Part shown: positions 1 through 46,980 of the stretch, in pieces | Layout: each line of letters opens with the position of its first letter | Numbering within the stretch: position 1 is the stretch's first letter | Origin: Candidatus Bathyarchaeota archaeon | GTDB lineage: Archaea; Thermoproteota; Bathyarchaeia; Bathyarchaeales; Bathycorpusculaceae | Length of the DNA stretch: 46,980 nt | Direction of reading: 5' to 3' | Assembly: GCA_026014485.1 (NCBI GenBank) | Contig: JAOZIE010000002.1 | Span: 1 to 46,980 of the forward strand | The notes under the pieces: generated by a model | Told to the model about the DNA's origin: nothing | Seen by the model: the letters and a program-made list of their open reading frames with translations, nothing else | The model's database searches: none | Program-made: the position numbers and the translations under genes

Positions 1-5
1 TGTGT

Positions 6-96
6 CCCCGCAATTGGAGGCCAACTCCCGCATCCCTGTAAGGCGTATTCGCCGTTTCGGTTGGGGTTGAGCCGCCGCCAAGTTGAAATTGCGGGG
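6..96. ncRNA. Possible structured RNA or long imperfect hairpin
   Basis: Bases 6-15 (CCCCGCAATT) pair perfectly with 87-96 (AATTGCGGGG). Inside, 16-21 can pair with 74-79 with one mismatch, 22-28 (CAACTCC) with 63-69 (GGGGTTG), and 42-45 with 50-53 around the loop TATT. The result is a rod-like fold of about 90 nt. No open frame explains it. It does not fit a tRNA cloverleaf, 5S rRNA or RNase P RNA, and it is too short for a complete archaeal SRP RNA. It could be a small non-coding RNA on either strand or just an inverted repeat. The pairing is seen; the RNA assignment is a guess. Confidence 0.25.
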
Positions 97-419
97 CAGC
101 TGAATTAGCTGACTTTACACTGAAGCTCTTTCAGCCCATATAAACATTGCGTCTGACGAAGAAATAAACATTGCTTTTCCTAAGGCTTGGCTGTGACGGC
201 TTGTTTTGAAGGAAGTTTTCTTCATGCAGGCAGGTTTACCTTGTCTTGATGGTTGACACATGCTTTCTTTACTTAAAATATTGCCTCTGGGATTCTGATT
301 TTCGGGTCAAAATGCATTTTTGGAGTTTAAGCTGTTCCTTCTTTTCTGAACTCTCTTTCTTTGCCTTAATTTCACCGTTTAAGCCTCCATTAAATGGATG
401 CGTGTTTATTGTCAGCACT
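97..419. other. Gene-free stretch
   Basis: No convincing coding region. The plus strand is pyrimidine-rich, with many T runs near 340-380. The open frames here are short, lack a family match and have no clear ribosome binding site. It probably holds the 3' flank of the minus-strand gene at 420-791. Confidence 0.5.
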
Positions 420-791
420 TCAAGTTTGTTTGGTCGGCTGTTTTCTTTCCAGCTTCGGCGGTTTTGTTCTTCCGTCCCAGACGTGGTGCAACGCCAATCC
501 TGGGTGGTGTAGCAGCATGCGTGGTCCCGAGTACCGCATGACCTCTTTTACTTTTTTCTTCATGTCTGGGCGGTAGCAGTGGATTAGACATTTACCGCAG
601 GTGCTTTTCTTCTCTTGGAAGGGGCACTTGTCGAGCCGCATGAACGCGTAGGCTTTGAATTCGGTGCATTCAGGGCAGAGTTCACCGTGGGTTCCATGAT
701 GTGCTTTGCAGTAGATGTGCACCATGGCTTCTATCGTCTTTTTCTCGCGTGTTATCCGCGGATGCTCGATTCTGGGCTGCTCAGGCTCCAT
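420..791 (-). CDS. YgbA-like protein (nitrous oxide-stimulated promoter family)
   Basis: A 123-residue Cys/His-rich protein. It shows the spaced motifs typical of this small family: IYCKAHHG near residue 26, CPEC near 39, CPF near 56, CGKC near 66 with HCYRPDMKK just after, and a conserved Arg/His-rich tail (YSGPRMLLHHP, then LALHHVWD). The cysteines suggest a metal- or cluster-binding site. The family was named from a bacterial nitrous-oxide-responsive locus, and E. coli YgbA has been linked to nitrosative stress; the biochemical role is not established. An AAGGA box precedes the ATG. It stands alone, opposite to the NifU gene. Family assignment is from recognised motifs; function here is unknown. 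Confidence 0.75.
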   Translation of the reverse strand: MEPEQPRIEHPRITREKKTIEAMVHIYCKAHHGTHGELCPECTEFKAYAFMRLDKCPFQEKKSTCGKCLIHCYRPDMKKKVKEVMRYSGPRMLLHHPGLALHHVWDGRTKPPKLERKQPTKQT

Positions 792-913
792 TTGCCTATT
801 CCTTCATCATTGTAACTTGGTCTGCGGCTTCACATAAGCGTTTACCCGAAGATGTTCGGGGTAGCCCCTGCACATACGTGCTGATGATGGGAACCGGAAG
901 CGTTTTCGGAAAC

Positions 914-922
914 GTTTAAAAT
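914..922 (+). promoter_or_regulatory. TATA-like box upstream of the NifU gene
   Basis: The sequence GTTTAAAAT lies about 55 bp before the ATG at 972, so transcription would begin near 943 with a leader of roughly 30 nt. Just upstream, at 901-914, CGTTT-TCGG-AAACG forms a short stem-loop that might be a protein-binding site. Confidence 0.4.
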
Positions 923-971
923 TTTGTACTTCTTTAATTCACTGTTCTCTCATAAATCGAAGTGTTAACAC

Positions 972-1205
972 ATGACTGAATCTGTTGAAAAACGAGTTCG
1001 GGACGCACTAGACCTGATTAGACCCCAACTTCAAGCCGACGGCGGAGACGTACAATTCGTAGCTTTCGAAAACGGCGTTGTGAAGGTCAAGCTTCAGGGA
1101 CACTGCGTGGGCTGCCCCATGTCAACTATGACGCTCAAGCAGGGAATCGAACGTTTCCTCAAAACGGAAGTCCCCGAAGTAGAGACGGTTGAAAACGTCC
1201 CGTAA
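972..1205 (+). CDS. NifU C-terminal-type Fe-S scaffold protein
   Basis: A 77-residue stand-alone NifU C-terminal (Nfu) domain. The hallmark is GHCVGCPMSTMTLKQGIE at about residues 43-60, with the CxxC that bridges two subunits to hold a [4Fe-4S] cluster for delivery to apo-proteins. The N-terminal helix (VRDALDLIRPQLQADGGDV) is also typical. It is full length for the single-domain form. No SUF or cysteine desulfurase gene lies next to it, so it probably works with machinery encoded elsewhere. The start is the first ATG after the TATA-like box; the ribosome binding site is weak. Confidence 0.9.
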   Translation: MTESVEKRVRDALDLIRPQLQADGGDVQFVAFENGVVKVKLQGHCVGCPMSTMTLKQGIERFLKTEVPEVETVENVP

Positions 1206-1228
1206 ACCGCACGAAGCACCTGAATACC

Positions 1229-1247
1229 CTTTTTTCACTCCTTTTTT
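1229..1247 (+). terminator. Oligo-T termination region after the NifU gene
   Basis: Two T6 runs (1230-1235 and 1242-1247) separated by CACTCC follow the stop codon at 1205. Archaeal RNA polymerase commonly terminates at such T tracts without a stem-loop. Confidence 0.45.
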
Positions 1248-1363
1248 CATTTAATCTGTAAGTCTGAACAGGCTATTTGCTGTGAGAAGTAGCTTTTCCC
1301 ATATATGATGAACCTTATATATGCGTCCTACTGAAGTGGCTACGTTCACGAAGGGGGATATTC

Positions 1364-2128
1364 ATGGTTGAAGTGAAAGCGCAGGAACTCAACTACGGCA
1401 ACTGGGTATCCGCAAGGATGATGTACCCTTTCGGGTTCCTTGGCGTAGTTTTTCTTTTATTATCTCTACAATTTTTCCTGTTGATCGTGGTCGCTGCGTT
1501 CTTTTTTATAGTGCTCGCATACTTCGTTTATGCACGGTACGAATTCTCGCCCCGCGGCGGAGACATCCAAACCAAAATCCACAGGCTGGTCCTTGACCGC
1601 CTAAACTGGTCAGGGCAAGGACACGCAATAGATATCGGATGCGGAAACGGAGTTCTCACTGTAAAGTTGTCCCAAAAATATCCTGAGGCTAAGGTCACAG
1701 GAATCGACTACTGGGGAGGTAAATGGGAATACTCAAAAGGCGTCTGCGAAAAAAACGCAGCAATCGAACAGGTTTTAGGCCGCGTAAGCTTCCAGAAAGC
1801 CAGCGCCTCAAAACTGCCCTTCGAAGATGAACACTTTGACGCAGCAATCAGCAATTTCGTGTTCCACGAAGTAGCAGACGCCAAAGACAAACGTGAAGTC
1901 ATCAAGGAAGCGTTGCGCGTGGTCAAGAAAGGAGGCAAATTCGCGTTCCAAGACCTGTTTTTGGAGAAGCACATCTACGGCGAAGTGGACGATTTGCTTA
2001 GAGAAATCAGGCAGTGGGGTGTTGAAAACGTGGAATTCCAAGACACAAGCAAAGCAGACTTCATTCCTGCTCCGTTGAAGCTACCGTTTATGCTGGGCAC
2101 AATTGGCATTCTTTACGGAACAAAATAA
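1364..2128 (+). CDS. Membrane-anchored class I SAM-dependent methyltransferase
   Basis: 254 residues. Two hydrophobic segments lie at about 20-60 (FLGVVFLLLSLQFFLLIV, then AAFFFIVLAYFVYA). A Rossmann methyltransferase domain follows: motif I is AIDIGCGNGVLTVKLS near 90-105, an acidic residue follows in VTGIDYWGG, and motif IV is FDAAISNFVFHEV. Methyl group transfer from S-adenosylmethionine is expected at the cytoplasmic face; the substrate cannot be read. A GGGGG box precedes the ATG, and a TATA-like element (CCTTATATAT, 1313-1322) lies about 45 bp upstream. It converges with the glycosyltransferase gene, which might hint at a lipid or envelope substrate, but that is speculative. Confidence 0.85.
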   Translation: MVEVKAQELNYGNWVSARMMYPFGFLGVVFLLLSLQFFLLIVVAAFFFIVLAYFVYARYEFSPRGGDIQTKIHRLVLDRLNWSGQGHAIDIGCGNGVLTVKLSQKYPEAKVTGIDYWGGKWEYSKGVCEKNAAIEQVLGRVSFQKASASKLPFEDEHFDAAISNFVFHEVADAKDKREVIKEALRVVKKGGKFAFQDLFLEKHIYGEVDDLLREIRQWGVENVEFQDTSKADFIPAPLKLPFMLGTIGILYGTK

Positions 2129-2152
2129 ACTATGAAATCAAAAAAGGTGAAC

Positions 2153-2881
2153 TCAAGAAACGGTTTGCATTAGTATTCTTTTGAGGATGGATATGCCGTG
2201 TCGCATTTTCAGTTTCTTCTCACCTAACCGTTCGCGGTAGGTGATTGGGACTTCAATGGTTCGGTATCCTTTTCTTTCCACCAGCTTGTTTAGTTCAACT
2301 TCGATGTCGAAACCTTTTGACTTCACCGCAAAGCCTCTGAGCAAGTCCGCTCGGATAACACGTAATCCAGTTAAGGGGTCATTCATCGACACGCCGTTGA
2401 GTAGGCTGTGGGCGACGGAAAGCAGTTTGTTACCGAAGTAGAACTTGTTGTGCAGGGCGTTCTCGTCTATTTTTCCGCCGAATCGGTTTCCGCACACCAT
2501 ACCCACCTGCGGATTCCTCTCTAGAATCTCAATCATGGCGGGCACATACTCCGCTGGGTAAGTGTGGTCTGCATCGGTTAGGACAACATATTCTACGTCT
2601 CCACCTGTGTGCTCAAGAGCCTGAGCTATAGCGTCTCCTTTGCCAACACCTTCCTGCAATAGTACATCTACGCCTAAGTCCTTGGAAACTTCCACTGTTC
2701 GGTCTACGCTTTTGCCGTCAACAACCAAAACCTGTGGGAAAGACAGGTTTTTCTGAAGTTCAGATATTGTCAGTCCAATGCCTTCTTCCTCGTTTAACGC
2801 AGCAATAATAACCTGCGTCGAACTGTGTCCTACTTGCTGATTTAAACCGAATCCGAGAGGCTGTTTCTCGATTGTCTGCAT
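2153..2881 (-). CDS. Family 2 glycosyltransferase, dolichyl-phosphate sugar synthase-like
   Basis: 242 residues with the GT-A fold signatures of dolichyl-phosphate mannose/glucose synthases: VIIAALNEEEGIG near 25-37, VVDGKSVDRT near 53-62, the DAD metal-binding motif in VLTDADHTYP near 100, and GFDIEVELNKL near 190. The enzyme would transfer a sugar from a nucleotide sugar to dolichyl phosphate at the inner membrane face, supplying N-glycan or glycolipid synthesis. It has no C-terminal membrane segments, so it resembles the single-domain enzymes. Donor sugar is not predictable. The ATG follows AGGTG, about 8 nt upstream. Confidence 0.87.
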   Translation of the reverse strand: MQTIEKQPLGFGLNQQVGHSSTQVIIAALNEEEGIGLTISELQKNLSFPQVLVVDGKSVDRTVEVSKDLGVDVLLQEGVGKGDAIAQALEHTGGDVEYVVLTDADHTYPAEYVPAMIEILERNPQVGMVCGNRFGGKIDENALHNKFYFGNKLLSVAHSLLNGVSMNDPLTGLRVIRADLLRGFAVKSKGFDIEVELNKLVERKGYRTIEVPITYRERLGEKKLKMRHGISILKRILMQTVS

Positions 2882-3223
2882 TTTTTACACCTGTACCCTT
2901 TGCTTGATATCTGAACTGCTGAGAAATTCGATATAAACGAGCCTTCAACGCAAAGAATAATCCCGCAGACGACAATAAGTCAAAAATCGATATATCGCGT
3001 ACACATTTTCCACGAAAAACCATAGATGCACGGAGAAAAGCTACATTGTCTGCGTCATCCTAATATACTAAGAGTACAATACAATAATGTTTGATGTTGT
3101 CGGATTCTTCAAGAAAAGGGAAAGGTAGGGCATCTTTTTCGTGACGATCTGACCGAACATACAGAGGGGAAACATCTGAAGCGTAAGAAGCCTTCGATAA
3201 GTGAACATCTTGCGTCGCTTTCA
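2882..3223. other. Intergenic region between divergent genes
   Basis: No supported gene. It holds the promoter side of the glycosyltransferase gene (minus strand) and of the OB-fold gene (plus strand). A TATA-like TAATATACTA sits at 3061-3070. The frame of the OB-fold gene stays open back to 3095 but offers no ATG, GTG or TTG before 3224. Confidence 0.4.
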
Positions 3224-3847
3224 GTGCAGTACGGCGTTTATCCAGCGGAGCTTTTCCAAGCACTTGTTAAAGCCCGAGAAAACAAGAAAGCAAACTGCCA
3301 AAACCTAAACGTGGAATACCGCGGCAGCGTTGACGGCGAAGCAATCTTCCTCATTAAACAAGAGGATAATGTCGTCGTACAATTCCGAGTAGCTGAAGAA
3401 ACCCTTCTGCGGAAAGACATCGTTTTCGAAAACTGGATGGATACTGATAAGGTTCGCAAGCAAATAGCTCGAATGTACCCCGCAGAATCCTCCTTGATGT
3501 CTGTTGAGCATTTGCGTTCTGGCATGAAAAAAATCAATTTAACAGTCAAGGTTTTGCAAATAGAGGAGCCGCGGATGGTGCACACGCAGTTCGGTAGCAA
3601 CGCCCTTCTGGCAAACGCAATAGTGGAAGATACAACAGGAAAAATCAGGCTCTGCCTCTGGGACCAACAGGTGCACTCAGTTGCCGTCGGAGACATCGTA
3701 CAGATAACCAATGCGTCCGTATCCACGTTTAAAGGCGAGAAACAGCTACGTCTTGGAAAAACTGGAACCCTCGTCGTTAAACAAAGAGACGACTCAAAAA
3801 CGGAATCGTCAAGCGAAGAAAAAACCAAGAAAGCAGTATGCGCATAA
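3224..3847 (+). CDS. RPA-like OB-fold nucleic-acid-binding protein
   Basis: 207 residues from a GTG start. The N-terminal half (about 1-95) is a conserved domain beginning with YPAELFQALVKARENK. The second half (about 100-190) is an OB fold resembling the single-stranded-DNA-binding domains of archaeal RPA: LTVKVLQIEEPRMV, ANAIVEDTTGKIRLCLWD, VGDIVQITNASVSTFKGEKQLRLGK. The tail is charged and probably disordered. A role in binding single-stranded DNA or RNA is inferred. The frame is open for 129 nt upstream with no standard start codon, so the GTG is the only candidate, although a non-standard start cannot be excluded. Confidence 0.82.
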   Translation: MQYGVYPAELFQALVKARENKKANCQNLNVEYRGSVDGEAIFLIKQEDNVVVQFRVAEETLLRKDIVFENWMDTDKVRKQIARMYPAESSLMSVEHLRSGMKKINLTVKVLQIEEPRMVHTQFGSNALLANAIVEDTTGKIRLCLWDQQVHSVAVGDIVQITNASVSTFKGEKQLRLGKTGTLVVKQRDDSKTESSSEEKTKKAVCA

Positions 3848-4003
3848 TCGGTTACTGCACCGTGTATTGTCCCCGCGTAGATTATGTCATATATCTCTTC
3901 ACTTTTGTTTTTAGGTGTCCTCATCCACATTTGAGCTGAAGTTTGAATGCATTAAGCATAAATATGTTCTAAACAAACTTTTACGAAACGTCGCGGGGAC
4001 TTA

Positions 4004-6091
4004 ATGCAGTTTAAAATGAGCTCTCCTTCAGATTTCGGTTCACTGTTTACTCAGCACAGACTAGCTGTTGCCCTAAAGTTCTCCGTGATTTCAGTTGTCA
4101 TTTTATTGCTGTATGCTCAGGATTTAGGCATAATTTTTACTGGTGCCTTAAGCGATGAAGCTTCCTTTCATATCCTTGCAGTTCCTATACTGTTTGCTTA
4201 TTTGTTGTTTCGAAAAAGGAAAATGGTAAACGCTGTTTTGCATCAACCGAACACGAGTTCCGTGTGGTTCACGAGGAATTTTAGCACACTGGCAGGTGCG
4301 GCTCTTTTTGCTACAGCTATTCTTACCTACTGGTTTGGCAGCTACACGTTTACCCCTCTGGAGTATCACATGGTTACGTTGCCCTTTGTAGCAACCGCCT
4401 TAGTTTTGATGCTATTTAACCTCCAAGCTCTCAAGCAGGTGGTGTTGCCTATCGCTTTTCTTTTTTTCTTGACTCCGCCACCTGCAGAAATTCTCTTCTC
4501 GATTGGGTCATTGCTGTCAAACTTGAGTGCGGCAGCGGCAAATGCGCTTGCCAACCTTTTCGGTTTAGCCTCCGTTTTGTCTAATTCCTACGGGAGCCCA
4601 ATAATTACTCTTACCAGACCTGACAGTTCAATCATGACTTTCAGTGTTGATGTGGCGTGCTCTGGTATCTATAGCCTCATTGGATTTGTGATATTCGCGC
4701 TTTTCATAGCCTACATTACCCGCGGCAAATTGCGTAACAAGTTTGCTATCTTACTCATGGGTATACCCTTAATCATCGTCTTGAACATAATTCGGATAAC
4801 CACCATCCTCTTCATAGGTTACTACTACGGCGACGAGTTGGCGCTTCAAGTTTTCCACACAGTCGGCGCTACGGTACTCATGTTCATCGGCACACTCGTG
4901 CTTTTGGGCATAACCGAGAAGTTCTTCAAGAAGCCCAAGCCGCCTCCGCCTTGCCCAACCTGCACCTCCACCGAGCTATACGCATATGAAGAATCCTGTC
5001 CCCAATGCGGCAAACTCAAAACTTTCCCAAAAACCAAACTAAACAGAAACGACCTAACCAAGATTGTCTGCATAGCCCTTGTTGTTGCCGTTTTGTTGTC
5101 GATTCAGGCGCCTGTTTTTGCTTTAACGCAGGGTCCAGCAGAAATTGAAATTCAAACGCCGACAGGAACGCAGGGAAATACGCTGCTTCTTCCACAGGTC
5201 CAAGGGTACACGTTAAGCTACGTTTTCCGTGATACCGCTTTCGAGCAGCTGTCAGGGGAAGATGCCTCCTTAGTGTACGCGTACGGTTCAGCAAACGGGA
5301 CTTTTTCAACCGTTTGGGTCGCGGTAGAGTTGGCGACGTCTCTTGCCCCTCTTCACCGCTGGGAAACTTGCCTAGTTAACTATCCTATAATTCAAGGTTA
5401 CCAGCCGACGGTGAGGCAACTTGACCTGCGAGATATACAGACTCAGGAGAACCCCCCTATAGTTTCCCGATACTTTGCTTTTCAATATTTTAATAATAAC
5501 CAGACTCAGGTTGTGCTGTATTGGTATCAGACCGCTAAGTTCAACGTAAACGGCACTACGCAACTTATGAACCTCAAAATGAGTTTAGTTGAGTATCCAC
5601 AGTCTCCCGAGGCTATCCCCGCTTCAGAAGCGCATTTACTGATTTTTGCCAAAGCCATACACAACTATTGGCAGCCTATACAAACTTGGACAAGAGTTGC
5701 CTTGATTGTCTCTCAAAACGGTTTAGTCCTTTCAGCATTGGCAGGAGTAGCCCTAATGGCTATTCTTTTCTACGGTGCCCTCTTGAATAGACGCTCCCGA
5801 TTATTCACTTTGCGACTCTACAGTAAAATTTCGCCGCAAAATCACCTTTTGGTTAATGCAGTCGTGAATGCACAGCACCTCGGAGACTCATCAACCCGAA
5901 ACGTCGCAGCAGAATACCAAAAGCTTACTGACCTTCAAATCTCCGAAACATCGTTTACTCAGATGCTTATAGACGCAGAAAAAGCGGGCTTAGTCAAGAA
6001 GAACCTCTTGAATGTAGATGACCATCCCGTATTAAATTGGGCCTGTCCGTTGGCAGACAAAAAATCCCTCCTGCACTGGTTCGGGCTTTAG
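4004..6091 (+). CDS. Archaeosortase/exosortase fused to zinc ribbon, EpsI-like domain and cytoplasmic tail
   Basis: 695 residues, much longer than a plain archaeosortase (about 280-320). Residues 20-305 are a multi-spanning exosortase core with the expected catalytic triad: C219 (VACSGIYS), R264 (NIIRIT) and H285 (VFHTVG). Residues 317-335 form a zinc ribbon (CPTC, then CPQC). A membrane segment near 352-374 leads to an extracellular domain (375-565) that resembles the exosortase-associated EpsI domain, with HRWETC and IIQGYQP near 451-467. Another membrane helix (572-594) is followed by a cytoplasmic tail of about 100 residues that looks helical and winged-helix-like. Such enzymes cleave C-terminal sorting signals on exported proteins. 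A TATA-like box (AGCATAAATAT) lies near 3955 and GGGGAC precedes the ATG. Confidence 0.85.
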   Translation: MQFKMSSPSDFGSLFTQHRLAVALKFSVISVVILLLYAQDLGIIFTGALSDEASFHILAVPILFAYLLFRKRKMVNAVLHQPNTSSVWFTRNFSTLAGAALFATAILTYWFGSYTFTPLEYHMVTLPFVATALVLMLFNLQALKQVVLPIAFLFFLTPPPAEILFSIGSLLSNLSAAAANALANLFGLASVLSNSYGSPIITLTRPDSSIMTFSVDVACSGIYSLIGFVIFALFIAYITRGKLRNKFAILLMGIPLIIVLNIIRITTILFIGYYYGDELALQVFHTVGATVLMFIGTLVLLGITEKFFKKPKPPPPCPTCTSTELYAYEESCPQCGKLKTFPKTKLNRNDLTKIVCIALVVAVLLSIQAPVFALTQGPAEIEIQTPTGTQGNTLLLPQVQGYTLSYVFRDTAFEQLSGEDASLVYAYGSANGTFSTVWVAVELATSLAPLHRWETCLVNYPIIQGYQPTVRQLDLRDIQTQENPPIVSRYFAFQYFNNNQTQVVLYWYQTAKFNVNGTTQLMNLKMSLVEYPQSPEAIPASEAHLLIFAKAIHNYWQPIQTWTRVALIVSQNGLVLSALAGVALMAILFYGALLNRRSRLFTLRLYSKISPQNHLLVNAVVNAQHLGDSSTRNVAAEYQKLTDLQISETSFTQMLIDAEKAGLVKKNLLNVDDHPVLNWACPLADKKSLLHWFGL

Positions 6092-6238
6092 CATCCTGCT
6101 TCAGCAATGCATGTGTGCAGCCCAAAGTTCACGGTGCCTCTGGAGCTGGTGAGTTCGCTTTTCTTTTTACTTCTTTACCGGTTGCTTAGCTTTCACGGCA
6201 TAACGCTTTTTCGCGGTTAGAAACATGTCTGCAGCAGC

Positions 6239-6766
6239 TTAGAGGGGTATGCTTTTCAGGTATTTGTTCCACAAGTAGGCAGCCGCGTAACCTGCTGCGA
6301 TGCCGCTGCCTGTGCCCACAAAAATTACTAGAATTGACATCATAGGCGTTAGTTCGGTTGGAGTTACCTCTATGATTTTGGAGTACACTGCAACCGTGTA
6401 GTAGCTTACGAAGCCAATTATGGCTGTACTACACGCCATAGCTAAAATTACCCTGTTTCTTTTTACGACTCCTTCTTTGGGCGATGCTTTGAAGACTGCG
6501 AAGAACAAATCAACCAACACTCCGTACAAAAACGTGAAGACAAAGGTGAACGGACCAAACGCTGGGCGAGATAGACCTGATAGTACGCCGCCGACAAGAC
6601 CCACATAGGTGGCTCCTGCTTTTCCCACAAAAAGTGTGGCTAAGGCGAGGATAACTGCTTGCACAGCAATCAGGAGGTAACTTATGGGCGGTGGGACAAA
6701 AAAGTTCGTAACGAATATAATTGAGCTTAAAAGTGCCGTTATGAATATGCGTTTGACTTTGTGCAC
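6239..6766 (-). CDS. Small membrane protein, probable ECF transporter S component
   Basis: 175 residues with about five or six hydrophobic segments (for example TALLSSIIFVTNFFVPPPI, YLLIAVQAVILALATLFVG, and ILVIFVGTGSGIAAGYAAAYL). Size, topology and the Gly-rich helices resemble the substrate-capture (S) subunits of energy-coupling factor vitamin transporters. No ECF ATPase or T subunit lies nearby, so it would share a module encoded elsewhere. The ligand cannot be predicted, and a different small integral membrane protein is possible. A TATA-like stretch (rc of TATATTAAAAAAC) lies about 35 bp upstream of the ATG. Confidence 0.55.
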   Translation of the reverse strand: MHKVKRIFITALLSSIIFVTNFFVPPPISYLLIAVQAVILALATLFVGKAGATYVGLVGGVLSGLSRPAFGPFTFVFTFLYGVLVDLFFAVFKASPKEGVVKRNRVILAMACSTAIIGFVSYYTVAVYSKIIEVTPTELTPMMSILVIFVGTGSGIAAGYAAAYLWNKYLKSIPL

Positions 6767-6877
6767 GCTTCCCCGTCCTTGTAAATTAGGATACAGCTTA
6801 TATTAAAAAACCTTAAGAAGCCTCGGCGCCGATTTGTTGCCTCTGCTTTCAAGCAACCCGCCATTCAAGCTTGCTTG

Positions 6878-7225
6878 TTACAGCTTAAGAAAGGCTTTGG
6901 GGCAGTTTTTTATGTATGGTTCAGTCACTACCGTTTTAACTGTGAACTTGCCTTTTTCTGTTAGGATATACAGCCTCTTTTTCCTTCCCGATATGCCTTT
7001 TACAAGTTCTTTTCTTTCAAGGGCATAAAGCAGCGAGTAAATGGTTCCTGGGCTGGGAAGAAAATTTAATTTTTCAAATATGCGATTCATGAGGTCGTAT
7101 CCGCTGAGGGCTTCGTTTTCCAACTCAATCATTACCAAGATGTCTAAGAAATTCCTGATTATGCGCTCTTTGAGGGCTTTTCTGATGGCTTCAGCCTCAT
7201 TATTTTTGCTTCGGTTATTAATCAT
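6878..7225 (-). CDS. PadR-family transcriptional regulator
   Basis: 115 residues with a PadR winged helix: LDILVMIELENEALSGYDL (helix 1-2), SPGTIYSLLYALERKELV (recognition helix) and the wing KKRLYILTEKGK. It lacks the long C-terminal dimerisation helices of larger PadR proteins, so it is a short form. It is divergent from the ABC exporter operon at 7482-9676, the usual arrangement for a PadR repressor that controls a drug or lipid exporter and itself. The inverted repeat at 7356-7380 is a candidate operator. Confidence 0.88.
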   Translation of the reverse strand: MINNRSKNNEAEAIRKALKERIIRNFLDILVMIELENEALSGYDLMNRIFEKLNFLPSPGTIYSLLYALERKELVKGISGRKKRLYILTEKGKFTVKTVVTEPYIKNCPKAFLKL

Positions 7226-7355
7226 CGATGCTCAGCGTGATACTCGTCGGATGATGTATTAAGTAATTTTCAAGAGTTCGAAATCGGAACTACAAAAACA
7301 GCAGATAATACTTGAAAGCGGGTCTATACGTAACAATTTTTTTTGCGATTTTGGG

Positions 7356-7380
7356 CTCGTTTTTTGTCCAGAAAAACGAG
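7356..7380. promoter_or_regulatory. Perfect 9-bp inverted repeat between padR and ABC exporter
   Basis: CTCGTTTTT (7356-7364) and AAAAACGAG (7372-7380) form perfect arms around a 7-nt spacer. It lies between the divergent PadR and ABC genes, about 50 bp upstream of the TATA-like GTTTTAAAT (7431-7439) of the exporter. A second, shorter inverted repeat (AGTTC...GAACT) is at 7275-7291. Either could be a regulator site; a hairpin terminator is less likely because no gene ends here. Confidence 0.4.
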
Positions 7381-7481
7381 TGTTCACCAACCCCCAAAAA
7401 ATAAAGCCTATTTCCTTATTGTCTTCAAAAGTTTTAAATCCACATCAAATCATAAAATGACGCTTAACGGGGGAAAATGCG

Positions 7482-8414
7482 TTGGCTAATGGCATTATAA
7501 AAGTTGATTCTTTGGTCAAAGAATACGACTCGCTTCGTGCTGTTGACGGTATATCTTTTGAAGTTTACGAAGGCGAAGTTTTCGCGTTTCTGGGGCCTAA
7601 TGGGGCAGGCAAAACCACGACAGTTGAGATTTTGGAGTGCATCCGTCCGCTCACAGGTGGCTCTGCAAAGGTTTGCGGTTATGATGTATCCAAAGAGTCC
7701 GATGTGAAGGAAATTAAGAAACGTATAGGCGTACTTCCGCAGGACTTCAATGCTTTGGAAAAGCTGTCCGTTAAGGAAAACATTAGCCTAATCGGGGACA
7801 TGTACGATAAGCACCTGAGTGCCTCCGAGGTTATCAAGCTGCTGGACTTGGAGGACAAGGCAAACGCCAAGTTTGATAGTCTTTCAGGAGGATTGAAGCA
7901 GCGTGTCGGCGTAGCAGCCGCCTTAGTAAGTGACCCCCAACTGGTTTTTCTAGATGAACCCACCACAGGCTTAGACCCTAAAGCAAGACGGGACGTGTGG
8001 GCGGTAATTGCAAACTTGAAAAAGCTGGGTAAAACGGTGTTTTTAACCACGCATTACATGGAGGAGGCGCAGGTGCTGGCTGACCGCATAGCAATCATCG
8101 ACCGCGGCAAAATCGTTGCCCTCGGCTCATCGCAGGAGTTGATTTCAACGTATGGCGGGCTAAAACTCTTGGTAATAAGGAAAGGACCAAAAGACTTAGC
8201 GGATACCTTGCAGGCGAAATTCGGTCAAGTAACCGTGAACAAAGACGGCGACATCCATGTAAAGGTTGATGATGTTGACGAACTCTGGCGGATTATGGAC
8301 ATCCTAACAACGATGAGACTGGGCAGCGACGTGGAACTTCAGACGCCGACCATCGAGGACGTTTTTCTCAAGATTACCGGTACCCGAATAACTGACGAGG
8401 GAGACCTAACATAA
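7482..8414 (+). CDS. ABC exporter ATPase, DrrA/NatA-like
   Basis: 310 residues. Walker A GPNGAGKTT is at about 38-46, the Q-loop is in VLPQDFNAL, the signature is LSGGLKQR, Walker B is LVFLDEP with TTGLDP after it, and the switch histidine is in LTTHYMEEA. It powers the ABC-2 permease encoded next. The start is TTG: it keeps a GGGGG ribosome binding site 8 nt upstream, while the nearby ATGs are in other frames. The stop overlaps the permease ATG (TAATG), so the two are translationally coupled. The likely substrate is a lipophilic compound, drug or lipid; this is family knowledge, not read from sequence. Confidence 0.93.
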   Translation: MANGIIKVDSLVKEYDSLRAVDGISFEVYEGEVFAFLGPNGAGKTTTVEILECIRPLTGGSAKVCGYDVSKESDVKEIKKRIGVLPQDFNALEKLSVKENISLIGDMYDKHLSASEVIKLLDLEDKANAKFDSLSGGLKQRVGVAAALVSDPQLVFLDEPTTGLDPKARRDVWAVIANLKKLGKTVFLTTHYMEEAQVLADRIAIIDRGKIVALGSSQELISTYGGLKLLVIRKGPKDLADTLQAKFGQVTVNKDGDIHVKVDDVDELWRIMDILTTMRLGSDVELQTPTIEDVFLKITGTRITDEGDLT

Positions 8415-9676
8415 TGCGCGCCATAACCGTGTTTAAGGCGGTAACCAAGAACTGGCTCAGAAGCCGCGCGGGACTATTCTTCAGCATAATGTTCCCCATC
8501 CTGCTCTTAGTCGTTTTCGGAGCCATATTCTCAGGAGTCGGCGGAAGCAGCCGATACGGACTTTTCGTGCAAAACCAAGATGTTACGGCAGAAGGGTCGC
8601 CAACCGAGCTTTCCTCAGCCTTCGTTACCGCGTTAAACAGCACCGGAACGTTCTCCTTAACTGAGGTGCCTGTAGGCGAGAATGCTACTGATTACGCGCG
8701 GCAGCAGTTAGGTCCGCTTGGCGGAAGTATGCGCATACTCATCATTTCGGAGGGCTTCCAAGACGACCTGATAAACGGCACAATGAAGGTACGGGTTGGC
8801 ATCTGCTTTGACACCCTGAACATGTCATATCAGTATTTTGAGCCGTACATGAACGACACCCAAAAATCCATGCTGGAGGACGGTTTAACCCAGATGCAGC
8901 AGTTGAACTCGTCGCTTCCTGACGCTTATGCCTCTTTGACGATTATGCTGGATTCAGCAGACCAGTCAGCGGGTGTGGTGCAGAGCATCGTGGCAAGTGT
9001 AGCGAACGCCTTCAATTATGAACTAATTGGCGCCGGCAACGTGATAACGTTCACTCAAACTTCGGTGTCGAACACTCAGTTCCGCACAATCGACTTCTAC
9101 ATCCCTGGAATCACAGCAGCTTTCATAATGACCAACGGCATTATCGGCTTAACATCCACAAACACGGAGTTCAAACGACGAGGCATAATCAAACGGTTAT
9201 CCCTAACGCCGCTGACCAAGATGGATTGGGTAGTCGGCTGCATCCTAAGCCAAACTCTGCTCAACATCATTTTAAGCTTCATCATGATTGGCGTGGGCTG
9301 GATAGTCTTCAACGTCCGCGTAATCCCCGACGCACTAACGATTCTGCTGATTTTCTTGGGATCCGTGATGTTTTCCGGAATCGGCATGATCTTTTCAGGA
9401 GTAATCAAGGATATTGAAGCAGCAAACGCGATTGGGAACGCAGTGGCTTTCCCGATGATGTTCCTTTCAGGTACCTACTTCCCGTTAGAGATTATGCCCA
9501 GCTACCTGCAGTCGGTTTCGAAGGTTCTGCCGTTAACGTACTTCTCTGAAGGGCTAAAAGCGACGATGATTACCAAATTCGCCGACGGCATAGTCTTCAA
9601 CATGGCGGTGGTTGCAGTACTCGCCGTGGTGTTCATCTTGATAGGCGTCAAGGTCACCCGATGGAGAGAAAAATAA
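8414..9676 (+). CDS. ABC-2 type exporter permease
   Basis: 420 residues. One N-terminal membrane helix (AGLFFSIMFPILLLVVFGAI, about 16-35), a large extracytoplasmic domain (about 45-215), then five membrane helices and the ABC-2 signature region (FPMMFLSGTYFPLEIMP near 345). This is the YhgE/DrrB-like layout with a long external loop. It forms the transport channel with the ATPase immediately upstream, sharing one base with its stop codon. The module is probably controlled by the divergent PadR. Confidence 0.9.
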   Translation: MRAITVFKAVTKNWLRSRAGLFFSIMFPILLLVVFGAIFSGVGGSSRYGLFVQNQDVTAEGSPTELSSAFVTALNSTGTFSLTEVPVGENATDYARQQLGPLGGSMRILIISEGFQDDLINGTMKVRVGICFDTLNMSYQYFEPYMNDTQKSMLEDGLTQMQQLNSSLPDAYASLTIMLDSADQSAGVVQSIVASVANAFNYELIGAGNVITFTQTSVSNTQFRTIDFYIPGITAAFIMTNGIIGLTSTNTEFKRRGIIKRLSLTPLTKMDWVVGCILSQTLLNIILSFIMIGVGWIVFNVRVIPDALTILLIFLGSVMFSGIGMIFSGVIKDIEAANAIGNAVAFPMMFLSGTYFPLEIMPSYLQSVSKVLPLTYFSEGLKATMITKFADGIVFNMAVVAVLAVVFILIGVKVTRWREK

Positions 9677-9812
9677 CCCGCCATCGACTGCTCTTTCTTT
9701 CATTTTCGAAACTGAACCGCTGAGTTGTGAACCTGACTGTTTCATGGTTCTGTTTTTCCATGTTTGATAGTAATATTCAAAAGCAACTTTTTGTTTAGTC
9801 AATAATCAACTT

Positions 9813-10448
9813 ATGATAATTCCTTTGTTAGATGTCACGTTGCACGGGTTGCCCGACTGGTCACTTAGCGAACGCGACGTAGATGTCCTAGAGTTCATTG
9901 GCGAAGAGGAATTCCAGTTTTTCACTTTTGAAGGACTCAAACGCAGACTAGGTTTGCACCCTGAAACGCTGTCGCGGATTCTAAGCCGTCTCGAAGCAGA
10001 AGGCATAGTGAAGAAGAGCAGCGAAGGCTACACCGTCACAAAGGAAATTGCCAAAAAGCTCCGCCAGCACACCGGCAGCAGCGGCGGTTCTCGTATGATG
10101 CTTTTGCAGACTTTTCTGCCCTCCGACTTGCCCGTTGAGGCGTTGGTTTCGAATTTGCGTGGGCGATGGTTTGGTTTGCTTCGGTGGCTGGGGCTTTCCG
10201 AAACCTCCGAGGGCGTCGCTTTGAAGTGGGTTACAGAAGATGGCGACATACAAATAGACGCCAAAGTCACCCTGAACGCGCTTACAATCGAAGCCAAGTT
10301 CCTGCATGGCTACGACCAGAACCTCGCGTTGAAGGCAGCGTATCAGTTGATGACGCACATAAGTAAACTCAGCGCCCGTTCACACGCACCCATGGCGCGG
10401 CATGTGGGCTTTTTCGGCGACTCAGATTTCTATTACCTGCCTGCATAG
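9813..10448 (+). CDS. Winged-helix DNA-binding protein of unknown role
   Basis: 211 residues. Residues 18-80 form a MarR/Lrp-like winged helix: LSERDVDVLEFIGEEE, GLKRRLGLHPETLSRILSRLEAEGIV, then the wing SSEGYTVTKE. The remaining 125 residues hold a predicted beta-rich domain (GVALKWVTEDGDIQIDAKVTL...) that I cannot assign and that may sense a ligand. Transcription regulation is inferred from the winged helix only. It starts at an ATG with an AT-rich upstream region and has no obvious operon partner. Confidence 0.72.
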   Translation: MIIPLLDVTLHGLPDWSLSERDVDVLEFIGEEEFQFFTFEGLKRRLGLHPETLSRILSRLEAEGIVKKSSEGYTVTKEIAKKLRQHTGSSGGSRMMLLQTFLPSDLPVEALVSNLRGRWFGLLRWLGLSETSEGVALKWVTEDGDIQIDAKVTLNALTIEAKFLHGYDQNLALKAAYQLMTHISKLSARSHAPMARHVGFFGDSDFYYLPA

Positions 10449-10527
10449 CCTTTTGTGACTGACTTCTGCAGGGTCTTAGTCAACAAATACCCTTTTTCCC
10501 ATTATATTCTGTAAAGGAGCAACAAGC

Positions 10528-11454
10528 ATGACTCAACTGGTTAACAGTTTAGAATTCCTCAAGTCACTCAGCGACGCTACATCTTCGCTGGTGCACAAAC
10601 TCGCCAAAAGCGTGGTCAGCGTGAACTCCCGCATGTCACGGGGCACAGGCGTCGTGATAGACAAACAAGGCTACATTGTAACCTGCAACCACGTTCTGGC
10701 AGGATGCAGCGTCGTCCGCGTGGGGCAAGGCGAAAAAACCTTTGAAGCACGCGTCGTTGGTGCAGACCCATACAACGACCTTGCGCTGCTGAAAGTGGAG
10801 CACACAGAATTTGAGCCCATTGAATTTGGTGACAGCGACAAACTGAGCACGGGGCAGTTCATTTTGGCAGTGGCTAACCCGTTTAACAGTAAACAGCCCA
10901 CCGCAACCACCGGAATAATCACCACACCTGACGGTTCCATCCGCGGCTTTCGGGGCACAGCCATGGACAACGTCATAGCCACAGACGCCAAACTCAACCC
11001 CGGCTTCAGCGGCGGTCCACTCGTTGATGCGGAAGGCAAACTCATCGGTATAAACACCGCATACGTTTGGCAGCGCGGCATCGCCATCCCCGTCAACAAA
11101 GTCAAAGCAGTCACTGACCGACTCCTCACCGGACGTAAACCCGTCAAAGCGTACCTTGGTGTTGTTGCCAACACGGTTGCTATTCCGTTGGAAATTCAGG
11201 AGGATGCAGGGTTAGAGCAGGAAACAGGTGTCATGGTCTTTCAAGTGGACGTTAGCGGACCAGCCAAAAAGGCGGGGTTAACCATGGGCGACGTCATAGT
11301 TTCCTTCAACGGCAAGTCCGTCGCAGACTTCTATGACCTGCCCAGGCTGTTGTCTGAAGATGTCGCAGACAAAAACACTACTATAACCGTGATTCGCCGA
11401 GAAAAACTCTTTGAACTCCCCATAACCCCAACCACAAAAGAGGAGGGAAACTAA
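10528..11454 (+). CDS. HtrA/DegP-like serine protease with PDZ domain
   Basis: 308 residues. A trypsin-like domain (about 25-190) carries the triad H55 (TCNHVLAG), D84 (YNDLALL) and S161 (NPGFSGGPL); a PDZ domain follows at about 200-295. No signal peptide or membrane anchor is present, so the protease is predicted to be cytoplasmic, unlike bacterial DegP. It would degrade or chaperone misfolded proteins. The catalytic motif reads GFSGGP in place of the common GNSGGP, a plausible variant that keeps Ser. AAGGAG precedes the ATG. The 3' end carries GAGGAGGG, which serves as the ribosome binding site of the small ORF at 11454. Confidence 0.92.
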   Translation: MTQLVNSLEFLKSLSDATSSLVHKLAKSVVSVNSRMSRGTGVVIDKQGYIVTCNHVLAGCSVVRVGQGEKTFEARVVGADPYNDLALLKVEHTEFEPIEFGDSDKLSTGQFILAVANPFNSKQPTATTGIITTPDGSIRGFRGTAMDNVIATDAKLNPGFSGGPLVDAEGKLIGINTAYVWQRGIAIPVNKVKAVTDRLLTGRKPVKAYLGVVANTVAIPLEIQEDAGLEQETGVMVFQVDVSGPAKKAGLTMGDVIVSFNGKSVADFYDLPRLLSEDVADKNTTITVIRREKLFELPITPTTKEEGN

Positions 11455-11606
11455 TGGACAGCAACTTTGTCTCACCTGCAATCATGGCACCCGACTCGCC
11501 GCGTCCTTTGCATCCGTCGCCTGGACCCCACCGACCGTTTCCGTCACCGACTCCGCACATCAGCCTCCGTGAAGCTTCCTACGTGCCCATACCCTACATT
11601 TCCTAA
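11454..11606 (+). CDS. 50-residue proline-rich small ORF coupled to the HtrA gene
   Basis: The ATG overlaps the HtrA stop (TAATG) and a strong Shine-Dalgarno (GAGGAGGG, within the end of the HtrA gene) sits 7 nt upstream. The product is rich in Pro, Ser and His (for example PSPGPHRPFPSPTPH near 22-36) and ends in ASYVPIPYIS. It has no Cys, no membrane segment and no family I know. A Pro-rich tail of this kind could bind a protein partner, for example the PDZ domain of the protease encoded upstream, but that is inference. It may also be a chance frame; the coupling signals are the argument for it. Confidence 0.5.
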   Translation: MDSNFVSPAIMAPDSPRPLHPSPGPHRPFPSPTPHISLREASYVPIPYIS

Positions 11607-11611
11607 GACCC

Positions 11612-11640
11612 GCATTTCTCTTTTCTTTTTTCCGTTTTCG
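11612..11640 (+). terminator. Pyrimidine-rich T tract after the HtrA/small ORF unit
   Basis: A run of T-rich sequence (including T4, T6 and T4 blocks) follows the small ORF stop at 11606 and precedes the promoter of the thiamine-diphosphate enzyme. It is a likely archaeal terminator. Confidence 0.45.
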
Positions 11641-11697
11641 GTATTTGGTTAAGGCTTAAATTTTTGGAGCCACCAACCAATATGAGAGACAAACCGC

Positions 11698-13341
11698 ATG
11701 CAGCGCACCCTCACAGTAGGCGAGTACCTTCTATCAGCAGTGAAGAACATGGGCGCCAAAGAGGTCTTCGGCATACCCGGAGACATGATACTTGGCTTCT
11801 TTAAGCTCATCGAAAACGACCCCGACGTGACCCTTTACACTTTCTCGCATGAACCCGCCGTGGGATTCGCAGCCATAGGCGCAGCCAGAGCCATCCATAA
11901 ACCTGCCGTAGCCGTCGTAACCTACGGGCCAGGCGCGTTGGGCTTGCTCAATTCTGTGGCTTGTGCATATGCGGAGAAGACGCCTCTTGTCGTAATCGCT
12001 GGCGGTCCCCCTCTTAGCGTGAGGGCAAACAGCAACTTTTCTCTACACCACACGGTGAAGGACGTTGACACCCAACTGAAAGTGTACACGCAAGTCACCG
12101 CCGAAGCCGCTGTTCTGGACCATCCAGAAACCGCCGCTACAAAAATCTCTAAAGCGCTGACCACCTGCCAAGAGCAGATGCTTCCAGTTTACATAGAGGT
12201 TCCAGCCGACATAGTTAACCAGCCCCTTAATGTGCCTGCGCAAATTTCCCCTTACCCGTTGGGGCTTGACGAGAAAGCAGTACAGCAAGCTGCGGATGAG
12301 GTTCTTCTAAGAATTTCTCAAGCTGAAAAACCCGTAGTTATGTTGGGTGTGGAGGCAGTTCGCTTTGGTTTAGTGGACCCGATAGCTGCGTTGGCTCAGC
12401 GGCTGAATTTGCCGTTTGTTTCAACCATGCTCTCACGCGATGTTCTGCCTTTGGATGCCGCGAACTTTTTTGGGGTTTTTCTGGGGAACGCAGGGAACTC
12501 CGCGGCGGAAAAATTGGTGGTGGACTCCGATTTTGTTTTGATGCTGGGCGAAGACTTGACAGACGTGAACTTGGGCGCAAAACTTGCCAGCGTCAAGGCG
12601 GTGGAGATTGTGCGTTGTGTTTCGGGGGCAGTCAAAGTGGGCGCACAAGTTTACCGTGGGGTGCCTCTGAAAGCCTTAGTTGCTAAGCTTTCCTGCTCAA
12701 AGGTGACTGCTGCCAAGGAGTTTGGGTTTCCAGAAAAAGCAGACCTGCCGCTTCCATGCCGAAGTAGACCTATTGGTTCGTCTGGCTCTTCTATGGGTAC
12801 CGATGGCATCGTAGATGCAGTTAACTTGTTCTTCCGTGAGCATGGCGAGATGCCCGTTATATCCGACACGGGCGACTGCCTCTTTGCCACGTTGCGGCTT
12901 GAAGCTTCCAGTGTCATCGGCTCTTCTTTCTATGGAACTATGGGGTTCGCGGTTCCCGCCGCCATTGGCTATGCTGTCACTGCAAAGAAGCGTCCGTTGG
13001 TGTTGGTTGGCGACGGCGGCTTTCAGATGACGGGGCAGGAAATCTGTCACTGTCCAAGGTACGGCGTAAACCCCATTTTCATCGTGGTGAACAATCGATT
13101 GTGGGGTATGGAGCAGCTTTTTCACCCCTCCGCCATTAACGAGTTAGTCAACTGGCGTTACGCTGAACTGGCTAAGCTCTGGGGCGGCAACGGCTACCTC
13201 TGCAGAACCCGCAAAGAACTAGATGCAGCGCTACGAGACGCCAAAAACCACGCAGCCTTCTCGCTAATCGAAGTAATCACAAACAGAAACACGCTGTCTA
13301 TACCTCTGAGGAACTATGTGGCAGCACAAAAAGCGAAGTAA
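11698..13341 (+). CDS. Thiamine-diphosphate-dependent 2-oxo acid decarboxylase/acetolactate synthase-like enzyme
   Basis: 547 residues, the normal three-domain length. The N-terminal Pyr domain has the cofactor-activating Glu (E52 in FSHEPAVGFAAIGAARA) and GPGALGLLNSVACAYAEKTPLVVIAG. The central domain spans about 195-340. The C-terminal PP domain has the diphosphate motif LVGDGGFQMTGQEI ... VVNNRLWGMEQ. These features fit indolepyruvate/phenylpyruvate decarboxylases and acetolactate-synthase-like proteins; FAD-binding residues cannot be judged by eye, so the substrate is open. A TATA-like GCTTAAATTTTT lies about 40 bp upstream. It is monocistronic and converges with the MetE-like gene 7 bp away. 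Confidence 0.85.
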   Translation: MQRTLTVGEYLLSAVKNMGAKEVFGIPGDMILGFFKLIENDPDVTLYTFSHEPAVGFAAIGAARAIHKPAVAVVTYGPGALGLLNSVACAYAEKTPLVVIAGGPPLSVRANSNFSLHHTVKDVDTQLKVYTQVTAEAAVLDHPETAATKISKALTTCQEQMLPVYIEVPADIVNQPLNVPAQISPYPLGLDEKAVQQAADEVLLRISQAEKPVVMLGVEAVRFGLVDPIAALAQRLNLPFVSTMLSRDVLPLDAANFFGVFLGNAGNSAAEKLVVDSDFVLMLGEDLTDVNLGAKLASVKAVEIVRCVSGAVKVGAQVYRGVPLKALVAKLSCSKVTAAKEFGFPEKADLPLPCRSRPIGSSGSSMGTDGIVDAVNLFFREHGEMPVISDTGDCLFATLRLEASSVIGSSFYGTMGFAVPAAIGYAVTAKKRPLVLVGDGGFQMTGQEICHCPRYGVNPIFIVVNNRLWGMEQLFHPSAINELVNWRYAELAKLWGGNGYLCRTRKELDAALRDAKNHAAFSLIEVITNRNTLSIPLRNYVAAQKAK

Positions 13342-13348
13342 CAAGGCT

Positions 13349-14371
13349 TTAAGCGCTTTTCACAGCTTTTACAGTTCTCTCCAGAAGCGACTGCGCCGCC
13401 TCTTGACTGGGCCAGCTTCCTAACCCGCAGTCTGGACCCGTAAATGTCATGCAGTCACCGAACTTTTCTTTGGCAAAACGGTATCTTTTTTTGATTGCTT
13501 CTTCGGAATCCAAAAGTTGCTCCCCCGTCGGCTGGGCGAGGCCTTGGTCGTGCAGGTCAGCCAGAATTGTGTCAATGTCGGTTCGGGCAACACCCACGCG
13601 GACTTGCTTGTCGGCTGCTTCTAGCATGCTTTTGGAGACGCCTTCAATGTTTTTGGGCGAAGCGGCGTACTCAAACGTCAATGCGTCAATGTTGTTGACA
13701 TCCAGCAAGTCAGGAAGCCTAACTGAAGAGTGCAGGTGTATCTGCCGTGTTGTGCCCTGGAAATCAAATGCTTTTTCCAGAGTTTTTTTAATTGCGTCTT
13801 TTTCGGCGTTGATGTTGAGGAACCCGAAGCTTGGTTCGTCGATGCATACAACTTCCGTTTTGATGTATTTCGTGTCGAGAATGGAGTTTTTTGCAAAGCG
13901 CTTTATAGTCTCTGCGAAGCCCTCCATCACCTCAGTGTATGGTGTGGTGCCGATTTCTTTGAGGTACTGCTCCATGGGTCCAAACAGGGAAACTCGAAGC
14001 AGGATTTTTTTTCCGAATTCTTCGCTGAGGCTTTTTGCTTCTTGGCTTATGAGGTGGACTTCAGGCAGGAAGGCGGCTTTTTTTTCCACCACAAAGGTGC
14101 CCTTTTCCATCGCCTTATGCAGGGCGTCCCCGACCTGTTTGATGCCGTCGTAATGCTGCGGGTAGTTAACCACGTCAAGTCCTGACCTGAGTTTCTTTCG
14201 GAAGGATTCAAGCACGACTTCCCGAAAGTTCTTTCTCAGGAAATCGTCGTTTTCCACTGCCTCACCCTTGGTTATGGCGTCTCTTGCACCACGGTATGCC
14301 CTGCCGAATGTTTCCCTGTCCACGTTACTTGGCAGCGGGAAACTTCCAATATCATCAATCAGCGTATCCAT
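13349..14371 (-). CDS. MetE-core (cobalamin-independent methionine synthase-like) protein
   Basis: 340 residues when started at the ATG at 14371, which has GGGAGGA 9 nt upstream; a TTG at 14389 would place that box inside the gene and is rejected. It is a single TIM-barrel domain matching the C-terminal half of MetE: IGSFPLP near 8-14, DEPSFGF near 178-184, GPDCGLGSWP near 312-321. Of the canonical zinc ligands, E234 and C315 are in place, but the usual His-x-Cys reads H212-L-H214. Methyl transfer to homocysteine from a corrinoid or folate-type donor is family knowledge; the substrate here is uncertain because of this change. Confidence 0.82.
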   Translation of the reverse strand: MDTLIDDIGSFPLPSNVDRETFGRAYRGARDAITKGEAVENDDFLRKNFREVVLESFRKKLRSGLDVVNYPQHYDGIKQVGDALHKAMEKGTFVVEKKAAFLPEVHLISQEAKSLSEEFGKKILLRVSLFGPMEQYLKEIGTTPYTEVMEGFAETIKRFAKNSILDTKYIKTEVVCIDEPSFGFLNINAEKDAIKKTLEKAFDFQGTTRQIHLHSSVRLPDLLDVNNIDALTFEYAASPKNIEGVSKSMLEAADKQVRVGVARTDIDTILADLHDQGLAQPTGEQLLDSEEAIKKRYRFAKEKFGDCMTFTGPDCGLGSWPSQEAAQSLLERTVKAVKSA

Positions 14372-14653
14372 AATTCTAACTCCTCCCAAGCCAATTTAAG
14401 ACTGACGCCTCAAACAGCACTTGATGCTCTGAGAATACTGTTTAGAAACTGGCTTTTTTATTTTATGTGCTCGTTGGTTGTTGTTCTGGGTAGGCGCGGA
14501 GGCTGATGCTGAAGGTGAGGATTCTGAGGGGGCGATGTAGCAGGCGTTTCGGGTCGGCGCTGTTATGGTTTTGCGCAATGGATAGTTTTAAAGGGTAAGA
14601 AACGCTTATTTTGCAGTCCCCTCAAGAATGGTAGCGCCTACGCTGGGCTTTGT

Positions 14654-14731
14654 GGGGCTGTCGGCTAGCTTGGTCTAGGCTATGAGCCTCGGGCGTTCGT
14701 GACGAGAGTTCAAATCTCTCCAGCCCCACCA
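14654..14731 (+). tRNA. tRNA-Pro (anticodon CGG), CCA encoded
   Basis: Full cloverleaf. Acceptor GGGGCTG pairs with CAGCCCC; D arm GGCT/GGCT (two G-T pairs) holds an 11-nt loop with A14, G18-G19 and A21; the anticodon arm TGAGC/GTTCG has loop CTCGGGC, with T33, anticodon CGG and G37 as expected for proline. A 4-nt variable region and T arm GAGAG-TTCAAAT-CTCTC follow. The discriminator is A at 14728 and the CCA end is encoded at 14729-14731. No intron is present. Confidence 0.95.
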
Positions 14732-14864
14732 TTCATGTTCTTAATGGTGAAAATGTCTTTTGCGGTTTCAGTTTAACTGTCCTCTCTCCCCTATGTGTAG
14801 TAGTCGTTTCGGCGGTTTTCTTTTAAGGAATCAGCGCATACAAGCCATCCACAGGTGAATAAGC

Positions 14865-15074
14865 ATGAAAAGAAAACACGCAATCTTGGTGACAGAAGAC
14901 GACCTCCTCACGGACTTGGCATTCCATAATGTGCCGCCTGCTTTGCTCATAGAGTTTTCTGAGAAAGTAGTGCGCCCACACTATGGCGGTAGCATAACCG
15001 ACGCAATTAAAGACTTGTTCCAGAGAGCCCTTTCTGGTCAAGAGTTTGTTCTTGCACAAGCATCTCCAGTTTAG
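14865..15074 (+). CDS. Small hypothetical protein, 69 residues
   Basis: I do not recognise a family. The product is a soluble alpha/beta-like sequence starting MKRKHAILVTEDDLLTDLAF with a helix near 45-57 (ITDAIKDLFQRALSG). AGGTGA lies 7 nt before the ATG, which supports translation. The frame on the opposite strand is slightly longer but has no ribosome binding site or sensible composition. It converges with the small membrane protein gene at 15086. Confidence 0.55.
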   Translation: MKRKHAILVTEDDLLTDLAFHNVPPALLIEFSEKVVRPHYGGSITDAIKDLFQRALSGQEFVLAQASPV

Positions 15075-15085
15075 GCTGGTCTGTG

Positions 15086-15304
15086 TCAAGGGAATTCGTT
15101 TTTCCAGTTAAGCCGATTCGTTGCAGAACAAACTAAAAAGAAAAGTAGCGAGGCGAAAAAAAGCCCAATTATCAATGCAAACAGGTATCCGCCGAAGGCT
15201 ATTTCATCTAAGTCCACGAAATTGATGATTTGGGCTGCGCCTGCGGCAACTACAATCGTGAGCATAGTAACTACGAAGAATTTTGCGTACCTGCAGAATG
15301 GCAT
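15086..15304 (-). CDS. Small integral membrane protein, 72 residues
   Basis: Two predicted membrane helices, FFVVTMLTIVVAAGAAQII (about 9-27) and YLFALIIGLFFASLLFFLVC (about 40-59), with charged ends (CRYAK and NRLNWKNEF). No family is recognised. It lies just downstream of the pilin-like gene on the same strand with a 36-bp gap, so it could be cotranscribed with it. Confidence 0.55.
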   Translation of the reverse strand: MPFCRYAKFFVVTMLTIVVAAGAAQIINFVDLDEIAFGGYLFALIIGLFFASLLFFLVCSATNRLNWKNEFP

Positions 15305-15340
15305 GTGTTTTCCTCACTGGAGGGTGAGCCGTTCTTGTTA

Positions 15341-16819
15341 TTAGATTTTTGGTGTCCGTTCAGGTGTCAGGCTTGATGAGGGGGTTTGTCTGTAGTTTGC
15401 GGTGACGGTTGTGTCTGATTCTGGTACGGTGTATTTGCCTGAAGCGCCTGATAGACCGTCTCCGTTTGTCCAGTGGGAGAAGTGGTAGACTGTGTGGTCC
15501 TCGCCGCTGAGGGGGGTTGACGCCGACACAGTGTGGATTGAGCCTTTTGCCCACATGAAGTAGGTGGAGGGCAAATCCCAGTAGTCGTATCCTACGCCGT
15601 CTATCGTGAGGACGACTCCGCCTGAGAAAGTGGGCAGAGAACTTGTTGCAAACTGTATCTGAACCGAGATGACCTCATAGTTCGCGGTTACTGTGGTATT
15701 TGTGTCTGCTACGGTGAATGTTCCCGAGGCTCCAACCAATCCCTCCCCGTTTTTCCAACTGACGAATCCGTAGATTTTTTCGTCCCAGCCTGTGAGCGGC
15801 GTCTCTGCAGTTACCGTGTGAGTTGTGCCTTTTTCCCATTTGAAGCTGGGCATGTTCCAGTAGTCGTATCCCGTGCCGTCTATGGTGAGTATGTCATCGT
15901 TTACATTGCTTATACCTGATGTCGCAAACGTCACCGTTACTGATGTGCGCACATAGTTTACTGTGACCTCTGTATCTGAATGCGGCACAGTAAATGTTCC
16001 TGAAGCTTCGACTAGCCCATTTCCGTTTGTCCAACTTGAGAAGCGGTAGATATCGTCGTTCCATGCAGTGAGGGGCGTTGAAGCAACTACGGTGTGGGTT
16101 GTTCCTGACAGCCAGTTAAAAGTCTCCCACGGCAAATCCCAATAATCATAGTCTTTACCGTCAATTGTAAGGACAACGTCATCGTACTTGCTTAGTCCAC
16201 TAGATGCAAAATTCACGTCAACCATAACAGGGGACGGCGTCGGCGTAGGAGAAGGCGTAGGCGAGGCAGTAGGAGTCGGGGAAGGCGTAGGAGTTGGAGT
16301 CGCGGTTGGGGTTGGCGTCGGTGTTGCTGTCGGCGTCGGGCTCGGGGATGATGAAGGAGTGGCGCTTGGCGAGGTAGACGCTGTTGCTTCTGGCGGTGCC
16401 TGCGCTTTGAAAGACAAAACTTGCTGCAGTACAGGGGAAACTATTTTGAAATCGTATATGACGCCAGCCTCCCAAGCGTATGACAGGTTGAAGCTGGTCA
16501 GTTGACCCGCCGCAAGAGGAATGGGCAGGGCAGGTGAGGTTGATTGGGTTTCCCCGCTTGATTCTGAGGTTCCAACGTATACTGCAAGAATCCTTGTATC
16601 TGAAACCCCCGAATTTCCCACGGCTACCGTTATAATGTTGTCAGACCTGAACGCGACGTTTGCCTCGTACAGGAAAACGCCTGCTTGCTGAGCTGTGTTT
16701 TCAACGTTGGTTGTTATCCAAGAATAAGTTACGGCGACAGCCGCCACAGCCAACACAATGATTAGTAGCGTCGCTAATATCGGCGTTACAGCTCGTTTAG
16801 ACTTTGCCACAGCTAACAT
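15341..16819 (-). CDS. Type IV pilin-like surface protein with Thr/Pro linker and three repeat domains
   Basis: 492 residues. The N terminus (AKSKRAVTPILATLLIIVLAVAAVAV) is a class III/pilin-type signal: a short basic stretch, then the hydrophobic helix that packs into a pilus. A globular part covers about 40-145, then a Ser/Thr/Pro linker (about 147-198). Three homologous units of about 85 residues follow, each with LTIDGxxYDYWxxP, THTV(V/T/S)A, TPL and ASG(T/K)(F/Y)TV followed by a (V/T)NY end, resembling InlB/SLAP-type adhesin repeats. Assembly through a type IV pilus-like system and surface display are inferred. A TATA-like TTTTAAAA on the minus strand ends about 33 bp upstream, so the leader is very short. 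Confidence 0.8.
   Translation of the reverse strand: MLAVAKSKRAVTPILATLLIIVLAVAAVAVTYSWITTNVENTAQQAGVFLYEANVAFRSDNIITVAVGNSGVSDTRILAVYVGTSESSGETQSTSPALPIPLAAGQLTSFNLSYAWEAGVIYDFKIVSPVLQQVLSFKAQAPPEATASTSPSATPSSSPSPTPTATPTPTPTATPTPTPSPTPTASPTPSPTPTPSPVMVDVNFASSGLSKYDDVVLTIDGKDYDYWDLPWETFNWLSGTTHTVVASTPLTAWNDDIYRFSSWTNGNGLVEASGTFTVPHSDTEVTVNYVRTSVTVTFATSGISNVNDDILTIDGTGYDYWNMPSFKWEKGTTHTVTAETPLTGWDEKIYGFVSWKNGEGLVGASGTFTVADTNTTVTANYEVISVQIQFATSSLPTFSGGVVLTIDGVGYDYWDLPSTYFMWAKGSIHTVSASTPLSGEDHTVYHFSHWTNGDGLSGASGKYTVPESDTTVTANYRQTPSSSLTPERTPKI
16228..16372 (-). repeat. Low-complexity tandem repeat coding the Thr/Pro linker
   Basis: Imperfect 12-bp and 6-bp units (GGCGTCGGCGTA-like on the plus strand) encode alternating Thr-Pro and Ser-Pro residues. 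The unit length is a multiple of three, so copy-number change would keep the frame. It is a coding linker, not a CRISPR or an intergenic repeat. Confidence 0.8.
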
Positions 16820-16942
16820 TCTTGCAGCACAAGTAACTTTTCGCCGTAACCACTTTTAAAACATATGAATCCTCAATATCAAAACCCAAAAACGTGTATA
16901 CTACAATGTTCCGCGTTCCTTTTTTGAGGTGTTGCGCTGTCA

Positions 16943-17827
16943 TCAGACTGCTAATGTGAGGTAGGCAACCATGAATGCGTTAAACAGAAACAGCGAAACA
17001 ATGTTTAACGTAATTAAGTGGGTAACTTCTTTTTTGTAAAAACGCCTTGCAAAGCCAAACAACCCTGCAGCCAGAGGCATAATTGAGCCGAGAGCCACCA
17101 CTCGGAAGTCAACCACCCCAAAGGTCAGCTGCCAAGCATACACAGCAAGCGTTACCGTCGCAGCAGCCGCAGACGCCGCAATTAAAACGAAAACTTTGTG
17201 CTCGCCTATCCGAGCGGCGAGGGTTCTTTTTTTGCATTCCCTGTCGATTTCAATGTCGGAAGCTCCAAGGCTGAGACTGAGTATGAACCCGTACAGCACG
17301 AAGGGCACCGCAAGATACGCAAACAAGGAGTCAAATTGCCCTCTCACCGACAGGTACCCCACAGCTGGAATAACAAAACCTGTACCCGTTGCCACAACAA
17401 CTTCGCCTATGCCCCTAGCAACCAACCGAAGAGGCGGAGCAGAATAAGCCCACCCCACGCCATTCGTAACCAACACAAGCAAAAACAGTTCAACGGGTAC
17501 CTTTGCAAAAGCAACCGCCCCCGCGGCTAATACACAGGACAAAAACAGAAACCCGCTAGCCAGTTTGTGGGCTGCTGGACGAAGTTGAGGGTTCAATGCG
17601 AGAACACGACTGCCTGAAAAGAACGTCTTCTTCTCGGCGCGCTTGTCCACGTTAACGTCGAAATAGTCGTTGCTGTAATGAACTGAAAGGTCGCCAAAGA
17701 AAACCACCGCGTAACAAAGCACCACCGTTGCGGGGTCGATTTGTCCGCCGTTTGCCGCTGCCAAAAGCGCTCCCACACAGAAAGCGAGAACGCCGCCTAA
17801 AACTATGTGGACGCGGATAACCCTCAA
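16943..17827 (-). CDS. UbiA-family prenyltransferase
   Basis: About 294 residues from a TTG at 17827, nine hydrophobic segments. First Asp-rich motif: NDYFDVNVD near 53-61, followed by KTFFSGSR. Second motif: DIEIDRECKKRT near 192-203. These bind the Mg-diphosphate of a polyprenyl substrate. Candidates are an archaeal lipid synthase, a quinone (MenA-like) or a heme/chlorin enzyme. The coding frame stays open upstream to about 17872, and those residues (KLHAFAQTLRVIR) look like a normal N terminus. The only upstream start-like codon is CTG at 17872, five nt after the predicted transcription start, so the true start is uncertain. Confidence 0.85.
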   Translation of the reverse strand: MRVIRVHIVLGGVLAFCVGALLAAANGGQIDPATVVLCYAVVFFGDLSVHYSNDYFDVNVDKRAEKKTFFSGSRVLALNPQLRPAAHKLASGFLFLSCVLAAGAVAFAKVPVELFLLVLVTNGVGWAYSAPPLRLVARGIGEVVVATGTGFVIPAVGYLSVRGQFDSLFAYLAVPFVLYGFILSLSLGASDIEIDRECKKRTLAARIGEHKVFVLIAASAAAATVTLAVYAWQLTFGVVDFRVVALGSIMPLAAGLFGFARRFYKKEVTHLITLNIVSLFLFNAFMVAYLTLAV

Positions 17828-17900
17828 GGTCTGAGCGAAAGCGTGGAGCTTGGACGCGGCTGGTTCCTCCAGCTTAATTATTGATGCAAATACCTTATTT

Positions 17901-17908
17901 ATTTAAAT
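17901..17908. promoter_or_regulatory. Self-palindromic TATA box between two divergent UbiA genes
   Basis: ATTTAAAT reads the same on both strands. It lies 35 bp before the ATG of the plus-strand UbiA gene and about 29 bp before the candidate CTG start on the minus strand, and no other strong TATA element is seen in the 115-bp gap. It may serve both genes. Confidence 0.5.
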
Positions 17909-17942
17909 CATTGTATGACAGCTAAATCCGCATGGAATCAGC

Positions 17943-18860
17943 ATGAAAGCCAAAGCAAGCCTCAAAGCGTACGTAGACCTTACTCGGCTACACTTCTTTT
18001 TTGTTTGGCCCACCCTTTTCTGTGCAGGGCTGTTTTTGGCTCTCCACGTTTACGGCGGCTTCTCATATCTGCTAGTGGTTCAAGCTGTTCTGATTGCTTT
18101 TTTGGGGTTTGAGGCGGGGCTGGTTCTGAATGACATTGTAGATGTGGAGTACGACAAGAAAGACGTGGATGCGAATAAGCTGACTAAGTACTGGAGGCCG
18201 TTCGGCGAAAGACCCGTCGCCCAAGGTTTAATCACAAGGCAAAAAGCCGTGCTGGTTTTTGGTCTGCTGGTAGCCGCTACGTCAGCGCTGATTTTTACGT
18301 TGCCTTTTCCCAATGCATTCTACGTTTTTGGTATAATGATAACCTGTTACTGCCTTGAGTGCTTCTATCAGGTGAAGAAGCGAAACGAAAGTTTTCCCAT
18401 AGCGCAGCTTATAGGGCGGGTGGACTTCACGCTTTTCCTCGTTGCAGGTTACCTATGCGTGGGCAAACCAGACTTGAACGCGGTGCTGCTGTTCCTGTTC
18501 TTTTATCCGCTGGCGCAAGCGCACTTGGGCGTCAACGACCTTGTTGATGTCGCCAATGACGAAGCCCGCAAGATGAACACTATCTCCACGATGTATGGGT
18601 TGAGCGGCACAAGCTTTTGGGTGGCAGGGTTCAGTGGTGCACAGTTTGCCATGGCAGCGGTTTTTCTGCTTGCGTTTGGCTCCTATTTGCTGCTGGGCGG
18701 CTTCTCGGTGAGTGTTTTGTTGCTGTCGGTGGGAACCTATAGGGTGCTGAAGGGAAGAGACTCCATGTCCGCGTTGAAGGCGCTGCCCATGTTTCATGTG
18801 GCTATGTTAATCTATGCGGTATCCATCATTCTTGCGTTTGCTTTAGCGATGTTTCTGTAG
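17943..18860 (+). CDS. UbiA-family prenyltransferase, second copy
   Basis: 305 residues with about eight membrane helices. First Asp-rich motif: LNDIVDVEYDKKDVD near 61-75, followed by RPVAQG; second motif: VNDLVDVANDEAR near 198-210. Both fit a functional UbiA active site. The motifs and spacing differ clearly from the divergent neighbour, so the two are distant paralogs with probably different substrates. The second motif also resembles the first (NDxVDV), unusual for the family. Substrates cannot be read. Confidence 0.85.
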   Translation: MKAKASLKAYVDLTRLHFFFVWPTLFCAGLFLALHVYGGFSYLLVVQAVLIAFLGFEAGLVLNDIVDVEYDKKDVDANKLTKYWRPFGERPVAQGLITRQKAVLVFGLLVAATSALIFTLPFPNAFYVFGIMITCYCLECFYQVKKRNESFPIAQLIGRVDFTLFLVAGYLCVGKPDLNAVLLFLFFYPLAQAHLGVNDLVDVANDEARKMNTISTMYGLSGTSFWVAGFSGAQFAMAAVFLLAFGSYLLLGGFSVSVLLLSVGTYRVLKGRDSMSALKALPMFHVAMLIYAVSIILAFALAMFL

Positions 18861-18938
18861 CAAAGAGGGCGCCGTCATCCTTAACTGTACAGCCGTCATA
18901 GTTTAGTCGTTGTTTAGACTGCGCAGAGGCAGAGTTCT

Positions 18939-20312
18939 GTGAAGAAAACCAAAATCATATGCACTATAGGTCCCGCCAGCGTTTCCAAGACTGTTCTCCA
19001 GAACATGTTTAGGGCAGGCATGAACGGCGCCCGACTAAACACCGCCTACGGAACCCCCGCCAGATACGAGAAAGCCATCAGGGCAGTGCGGGAAATCGCG
19101 GACATACCCATAATAATGGACATCAAGGGACCCGAAATCAGAATCCGGGCAGCCCAGCAGAAGGTTCTCCGCAAAGGGGACACTTTTGAGGTTGGCTTCA
19201 AAGAGGGTGAATTCTGTTTTAACCATGATTTCTATGACAAGATGGCTGTGGACGATTTGGTTTTGATTGACAACGGAAAAATCAGGACTTGCGTTGCGGA
19301 GAAGGCAAATCGGAAGCTGTGCCTACGTGTTCTCAACGGCGGTGTCGTGGAAGACGGTAAAGGCGTAAACGTGCCTAACAAGCATCTTTTTGTTTCGACG
19401 CTCTCTGATCGCGACATAAAACTTGTGGAGCTATCCAAGAAACTGGATGCGGAGTACGTTGCGCTTTCGTTCACCCGAAACCGAGCGGATGTGGAGAAGC
19501 TTCGAGCCCAAAACTTTGAGGGTGCGATAATCGCGAAGATTGAGAACTCCGAGGGGGTCGAAAACGCCCCGGATATTTTGGAGGTTGCCGACGGCATCAT
19601 GGTTGCTCGGGGCGATTTGGGTGTGGAGATTGAGCCTGAGCGGGTTCCGCTGGTTCAGAAATCCCTCATAAAACTTTGCAACCAGAAGGGCAAGCTGGTG
19701 GTGACTGCGACTGAGATGCTTGAGTCGATGGTTCATCAGCCGAATCCGACAAGAGCGGAAGTCAGCGATGTGGCAAACGCCATTATGGACGGGTCAGATG
19801 CGGTTATGCTTTCAGGGGAAACAGCGGTTGGCGAGTACCCTGTTGAGGCGGTGGATATGATGAGTCGGATTGCAGGGGAAACCGAGAAAGCCGTCAAAAG
19901 CAACGTGGAAGACACCGCCTTCGTCAACATTTCTGACACGGTGAGCCGAGCCATCCAACGGATATGTCAAAGTATGCCTGTCAATAAGGTTGTGACGTTG
20001 ACGCGTTCGGGCTACACGGCGCGGGTGATTGCGCGTTTCAAGATAGCGCAGCCGATAATTGCGGTGACGCCTGAAATTAAAGTCAAAAAGCAGTTGGAGC
20101 TCACTTTCGGCGTGCAACCTGTTCTGATGGATTACAGCGACGAAAAAGACCTAATATCTGCCGTGGCAAATCAGCTTTACAATATGCATCTGTTGGGCGA
20201 CGAGGAAACGGTTTTGTTCACTGCGGGTGTGAGAACCACGACCAAGCACGCCAGCAACTCGATTGAAATCCACAAAATCAAGGAGCTGCGAAGGTACGCA
20301 TCTGCAAGCTGA
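18939..20312 (+). CDS. Pyruvate kinase-like protein
   Basis: 457 residues from a GTG start (GAGGC box upstream), normal length. Strong family blocks are present: CTIGPAS at 8-14, MDIKGPEIR at 60-68, KIENSEGVEN, ADGIMVARGDLGVEIEPE, ATEMLESM and PTRAEVSDVANAIMDGSDAV. The enzyme makes ATP and pyruvate from phosphoenolpyruvate. Unusual points: the N-terminal RLNFSHG block reads R32-L-N34-T-A-Y-G, replacing the Ser and His of the active-site/potassium region, and the Thr of DTKGPE is Ile62. The Lys that polarises the substrate (KIEN) is kept. The enzyme may be active with altered ion dependence, or may have another role. Confidence 0.88.
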   Translation: MKKTKIICTIGPASVSKTVLQNMFRAGMNGARLNTAYGTPARYEKAIRAVREIADIPIIMDIKGPEIRIRAAQQKVLRKGDTFEVGFKEGEFCFNHDFYDKMAVDDLVLIDNGKIRTCVAEKANRKLCLRVLNGGVVEDGKGVNVPNKHLFVSTLSDRDIKLVELSKKLDAEYVALSFTRNRADVEKLRAQNFEGAIIAKIENSEGVENAPDILEVADGIMVARGDLGVEIEPERVPLVQKSLIKLCNQKGKLVVTATEMLESMVHQPNPTRAEVSDVANAIMDGSDAVMLSGETAVGEYPVEAVDMMSRIAGETEKAVKSNVEDTAFVNISDTVSRAIQRICQSMPVNKVVTLTRSGYTARVIARFKIAQPIIAVTPEIKVKKQLELTFGVQPVLMDYSDEKDLISAVANQLYNMHLLGDEETVLFTAGVRTTTKHASNSIEIHKIKELRRYASAS

Positions 20313-20338
20313 ATCTGTTTGGTGGGCTTTGCGGTTAC

Positions 20339-21133
20339 TTATTTGATTAGTCTTTTTTTCATGAGGTGTATGCTTAGCACAAAGAAGACGGTGGTTGCAA
20401 CTGCTAGCCATGCCAGTCCCAGAAGCGCTACGCTTACGCCGCTGAGTCCTGCAAGCGGAAGGAAGTTGCCTGTGAGGAGTCCCCGCGTCAAGTTCACCAC
20501 ATGCGTGAGCGGTAGCGCACCCAATGCGGCGCCCTGAATTACGTCTGGTATGGGGAAGAAGGTTCCGCTTAGGATGAACATGGGCGTTATGAATAGGAAG
20601 GCGGGGAAGTTGAAGAAGTCGATGCTTGGCGCTAACGCGGTGAAGCACATCGCCAAAGACGCAAACAGGAGCCCGCCAAAGAAGGCGACCACGGGAATTA
20701 AAAGAGCCGTTGGGCTGGAAGCTAAGCCGAAAGCGGCGACGACTGCCAGAACTATGGTGCTGTTTATGGTTGCTCGGGTTGCGCCCCAAAGCGTTTCACC
20801 TGCGATGACTTCGTCGACGCTTATGGGTGTGGCGATGATGGCGTCGAAGGATTTCTGGAAGTACATGCGGACAAACGAGGCGTAGGTGCATTCAAAGAAG
20901 CTTCCGTACATAATAGCTATGGATATCAAGCCTGGCGCTATGAATTGGATGTAGCTGGCGCCGCCGGGGAAAACTTCTGCACCAAAGTATGCGCCGAGTC
21001 CCAGTCCGAAGGCTGCAAGGTACAAAATGGGCTCCAGCATTGAGGGTATGAAGTTAACGAATATGGTTTTGGTGAAGACTTCGGCGTTTCGGCGCCACAC
21101 TTTCCAGACGCGGTAAGTCAGCTTGGGCATCAT
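20339..21133 (-). CDS. ABC-2 type permease, NodJ-like
   Basis: 264 residues, six membrane helices, with the ABC-2 layout (LTYRVWKVWRRNAEVFTKTIF at the N terminus, FDAIIATPISVDEVIAGETLW in the first cytosolic loop, FPAFLFITPMFILSGTFFPI in the fifth helix region). It overlaps the upstream ATPase stop by 4 bp (ATGA) and forms an exporter with it. NodJ-like permeases move polysaccharide or lipid-linked cargo in bacteria, but the cargo here is not known. Confidence 0.88.
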   Translation of the reverse strand: MMPKLTYRVWKVWRRNAEVFTKTIFVNFIPSMLEPILYLAAFGLGLGAYFGAEVFPGGASYIQFIAPGLISIAIMYGSFFECTYASFVRMYFQKSFDAIIATPISVDEVIAGETLWGATRATINSTIVLAVVAAFGLASSPTALLIPVVAFFGGLLFASLAMCFTALAPSIDFFNFPAFLFITPMFILSGTFFPIPDVIQGAALGALPLTHVVNLTRGLLTGNFLPLAGLSGVSVALLGLAWLAVATTVFFVLSIHLMKKRLIK

Positions 21134-22053
21134 TCTCGTAGCCTCCGCCCTGTTAGCTTCAGAAACACGTCTTCTAAGTTCGCGTTTCGGATGGTTACGT
21201 TTTTGTCGGGGAACTGTTTGATGATTTGCTCAAAGGAGCCATGTTGCTTGGCGAAGACGCGGACTTGGTCTCCGAAAACCTCAACTTCCACGTCGGGCAG
21301 TTCCTGTTTGAGGGTTTGCACCATCTGCTCGTCGTACTCCACTTCCAAAACGTCTTTGCCCACGTACTGCTTGATGAGTTCTTTGGGTGCGCCTGTTTGG
21401 ATGATTTTGCCGTTGTCTACGACGAGGATGCGGTCGCAGAGGGCTTCGGCTTCCTCCATGTAATGCGTGGTTAAAATGATGGTTACGCCTTGTTTTCGGA
21501 GGGTGCGGATTTCGTCCCAGACAAGGTGTCTTCCCTGCGGGTCTAACCCTGTTGTGGGTTCGTCAAGCAGCAGGACTTTAGGTTGGTTTATGAGGGCACG
21601 CGCCATAATCAGGCGCCTTTTCATGCCGCCCGACAACGACTCAACGTGGGCGTTCCGTTTCTCTTCCAGCGCAAAGAACTTGAGCAGCTCCTCGGCGCGT
21701 TTGGTGGCTTCCTGCTTGGGGATGTCAAAGTACCTCGCGTAGACCTGCAAGTTCTTAATTACGGAGAAGTCGGGGTCAAGGTTATCCTCCTGTGGGCAAA
21801 CGCCGATTAACCCTTTGATTTGGCGGTCTTGAGTCTTGACATCCAAGCCTGCAACCGTCAATTCCCCGTCGGTTACGGGCAGAAAACAGTAAATCATACG
21901 CACCGTGGTGGTTTTGCCTGCCCCGTTAGGTCCCAAAAAACCCACACACTTACCGCTGCAAACCTCAAAATCTATACCATCCACTGCCGTAAAACTGTTA
22001 AACCGCTTAGTCAAACCGCGAGCCTTAATGAGAACCTCAGAAGAACCCATCAC
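21130..22053 (-). CDS. ABC exporter ATPase, NodI/DrrA-like
   Basis: 307 residues: Walker A GPNGAGKTT at about 40-48, Q-loop VCPQEDNLDPDFSV, signature LSGGMKRR, Walker B LLLDEPTTGLDP, switch His LTTHYMEEA. The C-terminal domain (about 220-305) is the extension typical of this ATPase class. Its stop overlaps the permease start, so the two are coupled. No regulator is adjacent. Confidence 0.92.
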   Translation of the reverse strand: MMGSSEVLIKARGLTKRFNSFTAVDGIDFEVCSGKCVGFLGPNGAGKTTTVRMIYCFLPVTDGELTVAGLDVKTQDRQIKGLIGVCPQEDNLDPDFSVIKNLQVYARYFDIPKQEATKRAEELLKFFALEEKRNAHVESLSGGMKRRLIMARALINQPKVLLLDEPTTGLDPQGRHLVWDEIRTLRKQGVTIILTTHYMEEAEALCDRILVVDNGKIIQTGAPKELIKQYVGKDVLEVEYDEQMVQTLKQELPDVEVEVFGDQVRVFAKQHGSFEQIIKQFPDKNVTIRNANLEDVFLKLTGRRLRE

Positions 22054-22406
22054 GAAACCATAACCTTCGAAATACTCACAAAAAACACGAGTATAAAGCT
22101 TTCAGAACAACCACAAGGGAAATCTAACGGATTCCAGAAATTTTTGTTCACCTTAAAAGATAAATTGAGCCCAACATGCTAGCAGAACCTACAGAGTTTT
22201 CTTTGACAGATAAACACTACCGAAAGAACATACTAGACTAGAGTGTAACCACGACGAAAGACATGCGAAAAGCATAGTAGAACACATGCGAAATAACAAT
22301 TGCAGACAAAAAAGGGGTACTTAATACAAAACGCAAGCAAGCGAACTGAAAATGATTGAACATAGTTACCGCTAAGTATTTTCATAAAATCGGAAAAAGG
22401 TTGGAA
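22054..22406. other. Gene-free AT-richer region
   Basis: No supported gene. It includes the promoter side of the ABC ATPase (minus strand) and the 3' flank of the winged-helix gene. ACATGCGAAA occurs twice as a direct repeat (22261-22270 and 22284-22293, offset 23 bp). Base composition is visibly richer in A/T than in neighbouring genes. Confidence 0.4.
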
Positions 22407-22745
22407 TTAAATGTCTTTGCGTTCTTTTTGGAACTGTGCACCGCATTCAAGCAAACTACTCATGTGGTTTTCTACGTGGAATTTATATGCCTGAGCATTT
22501 CCAATTTTTCTTGTTGGTACGGCAAAGCCCATATCCACAAGTTTCTTTAACGCGTCTTTTGTAGTCTTGTACGAGAGGTTAGTTGATTCAGACAACATTG
22601 AGATCGTTTGCTCTGAATTTCCTACAATGTATGCTTGGTCGAAGAGCCTAGCTATTGGTCCCCCAAAAATGCTTGAGAAGGGTCCTCTTGTTGCATATGC
22701 CTCGGAGTCTGCGTTTCTTCCACTGCCTTTCTGGATTTTTTGCAT
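22407..22745 (-). CDS. Winged-helix DNA-binding protein, small
   Basis: 112 residues. The central part (about 40-90) reads as a winged helix: GNSEQTISMLSESTNLSYKTTKDALKKLVDMGFAVPTRK, with wing residues IGNAQAYKFHV. This matches the general pattern of archaeal helix-turn-helix regulators; a closer family is not clear. The N terminus is Gly/Arg-rich and may be disordered. AT-richer codon use than its neighbours suggests a possible acquired gene. Confidence 0.6.
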   Translation of the reverse strand: MQKIQKGSGRNADSEAYATRGPFSSIFGGPIARLFDQAYIVGNSEQTISMLSESTNLSYKTTKDALKKLVDMGFAVPTRKIGNAQAYKFHVENHMSSLLECGAQFQKERKDI

Positions 22746-22866
22746 AAAGCTTCAACCTCAGAAGCAGTATAGTGCTAATTCACACTTAAAGTTTACTATT
22801 TACCAATAAGATTGTAAAATATTGCAAAGCCGAAACATTTAAACGGTGAGCAGTAATTCCACATTT

Positions 22867-23217
22867 ATGTCACCAAAAAACCTGTCTTCTATGAAGACAA
22901 AGGAGCGTGGGTACGCAGGTTTTGTATTAAATAAATTATGGGTTGATAGGTATTGGTGTGGCGAAGGTAAAAATCAGCATTTGGGCCATACTTCGCTTGA
23001 TAATATACCCAAAGGAAAACCTCGTAGCGAGAAGAGCTCGATTTTGAAAGTTGTTACCTACTTAATTCGGCTAGGTTTCATATGTTCAGTTTCAGCCAAT
23101 CAAGATAGACATGTTTGCGCAAGTAGAGCTGCAGAAAAGATTACAGAAGCACTACCAATAGTTAATGAGTATCGTACATCTGTAGGCTTAACTCCGCTTT
23201 CAGAAAAGGGTATTTAG
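22867..23217 (+). CDS. Hypothetical protein, 116 residues
   Basis: A TATA-like CATTTAAAC (22833-22841) lies about 30 bp before the ATG at 22867, so the mRNA would be nearly leaderless; a GTG at 22846 would be upstream of the likely transcription start and is less likely. The product has one Trp/Cys-containing stretch (DRYWCGEGKNQHLGH) and a helix with basic residues (KPRSEKSSILKVVTYLIRLGF) that could be a winged-helix recognition region. No family is recognised. AT-richer than its neighbours. Confidence 0.45.
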   Translation: MSPKNLSSMKTKERGYAGFVLNKLWVDRYWCGEGKNQHLGHTSLDNIPKGKPRSEKSSILKVVTYLIRLGFICSVSANQDRHVCASRAAEKITEALPIVNEYRTSVGLTPLSEKGI

Positions 23218-23348
23218 CTGCTTTTAGTGGAAGACCTAATAGTCGATACTCCTCGACAATGAGTGCTGTCATAATTTCGTGGCTGCTGTATTTTTCCCTA
23301 TTCTATAAATTCTGGCCAACGAAAACTTCGTTGTTGTTTTCATAAACC

Positions 23349-23356
23349 TTTTATAT
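23349..23356 (+). promoter_or_regulatory. TATA box of the Sm-like protein gene
   Basis: CTTTTATAT at 23348-23356 is centred about 26 bp before the ATG at 23378, which puts the predicted transcription start at the start codon itself. This supports a leaderless mRNA and excludes the upstream in-frame TTG at 23363. Confidence 0.6.
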
Positions 23357-23377
23357 GTCGCGTTGGGTTGTGAGTGT

Positions 23378-23650
23378 ATGCATCCCAATACGTATGATCA
23401 CGGTGCCATGATGGAACCCAGCAAAAAACCGCTAAATGTGCTCATCAAGCAGCTTCACGGAAACATTGAGGTCGTCTTGAAAAACGGCTGCGAATACAAG
23501 GGTAAAATGATTAAGGTTGATGGTCACATGAATATTCTGCTTGAAGGCGCAACCGAATACAGAGAGCAGCAGATGCTTACCAACTACGGTAATGTGCTTC
23601 TCCGCGGAAACAACGTGCTATACATCATCTTGGACGCCACAAGACACTAA
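23378..23650 (+). CDS. Archaeal Sm-like protein (SmAP/LSm)
   Basis: 90 residues starting MHPNTYDHG. Sm1 and Sm2 motifs are clear: LKNGCEYKGKMIKVDGHMNILLEGA (Sm1, about 37-60) and YGNVLLRGNNVLYIIL (Sm2, about 70-85), with the RNA-binding Asp/His-x-Asn (DGHMN) and RGN. It forms heptameric rings that bind U-rich RNA and act in RNA processing and turnover. The ATG at 23378 fits the TATA box. Its stop overlaps the stop of the convergent Rio2 gene by 4 bp. Confidence 0.93.
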   Translation: MHPNTYDHGAMMEPSKKPLNVLIKQLHGNIEVVLKNGCEYKGKMIKVDGHMNILLEGATEYREQQMLTNYGNVLLRGNNVLYIILDATRH

Positions 23651-24546
23651 ACCTCTAGCACTTGTGTTTTTCCCGATACAAACTCGCAAGCGGACTCAAG
23701 GTTAACTTTAACCCTGAATTTGCGGCGGAAGAAAACCAGAATATTCTTCACATCCCGAACCAGCAAATCTTCCGCGTTCGGATGGTTTCTGCGCACAGAT
23801 TGAGGCCAATCAATAATTAGCACGTCCATGTCGGGCTTCACAATCACGTTGTACTCGCTTAAATCCCCATGCACCAAATCCGCATCTAAAAAGGCCAGCC
23901 GCACATTAGCCAAAATCCTTTGCAGAACTTGCGCGGGCTCGTCAAGTTCCCTCCACCGCGCCAACTCTCCGCCTTCAATCATGCCCATCACGATGGCATG
24001 TCGATTCTGAAAAATCGGTTCAGGAACCGCAACCCCATATGCATGTACCCGTTTTAGGGCTTCAAACTCTTTTTCAGCCGCCAACCGCGACTGGAACAGC
24101 CAGCCTGCACGGTCCAGCGTGTAACCGCGTTTACGTCGGGTCTGCCGAAAACTCACGCGCCCCAGCCTGTGAAACTTTACTGCCACGCGGGTGCCTTTTG
24201 GGTTTAATGCGTCAAAGACATCTGCCTCTTTGCCTACCCCCAACGATTTACCGAAGGCTTCCAAGACGCCTGCTTTGACAAACGCATTTATGGCTAGGCA
24301 GTCGTAGCCCGAGTAGTTCAGGGTGTATCCGACGTAGCCGCCTTGCATTCGGTAGATTAAACCCAGCTTGTCGAGTCTGCTCAGTTCAAAGTCGACTCTA
24401 TCCATGGGCACCTTAGCGTATTTTTGCAGTTGCTCTTTGGGCACATATTCGCGGCTAGTCATGCCTGTTTCTATGATTTGGAGCATTCTGAGGTCTTCAG
24501 GTTCCAGCATCCGATAGACTTGCACGGCGACTTCAGCTGACGACAT
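23647..24546 (-). CDS. Rio2-type serine protein kinase/ATPase
   Basis: 299 residues. N-terminal winged helix (about 1-90: LRMLQIIETGMTSREYVPKEQLQKYA, then YTLNYSGYDCLAI), the mark of Rio2. The kinase domain has the nucleotide loop GVGKEADVF near 102-110, the catalytic loop LVHGDLSEYNVIV, and IIDWPQ as metal-binding motif. In archaea and eukaryotes Rio2 acts in late maturation of the small ribosomal subunit. The gene has its own ATG start and lies tail to tail with the Sm protein gene. Confidence 0.95.
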   Translation of the reverse strand: MSSAEVAVQVYRMLEPEDLRMLQIIETGMTSREYVPKEQLQKYAKVPMDRVDFELSRLDKLGLIYRMQGGYVGYTLNYSGYDCLAINAFVKAGVLEAFGKSLGVGKEADVFDALNPKGTRVAVKFHRLGRVSFRQTRRKRGYTLDRAGWLFQSRLAAEKEFEALKRVHAYGVAVPEPIFQNRHAIVMGMIEGGELARWRELDEPAQVLQRILANVRLAFLDADLVHGDLSEYNVIVKPDMDVLIIDWPQSVRRNHPNAEDLLVRDVKNILVFFRRKFRVKVNLESACEFVSGKTQVLEV

Positions 24547-24690
24547 AGTTGTAAAAATATGACTTCAGGCTTAATAAGAATGAAACCTACAGGCTTTGGA
24601 GTTTAACTTATATGCACGTTCAGCAAGTTATAGCATAATCAGATTCAGCAAGCGTTACCGCTTTGGTAAACGCGAATTAGGTTTTAGGCA

Positions 24691-25437
24691 ATGACAGCCA
24701 ATCAGGAAACCGTCACCAAGATACTTTCGGTTCTTTCCCACAGGATACGACGAGAAATACTGCTGATGCTTTGCGACAAAGGGGAAAGCAGCTTCACCGA
24801 CCTGCTAAACGCACTCAACGTTGACACAGGCAAACTGAGCTTTCACATACGCAGCCTATCCGAATTCATCGAGCAGAAGGAATCAGGAAAATATGCCCTC
24901 ACCCGCGCGGGAGAAAACGCTGTCAGAGTAATCCGAGACGTGGAATCTTGGGCTGAAATGCCAAACGCCAACGGGAAAGATTCGCTGCTTCGGCTGGCGT
25001 CTTTTGCCAAACGGGCTTTAGCGTATGTTGTGGACTTTTTTGTCATGTTTGCTTTGGCTGCACTGTTTATGATTCAATCGGTTGTGGCGCTTAACTTAAC
25101 CAACTGGGTTAACTGGTTGATAGTCGGCTTGAACATCCTGTTTGTAGCTGCAGGACTCATCTGGCTATACAGCACCATCATGGAAGGCTTCAACGGACAA
25201 ACAATCGGCAAACGCCTGCTAGGCTTAATGGTTGTCCAGCCTGACAACAGAAAAATCTCCTACGAACACGCAGCCGTCCGAAACTTTGGCAAAGTCGTTT
25301 TACCCTTCGACCTAGTCGTCGGATACGTCCTAAATGACAAAAAATTCGTCAGGTACTTTGACAAATTCGCAGGCACAACCGTAATTGACCTGCGCAAAAA
25401 ACAGCCCATCCCCCAACAAGCGGAATTACAGGGCTAA
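24691..25437 (+). CDS. Winged-helix/RDD-domain membrane protein
   Basis: 248 residues. Residues 5-85 are an ArsR-like winged helix (ILSVLSHRIRREILLMLCDKG, NVDTGKLSFHIRSL). Residues 100-245 are an RDD domain, with RALAYVVDFFVMFALAALF near 109-127, two or three further membrane segments, and GFNGQTIGKRLLGLMVV near 170-186. The fusion places a DNA-binding domain at the membrane; a regulator that senses membrane state or ion transport is possible but not shown. It overlaps the convergent ThiI gene by 12 bp. A TATA-like CTTATATGC lies 80-90 bp upstream. Confidence 0.85.
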   Translation: MTANQETVTKILSVLSHRIRREILLMLCDKGESSFTDLLNALNVDTGKLSFHIRSLSEFIEQKESGKYALTRAGENAVRVIRDVESWAEMPNANGKDSLLRLASFAKRALAYVVDFFVMFALAALFMIQSVVALNLTNWVNWLIVGLNILFVAAGLIWLYSTIMEGFNGQTIGKRLLGLMVVQPDNRKISYEHAAVRNFGKVVLPFDLVVGYVLNDKKFVRYFDKFAGTTVIDLRKKQPIPQQAELQG

Positions 25438-26580
25438 AACTTCGGCTTTCGCAAACGCCGCTTCAGCCATAGCCGCCACATCCAGTTTAGCTTCGGCTTC
25501 TTTGACTGCTGCAAGTTTTGCTTGGGTTGCGGGCATGGAGGGTGCGGCGCTGCAGCCTTGTGTTTTGGCGGTGGAGGCTTGGTAGGTGCCGATTTTGCGT
25601 GCGATGGCTTCGGTTTCCAGCTTGTCAAATCCCAGCAGGGGACGGTGAATGGGATATCGGGTTGCCGCTTCGTCTATGGCGCAGAGGTTATGCATGGTTT
25701 GGCTGGCTTGCTCGCCGATGGCTTCACCTGTCACGATGCCAAACGCTTTTTCTTTATCCGCTACATGTTCAGCTATACGATACATAAGCCGCTTGCACAA
25801 GAGGCAGGTAAATCGGGCTGGCGTGTTTTGCTGGATAAGCCTGATGTTCTCGCCGTTTGGAACAACATAGATTCTGTTCATGTGCCCCGTGCTCCATTCT
25901 TTGAGCTTCTTGCCCGTTTCAAGCGCTTTCTGCCGTGTAGCTTCATCAGTGTAGGGCGCGTTATCGATGTAAACAGGAACTTGAGGGCTGCCACGTTTCA
26001 TGGTGAGCCAACATGCAACGGGGCTGTCCATTCCGCCACTGAGCAGACAAACGGTTTTAGCTTGCGTTCCCAACGGGAATCCTCCCTGTGCGGGGTATGT
26101 TTCAGCGTAAATGTAGGCTTCTTTGTCACGGATTTCCACCGTCAACGTCACGTCGGGGTCGGTAAGGTTAACTTTCAGATTACGCTGCACGAAGTGTTCG
26201 AGGATTTGTTCGCCCAGCATGCGGCACACTTCGGGGCTACTATACGTGTGGGTTCCAACCCTGTGGCAGCGCACGGCGAATGTGGCGTTTTCGGCGATTG
26301 CGGCTTCTGCAGTTTCAAGGGCAGTTTGGGTTACATCTGCCAACTCAGAAGTGGTTTGCGTGGCTGGGGAAAGGCTGCTTATGCCAAAAACCCTTGTAAG
26401 CGCGTGTGCGGTTTCTGTTGCCGCAGGAGTTTTAACGTAGATTCTGCCTCTTGCGCGGACAATGGCTGCAGGCTTGAGGCTCTGAGCTTTGAGGGCAAAC
26501 TTCATGTTTTCAACAAGTTTCTTCTCGTAGATGCGTCTTGTCCACTCACTCTTTACGCCCATTTCCCCGCTTAAACGCAC
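25426..26580 (-). CDS. thiI: tRNA 4-thiouridine synthase, archaeal ThiI type
   Basis: About 384 residues: N-terminal ferredoxin-like and THUMP domains (1-165) and an ATP pyrophosphatase domain with the PP-loop LLSGGMDSP at about 179-187. It has no rhodanese domain. Three cysteines (C259 and C262 in TCLLCKR, and C343 in QGCSAAP) match the set known to hold an Fe-S cluster in methanogen ThiI. It activates U8 of tRNA by adenylation and inserts sulfur. The GTG at 26580 cuts off the expected first strand (VDTVIV, still in frame upstream), and no ATG, GTG or TTG precedes it before a stop, so the start is uncertain. ATT or GTT initiation is conceivable. Confidence 0.9.
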   Translation of the reverse strand: MRLSGEMGVKSEWTRRIYEKKLVENMKFALKAQSLKPAAIVRARGRIYVKTPAATETAHALTRVFGISSLSPATQTTSELADVTQTALETAEAAIAENATFAVRCHRVGTHTYSSPEVCRMLGEQILEHFVQRNLKVNLTDPDVTLTVEIRDKEAYIYAETYPAQGGFPLGTQAKTVCLLSGGMDSPVACWLTMKRGSPQVPVYIDNAPYTDEATRQKALETGKKLKEWSTGHMNRIYVVPNGENIRLIQQNTPARFTCLLCKRLMYRIAEHVADKEKAFGIVTGEAIGEQASQTMHNLCAIDEAATRYPIHRPLLGFDKLETEAIARKIGTYQASTAKTQGCSAAPSMPATQAKLAAVKEAEAKLDVAAMAEAAFAKAEVLAL

Positions 26581-26871
26581 AATAACTGTATCTACCCTCG
26601 TTTTTCTCCAACCTACCGCTGATTCTGTGAGAAAATGCCGCTGCTGAAGATTTAACGGTTATGCTCTCCAACATGCGATTTCCTCCTATCGCTGCTTCAT
26701 TAAAGGTGAAAGAGGAAACAGGCGAACTACCTTTTCTTTCCGTCAGAACAGGCTTGGAGTTTCAGCCTACCCCACGGAAATGCGAAAATGCTTTGATTTG
26801 CTGTTTTGGAGCTGAAGGATTTTTAACCCCGAACCCCGAGGTATATGCAACAAGTAAGAGGCGGTATAGTC

Positions 26872-27546
26872 ATGCGTGCAGTCTTCAGAATCGGCGGCTC
26901 GGTTGTCGCGTCGCCCGTAAACACCGAATTGATGAGTAAATACGTTGAACTGTTAAAGACCATTAAAGCCCAAGGCAACGAAGTCGTCGTGGTTGTCGGC
27001 GGCGGCACGTTGGCGCGGGACTTCATCGGAATCGCGAAAAACCTTGGGCTGGAGATGCAGGCGCAGGACGAGGTCGCCATTTCGGTTTCGCGTCTTTTCG
27101 CCCAGCTTTTCCTCAAAAAATTCGGCGACGACGCATGCAGCAAAGTGGCTGTAACGCTGGATGAAGCGGCGGAGTGTCTTGCCGAGGGGAAAATTGCGGT
27201 TATGGGCGGCTTGAAGCCTGGAATCACTACCGACGCTGTTGCTGCTTTGGTTGCGGAGCGGGTTAATGCTGATTTGCTGGTGAAGGGCACTGACCAGGAA
27301 GGCATCTTTGATAAGGATCCCCGTAAGTTTGCCGACGCCGTCAAGCAGGATCAGTTGAGTTTTGAGGATTTGCAGGGTGTTCTTTCGGAGACGGTTCACA
27401 AGGCAGGCATACACCAAATCATCGACCCCGAAGCCGTGAAGGTTCTGAAGCGGAGGCATGTGAAGCTTGTTGTGGTGAACGGGTTTGAACCCCAGAACAT
27501 TTTGGCTGCAGTGAAGGGCGAAAAAGTCGGCACTGTAGTGAATTAG
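26872..27546 (+). CDS. pyrH: Archaeal-type uridylate kinase (UMP kinase)
   Basis: 224 residues from the ATG at 26872, which has GAGGCGG about 6 nt upstream; the ATG at 26845 adds nine residues lacking in the family. Amino-acid-kinase fold: RIGGSVV near 5-11, VVVVGGGTLARDFI near 38-51, MGGLKPGITTDAVAAL near 109-124, and DLLVKGTDQEGIFDKDPRK near 131-149. It phosphorylates UMP to UDP with ATP in pyrimidine metabolism. A TATA-like ATTTTTAAC is near 26817, consistent with the leader. Confidence 0.92.
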   Translation: MRAVFRIGGSVVASPVNTELMSKYVELLKTIKAQGNEVVVVVGGGTLARDFIGIAKNLGLEMQAQDEVAISVSRLFAQLFLKKFGDDACSKVAVTLDEAAECLAEGKIAVMGGLKPGITTDAVAALVAERVNADLLVKGTDQEGIFDKDPRKFADAVKQDQLSFEDLQGVLSETVHKAGIHQIIDPEAVKVLKRRHVKLVVVNGFEPQNILAAVKGEKVGTVVN

Positions 27547-27583
27547 TGTTTGCTTTGTTTTTGGGTGTTTGTTTGGGCATCAG

Positions 27584-27642
27584 GTTTAAATATCGGTAGC
27601 GATATCACTGTTGATATCAAAGGCAATATCAGTAGTGATACA
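27584..27642 (+). promoter_or_regulatory. TATA box and 12-bp iterated operator of the PadR-ABC operon
   Basis: GTTTAAATA (27584-27592) is the TATA box. RATATC recurs with an exact 12-bp period: AATATC at 27589, GATATC at 27601, GATATC at 27613, AATATC at 27625, and a degenerate GATACA at 27637. The first copy overlaps the TATA box and the third lies at the predicted transcription start near 27613. A 10-bp palindrome TTGATATCAA is at 27611-27620, and TATCACT...AGTGATA arms flank it (27603-27609, 27634-27640). This is a likely binding array for the PadR encoded next. Confidence 0.65.
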
Positions 27643-27644
27643 GA

Positions 27645-28193
27645 ATGTTTCATCACAAACGAAACTGGATGAGGCACAACGCCATGGTGCCCAAAGGATT
27701 CATACGCTACCACGTACTTGAAGCCCTAAACGAAAAACCCATGTCCGGCTCCGAACTCATGGAACAAATCGAAAAACACACAGGCGGAACGTGGAAGCCT
27801 AGTCCTGGCTCAATTTACCCCTTGCTTTCATGGCTCCAAGATAACGGCTACATAAAGGAACTGCCAACGGAAAATGGGCTCAAACGTTACGAGCTAACCC
27901 AAAGCGGTAAAGCCCTGCTGGAAGAGCAAACCAAAATGAGGCACAAAGTGCGTGAGGAAGGCGGTTTCTTTGCTGAGCCGTTTTTTGACAGGTTCTTCAT
28001 GAAAATGCCTCCAGAAAAATCCCAGCAGATAGGGCTCTCAATGAAGCGTTTTGCTACTTCGACGGTTAAACTGGGCAACACTTTGAGGGAAAAGTATTCC
28101 GAGCAAGCCGTCGACGAAGCACTCAAGGCAATTAACAATGCATCTGCAAAACTGGAAGAGATAAACAGCAAACTCAAAGGCGAATCCAAATGA
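27645..28193 (+). CDS. PadR-family transcriptional regulator with C-terminal helices
   Basis: 182 residues. Winged helix at about 20-85: RYHVLEALNEKPMSGSELMEQI, WKPSPGSIYPLLSWLQDNGYI, then RYELTQSGKALLE. The C-terminal half (100-180) has long amphipathic helices for dimerisation, unlike the short PadR at 6878. It is first in an operon with an ABC ATPase and permease (4-bp overlap with the next gene), and its own promoter carries the 12-bp iterated site, so autoregulation with the exporter as target is likely. Confidence 0.92.
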   Translation: MFHHKRNWMRHNAMVPKGFIRYHVLEALNEKPMSGSELMEQIEKHTGGTWKPSPGSIYPLLSWLQDNGYIKELPTENGLKRYELTQSGKALLEEQTKMRHKVREEGGFFAEPFFDRFFMKMPPEKSQQIGLSMKRFATSTVKLGNTLREKYSEQAVDEALKAINNASAKLEEINSKLKGESK

Positions 28194-29197
28194 ACCAAGC
28201 CGAAAACGTGATTGAAGTCGAGGGCTTAACCAAGGTTTTCAATCATAGCTTAACCGCCGTGGACCACATTGACTTCAGCGTAAAACACGGAGAAATCTTT
28301 GGGTTTCTGGGTCCGAACGGGGCAGGCAAAACCACCACCATCAGCATGCTCATAACTGTCCTTAAGCCCACCAGCGGCACCGCCACCATCCTAGGCGGCG
28401 ACATAGCCAAACAAAGCCTTGACGTAAGAAACGCCATAGGCGTGGTACCCCAAGAATACACTGCAGACGAAGACCTAACAGGCTACGAAAATATCCTGCT
28501 TTGCGCCGACCTATACGGCATCCCACGGTCAATTTCCAAGAAGCGTGCCCTAGACTTGTTGCAGCTTGTAGAGTTAACCGCGTTCAAAGACAAACGTGTC
28601 CAGACATATTCAGGCGGCATGCGTCGCCGACTGGAACTTGCCTGCGGCTTAATCAACAGACCCAAAGTGCTTTTCTTGGATGAGCCGACGCTGGGTTTGG
28701 ATGTGCAGACGCGTGCGGCTACGTGGAATTACGTGAAGATGCTCAAGAAGCAGTTTGGCATGACTCTGTTTTTGACGACGCATTATTTGGAGGAAGCGGA
28801 CGCCTTATGTGACCGTATCGCCATCATAGACCATGGCAAAATTGTTGTCATCGGCACGCCCTCAGCCCTCAAAGACAGCCTCGGTGGAGACATAATCACC
28901 TTAAGCATCCAAAAAGACGCAGACATCACCGACATAATCAGCGAAATTGAACACGTAAAAGAAGTCAAAAAAGAAAACGCCTCCTACATCATCAAATCTT
29001 CAAACGGCGAACTCACCGCACCCCTAATCATTGAGGCTCTTAGGAAAAACGGGTATGTTGTCACAAAACTTTCGTTGACAAAACCAACCCTCAACGAAGT
29101 TTATCTGCAGTACACGGGAAAGTCTATGCGTGACGCAGAAGAATCCAGAGAAAACGTGTTCAAGCAGCGCGCAGCAGTACGGAGGGCAAGGCAATGA
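28190..29197 (+). CDS. ABC exporter ATPase, DrrA-like
   Basis: 335 residues: Walker A GPNGAGKTT at 42-50, Q-loop VVPQEYTADEDL, signature YSGGMRRR, Walker B VLFLDEPTLGLD, switch His LTTHYLEEA. The C-terminal extension ends with a basic tail (AAVRRARQ). It overlaps both the upstream PadR gene and the downstream permease gene by 4 bp (ATGA), so the three are one translational unit. The cargo is likely a drug or lipid-like molecule, as for related PadR-linked exporters. Confidence 0.93.
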   Translation: MNQAENVIEVEGLTKVFNHSLTAVDHIDFSVKHGEIFGFLGPNGAGKTTTISMLITVLKPTSGTATILGGDIAKQSLDVRNAIGVVPQEYTADEDLTGYENILLCADLYGIPRSISKKRALDLLQLVELTAFKDKRVQTYSGGMRRRLELACGLINRPKVLFLDEPTLGLDVQTRAATWNYVKMLKKQFGMTLFLTTHYLEEADALCDRIAIIDHGKIVVIGTPSALKDSLGGDIITLSIQKDADITDIISEIEHVKEVKKENASYIIKSSNGELTAPLIIEALRKNGYVVTKLSLTKPTLNEVYLQYTGKSMRDAEESRENVFKQRAAVRRARQ

Positions 29198-30132
29198 GCC
29201 AAAACAAAACCGCCCCCGCCGACGTTGAAGAAACTCAAGTTTCAAAAAATAGGTTTCATGGTTTATGGGCGTTAACTCATCGTGACCTCAAGAAATGGTA
29301 CCAAAACCCCGTTGTATTCATCTTAGGCATAATCCAGCCAGTTCTGTGGTTAGCTCTGCTGGGCAAAGCAATGAACATCGGTGCTATCTTCTCAAGTGCA
29401 TCAATGCCCCCGATGCCTCAACAATTAGTTGCAACCTTAACTGCGCAGCAGCAGCAACTGTTGAGCGGTTGGTTGGGTGGTTTACAGAGTCAAATCATGA
29501 CTTCGACATTCAACACTGGGGATTACTTCTCCTTCATGGCTATGGGCATGGTGGCATTCGTAACCGTGTTCACGACGGCGTTCACTGGCATGTCGGTTGT
29601 TTGGGACAGACGCTTAGGTTTCATGAATAAAGTGCTAAGCACCCCAGTTGCAAGGTCAACCATCGTGGTTTCCAAAGTGATATCTGCAGCAATTCGCTCG
29701 GTGTTTCAAGCCGCCATAGTAACGGTAATAGCCTACCTGCTGGGTCTTCAGTTGGGCGCGAACTTTACCGTTTTCAGCGTGCTGGGCGTCTTTGCAATCG
29801 TGTTCCTCATCGGCATCGGCTTGTCCTCGATGTTCACCGCCATAACACTGCGGACAACAAGAATGGAAACGCCGCAGGCAATTTTCAATTTGGTGACGTT
29901 GCCGTTGATGTTTGCCAGCAGCGCCTACTTCCCAACGAACCTGATGCCTAGCTGGCTCAAAGCCATAGCCGACGTGAACCCCATATCCTACACTCTGGAC
30001 GCCGTGCGCCGACTGATGATATTCAGCAACGGATACTCAGGTCTAGTTACCGACTTCGTTTACGTCGGAGCCTTTGCCGCCGTGGTGACTGCAATCTGCA
30101 TTGTGCTGTCATGGAGATTCCTCAACAAGTAA
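29194..30132 (+). CDS. ABC-2 type exporter permease, DrrB-like
   Basis: 312 residues. N-terminal cytosolic segment (about 1-45) with LTHRDLKKWYQNPVVFIL, then six membrane helices with an external loop rich in Gln/Ala after the first (PQQLVATLTAQQQQLL, about 75-90). WDRRLGFMNKVLSTP (near 140) and FASSAYFPTNLMP (near 245) are ABC-2 signatures. It pairs with the ATPase encoded just upstream. Confidence 0.9.
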   Translation: MSQNKTAPADVEETQVSKNRFHGLWALTHRDLKKWYQNPVVFILGIIQPVLWLALLGKAMNIGAIFSSASMPPMPQQLVATLTAQQQQLLSGWLGGLQSQIMTSTFNTGDYFSFMAMGMVAFVTVFTTAFTGMSVVWDRRLGFMNKVLSTPVARSTIVVSKVISAAIRSVFQAAIVTVIAYLLGLQLGANFTVFSVLGVFAIVFLIGIGLSSMFTAITLRTTRMETPQAIFNLVTLPLMFASSAYFPTNLMPSWLKAIADVNPISYTLDAVRRLMIFSNGYSGLVTDFVYVGAFAAVVTAICIVLSWRFLNK

Positions 30133-30264
30133 TTCGCCCCCTTTTTCAACTCCCCTCACTTTTTTGTTGCAGGTGCTCAGTTTTGGCTAACACTTTAAAT
30201 GGGCTTTAATCAATAGTGAACCATCCGACATGAATCTTGTGCAGTGAAGCTTGGTGGGGTAACA

Positions 30265-30522
30265 ATGACCGATAAAAGAAAAGGCGCAGTTCAGATACGA
30301 TTTGAAATTCTAGAGTTTCTGTTCTTCGCTGACAAGCCTCAACTGCGCACTCACGTTTGGAGAAAAGCAACCGATGTCTCCTACGATGACTTCTTGAAGC
30401 ACTTAACCTTCCTGAAAGAAAAAAACTTCGTTAAGGACACTCCTGATGGGCAACTCCTAATTGCAGCAGAAGGAAGAAAAATCTACGCTGACCTGCGAGA
30501 TTCGCTGCCTTCCCTACTGTAG
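30265..30522 (+). CDS. Archaeal winged-helix protein, small
   Basis: 85 residues from the ATG at 30265, which is preceded by GGTGGGG; a GTG 21 nt upstream is less likely because it would include that box. Sequence IRFEILEFLFFADKPQLRTHVWRKATDVSYDDFLKHLTFLKEKNFV with the wing DTPDGQLLIAAEGRKIY matches archaeal one-domain winged helices of the HTH_45 type. DNA binding is inferred; target unknown. It follows the ABC operon but has its own TATA-like box (CACTTTAAATGG, near 30190). Confidence 0.75.
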   Translation: MTDKRKGAVQIRFEILEFLFFADKPQLRTHVWRKATDVSYDDFLKHLTFLKEKNFVKDTPDGQLLIAAEGRKIYADLRDSLPSLL

Positions 30523-30585
30523 CAGGCGTGCACCTTTGGTGCATCATCTATATAACTGCCGCAAAGAAAACAGAGACGAAAAGAA

Positions 30586-30948
30586 ATGGACGAAAAAGAA
30601 AGAGAGGAAATTTACCCCGTAAAAACAATGCATTCCCTCCTCTCCGAGCTGAACCGAGAATGGCGTAGGTTTAAAACTGGGACTTTGATAAGCCTCACAA
30701 TTTTAAGCACGCTACTGGTGACGTTTATCCTGTTGTTTTTCCGAGCGGTAAGAATGGGCGTGGACATAGTCGTTTACATTTTCCCTTTTATTCTAGCGGC
30801 ATTTTTAATTTACAGTATACGTGTAATGATTGCGCAGTACCGTTTCTTTAGGAAATGGGGGCATCGCATGGATCAACTTGTCAGTTTAGAAGAAAAACTT
30901 ATGCGGGAAAAGCTTGAAGAAAAAGAACCTAACCAGCCGCCCCCTTAA
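30586..30948 (+). CDS. Small membrane protein with C-terminal coiled-coil-like helix
   Basis: 120 residues, two membrane helices: LISLTILSTLLVTFILLFF (about 34-52) and DIVVYIFPFILAAFLIYSI (about 60-78). The C-terminal part (80-115) is a charged helix (QLVSLEEKLMREKLEEKEP). No family is known to me. A TATA box CTATATAA (30548-30555) lies 31 bp before the ATG, so the mRNA is nearly leaderless. Confidence 0.68.
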   Translation: MDEKEREEIYPVKTMHSLLSELNREWRRFKTGTLISLTILSTLLVTFILLFFRAVRMGVDIVVYIFPFILAAFLIYSIRVMIAQYRFFRKWGHRMDQLVSLEEKLMREKLEEKEPNQPPP

Positions 30949-31053
30949 CCCTCTGCAAGTTTGAGGATGCATCTGTGGTGTATATGCTCCATGAGATACC
31001 CTTTATTAAAACACAACAAACTTTCCAGTAAACAATAGAGGACGTGAAAGCAA

Positions 31054-31743
31054 ATGTCAGTGGCAACACCTGTTGTCGAATTAACCGACCTTAAAAAAAC
31101 GTATATGCTTGGAAAAATACCAGTGGAAGCGTTGCGAGGCGTAAACCTCAAGGTGGAACGGGGAGAATTCCTCTCCATTTTGGGACCTAGCGGAAGCGGC
31201 AAATCCACTCTTTTAAACCTCATCGGCGCGTTGGATAAGCCGACCTCTGGAAAACTGCTCATAGACGGCGTTGACCTGTCCACGCTTAACGATAATCAAC
31301 TCACCGATGTCAGATGTAAAATCGGTTTTGTCTTCCAATTTTTCAACCTGATTCCGCGGCTTACCGCAAAAGGCAACGTAGAGCTTGCCCTGTCCATCGC
31401 AGACGTAACTAAGGCTGAGCGGATAAAACGCGCTGAGGGTCTTCTTGTGTCGGTGGGCTTAAAGGATCGAATGACGCACAAGCCAGCGGAGCTCAGCGGC
31501 GGTCAACAGCAGCGGGTGGCGATTGCCCGTGCGTTGGCAAATAATCCGCGTTTTCTGTTGATGGATGAGCCGACAGGTAACGTTGACTCGAAAACCGCTG
31601 AGGAAGTCATCGCGTTAATAAAGAAACTCAACGCTGACGGCGTTACAATAATCATGGTGACTCATGACCAGAATCTGGCAAACGAAGCTAAACGCACCGT
31701 CAAGGTTTTCGACGGCAGAATAGTCTCGGATATGGTGAATTAA
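31054..31743 (+). CDS. ABC ATPase, MacB/LolD type
   Basis: 229 residues: Walker A GPSGSGKST at 43-51, Q-loop FVFQFFNLIPRLTA, signature LSGGQQQR, Walker B FLLMDEPTGNVDSKT, switch His MVTHD. This is the compact ATPase that pairs with FtsX/MacB-type permeases for mechanotransmission or export from the membrane. The permease follows after one base (TAACATG). A TATA-like CTTTATTAAAA is at 31000-31010. Confidence 0.94.
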   Translation: MSVATPVVELTDLKKTYMLGKIPVEALRGVNLKVERGEFLSILGPSGSGKSTLLNLIGALDKPTSGKLLIDGVDLSTLNDNQLTDVRCKIGFVFQFFNLIPRLTAKGNVELALSIADVTKAERIKRAEGLLVSVGLKDRMTHKPAELSGGQQQRVAIARALANNPRFLLMDEPTGNVDSKTAEEVIALIKKLNADGVTIIMVTHDQNLANEAKRTVKVFDGRIVSDMVN

Positions 31744-31744
31744 C

Positions 31745-33064
31745 ATGCGGACACGGGATGTTTTTTCTTACTCGTTTAGCGCAATTAAACTCCGCAAACT
31801 CCGCGCCGCCTTAACCACGTTGGGTGTCGTAATTGGTATAGCGGCGATTGTTGCGTTACTTGGCATAACGCAGGGCATGACCGACACCATTCAGACGCAG
31901 CTCAGCCAAGGGTTAGCTACAGACACGCTAATCGTAACTACCAGCACAGGCGGATTTGGTGGAGGCGGAGGCTTCGGCGGCGGTGACCAAGGAGACAGTG
32001 GCGGCGGATTAGGCGGCGGCGGGGTAACCAGCTCTAACTTTAAGCTGTTCCTAAACTACACGCAGGAAATTAACTCCGCGCTGGACCCTGGGATTGTTTC
32101 ATCCTTTGCGGTTATAACCCAGTCAGGCTACCTCCAGGTCGGCGACAACATCAAGCAAGTCAGCACCATCACGGGTGTGGACTTTGCAGCATATGACAAC
32201 GTTTACGGTAGCACGTTCAAAGCCGTCGCTGGGGAAATCTCGCTTACCCCCTCAGAGGACGATATAGTCATCGGCGCCCGCGTAAGTGACCCCCGCCTGA
32301 ACGGAACCATATTCGTGAATGCAGGAGACAACGTTGATGTCATCTGGACTAACGTGACGCAGTTGAACTTCCAGAATGAAACATACACTGGACACGTTTC
32401 TGCAGTGCTTGAGAAAATCGGAGGCTTCAGCTTTGTGGGTCCCTCTGACCAAGGCGTCTACATCCCGCTTTCCAAAGCAGAAAGCTTCTTTGGAACTGAC
32501 GAAGCAAGCATGATAATCGTGAAGTTGACGGACAGCAGCAACGATACTATCACTTCGGCAACCAAAGCGATAACTGACTACTTCAAGAACCAAGTCACCG
32601 TCATCTCGCCAAACGCCGTCGTGGACCTCCTAACTAACATCATTAACATCTTGGGGCTGTTTGTTGCGGGCATCGCTGCTATTTCGCTGCTGGTCGCAGG
32701 CATCGGCATCATGAACATCATGATTGTCTCGTTGATTGAACGTACCCGGGAAATTGGTATCCTCAAAGCGTTGGGTATGAAAAGCCGCACAGTGCTCTCC
32801 ATCTTCCTTGCGGAGTCCGCCATAATCGGCTTAATCGGCGGAGTATTCGGCATCATCGCAGGCTGGGGCTTAGCCCAAGTTGTCGCTGTCATCGTGGAAA
32901 ACATGTTTAGCGTCGGCAGCGGCTTAACTCTGACCCCCGTCTTCACGCCTGTAGTTATTGGGGGTGCGTTGCTGTTCGGCATAGGCGTCAGCGTAATCTT
33001 CGCCCTCTACCCCGCATGGCGCGCCTCAAAACTAAAGCCCGTAGACGCACTAAGATATGAGTAA
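31745..33064 (+). CDS. MacB/FtsX-type ABC permease
   Basis: 439 residues. First membrane helix near 23-44, a large extracytoplasmic domain (about 50-305), then three C-terminal helices with the FtsX/MacB pattern (ISLLVAGIGIMNIMIVSLIERTREIGILKALGMKSRTVL near 311-349). The domain begins with a very Gly-rich segment at about 70-95 (GGFGGGGGFGGG), an unusual flexible insert. It forms a macrolide/lipoprotein-exporter-like complex with the adjacent ATPase; the substrate is unknown. Confidence 0.92.
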   Translation: MRTRDVFSYSFSAIKLRKLRAALTTLGVVIGIAAIVALLGITQGMTDTIQTQLSQGLATDTLIVTTSTGGFGGGGGFGGGDQGDSGGGLGGGGVTSSNFKLFLNYTQEINSALDPGIVSSFAVITQSGYLQVGDNIKQVSTITGVDFAAYDNVYGSTFKAVAGEISLTPSEDDIVIGARVSDPRLNGTIFVNAGDNVDVIWTNVTQLNFQNETYTGHVSAVLEKIGGFSFVGPSDQGVYIPLSKAESFFGTDEASMIIVKLTDSSNDTITSATKAITDYFKNQVTVISPNAVVDLLTNIINILGLFVAGIAAISLLVAGIGIMNIMIVSLIERTREIGILKALGMKSRTVLSIFLAESAIIGLIGGVFGIIAGWGLAQVVAVIVENMFSVGSGLTLTPVFTPVVIGGALLFGIGVSVIFALYPAWRASKLKPVDALRYE

Positions 33065-33099
33065 GCCTGATGACGTGTCTCTGAAAAATCAGGGGCGTA

Positions 33100-33124
33100 A
33101 ACCCCCTTCTTTCTTTTTTAGTTT
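33100..33124 (+). terminator. T-rich terminator after the MacB-like permease
   Basis: After the stop at 33064, CCCCCTTCTTTCTTTTTTAGTTT forms a pyrimidine/T tract (T6 at 33114-33119). It is a likely archaeal transcription stop before the next gene. Confidence 0.45.
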
Positions 33125-33181
33125 ACCTTGTGCTCTTTTGAACCGTGACATTGATATTCATTAACAGTAAAGAAGTTAATA

Positions 33182-33796
33182 ATGAACTCTGATGTCATTA
33201 AGGTGCATGAAAAATCCGCTGCTCAGTATGACGAAATATGTTTGCAGGTAGAGTCGCATGCGCATGAAGTTCTGTTTGGGCTCATTTTTGAATATATACA
33301 GCCCCAAGAAGCATTGTTGGACATTGGAATAGGTACTGGTGTTTGTTCTGTGCTTTTTCATAAAGCGGGTTTAGATATTTATGGGGTAGACCACTCAGAA
33401 GGAATGCTTAATGTCTGCAGGGAAAAAGGCTTCGCAAAAGAATTAAAAACCTATGATTTGTGCCTTGGCGATTGGCCCTTTGAAGCACAGAAATTTCATC
33501 ACGCCATCTGCTGTGGGGTGTTTCATTTCGTCAGGGACCTAGACGTATTCTTCAAAGAAACCCGCCGCCTGCTAAAGGGCAACGGCACGTTTAGCTTCAC
33601 GTTGATGGATGGTCGGGGAAAACCCTCATACGTGGATTCGGGCATCCGCATATACTGCCATGATGAAACCAAGGTTCTTCAGCTTGCCGAAAAATCTGGT
33701 TTTGTTGTGTTGAAAAAACTGCCGTTTTCCGCTTTCAAAAGTCCCGCCAAGACAGAAGTAGTGCACTTCAAGGCGTACACGCTTCGGAAGATGTAG
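33182..33796 (+). CDS. Class I SAM-dependent methyltransferase
   Basis: 204 residues. Motif I is LLDIGIGTGVCSVLFH near 43-58, with DIYGVDHSEGMLNVCREKG next (acidic SAM-binding residue in GVD), and motif IV is FHHAICCGVFHFVRD near 103-117. It resembles the UbiE/Methyltransf_11 group. Substrate unknown. It lies just before the Nudix gene with a 66-nt gap between coding parts; the two could be cotranscribed. Confidence 0.85.
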   Translation: MNSDVIKVHEKSAAQYDEICLQVESHAHEVLFGLIFEYIQPQEALLDIGIGTGVCSVLFHKAGLDIYGVDHSEGMLNVCREKGFAKELKTYDLCLGDWPFEAQKFHHAICCGVFHFVRDLDVFFKETRRLLKGNGTFSFTLMDGRGKPSYVDSGIRIYCHDETKVLQLAEKSGFVVLKKLPFSAFKSPAKTEVVHFKAYTLRKM

Positions 33797-33862
33797 TTGC
33801 CTTTTGCGTTAAGACTTAAACCTGTTAGGGCATTACCGTTAGAAGTAGTAGAAGGCAAAACC

Positions 33863-34309
33863 ATGGTGAAAAGGCGTTACCCTAAACAACCTGTAGTTGG
33901 CGTCGGTGCAGTAATCCTGCAGGCAGGCAAGCTTTTGTTGGCTAAACGCGGCAATCACCCCGCAAAGGGCGAATGGACAATCCCCGGCGGCGGGGTTGAA
34001 GTGGGGGAAAGCCTTGAAGAGGCGGTTCTTAGAGAAACCTTTGAGGAAACAGGGTTAGCCGCCTCTGAGCCCCGCCTCGTGGATGTCGTTGACCAAGTTC
34101 ATCTAGACGACGAAGGCAAAATCGAATACCACTACGTCATAATTGACTACGCCGTCAAAGTCACAGGAGAACCCAAAGCCGACAGCGACGCCGATGAACT
34201 CCGATGGGTACCGCTAGAGGAAGTAGAGACCTACGAGTTGACGCCCAGTTCTCGCCGATTCTTCACAAAAAACAAGAAACAACTGCAACAAACCGCCACC
34301 CCAACGTGA
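33863..34309 (+). CDS. Nudix hydrolase
   Basis: 148 residues starting MVKRRYPKQP. Nudix box GGGVEVGESLEEAV and LRETFEETGL at about 43-66 (GX5EX7REUXEEXGU), the Mg-binding catalytic loop. Such enzymes hydrolyse nucleoside diphosphate derivatives such as ADP-ribose or oxidised nucleotides. The ATG is preceded by GAAGG; the longer frame back to 33797 begins with a TTG and adds 22 residues without similarity, so it is rejected. Confidence 0.9.
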   Translation: MVKRRYPKQPVVGVGAVILQAGKLLLAKRGNHPAKGEWTIPGGGVEVGESLEEAVLRETFEETGLAASEPRLVDVVDQVHLDDEGKIEYHYVIIDYAVKVTGEPKADSDADELRWVPLEEVETYELTPSSRRFFTKNKKQLQQTATPT

Positions 34310-34352
34310 GCGTCTGCCCGTGAAGGCGTAAAGAGTTGAGTTGCCGAGAGAG

Positions 34353-34574
34353 TCATTTTTGTTTTTGTTTGTTTTTCCAGTCCTCTTGAAGTTTAGTGGC
34401 GAGGTTGCCGTCTTCCAGAATGACTGGTCCGCGGTAGCCGCAGTTTCTGCATTCCCACAGCGACCAGAATTGAGGCATACCCTGAGCCCAATAGACGTCG
34501 GTGGAGCCGCATTTAGGGCAGAATTTAACCGAAAAACGCTTTTTCTTGTCTTTTTTGCCTGATGAATCCTTCAA
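34353..34574 (-). CDS. Small zinc-ribbon protein
   Basis: 73 residues with CPKCG (about 19-23) and CRNCGY (about 42-47), a four-cysteine zinc ribbon, between Lys-rich ends. Such proteins are common in archaea and may bind RNA, DNA or a protein partner. It converges with the Nudix gene, sharing the T-rich gap between them. The role is unknown. Confidence 0.75.
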   Translation of the reverse strand: MKDSSGKKDKKKRFSVKFCPKCGSTDVYWAQGMPQFWSLWECRNCGYRGPVILEDGNLATKLQEDWKNKQKQK

Positions 34575-34858
34575 CGTTCCAGAGTCCTGTTTGTTATTCG
34601 CTTTTTGGTTTAACCTATACGTCTAATAAGTTTTAGGTTTCTTCCCATAATTGGTTACCCAGCAAGAAGTATGGGGTTCCGTGGTGTTGTCGCTGAAAAC
34701 TGTTTTGGGCATTTGTTGAAGTCGCCATGATGAAAAATTGGGTAACCTGCACAATCACCTAGTTTTGGAGGCGGTATATTTGGCTGATAATAGTGATGTA
34801 TGCAGAAAACGAGGAGAGGGGGTCAGAGGACACCTGCAAGTGTGCAACGGTGTTTTTG

Positions 34859-36319
34859 TTATTTCTGGGCGGCAAAGAACAGTCTTGTTTCGCCCATGGT
34901 TTTCAGGTCCAGCGAACGCACCCGTGTGACCATCGGGAAATCCCTCACGACGCGCCCCAACGTGAGGCAGTGATGCGGCGGCAAATCCCGCGCTATGCTG
35001 CGGACGGTTTCGGCGTCTACCCGTGCGGCGCGGCTGACCACGTCGAGGTCGTGTTCGTTGGTGAAGTTGAAGAGGAAGATGTTGTCTGCCTGTCGGTAAA
35101 TTGTTTCCTGTACTGTGTCGGGTTGGTTTGTGATGAATGTGGTGAATATGCCAAAGTGCCGCATCCGCGTGACGATGTCGTCCCAGTAGGTTTCCCGCAG
35201 GTACAGGTGTGCTTCTTCGGCGAAGAGGAAAACCGCCTTCAACTTCCAAGCCTGCAGCGAATCCACCAGTTTGCCAAGCACGTATTCGACGATGATTTGG
35301 CGGTCGATGTTGCCCGTGTTTTTCAGGTTTACGATGATGGCGCCGCCTTGGGTTTTGGCTTTTAGCAGGCTGTCCTCCAGTAATGCGGCTTCGGCGAGGT
35401 TGTCAGTGAAGAAGCCCGAGTTCACCAGCGAAAAGTACCGTGAAGCTAAAGCGTCGCGGACGTGCTGGTTGCAGTTGCAGCTTCGGATGGCTTCATGCAG
35501 GTCTGCCAGCGTCAGTTTGCCTTGGTCTTTGAGTTGCTTCCAGATGCGTTTGAACTCCCGCGCCGACGTGCCCGGCAGATGCAGCGCGTTCACCAGAATT
35601 CCCAGCACGACGTTGAGGTGGAGTTGGTTTATGGCGACTTTGAAGTTTTGGCTGGGCGTCAACGCGTAAATCTTGTCGTAGTACATGTTGCGTCTGCCGT
35701 CGTTGGTCATGCCTATGCTGCCGTACTCGCCGTTCAAATCGAAGATTACGACGGTGGCTTTGTAGCCGACCAGACTAGCCATGAGGAGTTTGCTGAGGTG
35801 CGATTTGCCGCAGCCCTTCTTGCCTGTAATGATGTTTAATGTGCCGTCAAGGTCGGTGGCGTCCACCGTCAGCAACGAGGAATCCTTGGTTCCACCCAAA
35901 ATCACGGGGCGCTCCCCATCGACTTTTGCCAGCTTCATCAACGCAGGAACCGACAGCTTCCTGATGAGCGACTGCGAACGGCTAGGCAGCCAGCTGCTGC
36001 TGGGGCTAAGCACACCATTTTCGAGTGTGGCACGGATTTTGCAGACCAACAAACTCGCATCTTGAATGTAGGTTATGTGCGGAGCAATTTCCAGCGGGTC
36101 TATGTCTTCCCCCTGAATCGGCTCTCCCCCATCAGGCAACGTACGCAGCAGTTCTTCCAGCACGCCTGGAACCGCCGCAAACTGCACATCAATGACCTGC
36201 ACTATGAGAGCTTTGGCAGCGTCGGCGTCCTCCACCATCAGGTAGTCGCCTTTCTCTGCGTTCTCGGTGGGGAAGCTCAGCACTTGGATGATGTTGCCTT
36301 CTTTCTTGTAGAGTTTCAC
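34859..36319 (-). CDS. herA: HerA-like DNA-translocating ATPase
   Basis: 486 residues when started at GTG 36319, which overlaps the NurA stop (GTGA) and has GGGAGGG upstream. A further 43 residues of open frame to 36448 read as antisense-like sequence. N-terminal HAS-barrel-like domain (1-150); RecA-like motor with Walker A GKKGCGKSH near 166-174, FDLNGEYG near 193-200 and Walker B FLFAEEAHLYL near 364-374; and a C-terminal R-rich helix region (EAARVD). HerA forms hexamers that pump DNA for the NurA nuclease in double-strand break end resection. Translational overlap with nurA supports complex formation. Confidence 0.93.
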   Translation of the reverse strand: MKLYKKEGNIIQVLSFPTENAEKGDYLMVEDADAAKALIVQVIDVQFAAVPGVLEELLRTLPDGGEPIQGEDIDPLEIAPHITYIQDASLLVCKIRATLENGVLSPSSSWLPSRSQSLIRKLSVPALMKLAKVDGERPVILGGTKDSSLLTVDATDLDGTLNIITGKKGCGKSHLSKLLMASLVGYKATVVIFDLNGEYGSIGMTNDGRRNMYYDKIYALTPSQNFKVAINQLHLNVVLGILVNALHLPGTSAREFKRIWKQLKDQGKLTLADLHEAIRSCNCNQHVRDALASRYFSLVNSGFFTDNLAEAALLEDSLLKAKTQGGAIIVNLKNTGNIDRQIIVEYVLGKLVDSLQAWKLKAVFLFAEEAHLYLRETYWDDIVTRMRHFGIFTTFITNQPDTVQETIYRQADNIFLFNFTNEHDLDVVSRAARVDAETVRSIARDLPPHHCLTLGRVVRDFPMVTRVRSLDLKTMGETRLFFAAQK

Positions 36320-37395
36320 GCGTAGCCCTCCCTGCCAAACGGACCAAACAGTAGACGATGCATGTCTGGTCGGTTGACGATTTGGATGCCGTGTCTGCGG
36401 GTTATGAAGTGTTGCATCGCCAAAACCTCGTTTGCCGTAAACGTGCATAGGATATGCGCCAGCCGCAGCGTTTCGGGGTAGCTGTTCTGCAATGCATCGT
36501 TTCCCAGAAGCCTCTCAACGGCGTCCATTCTGCTTTGAGTGGGGATTTCACAGTCTATGTCTAGTCGGAAAGCCATGTTTGCCTTGTGCAGGCGCGCCAC
36601 GTAAACGTCGCCCAGCGGCACCGTCGGCGGCTTAAAACGCAACCCCAACGTCTCCAGCAGGTATGGCGCTTCGCCTTGGGGCAGCAGGTCGGTTATGAGG
36701 TATCCGTTGATGCGCATGCTGGTGGCTTTGCTGAATGCGAGGACGGTGTTGTGGTTTCTTCGGGCGGCAGATAGGATTTCGCGCATGCGGTACACGGGGG
36801 TGTCTATGGTTCCGCTTGTGAGGCTGCCGTCGAAAAGGATGACTGCGTTGTTGGCGGTTCGGGCGAGGCGGGTTTGCAGCCACCGCTCCAGAAGGCTGGC
36901 TAAACGGGTGGGCATCTGCATCAGCGGAGGCGTGAATCTGTAGCTGCCGCTGTGGGGGGAGTGGAAGCAGTCCCGTTCCAAGTTGTTGTAGACTGCGTTT
37001 TTGTTTTCTTCGGTTACGTGGAAAATGAAGGGGCCTAGTCGTGTGTAGTGGTAGTTTCGGTTTTGTCTTTGGACGGTTGCGCCGCGGATGGCGATGATTA
37101 TGCCTGTTTTTGTTTCTCCGATTTTGATGGTGGATGTGTCGACGGCGGCGATGGTGGTTTCTTGGTGGTTTGGGGTGAGGGTTAGGGGTTGGCGTTTGAG
37201 TTGGAGTTGGGTGGGGCAGTCGGTGGGGGCTGGGTGGAGGAGGGGTTGGGGGTTGATTTGGAGGGGGGTGTTGTGGACTTGGCGTAGGCTGTTGATGCTG
37301 AGTTCGAGGAAGCGTTGGGGTAGGGGGGTGTCGGGGGTGGGTTGTGGAAAGTTATATTTGGGAGTTGTTGTTATTGTGTATTGTTCAATCACCAA
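36316..37395 (-). CDS. nurA: NurA 5'-3' nuclease
   Basis: About 359 residues from TTG 37395 (a GTG at 37392 is equally possible). Catalytic-type Asp in AAVDTSTIKIG (D86), ILFDGSL (D189), and DVYVARLHKANMAFRLDIDC near 263-282, the NurA metal-binding pattern. The C terminus has LLFGPFGREGYA. NurA degrades 5' strands in partnership with HerA. The N-terminal 75 residues are Pro/Gln-rich and use an A/C-rich, G/T-poor codon set, unlike most genes here. The gene starts just 3 bp from a perfect inverted repeat (37398-37426). Confidence 0.9.
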   Translation of the reverse strand: MVIEQYTITTTPKYNFPQPTPDTPLPQRFLELSINSLRQVHNTPLQINPQPLLHPAPTDCPTQLQLKRQPLTLTPNHQETTIAAVDTSTIKIGETKTGIIIAIRGATVQRQNRNYHYTRLGPFIFHVTEENKNAVYNNLERDCFHSPHSGSYRFTPPLMQMPTRLASLLERWLQTRLARTANNAVILFDGSLTSGTIDTPVYRMREILSAARRNHNTVLAFSKATSMRINGYLITDLLPQGEAPYLLETLGLRFKPPTVPLGDVYVARLHKANMAFRLDIDCEIPTQSRMDAVERLLGNDALQNSYPETLRLAHILCTFTANEVLAMQHFITRRHGIQIVNRPDMHRLLFGPFGREGYA

Positions 37396-37397
37396 GA

Positions 37398-37426
37398 TTC
37401 ACCAATATGCAATATCTATTGGTGAA
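37398..37426. promoter_or_regulatory. Perfect 10-bp inverted repeat between nurA and a divergent gene
   Basis: TTCACCAATA (37398-37407) and TATTGGTGAA (37417-37426) form perfect arms with a 9-nt spacer. A third partial copy, CACCAA, is at 37390-37395 inside the nurA start. A TATA-like TATTTAAC (37428-37435) readable on both strands is adjacent; nurA transcription would begin inside the repeat, so a bound protein could repress it. The plus-strand gene at 37490 would start about 30 nt downstream of its promoter. A regulator-binding site is the natural reading. Confidence 0.6.
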
Positions 37427-37489
37427 GTATTTAACTGTTGCGCTTGCACATCTTGCGCAATACAATATACAACAACTGCGGGTCAGAGC

Positions 37490-37900
37490 TTGACAGAAAC
37501 ACCCCAAAAACCACCCATCAAAGTCAAAATGAAAATCGGCAACATCGAAATAGAAATCGAATCCCAAGAAGACCAACTCCAAACCGCCGTCGACCGCATC
37601 CTCACAACCGTCACCGCCCGCCTAAAAGACGTACAACAAGCCACCCCCACAACCGAACGCCCCGCCCCCCCACCACGCGCCGAAACCTGCAAAGGCATCA
37701 TCCAAAAACTCTGGGAAGAAAACTGGTTCGCCGAACCCAAAAGCCTCGACGACGTACACAGCGAACTCGCCCGCCGCGGATTCCACTACGACCGCACAGC
37801 AGTAGCCCACGCACTCGTCGACTTAGTCAAAGACAACATACTCACAAGACTAGGCAGACCCCGCAGATACCAATACGCACAAAAAAGACCCCCACCCTAA
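37490..37900 (+). CDS. Small protein divergent from nurA-herA, possible winged helix
   Basis: 136 residues from TTG 37490; ATG 37529 is an alternative start (123 residues). The N-terminal half has a short beta-strand region (KMKIGNIEIEIES) and a helix, a Pro/Thr linker (PTTERPAPPPRAE), then a C-terminal helical part (about 70-135) with GIIQKLWEENWFAEPKSLDDVHSELARRG and an Arg-rich end (LTRLGRPRRYQYAQ) that looks like a winged-helix fold. It has extreme A/C-rich codon use. It might bind the inverted repeat at 37398 and control nurA-herA, which is a guess from position. No family is recognised. Confidence 0.6.
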   Translation: MTETPQKPPIKVKMKIGNIEIEIESQEDQLQTAVDRILTTVTARLKDVQQATPTTERPAPPPRAETCKGIIQKLWEENWFAEPKSLDDVHSELARRGFHYDRTAVAHALVDLVKDNILTRLGRPRRYQYAQKRPPP

Positions 37901-38075
37901 AACAAAGCAGCGCTTTTGAAAAGAAACAACCTGCCGCACCACAATGGCTTGGTGCATAATGGTTTTCAGCTAACCTATTTAGAGGCTAATGCCCCTTTGC
38001 TGCAGAAACTGTAAAGCGGTCTATCCGCTGTTGTTTCAGGCGCCAGACAAACCAAAAAAGAAAAAGTGGGTGGGT

Positions 38076-38504
38076 TTAGCCGAATGAGATTTTTTGTTTG
38101 GGCGCTAAGTTCGTTTCCATGGTCCATGTGTAGGCTTTGCCTTTTGCGATGCGGAAAATGACCAGTTCTGGACTTGAAGCGGTTAGACCAAAGGCTTTTA
38201 GGAATGGTCTGTCCGATATCACTTTTTCTTGCAGTTTGAGGTCGTTGAGGAATTCGGCTTTGCCTGTAACCCGCAGCATTACGCCTCCTTCCCGTTTGTT
38301 GTTAAACCAGCAAACCTCCACCGTGGGATTCGCTTTCAGCTGCCCGTAGAATTCCTTCATTGTTCCCGTCTGGAAGTAGAAACCTGACTCGTCCGCATAC
38401 CACATGGCTAAGGCGCGCACCCTCGGCTGTCCGTTCTCGTCTACTGTTGCCACGTAGGCGGTGGGATTTTCGTTGGCAAATTTAACGCATTCTTCAAACT
38501 TCAT
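38076..38504 (-). CDS. Pyridoxamine 5'-phosphate oxidase-like flavin-binding protein
   Basis: 142 residues with the split-barrel pattern of the PNPOx-like family: FANENPTAYVATVDENGQPRVRALAMWYADESGFYFQTG at about 8-46, and VEVCWFNNKREGGVMLRVTGKAEFL in the second half. It probably binds FMN or a deazaflavin, F420-type, cofactor; the substrate is unknown. The family includes general stress and F420-dependent oxidoreductases in archaea. Stand-alone gene. Confidence 0.85.
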   Translation of the reverse strand: MKFEECVKFANENPTAYVATVDENGQPRVRALAMWYADESGFYFQTGTMKEFYGQLKANPTVEVCWFNNKREGGVMLRVTGKAEFLNDLKLQEKVISDRPFLKAFGLTASSPELVIFRIAKGKAYTWTMETNLAPKQKISFG

Positions 38505-38621
38505 TTTGGTTCCTCACAGGTTCCCTTTTGTCAACGCTGAAATAAGAGACTTTCGAGGCGAAACCGTGTCGTTGCCCAAGGCAAAATTCGAAAAGTTTAA
38601 AAGCATCTCTGGGCTTTACTA

Positions 38622-38700
38622 GCGGTTTCATCAGAAACGTAGGCACACATGTTCGGGCATGAGAACCTTGACCGAGCAGGACGCGCTCGAAATCTGAGAA
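38622..38700 (+). other. Potential structured leader RNA with a 19-codon upstream ORF
   Basis: A TATA-like GTTTAAAA (38595-38602) predicts transcription start near 38622, leaving an unusually long leader of about 110 nt before the GTG at 38735. It can form three hairpins: GTTTC-ATCA-GAAAC (625-638), CATG-TTCGGG-CATG (648-661), and CGAGC-AGGACGC-GCTCG (673-689). It also holds an ATG at 38649 opening a 19-residue frame (stop ends 38708), with basic residues at its end. The combination could be a leader-type control region; nothing identifies a ligand. Confidence 0.35.
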
Positions 38701-38734
38701 AAAAATAACCAGTTAATCAGGAGGAAAAAACAAA

Positions 38735-38860
38735 GTGCTATCAAGAGATTGTGACGGATGCAGCCAGATGAAACCCTGCAGCAGACGTTACTTCGTAGTG
38801 GAAAAGGGCGACAAAGTTTACTGCCCAGACGGAACCGCCCACTTAGTGGACGGCGCGTAA
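38735..38860 (+). CDS. 41-residue Cys-rich small protein
   Basis: A GTG at 38735 follows CAGGAGG 9-10 nt upstream, a strong ribosome binding site. The product has C6, C9, C15 and C30 (CDGC, PCS, YCPDGT), a four-cysteine pattern suited to zinc or Fe-S binding, with basic residues between. It lacks any family I know. It lies in the long gap between the PNPOx-like and ligase genes, behind the TATA-like box near 38597. The strong binding site and spaced cysteines argue that it is real. Confidence 0.6.
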   Translation: MLSRDCDGCSQMKPCSRRYFVVEKGDKVYCPDGTAHLVDGA

Positions 38861-39084
38861 AACAGCTTTCTTAAAAACAAGAAAACCGCGTTTGCTTCTA
38901 ATCGAACGTTTCCATTTCCCCAACTTTTCTTTTTTTAGCTTCTATTTTTCTTAAGCAGCCACGCCAAGGTATCCTCTTCCGCACATGAAGAGCCAGCAAG
39001 ATGCCAACTGCGGTGGGCTCATGCGTAGGCTGAGAAACGGTTTTAATAGCCAAGTTTAAACGTAATAGTCCTGAGGCTGAATGC

Positions 39085-40851
39085 TTGGATTACGCCACGA
39101 TAGCTGATGCATACGAGAAAATTGAAGCCACCACCAAACGCCTAGAAATGACTGACCTGCTGGTTGCGCTGCTCAAGGAGACGCCTAAACCCGTGTTGGA
39201 TAAAGTGGTCTACCTTACGCAGGGCAAGTTGTACCCTGACTTTGAAGGCATAGAAATCGGCGTTGCAGAACGTTTAGCCCTAAAAGCCCTTGCGCGGGCG
39301 GCGGGCAGAAAAGAATCCGAAATTGAGACCGACCTGCAGAGAAGCGGGGACATCGGAGAAACCGCCCAGAGCCTTTTAAGTAAAAAGAAGCAAGCCACGT
39401 TCGGCGTCCAAAAAACCTTGACCGCTCAAAGGGTATATGAGGTGCTAGATAAGATGGCGAAGACCTCGGGCTCAGGCGCCGTAGATACCAAAATGAACCT
39501 GCTGGTGGGGCTGCTTGCGGATGCTTCACCCAAAGAAGCAAAGTATATCATGCGCACCGTAACGGGTAACCTGCGGCTGGGCATCGCGGACATGACGGTG
39601 CTGGACGCGTTAGCTATCGCTTACGGCGGAGGCAAAGAAAACCGAGACCTCATCGAACGAGCATACAACATAAGCAGCGACCTTGGAAGAGTTGCACATG
39701 TTGTTGCGGAAAACGGCATCGAAGGCATGAAACAATACCAAGTTACCGTTTTTGAGCCTGTACGCCCCATGCTCGCAGAGCGGCTGGCGTCACCTGAAGA
39801 AATTTTTGAGAAGCTAGGCAGCAAATGCGTCGTTGAATACAAGTACGACGGCGAACGGATTCAGCTGCACAAGAAAGGCGACGAGGTGGTGCTTTTCAGC
39901 AGGCGGCTGGAGAAGATTTCTGACCAGTACCCCGACGCCGTAGAATTGGTTAGGCAGAAAGTAACCGCCCAAGAAGCCATCCTTGAAGGCGAATGCGTTG
40001 CCATGGATTTAGAGACTGGCGAGATGCGTCCCTTCCAAGAGCTTATGCACCGCCGACGCAAGTACGGCGTCAAAGAGGCGATTTCGGAGTATCCTGTTTC
40101 ACTGTTCATGTTCGACGCGCTCTACGTGGACGGCAAAGACTACACCCAAGAGCCCTTCCAGACAAGACGAAAAGCCCTCGAAGCAGCCACCGCAAAAAGT
40201 GACCGCCTCACACTAGCACAACAGAAGCTGGTGCGCAGCGCAAAGGAGCTGGAGGCATTCTTTGAGGAAGCCATAGAGGACGGCTGCGAAGGCGTAATGT
40301 GCAAAGCCGTCGGCACGGGCTCGGTTTATCAGGCAGGCGCCCGCGGATGGCTGTGGATAAAGTACAAGCGCGACTACAAGAGCGAAATGAGCGACACCGT
40401 TGACCTCGTCGTTGTAGGCGCGTTTCATGGCAGGGGCAAACGTGCAGGCGCATACGGAGCTTTGCTGTTAGCTACCTACAACAAAGAGGCGGACACGTTT
40501 GAGACAGTCACAAAATGCGGCACAGGCTTCACCGACAAAGACTTGGCTCAACTGCCCGAAATGCTGCGTAAACATGAAGTGCCGCGGAAGCATTCGCGTG
40601 TGACTTCGACTTTGGAGGCGGATGTTTGGTTTGAACCCGCGCTGGTTTTGGAGATTTTAGGCGCCGAAATCACGCTGAGCCCCATCCACATGTGCGCCAT
40701 GAACTCTATCCGTAAAGGCAGCGGCTTAGCCATCAGATTCCCCCGATTCACCGGGAAATACCGCACCGACAAGGCGCCTGAAGACGCAACCACCAGCTTG
40801 GAAGCAGCGGAGATGTACAGAAATCAACTTAAAACAATCAGCGAAGCCTAA
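39085..40851 (+). CDS. lig: ATP-dependent DNA ligase
   Basis: 588 residues, normal for archaeal ligases. The N-terminal DNA-binding domain (1-220) is followed by the nucleotidyl transferase domain with active-site Lys K253 in EYKYDGERIQLH, SRRLEKIS, MFDALYVDG, EGVMCKAVG and LWIKYKRDY; an OB domain (about 420-560) ends with FPRFTGKYRTDKAPEDA. It seals nicks in DNA replication and repair with ATP. The start is TTG, because the ATG at 39081 is in another frame; a TATA-like AGTTTAAAC (39053-39061) lies about 28 bp upstream, so the mRNA is nearly leaderless. Confidence 0.95.
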   Translation: MDYATIADAYEKIEATTKRLEMTDLLVALLKETPKPVLDKVVYLTQGKLYPDFEGIEIGVAERLALKALARAAGRKESEIETDLQRSGDIGETAQSLLSKKKQATFGVQKTLTAQRVYEVLDKMAKTSGSGAVDTKMNLLVGLLADASPKEAKYIMRTVTGNLRLGIADMTVLDALAIAYGGGKENRDLIERAYNISSDLGRVAHVVAENGIEGMKQYQVTVFEPVRPMLAERLASPEEIFEKLGSKCVVEYKYDGERIQLHKKGDEVVLFSRRLEKISDQYPDAVELVRQKVTAQEAILEGECVAMDLETGEMRPFQELMHRRRKYGVKEAISEYPVSLFMFDALYVDGKDYTQEPFQTRRKALEAATAKSDRLTLAQQKLVRSAKELEAFFEEAIEDGCEGVMCKAVGTGSVYQAGARGWLWIKYKRDYKSEMSDTVDLVVVGAFHGRGKRAGAYGALLLATYNKEADTFETVTKCGTGFTDKDLAQLPEMLRKHEVPRKHSRVTSTLEADVWFEPALVLEILGAEITLSPIHMCAMNSIRKGSGLAIRFPRFTGKYRTDKAPEDATTSLEAAEMYRNQLKTISEA

Positions 40852-40965
40852 CCCACCTGTGCTGGATAACCCAATTAACTGACCCAGAGCGCTTAACTGC
40901 CTTTGAGGGATAACGAAAGAATTGATAAGGAATAAACTGCATACTGGTAGCCGATGTGAAGCCCG

Positions 40966-41574
40966 ATGTCTCAGGACCAAGAAAGAATGAAAGCCATGGT
41001 CGCGCTCAAACAGCGCCTCGAAAAAAGGCTCGCCAAGCTGGAGGCAGAAACCAAAGAGGTTCAGGCTACTCTGGATGCAGTGAATGGGATTTTGCTTGAG
41101 AAGGGCTTCAAACGGGTAACTCTAAAGGACGCCGAGGAATCCAAGTCGGAGCAGCCTAAGCCGCAGTCGGCGCCCAAAGAAAGCAAGCCGACGGGTTACC
41201 GCGGCGGGGAACCTGAAAACGTAATTCCCCTAAAAACCGCCAACGACGAGTCCCTTGCGTTAATATATGTTGAAAAAGACCGTTCCATCCACGTTTTGCC
41301 TGATGAAAGCAAACATTTCAGCGTTAACACGCCACCGTTCAGTAATTTTCTGGTTGAGCGCGTCTTGGTGAAGATGCAGGATAAAGATGCGGAGCTTGTG
41401 CGGCTAAAACAGTTGGCTCCTGAGCAGATGTTTGGCTACCACATTGTCCGCGAAGACGATTTAATTCGGGAAATCGTAATCACAAACGCTGATGAAGAAC
41501 GGTTCAAAGAGCTAAAATCCAGCATCCGTTGGACGCTGGATAAAATGTATGAAAAAATGAAGTTCACGCAGTAA
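40966..41574 (+). CDS. Hypothetical protein with N-terminal coiled coil
   Basis: 202 residues. A helical coiled-coil segment is at about 8-45 (MVALKQRLEKRLAKLEAETKEVQATLDAVNG), then a charged Lys/Pro/Ser linker (50-85) and a globular domain (about 90-200) with FSNFLVERVLVKMQDKDAEL and DEERFKELKSSIRWTLDKMYEKMKF. I do not know the family. It follows the ligase on the same strand with a 114-bp gap and its own upstream region; a shared function is possible but not shown. Confidence 0.75.
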   Translation: MSQDQERMKAMVALKQRLEKRLAKLEAETKEVQATLDAVNGILLEKGFKRVTLKDAEESKSEQPKPQSAPKESKPTGYRGGEPENVIPLKTANDESLALIYVEKDRSIHVLPDESKHFSVNTPPFSNFLVERVLVKMQDKDAELVRLKQLAPEQMFGYHIVREDDLIREIVITNADEERFKELKSSIRWTLDKMYEKMKFTQ

Positions 41575-41583
41575 CGCGGACTT

Positions 41584-41913
41584 CTATTGTGCCATGTGTT
41601 TTTGCAGGGCAGTGTCGTACTGTTTTCTGGGGCAAAGACCTACGATCCGGTCAACTTCGCTGCCGTCTTTAATCAGCACAACAGTTGGTATGCTGTAAAC
41701 CTGGAATTTCTCGGCGGTTTTGGGGTTCTCGTCCACATCCAGTTTGGCGACAAGGGCTTTACCCGCCATATCATTGGCTAATTCCGCAATAGTCGGCGCT
41801 AAGGCTCGGCATGGTCCGCACCACCCTGCCCAAAAATCGACGAGGATCAGCGGGTTATTTTTGATGGTTTCTTCAAAATTTGCATCTGTTAAATGGAACG
41901 GTTCGGTAGCCAT
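41584..41913 (-). CDS. Thioredoxin
   Basis: 109 residues starting MATEPFHL. Active site WAGWCGPCRALAP near 30-42, then the conserved cis-Pro in YSIPTVVLIKDG near 74-85. It reduces protein disulfides. The ATG at 41913 has GGAG 9 nt upstream; the frame extends to 41988 but those 25 residues are not thioredoxin-like, so the ATG at 41913 is taken. It converges with the coiled-coil protein gene. Confidence 0.94.
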   Translation of the reverse strand: MATEPFHLTDANFEETIKNNPLILVDFWAGWCGPCRALAPTIAELANDMAGKALVAKLDVDENPKTAEKFQVYSIPTVVLIKDGSEVDRIVGLCPRKQYDTALQKHMAQ

Positions 41914-42338
41914 AAATAATCTCCAACATAATTTTCCGTTTGCTGCGATATAAACCGTTCGCGCCAACCCTTCACACACTTCCCACACCTTAAATTTTTC
42001 CGCAACTCCTCCCCCTCAAGGCTGTTCTGACAGATATGCCTACAGCTACCCCTCAAAAAACACGTACCCATACCTTAAACGCCAAACCCTAACCGCGCCC
42101 CCTAAAACAACTGGGCAGTAACCATTTTTAATGCAAACGTAACCAAAGGAAAAGGAACGGACCAAAACAGACCTTTTCTATACGTTTGGGTACGTTTTAG
42201 GACGCATGATGAACTCTTTTTGGGTTCTGAAGTAAAAAAGCAACGTTTAGCAAACGCCGTAGAAAACGAGGGGGGCAGTCTGTGCACAGCGCACAGAGGC
42301 ATTGGTTAAGCGTTTGCAGCGTAGGAAACTGCCTGTCA
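41914..42338. other. Gene-free region
   Basis: No supported gene. It contains the promoter side of the thioredoxin gene (minus strand) and the 3' flank of the MscS gene. A small stem-loop CTGTGC-ACAGC-GCACAG lies at 42280-42296. Short frames here lack binding sites and similarity. Confidence 0.45.
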
Positions 42339-43433
42339 TTATTTGTTGAGGAAGATGGTTTGGGTTGGGAAAGCCATCTCTATGCCTTCTTTTTCAAACG
42401 CTTCCTTAATTGCGAAGTTAATTGCCTGCTGGGTATCCATGTATTTGGTGTAGTCTGAAACTAGTACGTAGTAGACGATTTCAAACTTTAAGCTGAAATC
42501 TCCATACTCGTAGAAGTGTACTCGGTCACTGTCTGCGTATTCCTGTGCATCTATGATTTTGCGTACCATGTCTGGTATCTTTTTGAGTTTCTCCACTGAA
42601 GTATCATACGTTACTCCAATCTTGAAGTTTATGCGTCTCTTCTCCAGTTTCTTGAAGTTACGTATTTGCGCAGAAGTGAGTTCCTTGTTTGGAATTACTA
42701 ATTCTTCGCCTTGAAGTAGTCTAATCCGCGTGGATTTCATTCCTATGTTTGTTACTGTTCCTGACTGGTCACCGATAACCACGAAGTCTCCGATTTCGAA
42801 TGGTCGATCAAAGAAGATCGAAAACGCGCTGAACACGTCGCTTAAGATGTTTTGTGCTGCCAGTGCAATGGCTATACCTCCAACACCTAAGCCGACAACC
42901 AATCCAGACAAGTTGTAGCCTAAAGCGTAAAGGATTGAAATTAACGCAGCAGCTAACACAATAACCTGCATGAGTTTCTTGAGGATGAAAAACATGTGGT
43001 GGTTTAAATCGGGATTCCGTTTGGTCTGACGCTGTGCAAACCAGTCTGCAAGCACGTTGGCTACTCTAGTTATGGCGAAAGCAACAAGCAGAATCGACAC
43101 AATTGTGAAAACATTTTGAATCAGCGAAGCGTACGCTGCTGTGAAAGTGAGTGAATTTAACGCGTTATATGTGCCAATTATAACTATAAGCAAAAGGGCT
43201 ATCCACTTCACATTACGCAGTATGTCATCATCCAGCGTGGTGTCTGTTTTTTTAGCCCACGCAGAAAAATACTTGCAAAAAACGTAGTAGGCAACCCAGC
43301 CTACGACGGCAACTATGGAGAACACAATGATTGCGGCGAGGATTTCGCTGGCTGCTGTGTTCAAATGTAGAGTATCCTGAATTAAGCGGGATATATCCGT
43401 CCCGTTTTGTGTTACCTGAGAAACGTCTGCCAT
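42339..43433 (-). CDS. Small-conductance mechanosensitive channel, MscS family
   Basis: 364 residues. Three or four N-terminal membrane helices (about 30-60, 70-100, 110-140 and 165-190), then the MscS pore/beta domain: GLGVGGIAIALAAQNILSDVFSAFSIFFDRPFEIGDFV near 180-217, GTVTNIGMKSTRIR, and LVIPNKELTSAQIRN. It relieves turgor by opening in response to membrane tension. C-terminal domain of typical MscS length. Confidence 0.94.
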   Translation of the reverse strand: MADVSQVTQNGTDISRLIQDTLHLNTAASEILAAIIVFSIVAVVGWVAYYVFCKYFSAWAKKTDTTLDDDILRNVKWIALLLIVIIGTYNALNSLTFTAAYASLIQNVFTIVSILLVAFAITRVANVLADWFAQRQTKRNPDLNHHMFFILKKLMQVIVLAAALISILYALGYNLSGLVVGLGVGGIAIALAAQNILSDVFSAFSIFFDRPFEIGDFVVIGDQSGTVTNIGMKSTRIRLLQGEELVIPNKELTSAQIRNFKKLEKRRINFKIGVTYDTSVEKLKKIPDMVRKIIDAQEYADSDRVHFYEYGDFSLKFEIVYYVLVSDYTKYMDTQQAINFAIKEAFEKEGIEMAFPTQTIFLNK

Positions 43434-43590
43434 TGCATTCCCCTAAACTGCTCTTAAAGCACCATCAGTCTTAATTTATTTTTTGCTAGTGGCAAAGCAA
43501 AACACAGATGAATAAGCCGTATCATTGCCTGCAAGAAGCGGAAAACGAAATAAGAACAACGCGCAGCATATTCGTACTTGCGTGAAGCAA

Positions 43591-44316
43591 ATGTCCGGCA
43601 CAGAAACTCTTCTTCCATTCGTGAAAGAGAAAAAGAAGGAAAACGGCGAAGAACCAACCGTAATCGTGGATGGCCGTGAAGCAAGAAGCGCAGCTAAAAT
43701 CGTGAAGGGCTTAATTGAGAAAGGCGTAAACGTCAAAACTGCGGTTCTCGAAAAAGGCGATTACATTTTAAGCGACCAGTGTGCTGTGGAACGAAAAACC
43801 GTCAACGACTTTGTTTATACGCTTACACGCCGGTACCTTTTCGAGCAGATTTTCCGCCTAAAAGAAGCCTACCCCAAATCGCTGCTGCTCCTCGAAGGCT
43901 ACCTGCCCATAATTTACAAGTTCAGCAAAATCCAGCCTTTCGCAGTTTGGGGCGCAATGTTTAACCTAGCAAAAAATGGGGTAGCCCTGATAAACACGGC
44001 TAATCAGAAGGAGACTGTGGATTTTCTTTATGTGGCAGCTCGGCAAGAGCAAATTGTTGAGAAACGTTCACCTACGGTGCATGCATTCAAGAACTACGAT
44101 ACGGTTTCGGAGGCGCAACTTTACTTCCTCGCCAGTTTGCCTAATGTGGGTAGGGAAAAGGCTACTGCGGTTTTGCAGAGTTACCAGACACCGCAGAACG
44201 CCCTGATTAACGTGGATGACTGGGGCAAAACAGTAAACGGCTTAGGCCCCATAATAACCAATAAAGTAAAACAGGTCTTAACTACTCCCTATAGGGAGCA
44301 GGCAGAGGTTTCCTGA
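43591..44316 (+). CDS. ERCC4-domain (XPF/Hef-like) DNA nuclease
   Basis: 241 residues from ATG 43591 (a TTG at 43525 would add 22 basic residues). The nuclease domain has VIVDGREARS near 24-33, GDYIL (D57), and the active-site motif AVERKTVNDF near 65-74 (ERKxxxD). A C-terminal helix-hairpin-helix pair (ASLPNVGREKATAVLQS, LGPIITNKVKQVL, about 180-235) binds DNA. There is no helicase part, so it is the short archaeal form. It cuts branched or flap DNA in repair, possibly with PCNA. Confidence 0.9.
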   Translation: MSGTETLLPFVKEKKKENGEEPTVIVDGREARSAAKIVKGLIEKGVNVKTAVLEKGDYILSDQCAVERKTVNDFVYTLTRRYLFEQIFRLKEAYPKSLLLLEGYLPIIYKFSKIQPFAVWGAMFNLAKNGVALINTANQKETVDFLYVAARQEQIVEKRSPTVHAFKNYDTVSEAQLYFLASLPNVGREKATAVLQSYQTPQNALINVDDWGKTVNGLGPIITNKVKQVLTTPYREQAEVS

Positions 44317-44573
44317 ATAGACATGGTCCCTTTTTGAGCCGTTTGTTTTGTATATGCACGTGACTTAGCGCTTGTTTTTCTAGTGTTTATGGGTTGTTTT
44401 TTGGGTGGTTATTTGTTGGTCATTTGGTGATTTTGGTTTAATTTTCAAAATTAATTAAGCAAGATTTCTTGGATTCAAAATTTACGTCTGTTGAGTGTTG
44501 CTTGTCTGTATTGTTTATCCGTAAAGTATATCTGTAGACACGATACTCTATTGGTTAAATCTGGGTGTGAACT

Positions 44574-46980
44574 ATGAAGACAAACAAAATCTTGACACTG
44601 GTGATTGTAGGCTTATTGCTTTTATCAGTGTACTCTTCTTTAATTCCAATAGACTCTGCATCTGCAGTGACCCCATCTACTAGGGTGACTTTCCACGAAA
44701 CAGGTTTAGCCTCTGGCACGAGTTGGACCGTGGTTTTTGATGGTGTCCCCAAATCTTCTACAACGACAACTATCTTGTGTTCTTGTTCGTCTGGAACGCA
44801 CACGTACTCTGTTGAACTCCCTTCAGGATACACTTCTAGTTCCACGTTATCAGACACTGTGTTTGTATCAACAAATGAAGCAAAGGATCTTTACTTTTCA
44901 TTCAGCCCATCTGGGCATAATGTCATCTTTGTTGAGTCTGGATTGTCCTCTGGGACTCTCTGGAACGTAACCTTTAACGGTGTGACTCAGTCTTCAACCA
45001 CAACCCAGATAAACTTCATTGGTTACGCAGACGGCAACTATCCCTACCTGATTAATACGCCAAACGGTTACACCATAGGCACCGCATCCTCAGGAACCAT
45101 AACCGTTTCAGGCGCCAACGTAAACAAATCTGTAACGTTTGCTTCTCTTTTAGGCACTGATTGGCCTGAGTTCCATCATGACATAGCAAATACCGGCTAC
45201 TCGACTACGACTGGGCCACTCACCAACCAAACCCTATGGAACTACACCACCGGCAACGCTGTGTTGTCGTCTCCTGCGGTTGCAGACGGCGTAGTGTATG
45301 TAGGCTCAAAGGACAATAAGGTGTATGCACTAAACGCATCTTCTGGCGTACAAATCTGGAATTACATCACCGGCGACGATGTGTCTTATTCGTCTCCTGC
45401 GGTTGTTGATGGTGTTGTTTACGTGGGCTCATACGACGGCAAGGTGTATGCATTTGGTGGCCCGTCAGCGCCTCCAGAATACACTTTAACCATGAATACA
45501 GTGGGTCAAGGCAGTGTTTCTCCGGGTAACCAAACCTACCCTGAGGGTGCGGTGGCTAATTTGACTGCTACGTCGGCTGCTGGTTGGACGTTTAGTGGTT
45601 GGAGTGGTGATGCTTCAGGCACCGCTAATACGACTCTTACAATGGATGGCAACAAGACTGTCGTTGCCACCTTTACTCAGGATATCTACACTTTAACTAT
45701 GTATACTGTGGGGGATGGTCAGGTTAGTCCGGGAAACTCTACTTCTTACCACTATGGGGACACAGTAGATATCAAAGCGATGAATGCAGTGGGCTGGACA
45801 TTTGCTGGTTGGAGTGGTGCATCAACAGCTACCACCAACACCACCCTAACCATGACAGGTAACTTGACCGTTACAGCCACTTTCTCCCAGAACAACTATA
45901 CTTTAACGATGGTTACTGTTGGTCAGGGTTCTGTTTCTCCGGGCAATGCGACTTACTCGGCGGGTGCGGTGGCTAATTTGACTGCTACGCCGGCTGCTGG
46001 TTGGACGTTTAGTGGTTGGAGTGGTGAGGATCTTTCAGGTACCGCCGACACTACCATCACCATGAACAGCAACATGACTGTTACTGCGACGTTTACGCAA
46101 GACAACTATATGCTAACGGTGGTTACTGCTGGTAATGGTACTGTGAACTATTCTAACCAGACTTTCCTATCTGGAACTAATGTTACTTTGATTGCTGCTC
46201 CTGAGGCGGGTTGGAGTTTTGGCAACTGGACTGGCGATGTCACAGGTACAGATAATCCAGCATACGTAGTGATGGATGATAACAAGACTGTAACTGCAAC
46301 CTTTGCCCAGAATACCTACTACTTAACTGTCATAATCATTGGTGGCGGTGTGGTCAGCGAGGGTAACCAAACCTATAGTTGCAATGAAACTGTTCAGCTT
46401 AGGTCGAAGACTTCTCCAGGTTGGAGTTTTGCTGGCTGGAGCGGTGACGCCTCAGGCACAGACACACGAATAGAATTCACTATGGATTCCAACAAGACTG
46501 TAACTGCAACTTTCACACAGAACACGTACACACTAAATGTTGAGTACGTCGGTCAGGGCCATGTTGACCTCAATGTGACGGGGCCATATGTTTACGGGCA
46601 AGCTGTTAACTTGACAGCTGTTGCAGACCAAGGCTGGAGCTTTGCAGATTGGAGTGACGAATTAGGCACTAGCAACCCATTGACCTTAGAGATAACTTCT
46701 AACAGTACCGTGACAGCTACCTTCGTTAAGAACACCTACATCATAACCATAAACATAGACGGCCACGGAGCAGTTAACCGTAATGCAACAGAGACCTACG
46801 AGTACAGTCAAGGCGTTAATTTAACCGCTGTTCCACAGGCAGGTTGGAGCTTTAGCGGCTGGAGCAGTGATGCATCTGGAACAGACAACCCCATAACAGT
46901 TGTGACAACTAGCAACATGACTATTACTGCGACGTTTACTCAGGATGTCTATTCGTTGACTGTGGTTACTGTGGGTTCGG
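44574..46980 (+). CDS. Large secreted repeat protein, 3'-truncated by the window
   Basis: The frame opens at ATG 44574 and runs without a stop to the window end (802 codons seen). Residues 1-31 form a Sec signal peptide ending AxA (SASA). Two archaeal surface repeats (FHETGLASGTSWTVVF and FVESGLSSGTLWNVTF) cover about 38-200, a PQQ-like beta-propeller segment about 215-300 (SSPAVADGVVYVGSKDNKVYALNASSG), then InlB-type repeats of about 70 residues from 302. Asn-x-Ser/Thr glycosylation sites are many. A cell-surface adhesin or sheath protein is likely. A C-terminal sorting signal for the archaeosortase cannot be checked because it lies outside the window. Confidence 0.88.
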   Translation, partial: MKTNKILTLVIVGLLLLSVYSSLIPIDSASAVTPSTRVTFHETGLASGTSWTVVFDGVPKSSTTTTILCSCSSGTHTYSVELPSGYTSSSTLSDTVFVSTNEAKDLYFSFSPSGHNVIFVESGLSSGTLWNVTFNGVTQSSTTTQINFIGYADGNYPYLINTPNGYTIGTASSGTITVSGANVNKSVTFASLLGTDWPEFHHDIANTGYSTTTGPLTNQTLWNYTTGNAVLSSPAVADGVVYVGSKDNKVYALNASSGVQIWNYITGDDVSYSSPAVVDGVVYVGSYDGKVYAFGGPSAPPEYTLTMNTVGQGSVSPGNQTYPEGAVANLTATSAAGWTFSGWSGDASGTANTTLTMDGNKTVVATFTQDIYTLTMYTVGDGQVSPGNSTSYHYGDTVDIKAMNAVGWTFAGWSGASTATTNTTLTMTGNLTVTATFSQNNYTLTMVTVGQGSVSPGNATYSAGAVANLTATPAAGWTFSGWSGEDLSGTADTTITMNSNMTVTATFTQDNYMLTVVTAGNGTVNYSNQTFLSGTNVTLIAAPEAGWSFGNWTGDVTGTDNPAYVVMDDNKTVTATFAQNTYYLTVIIIGGGVVSEGNQTYSCNETVQLRSKTSPGWSFAGWSGDASGTDTRIEFTMDSNKTVTATFTQNTYTLNVEYVGQGHVDLNVTGPYVYGQAVNLTAVADQGWSFADWSDELGTSNPLTLEITSNSTVTATFVKNTYIITINIDGHGAVNRNATETYEYSQGVNLTAVPQAGWSFSGWSSDASGTDNPITVVTTSNMTITATFTQDVYSLTVVTVGS
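45478..46980 (+). repeat. Tandem InlB-type protein repeats
   Basis: Units of about 205-213 bp, starting near 45478, 45688, 45898, 46111, 46318, 46528, 46735 and 46950 (last is partial). Each encodes an opening YTLT-type strand, a GxVSPGN-type turn, a conserved GW(T/S)FxxWSG block and a TMxxNxTVxATF end. Protein identity is moderate, but units 1 and 3 share nearly identical DNA over about 65 bp. Confidence 0.85.

Follow-up and report, generated by a model that had tools for sequence, protein, structure and literature searches.

An exosortase-type protein of Bathyarchaeota joined to a zinc ribbon, an EpsI-like domain and a predicted winged helix, with candidate VPE-tagged substrates

Domain architecture and family membership

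The 695-aa protein described here is probably an exosortase of Bathyarchaeota whose substrates form a separate class of exported surface proteins. It is predicted to carry an EpsI-like helper domain outside the membrane and a zinc ribbon and a winged helix inside. It is encoded in a window of 46,980 nucleotides, which is the whole stretch of DNA analyzed and makes up the initial 47 kb of contig C12 in a Bathyarchaeota genome of 2.37 Mb (97% complete). The open reading frame starts with ATG and contains no internal stop codons (Table 1).

Table 1. Features of the open reading frame and of its context within the window
Feature	Position	Strand	Evidence or remark
Whole ORF, 695 aa	4004..6091	+	Exosortase / ribbon / TM / EpsI-like / TM / winged helix; full-length homologues
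Exosortase (EpsH) transmembrane domain, residues 31-304	4094..4915	+	PF09721 112.9 bits and TIGR04178 73.7 bits, above cut-off
Cys219, putative catalytic (ACSGIYS)	4658..4660	+	Invariant in 27/27 homologues; Ser in one genus outside the class
Arg264, putative catalytic	4793..4795	+	Invariant in homologues
His285, putative catalytic	4856..4858	+	Invariant in homologues
Predicted cytoplasmic four-Cys zinc ribbon, Cys317/320/332/335	4952..5008	+	Invariant in 27/27; weak matches to zinc-ribbon models (e.g. DZR) in 14/25 members
TM segment before EpsI-like domain, ~residues 350-373	5051..5122	+	Hydropathy peak 354-369 over alignment
EpsI-like domain, predicted extracytoplasmic, residues 376-560	5129..5683	+	XrtW alignment to 461; weak DUF3485; sequon enrichment
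H451-x-W-E-x-C456 motif, EpsI-like domain	5354..5371	+	H, W, E and C invariant in 27 homologues
TM segment before tail, ~residues 566-593	5699..5782	+	Hydropathy peak 573-587
Predicted winged-helix tail, residues 611-681	5834..6046	+	AlphaFold, Foldseek; P675 nearly invariant, W679 invariant
AglJ / dolichyl-phosphate hexose transferase-like GT2	2153..2881	-	Context; relatives in 11 orthologue loci
Small membrane protein, weak ABC_cobalt / ECF-S similarity	6239..6766	-	Context; also near three other orthologues

The protein scores well above the cut-offs of both general exosortase models, Pfam PF09721 (E 2e-32; cut-off 25.7 bits) and TIGR04178 (cut-off 23 bits). The Cys, Arg and His/Arg catalytic residues of the superfamily correspond to C219, R264 and H285, and the first-pass annotation was right to regard the protein as an exosortase-type enzyme with an intact triad. 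A further property of the superfamily, proteins with a cognate tripartite C-terminal signal in the same genome, is also present, as judged from seven such proteins and from the co-occurrence of signal and enzyme described below. Among the named exosortase models the best scores were obtained with XrtW (87 bits), XrtD (77 bits) and XrtA (73 bits), whereas archaeosortase (Art) models score far lower, the best being ArtC with 30 bits. The protein nevertheless lies outside the curated families XrtW (NF038142; 87.1 bits versus a cut-off of 425) and XrtD (TIGR04152; 77.3 versus 400). A sequence search of the PDB with the enzyme revealed no solved relative, and tblastn against plasmids gave no match.

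Assignment of residues 376-560 is weaker. DUF3485 reaches 13.8 bits (E 0.047), which is below its gathering score of 26.1, and it matches weakly in 4/25 homologues (best E 4e-4). TIGR02914 (EpsI) was not listed for the protein at E <= 1, while the alignment to the XrtW model extends to residue 461 and hence into this region. Since the similarity to EpsI consists of the XrtW alignment and the weak DUF3485 matches, with homology below curated cut-offs, the domain is termed 'EpsI-like'. Its position is that of EpsI, as it follows an exosortase, is preceded by one TM segment and is predicted to lie outside. Hydropathy averaged over the alignment reveals additional membrane segments at residues ~354-369 and ~573-587, and N-glycosylation sequons are about twofold enriched in residues 376-560 (75 versus 39.5 +/- 5.7 in shuffled sequences) but not in the ribbon (5 versus 6.6) or the tail (15 versus 22). 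The sequon distribution and hydropathy thus support an extracytoplasmic position of the EpsI-like domain and a cytoplasmic position of ribbon and tail, as predicted from sequence. Ribbon and topology therefore agree with the first-pass annotation. A full-length structure prediction from three sequences reached a pLDDT of 45 and was set aside.

Conservation of the fusion

The annotated fusion is shared by relatives. The same architecture was found in 26/91 genomes of the family and in 41/257 genomes of the class (Bathyarchaeota), with a few partial copies, mostly at contig ends. Outside the class, but within the same phylum, two full-length copies from other families and two partial or interrupted ones were detected. 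Alignment of 27 homologues showed no variation in the Cys-Arg-His triad, in the four cysteines of the ribbon, in H451, W453, E454 and C456 (EpsI-like domain) or in W679 (tail), and this was confirmed for 25. This recurrence at full length together with the invariant residues argues that the fusion is old and under selection and not an accident. The alternative of a decayed gene, or of a chimera whose domains were joined by misassembly or a frameshift, has a probability close to nil: apart from fragmentary copies in a few relatives nothing was found in its favour, and intact full-length homologues with the key residues kept occur across genera and families in many independent genomes.

Divergent copies were also observed. 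In one genus outside the class (L128:5779-7947 in G423, L130:4851-7097 in G473 and L126:5007-5975 in G544) the catalytic Cys is replaced by Ser (EPSSGLF), Arg and His are kept, and the EpsI Cys is also Ser where seen. These copies possibly represent a serine version or a dead enzyme. A seemingly split exosortase in G544 turned out to be merely a contig end. Another locus (L127:6021-7166 in G157, a region with masked bases) encodes a 382-aa copy that lacks the exosortase domain but keeps the EpsI-like domain, a TM segment and the winged helix; it adjoins genes with the VPE signal and carries Ser in place of the EpsI Cys. More generally, C456 is replaced by Ser in divergent homologues outside the 27. 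A joint loss of the EpsI Cys and the catalytic Cys, which G423, G473 and G157 had seemed to show, was rejected because G311 has C219 and no EpsI Cys.

Candidate substrates and their C-terminal tag

The loci of the homologues repeatedly encode small exported proteins whose last 30-40 residues comprise the motif V-P-E-[Y/S/V]-x-x-G, then a hydrophobic segment and a basic end. From 19 rows of such tags, taken from enzyme loci, a profile (A5) was built and searched through the family and then the class. In the genome studied here it retrieved seven convincing proteins of 154 to 806 aa on contigs C4, C9, C12 and C23, six at E 3e-12 to 1.3e-5 and the seventh at 1.4e-4, so that the search for sorting-signal proteins proposed in the first-pass annotation was successful. 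The observations named there as weakening its reading, a tail with no fold similarity to DNA-binding domains and no fusion in relatives, or a genome devoid of signal proteins, were looked for, and the opposite was seen in each case. Three relatives (G059, G062 and G032) yielded 36 translated matches, nearly all with an N-terminal signal peptide, and a tag consensus of FVVPEYxLGALxALxACFAAF followed by basic residues. Tails (A6) from the window's own genus and its neighbours show a strongly conserved Cys halfway along the hydrophobic helix (A-C-F-A-A).

Existing NCBIfam signal models matched few of 28 tails (two Loki-CTERM, best E 2.4e-5; two PEF-CTERM and one PEFG-CTERM, E 0.05 or worse), PGF-CTERM was not listed for any of the 28, and ten tails inspected singly were all below the cut-offs of the known signal models. 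The VPE[Y/S/V]xxG tag is, as far as can be told, newly recognized.

The candidate substrates found lie elsewhere in the genome; in the window, no substrate gene adjoins the enzyme, which is located 4 kb from the contig end. No VPE-type signal was found in the repeat protein and the pilin-like protein of the window. The former, a giant protein (44574-46980, + strand), is interrupted by an assembly gap just beyond the window and its C-terminus cannot be judged; the latter, with InlB repeats (15341-16819, - strand), has no C-terminal signal. Elsewhere in the contig, a protein with similar-looking repeats (L074:10945-12333, - strand) carries a VPEY tag.

Because the profile was built from enzyme loci, co-occurrence was assessed only in genomes that had contributed no training row. 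In the family the signal was present in 10/13 enzyme carriers versus 4/65 other genomes (Fisher p 2e-7) and in the other families of the class in 12/15 versus 8/151 (Fisher p 8e-11), p values that overstate independence as the genomes are interrelated. Inspection of the 5 kb on either side of each enzyme copy revealed a signal gene in 28/46 cases, or in 15/31 outside the training genomes. Among the genomes tested for co-occurrence, six (G020, G041, G067, G182, G194 and G199) harbor the enzyme but show no signal at E <= 1e-4, although G020 and G041 have weaker matches. The reverse was seen in twelve genomes, several of which are incomplete. Six of these belong to one related family (G183, G186, G190, G191, G192 and G193), in which VPE-type signals occur and a search at E 1e-20 detected no fused enzyme; this family may use a divergent exosortase.

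The genome also encodes an ordinary stand-alone archaeosortase (L002; 358 aa, contig C9), and the tags could belong to this enzyme while the fused protein does something else. Relatives of L002 are indeed present in 60/91 genomes of the family, including this one. However, among these 60 carriers the signal tracks the fused enzyme (18/20 versus 4/40; p 1e-9, training genomes included), its association with the presence of L002 itself reaches only p 0.05, and five genomes (a count that includes training genomes) combine signal and fused enzyme without L002. We consider it highly unlikely that L002 is the tag enzyme, and processing of the tagged proteins by the fused exosortase is preferred.

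Gene neighbourhood

The homologue loci hold a polysaccharide flippase, GT2 enzymes, NDP-sugar epimerases, a DUF1616 membrane protein and a pair of ~270-aa and 70-aa membrane proteins. The DUF1616 protein (L046:6252-6899(-), L047:13115-13747(+) and L125:11368-12003(-)) has an N-terminal winged-helix-like region and, being recurrent in the loci, is predicted to be a second membrane protein of the system with a cytoplasmic region of this type. The pair consists of a ~270-aa two-TM protein with a conserved 'GCPLxSAIACALAKxTGK' domain and a 70-aa two-TM protein (L046:8119-8940(-) with L046:7910-8119(-); L053:11178-12190(+)) and gave no convincing Pfam match. Also recurrent near enzyme loci are exported 150-aa proteins with the motif 'VKAVGVGVYxDxGC' (L046:1312-1770, L047:15479-15931, L050:8652-9113 and L054:12226-12678), which are perhaps filament or surface subunits. 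In the present genome the relative of the 270-aa protein, the DUF1616 protein and an epimerase are located on contig C2. As the enzyme gene is only 4 kb away from the contig end, its own locus may be incomplete. The description of the enzyme as self-contained in the first-pass annotation is therefore half right: the enzyme and the EpsI-like domain do form one chain, but recurrent partner genes accompany the orthologues, and exosortase-EpsI fusions have already been described in bacteria (PMC1569441).

The predicted winged-helix tail and the zinc ribbon

AlphaFold models of the tail from three sequences show a helix-helix-helix-hairpin arrangement with a pLDDT of ~80-88 over the core. A Foldseek search with the predicted tail, which followed a suggestion of the first-pass annotation to look for winged helices, returned archaeal Cdc6/Orc1 (2qby_B; E 4e-4, probability 1.00) as the best match, then yeast Cdc6, then Fur, MarR and PadR; two homologues also match Pfam Cdc6_C weakly. 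Three helices and a beta-hairpin wing are thus present in the model and in its structural matches, which is good support for a tail predicted to fold as a winged helix.

The earlier proposal of cytosolic sensing or DNA-binding regulation, in which the enzyme would be a regulator tethered to the membrane and would link the processing of surface proteins with transcription, concerns only the tail and is compatible with sorting. The fold matches DNA-binding winged helices, the pI of the tail region is ~9-10 in most homologues and an invariant Trp lies in the wing. PrsK and PrsR are regulators associated with bacterial PEP-CTERM systems. These names appear for such systems in the literature (PMC1569441) and offer a parallel for a regulatory function. 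However, the predicted recognition helix is neutral to acidic (mean net charge -1.0, compared with +1.6 for the wing) and variable, conservation among the C-terminal parts is lowest in the tail, and the tail region has a pI of 6.8 in this species. In addition, no gapped word shared by the upstream regions of 36 substrate genes (three genomes) stood clearly above shuffled sequences, although this is a weak test. DNA binding by the tail thus appears rather unlikely, and we regard as more doubtful still the extended version that VPE-tag processing outside is signalled through the EpsI-like domain, the TM segment and the winged helix to promoters, making the enzyme also a membrane-anchored transcription regulator. 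Alternatively, ribbon and winged helix may form a protein-docking module, for example near the translocon, the DUF1616 protein or the 270-aa/70-aa membrane proteins, which is likewise compatible with sorting. The invariant ribbon, the neutral recognition helix and the recurrent membrane partner genes, one of them (DUF1616) with its own N-terminal winged-helix-like region, speak for such a role, whereas the partner genes of this genome are on another contig (C2) and the interaction is putative. With an even chance given to this reading, docking to partners is preferred over regulation as the possible role of the cytoplasmic modules.

Proposed mechanism

We infer the cleavage chemistry, the acceptor and the roles of the EpsI-like domain and the cytoplasmic modules as follows. 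The substrate would be exported by means of its N-terminal signal peptide, and the C-terminal VPE tag would retain it in the membrane. Cys219, together with Arg264 and His285, would then cleave it on the external side, at the VPE motif or close by, via a thioester, and the new C-terminus would be handed to a nucleophile, probably a lipid or an envelope glycan. For ArtA of Haloferax volcanii, a lipid amine has been suggested to resolve the thioester (PMC7157517). Because of this analogy the acceptor could be a lipid, and the neighbouring genes suggest that it could be a glycan. The EpsI-like domain would stay attached outside and likely aids substrate binding or transfer, and the ribbon and winged helix facing the cytoplasm would serve as a docking or regulatory module.

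Such a system would provide a widespread and almost uncultured archaeal group with a defined pathway for processing and anchoring of surface proteins, and its signal can be scanned for in any genome. As the enzyme is naturally fused to the EpsI-like domain and the cytoplasmic module in one chain, EpsI function becomes directly testable.

Comparison with known systems

No published description of such a system in Bathyarchaeota was found in the open-licence literature, and its occurrence in archaea with a ribbon, a winged helix and a signal of its own is new as far as can be told. To our knowledge, no winged helix fused to an exosortase has been known before. Among the named families, XrtW and XrtD are the best-scoring models, and the XrtW alignment reaches into the EpsI-like region. 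Members of XrtW are exosortase-EpsI fusions, and the known members of XrtW and XrtD are bacterial. Their profiles, with 494 and 486 positions compared with 695 aa here, leave no room for the ribbon and the winged helix.

The EpsH/EpsI PEP-CTERM system (PMC1569441) is similar in its multi-TM Cys/Arg/His enzyme with an adjacent or fused EpsI and in its many-to-one signal of motif, helix and basic end. It is encoded amid polysaccharide genes, and this exopolysaccharide setting of bacterial EpsH loci resembles the homologue loci described here. It differs from the present system, which has an archaeal host, a VPE[Y/S/V]xxG instead of a PEP signal, and a cytoplasmic ribbon and winged helix. Archaeosortases A-F and thaumarchaeosortase share with the fused enzyme the archaeal origin, the superfamily and the tripartite C-terminal signals, but the Art scores are far below those of the bacterial exosortase models, and the PEF-, PEFG- and Loki-CTERM models match VPE signals sporadically and mostly below cut-off. 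The fused protein thus appears to represent a sortase subtype whose sequence is nearer to the exosortases of bacteria than to the archaeosortases.
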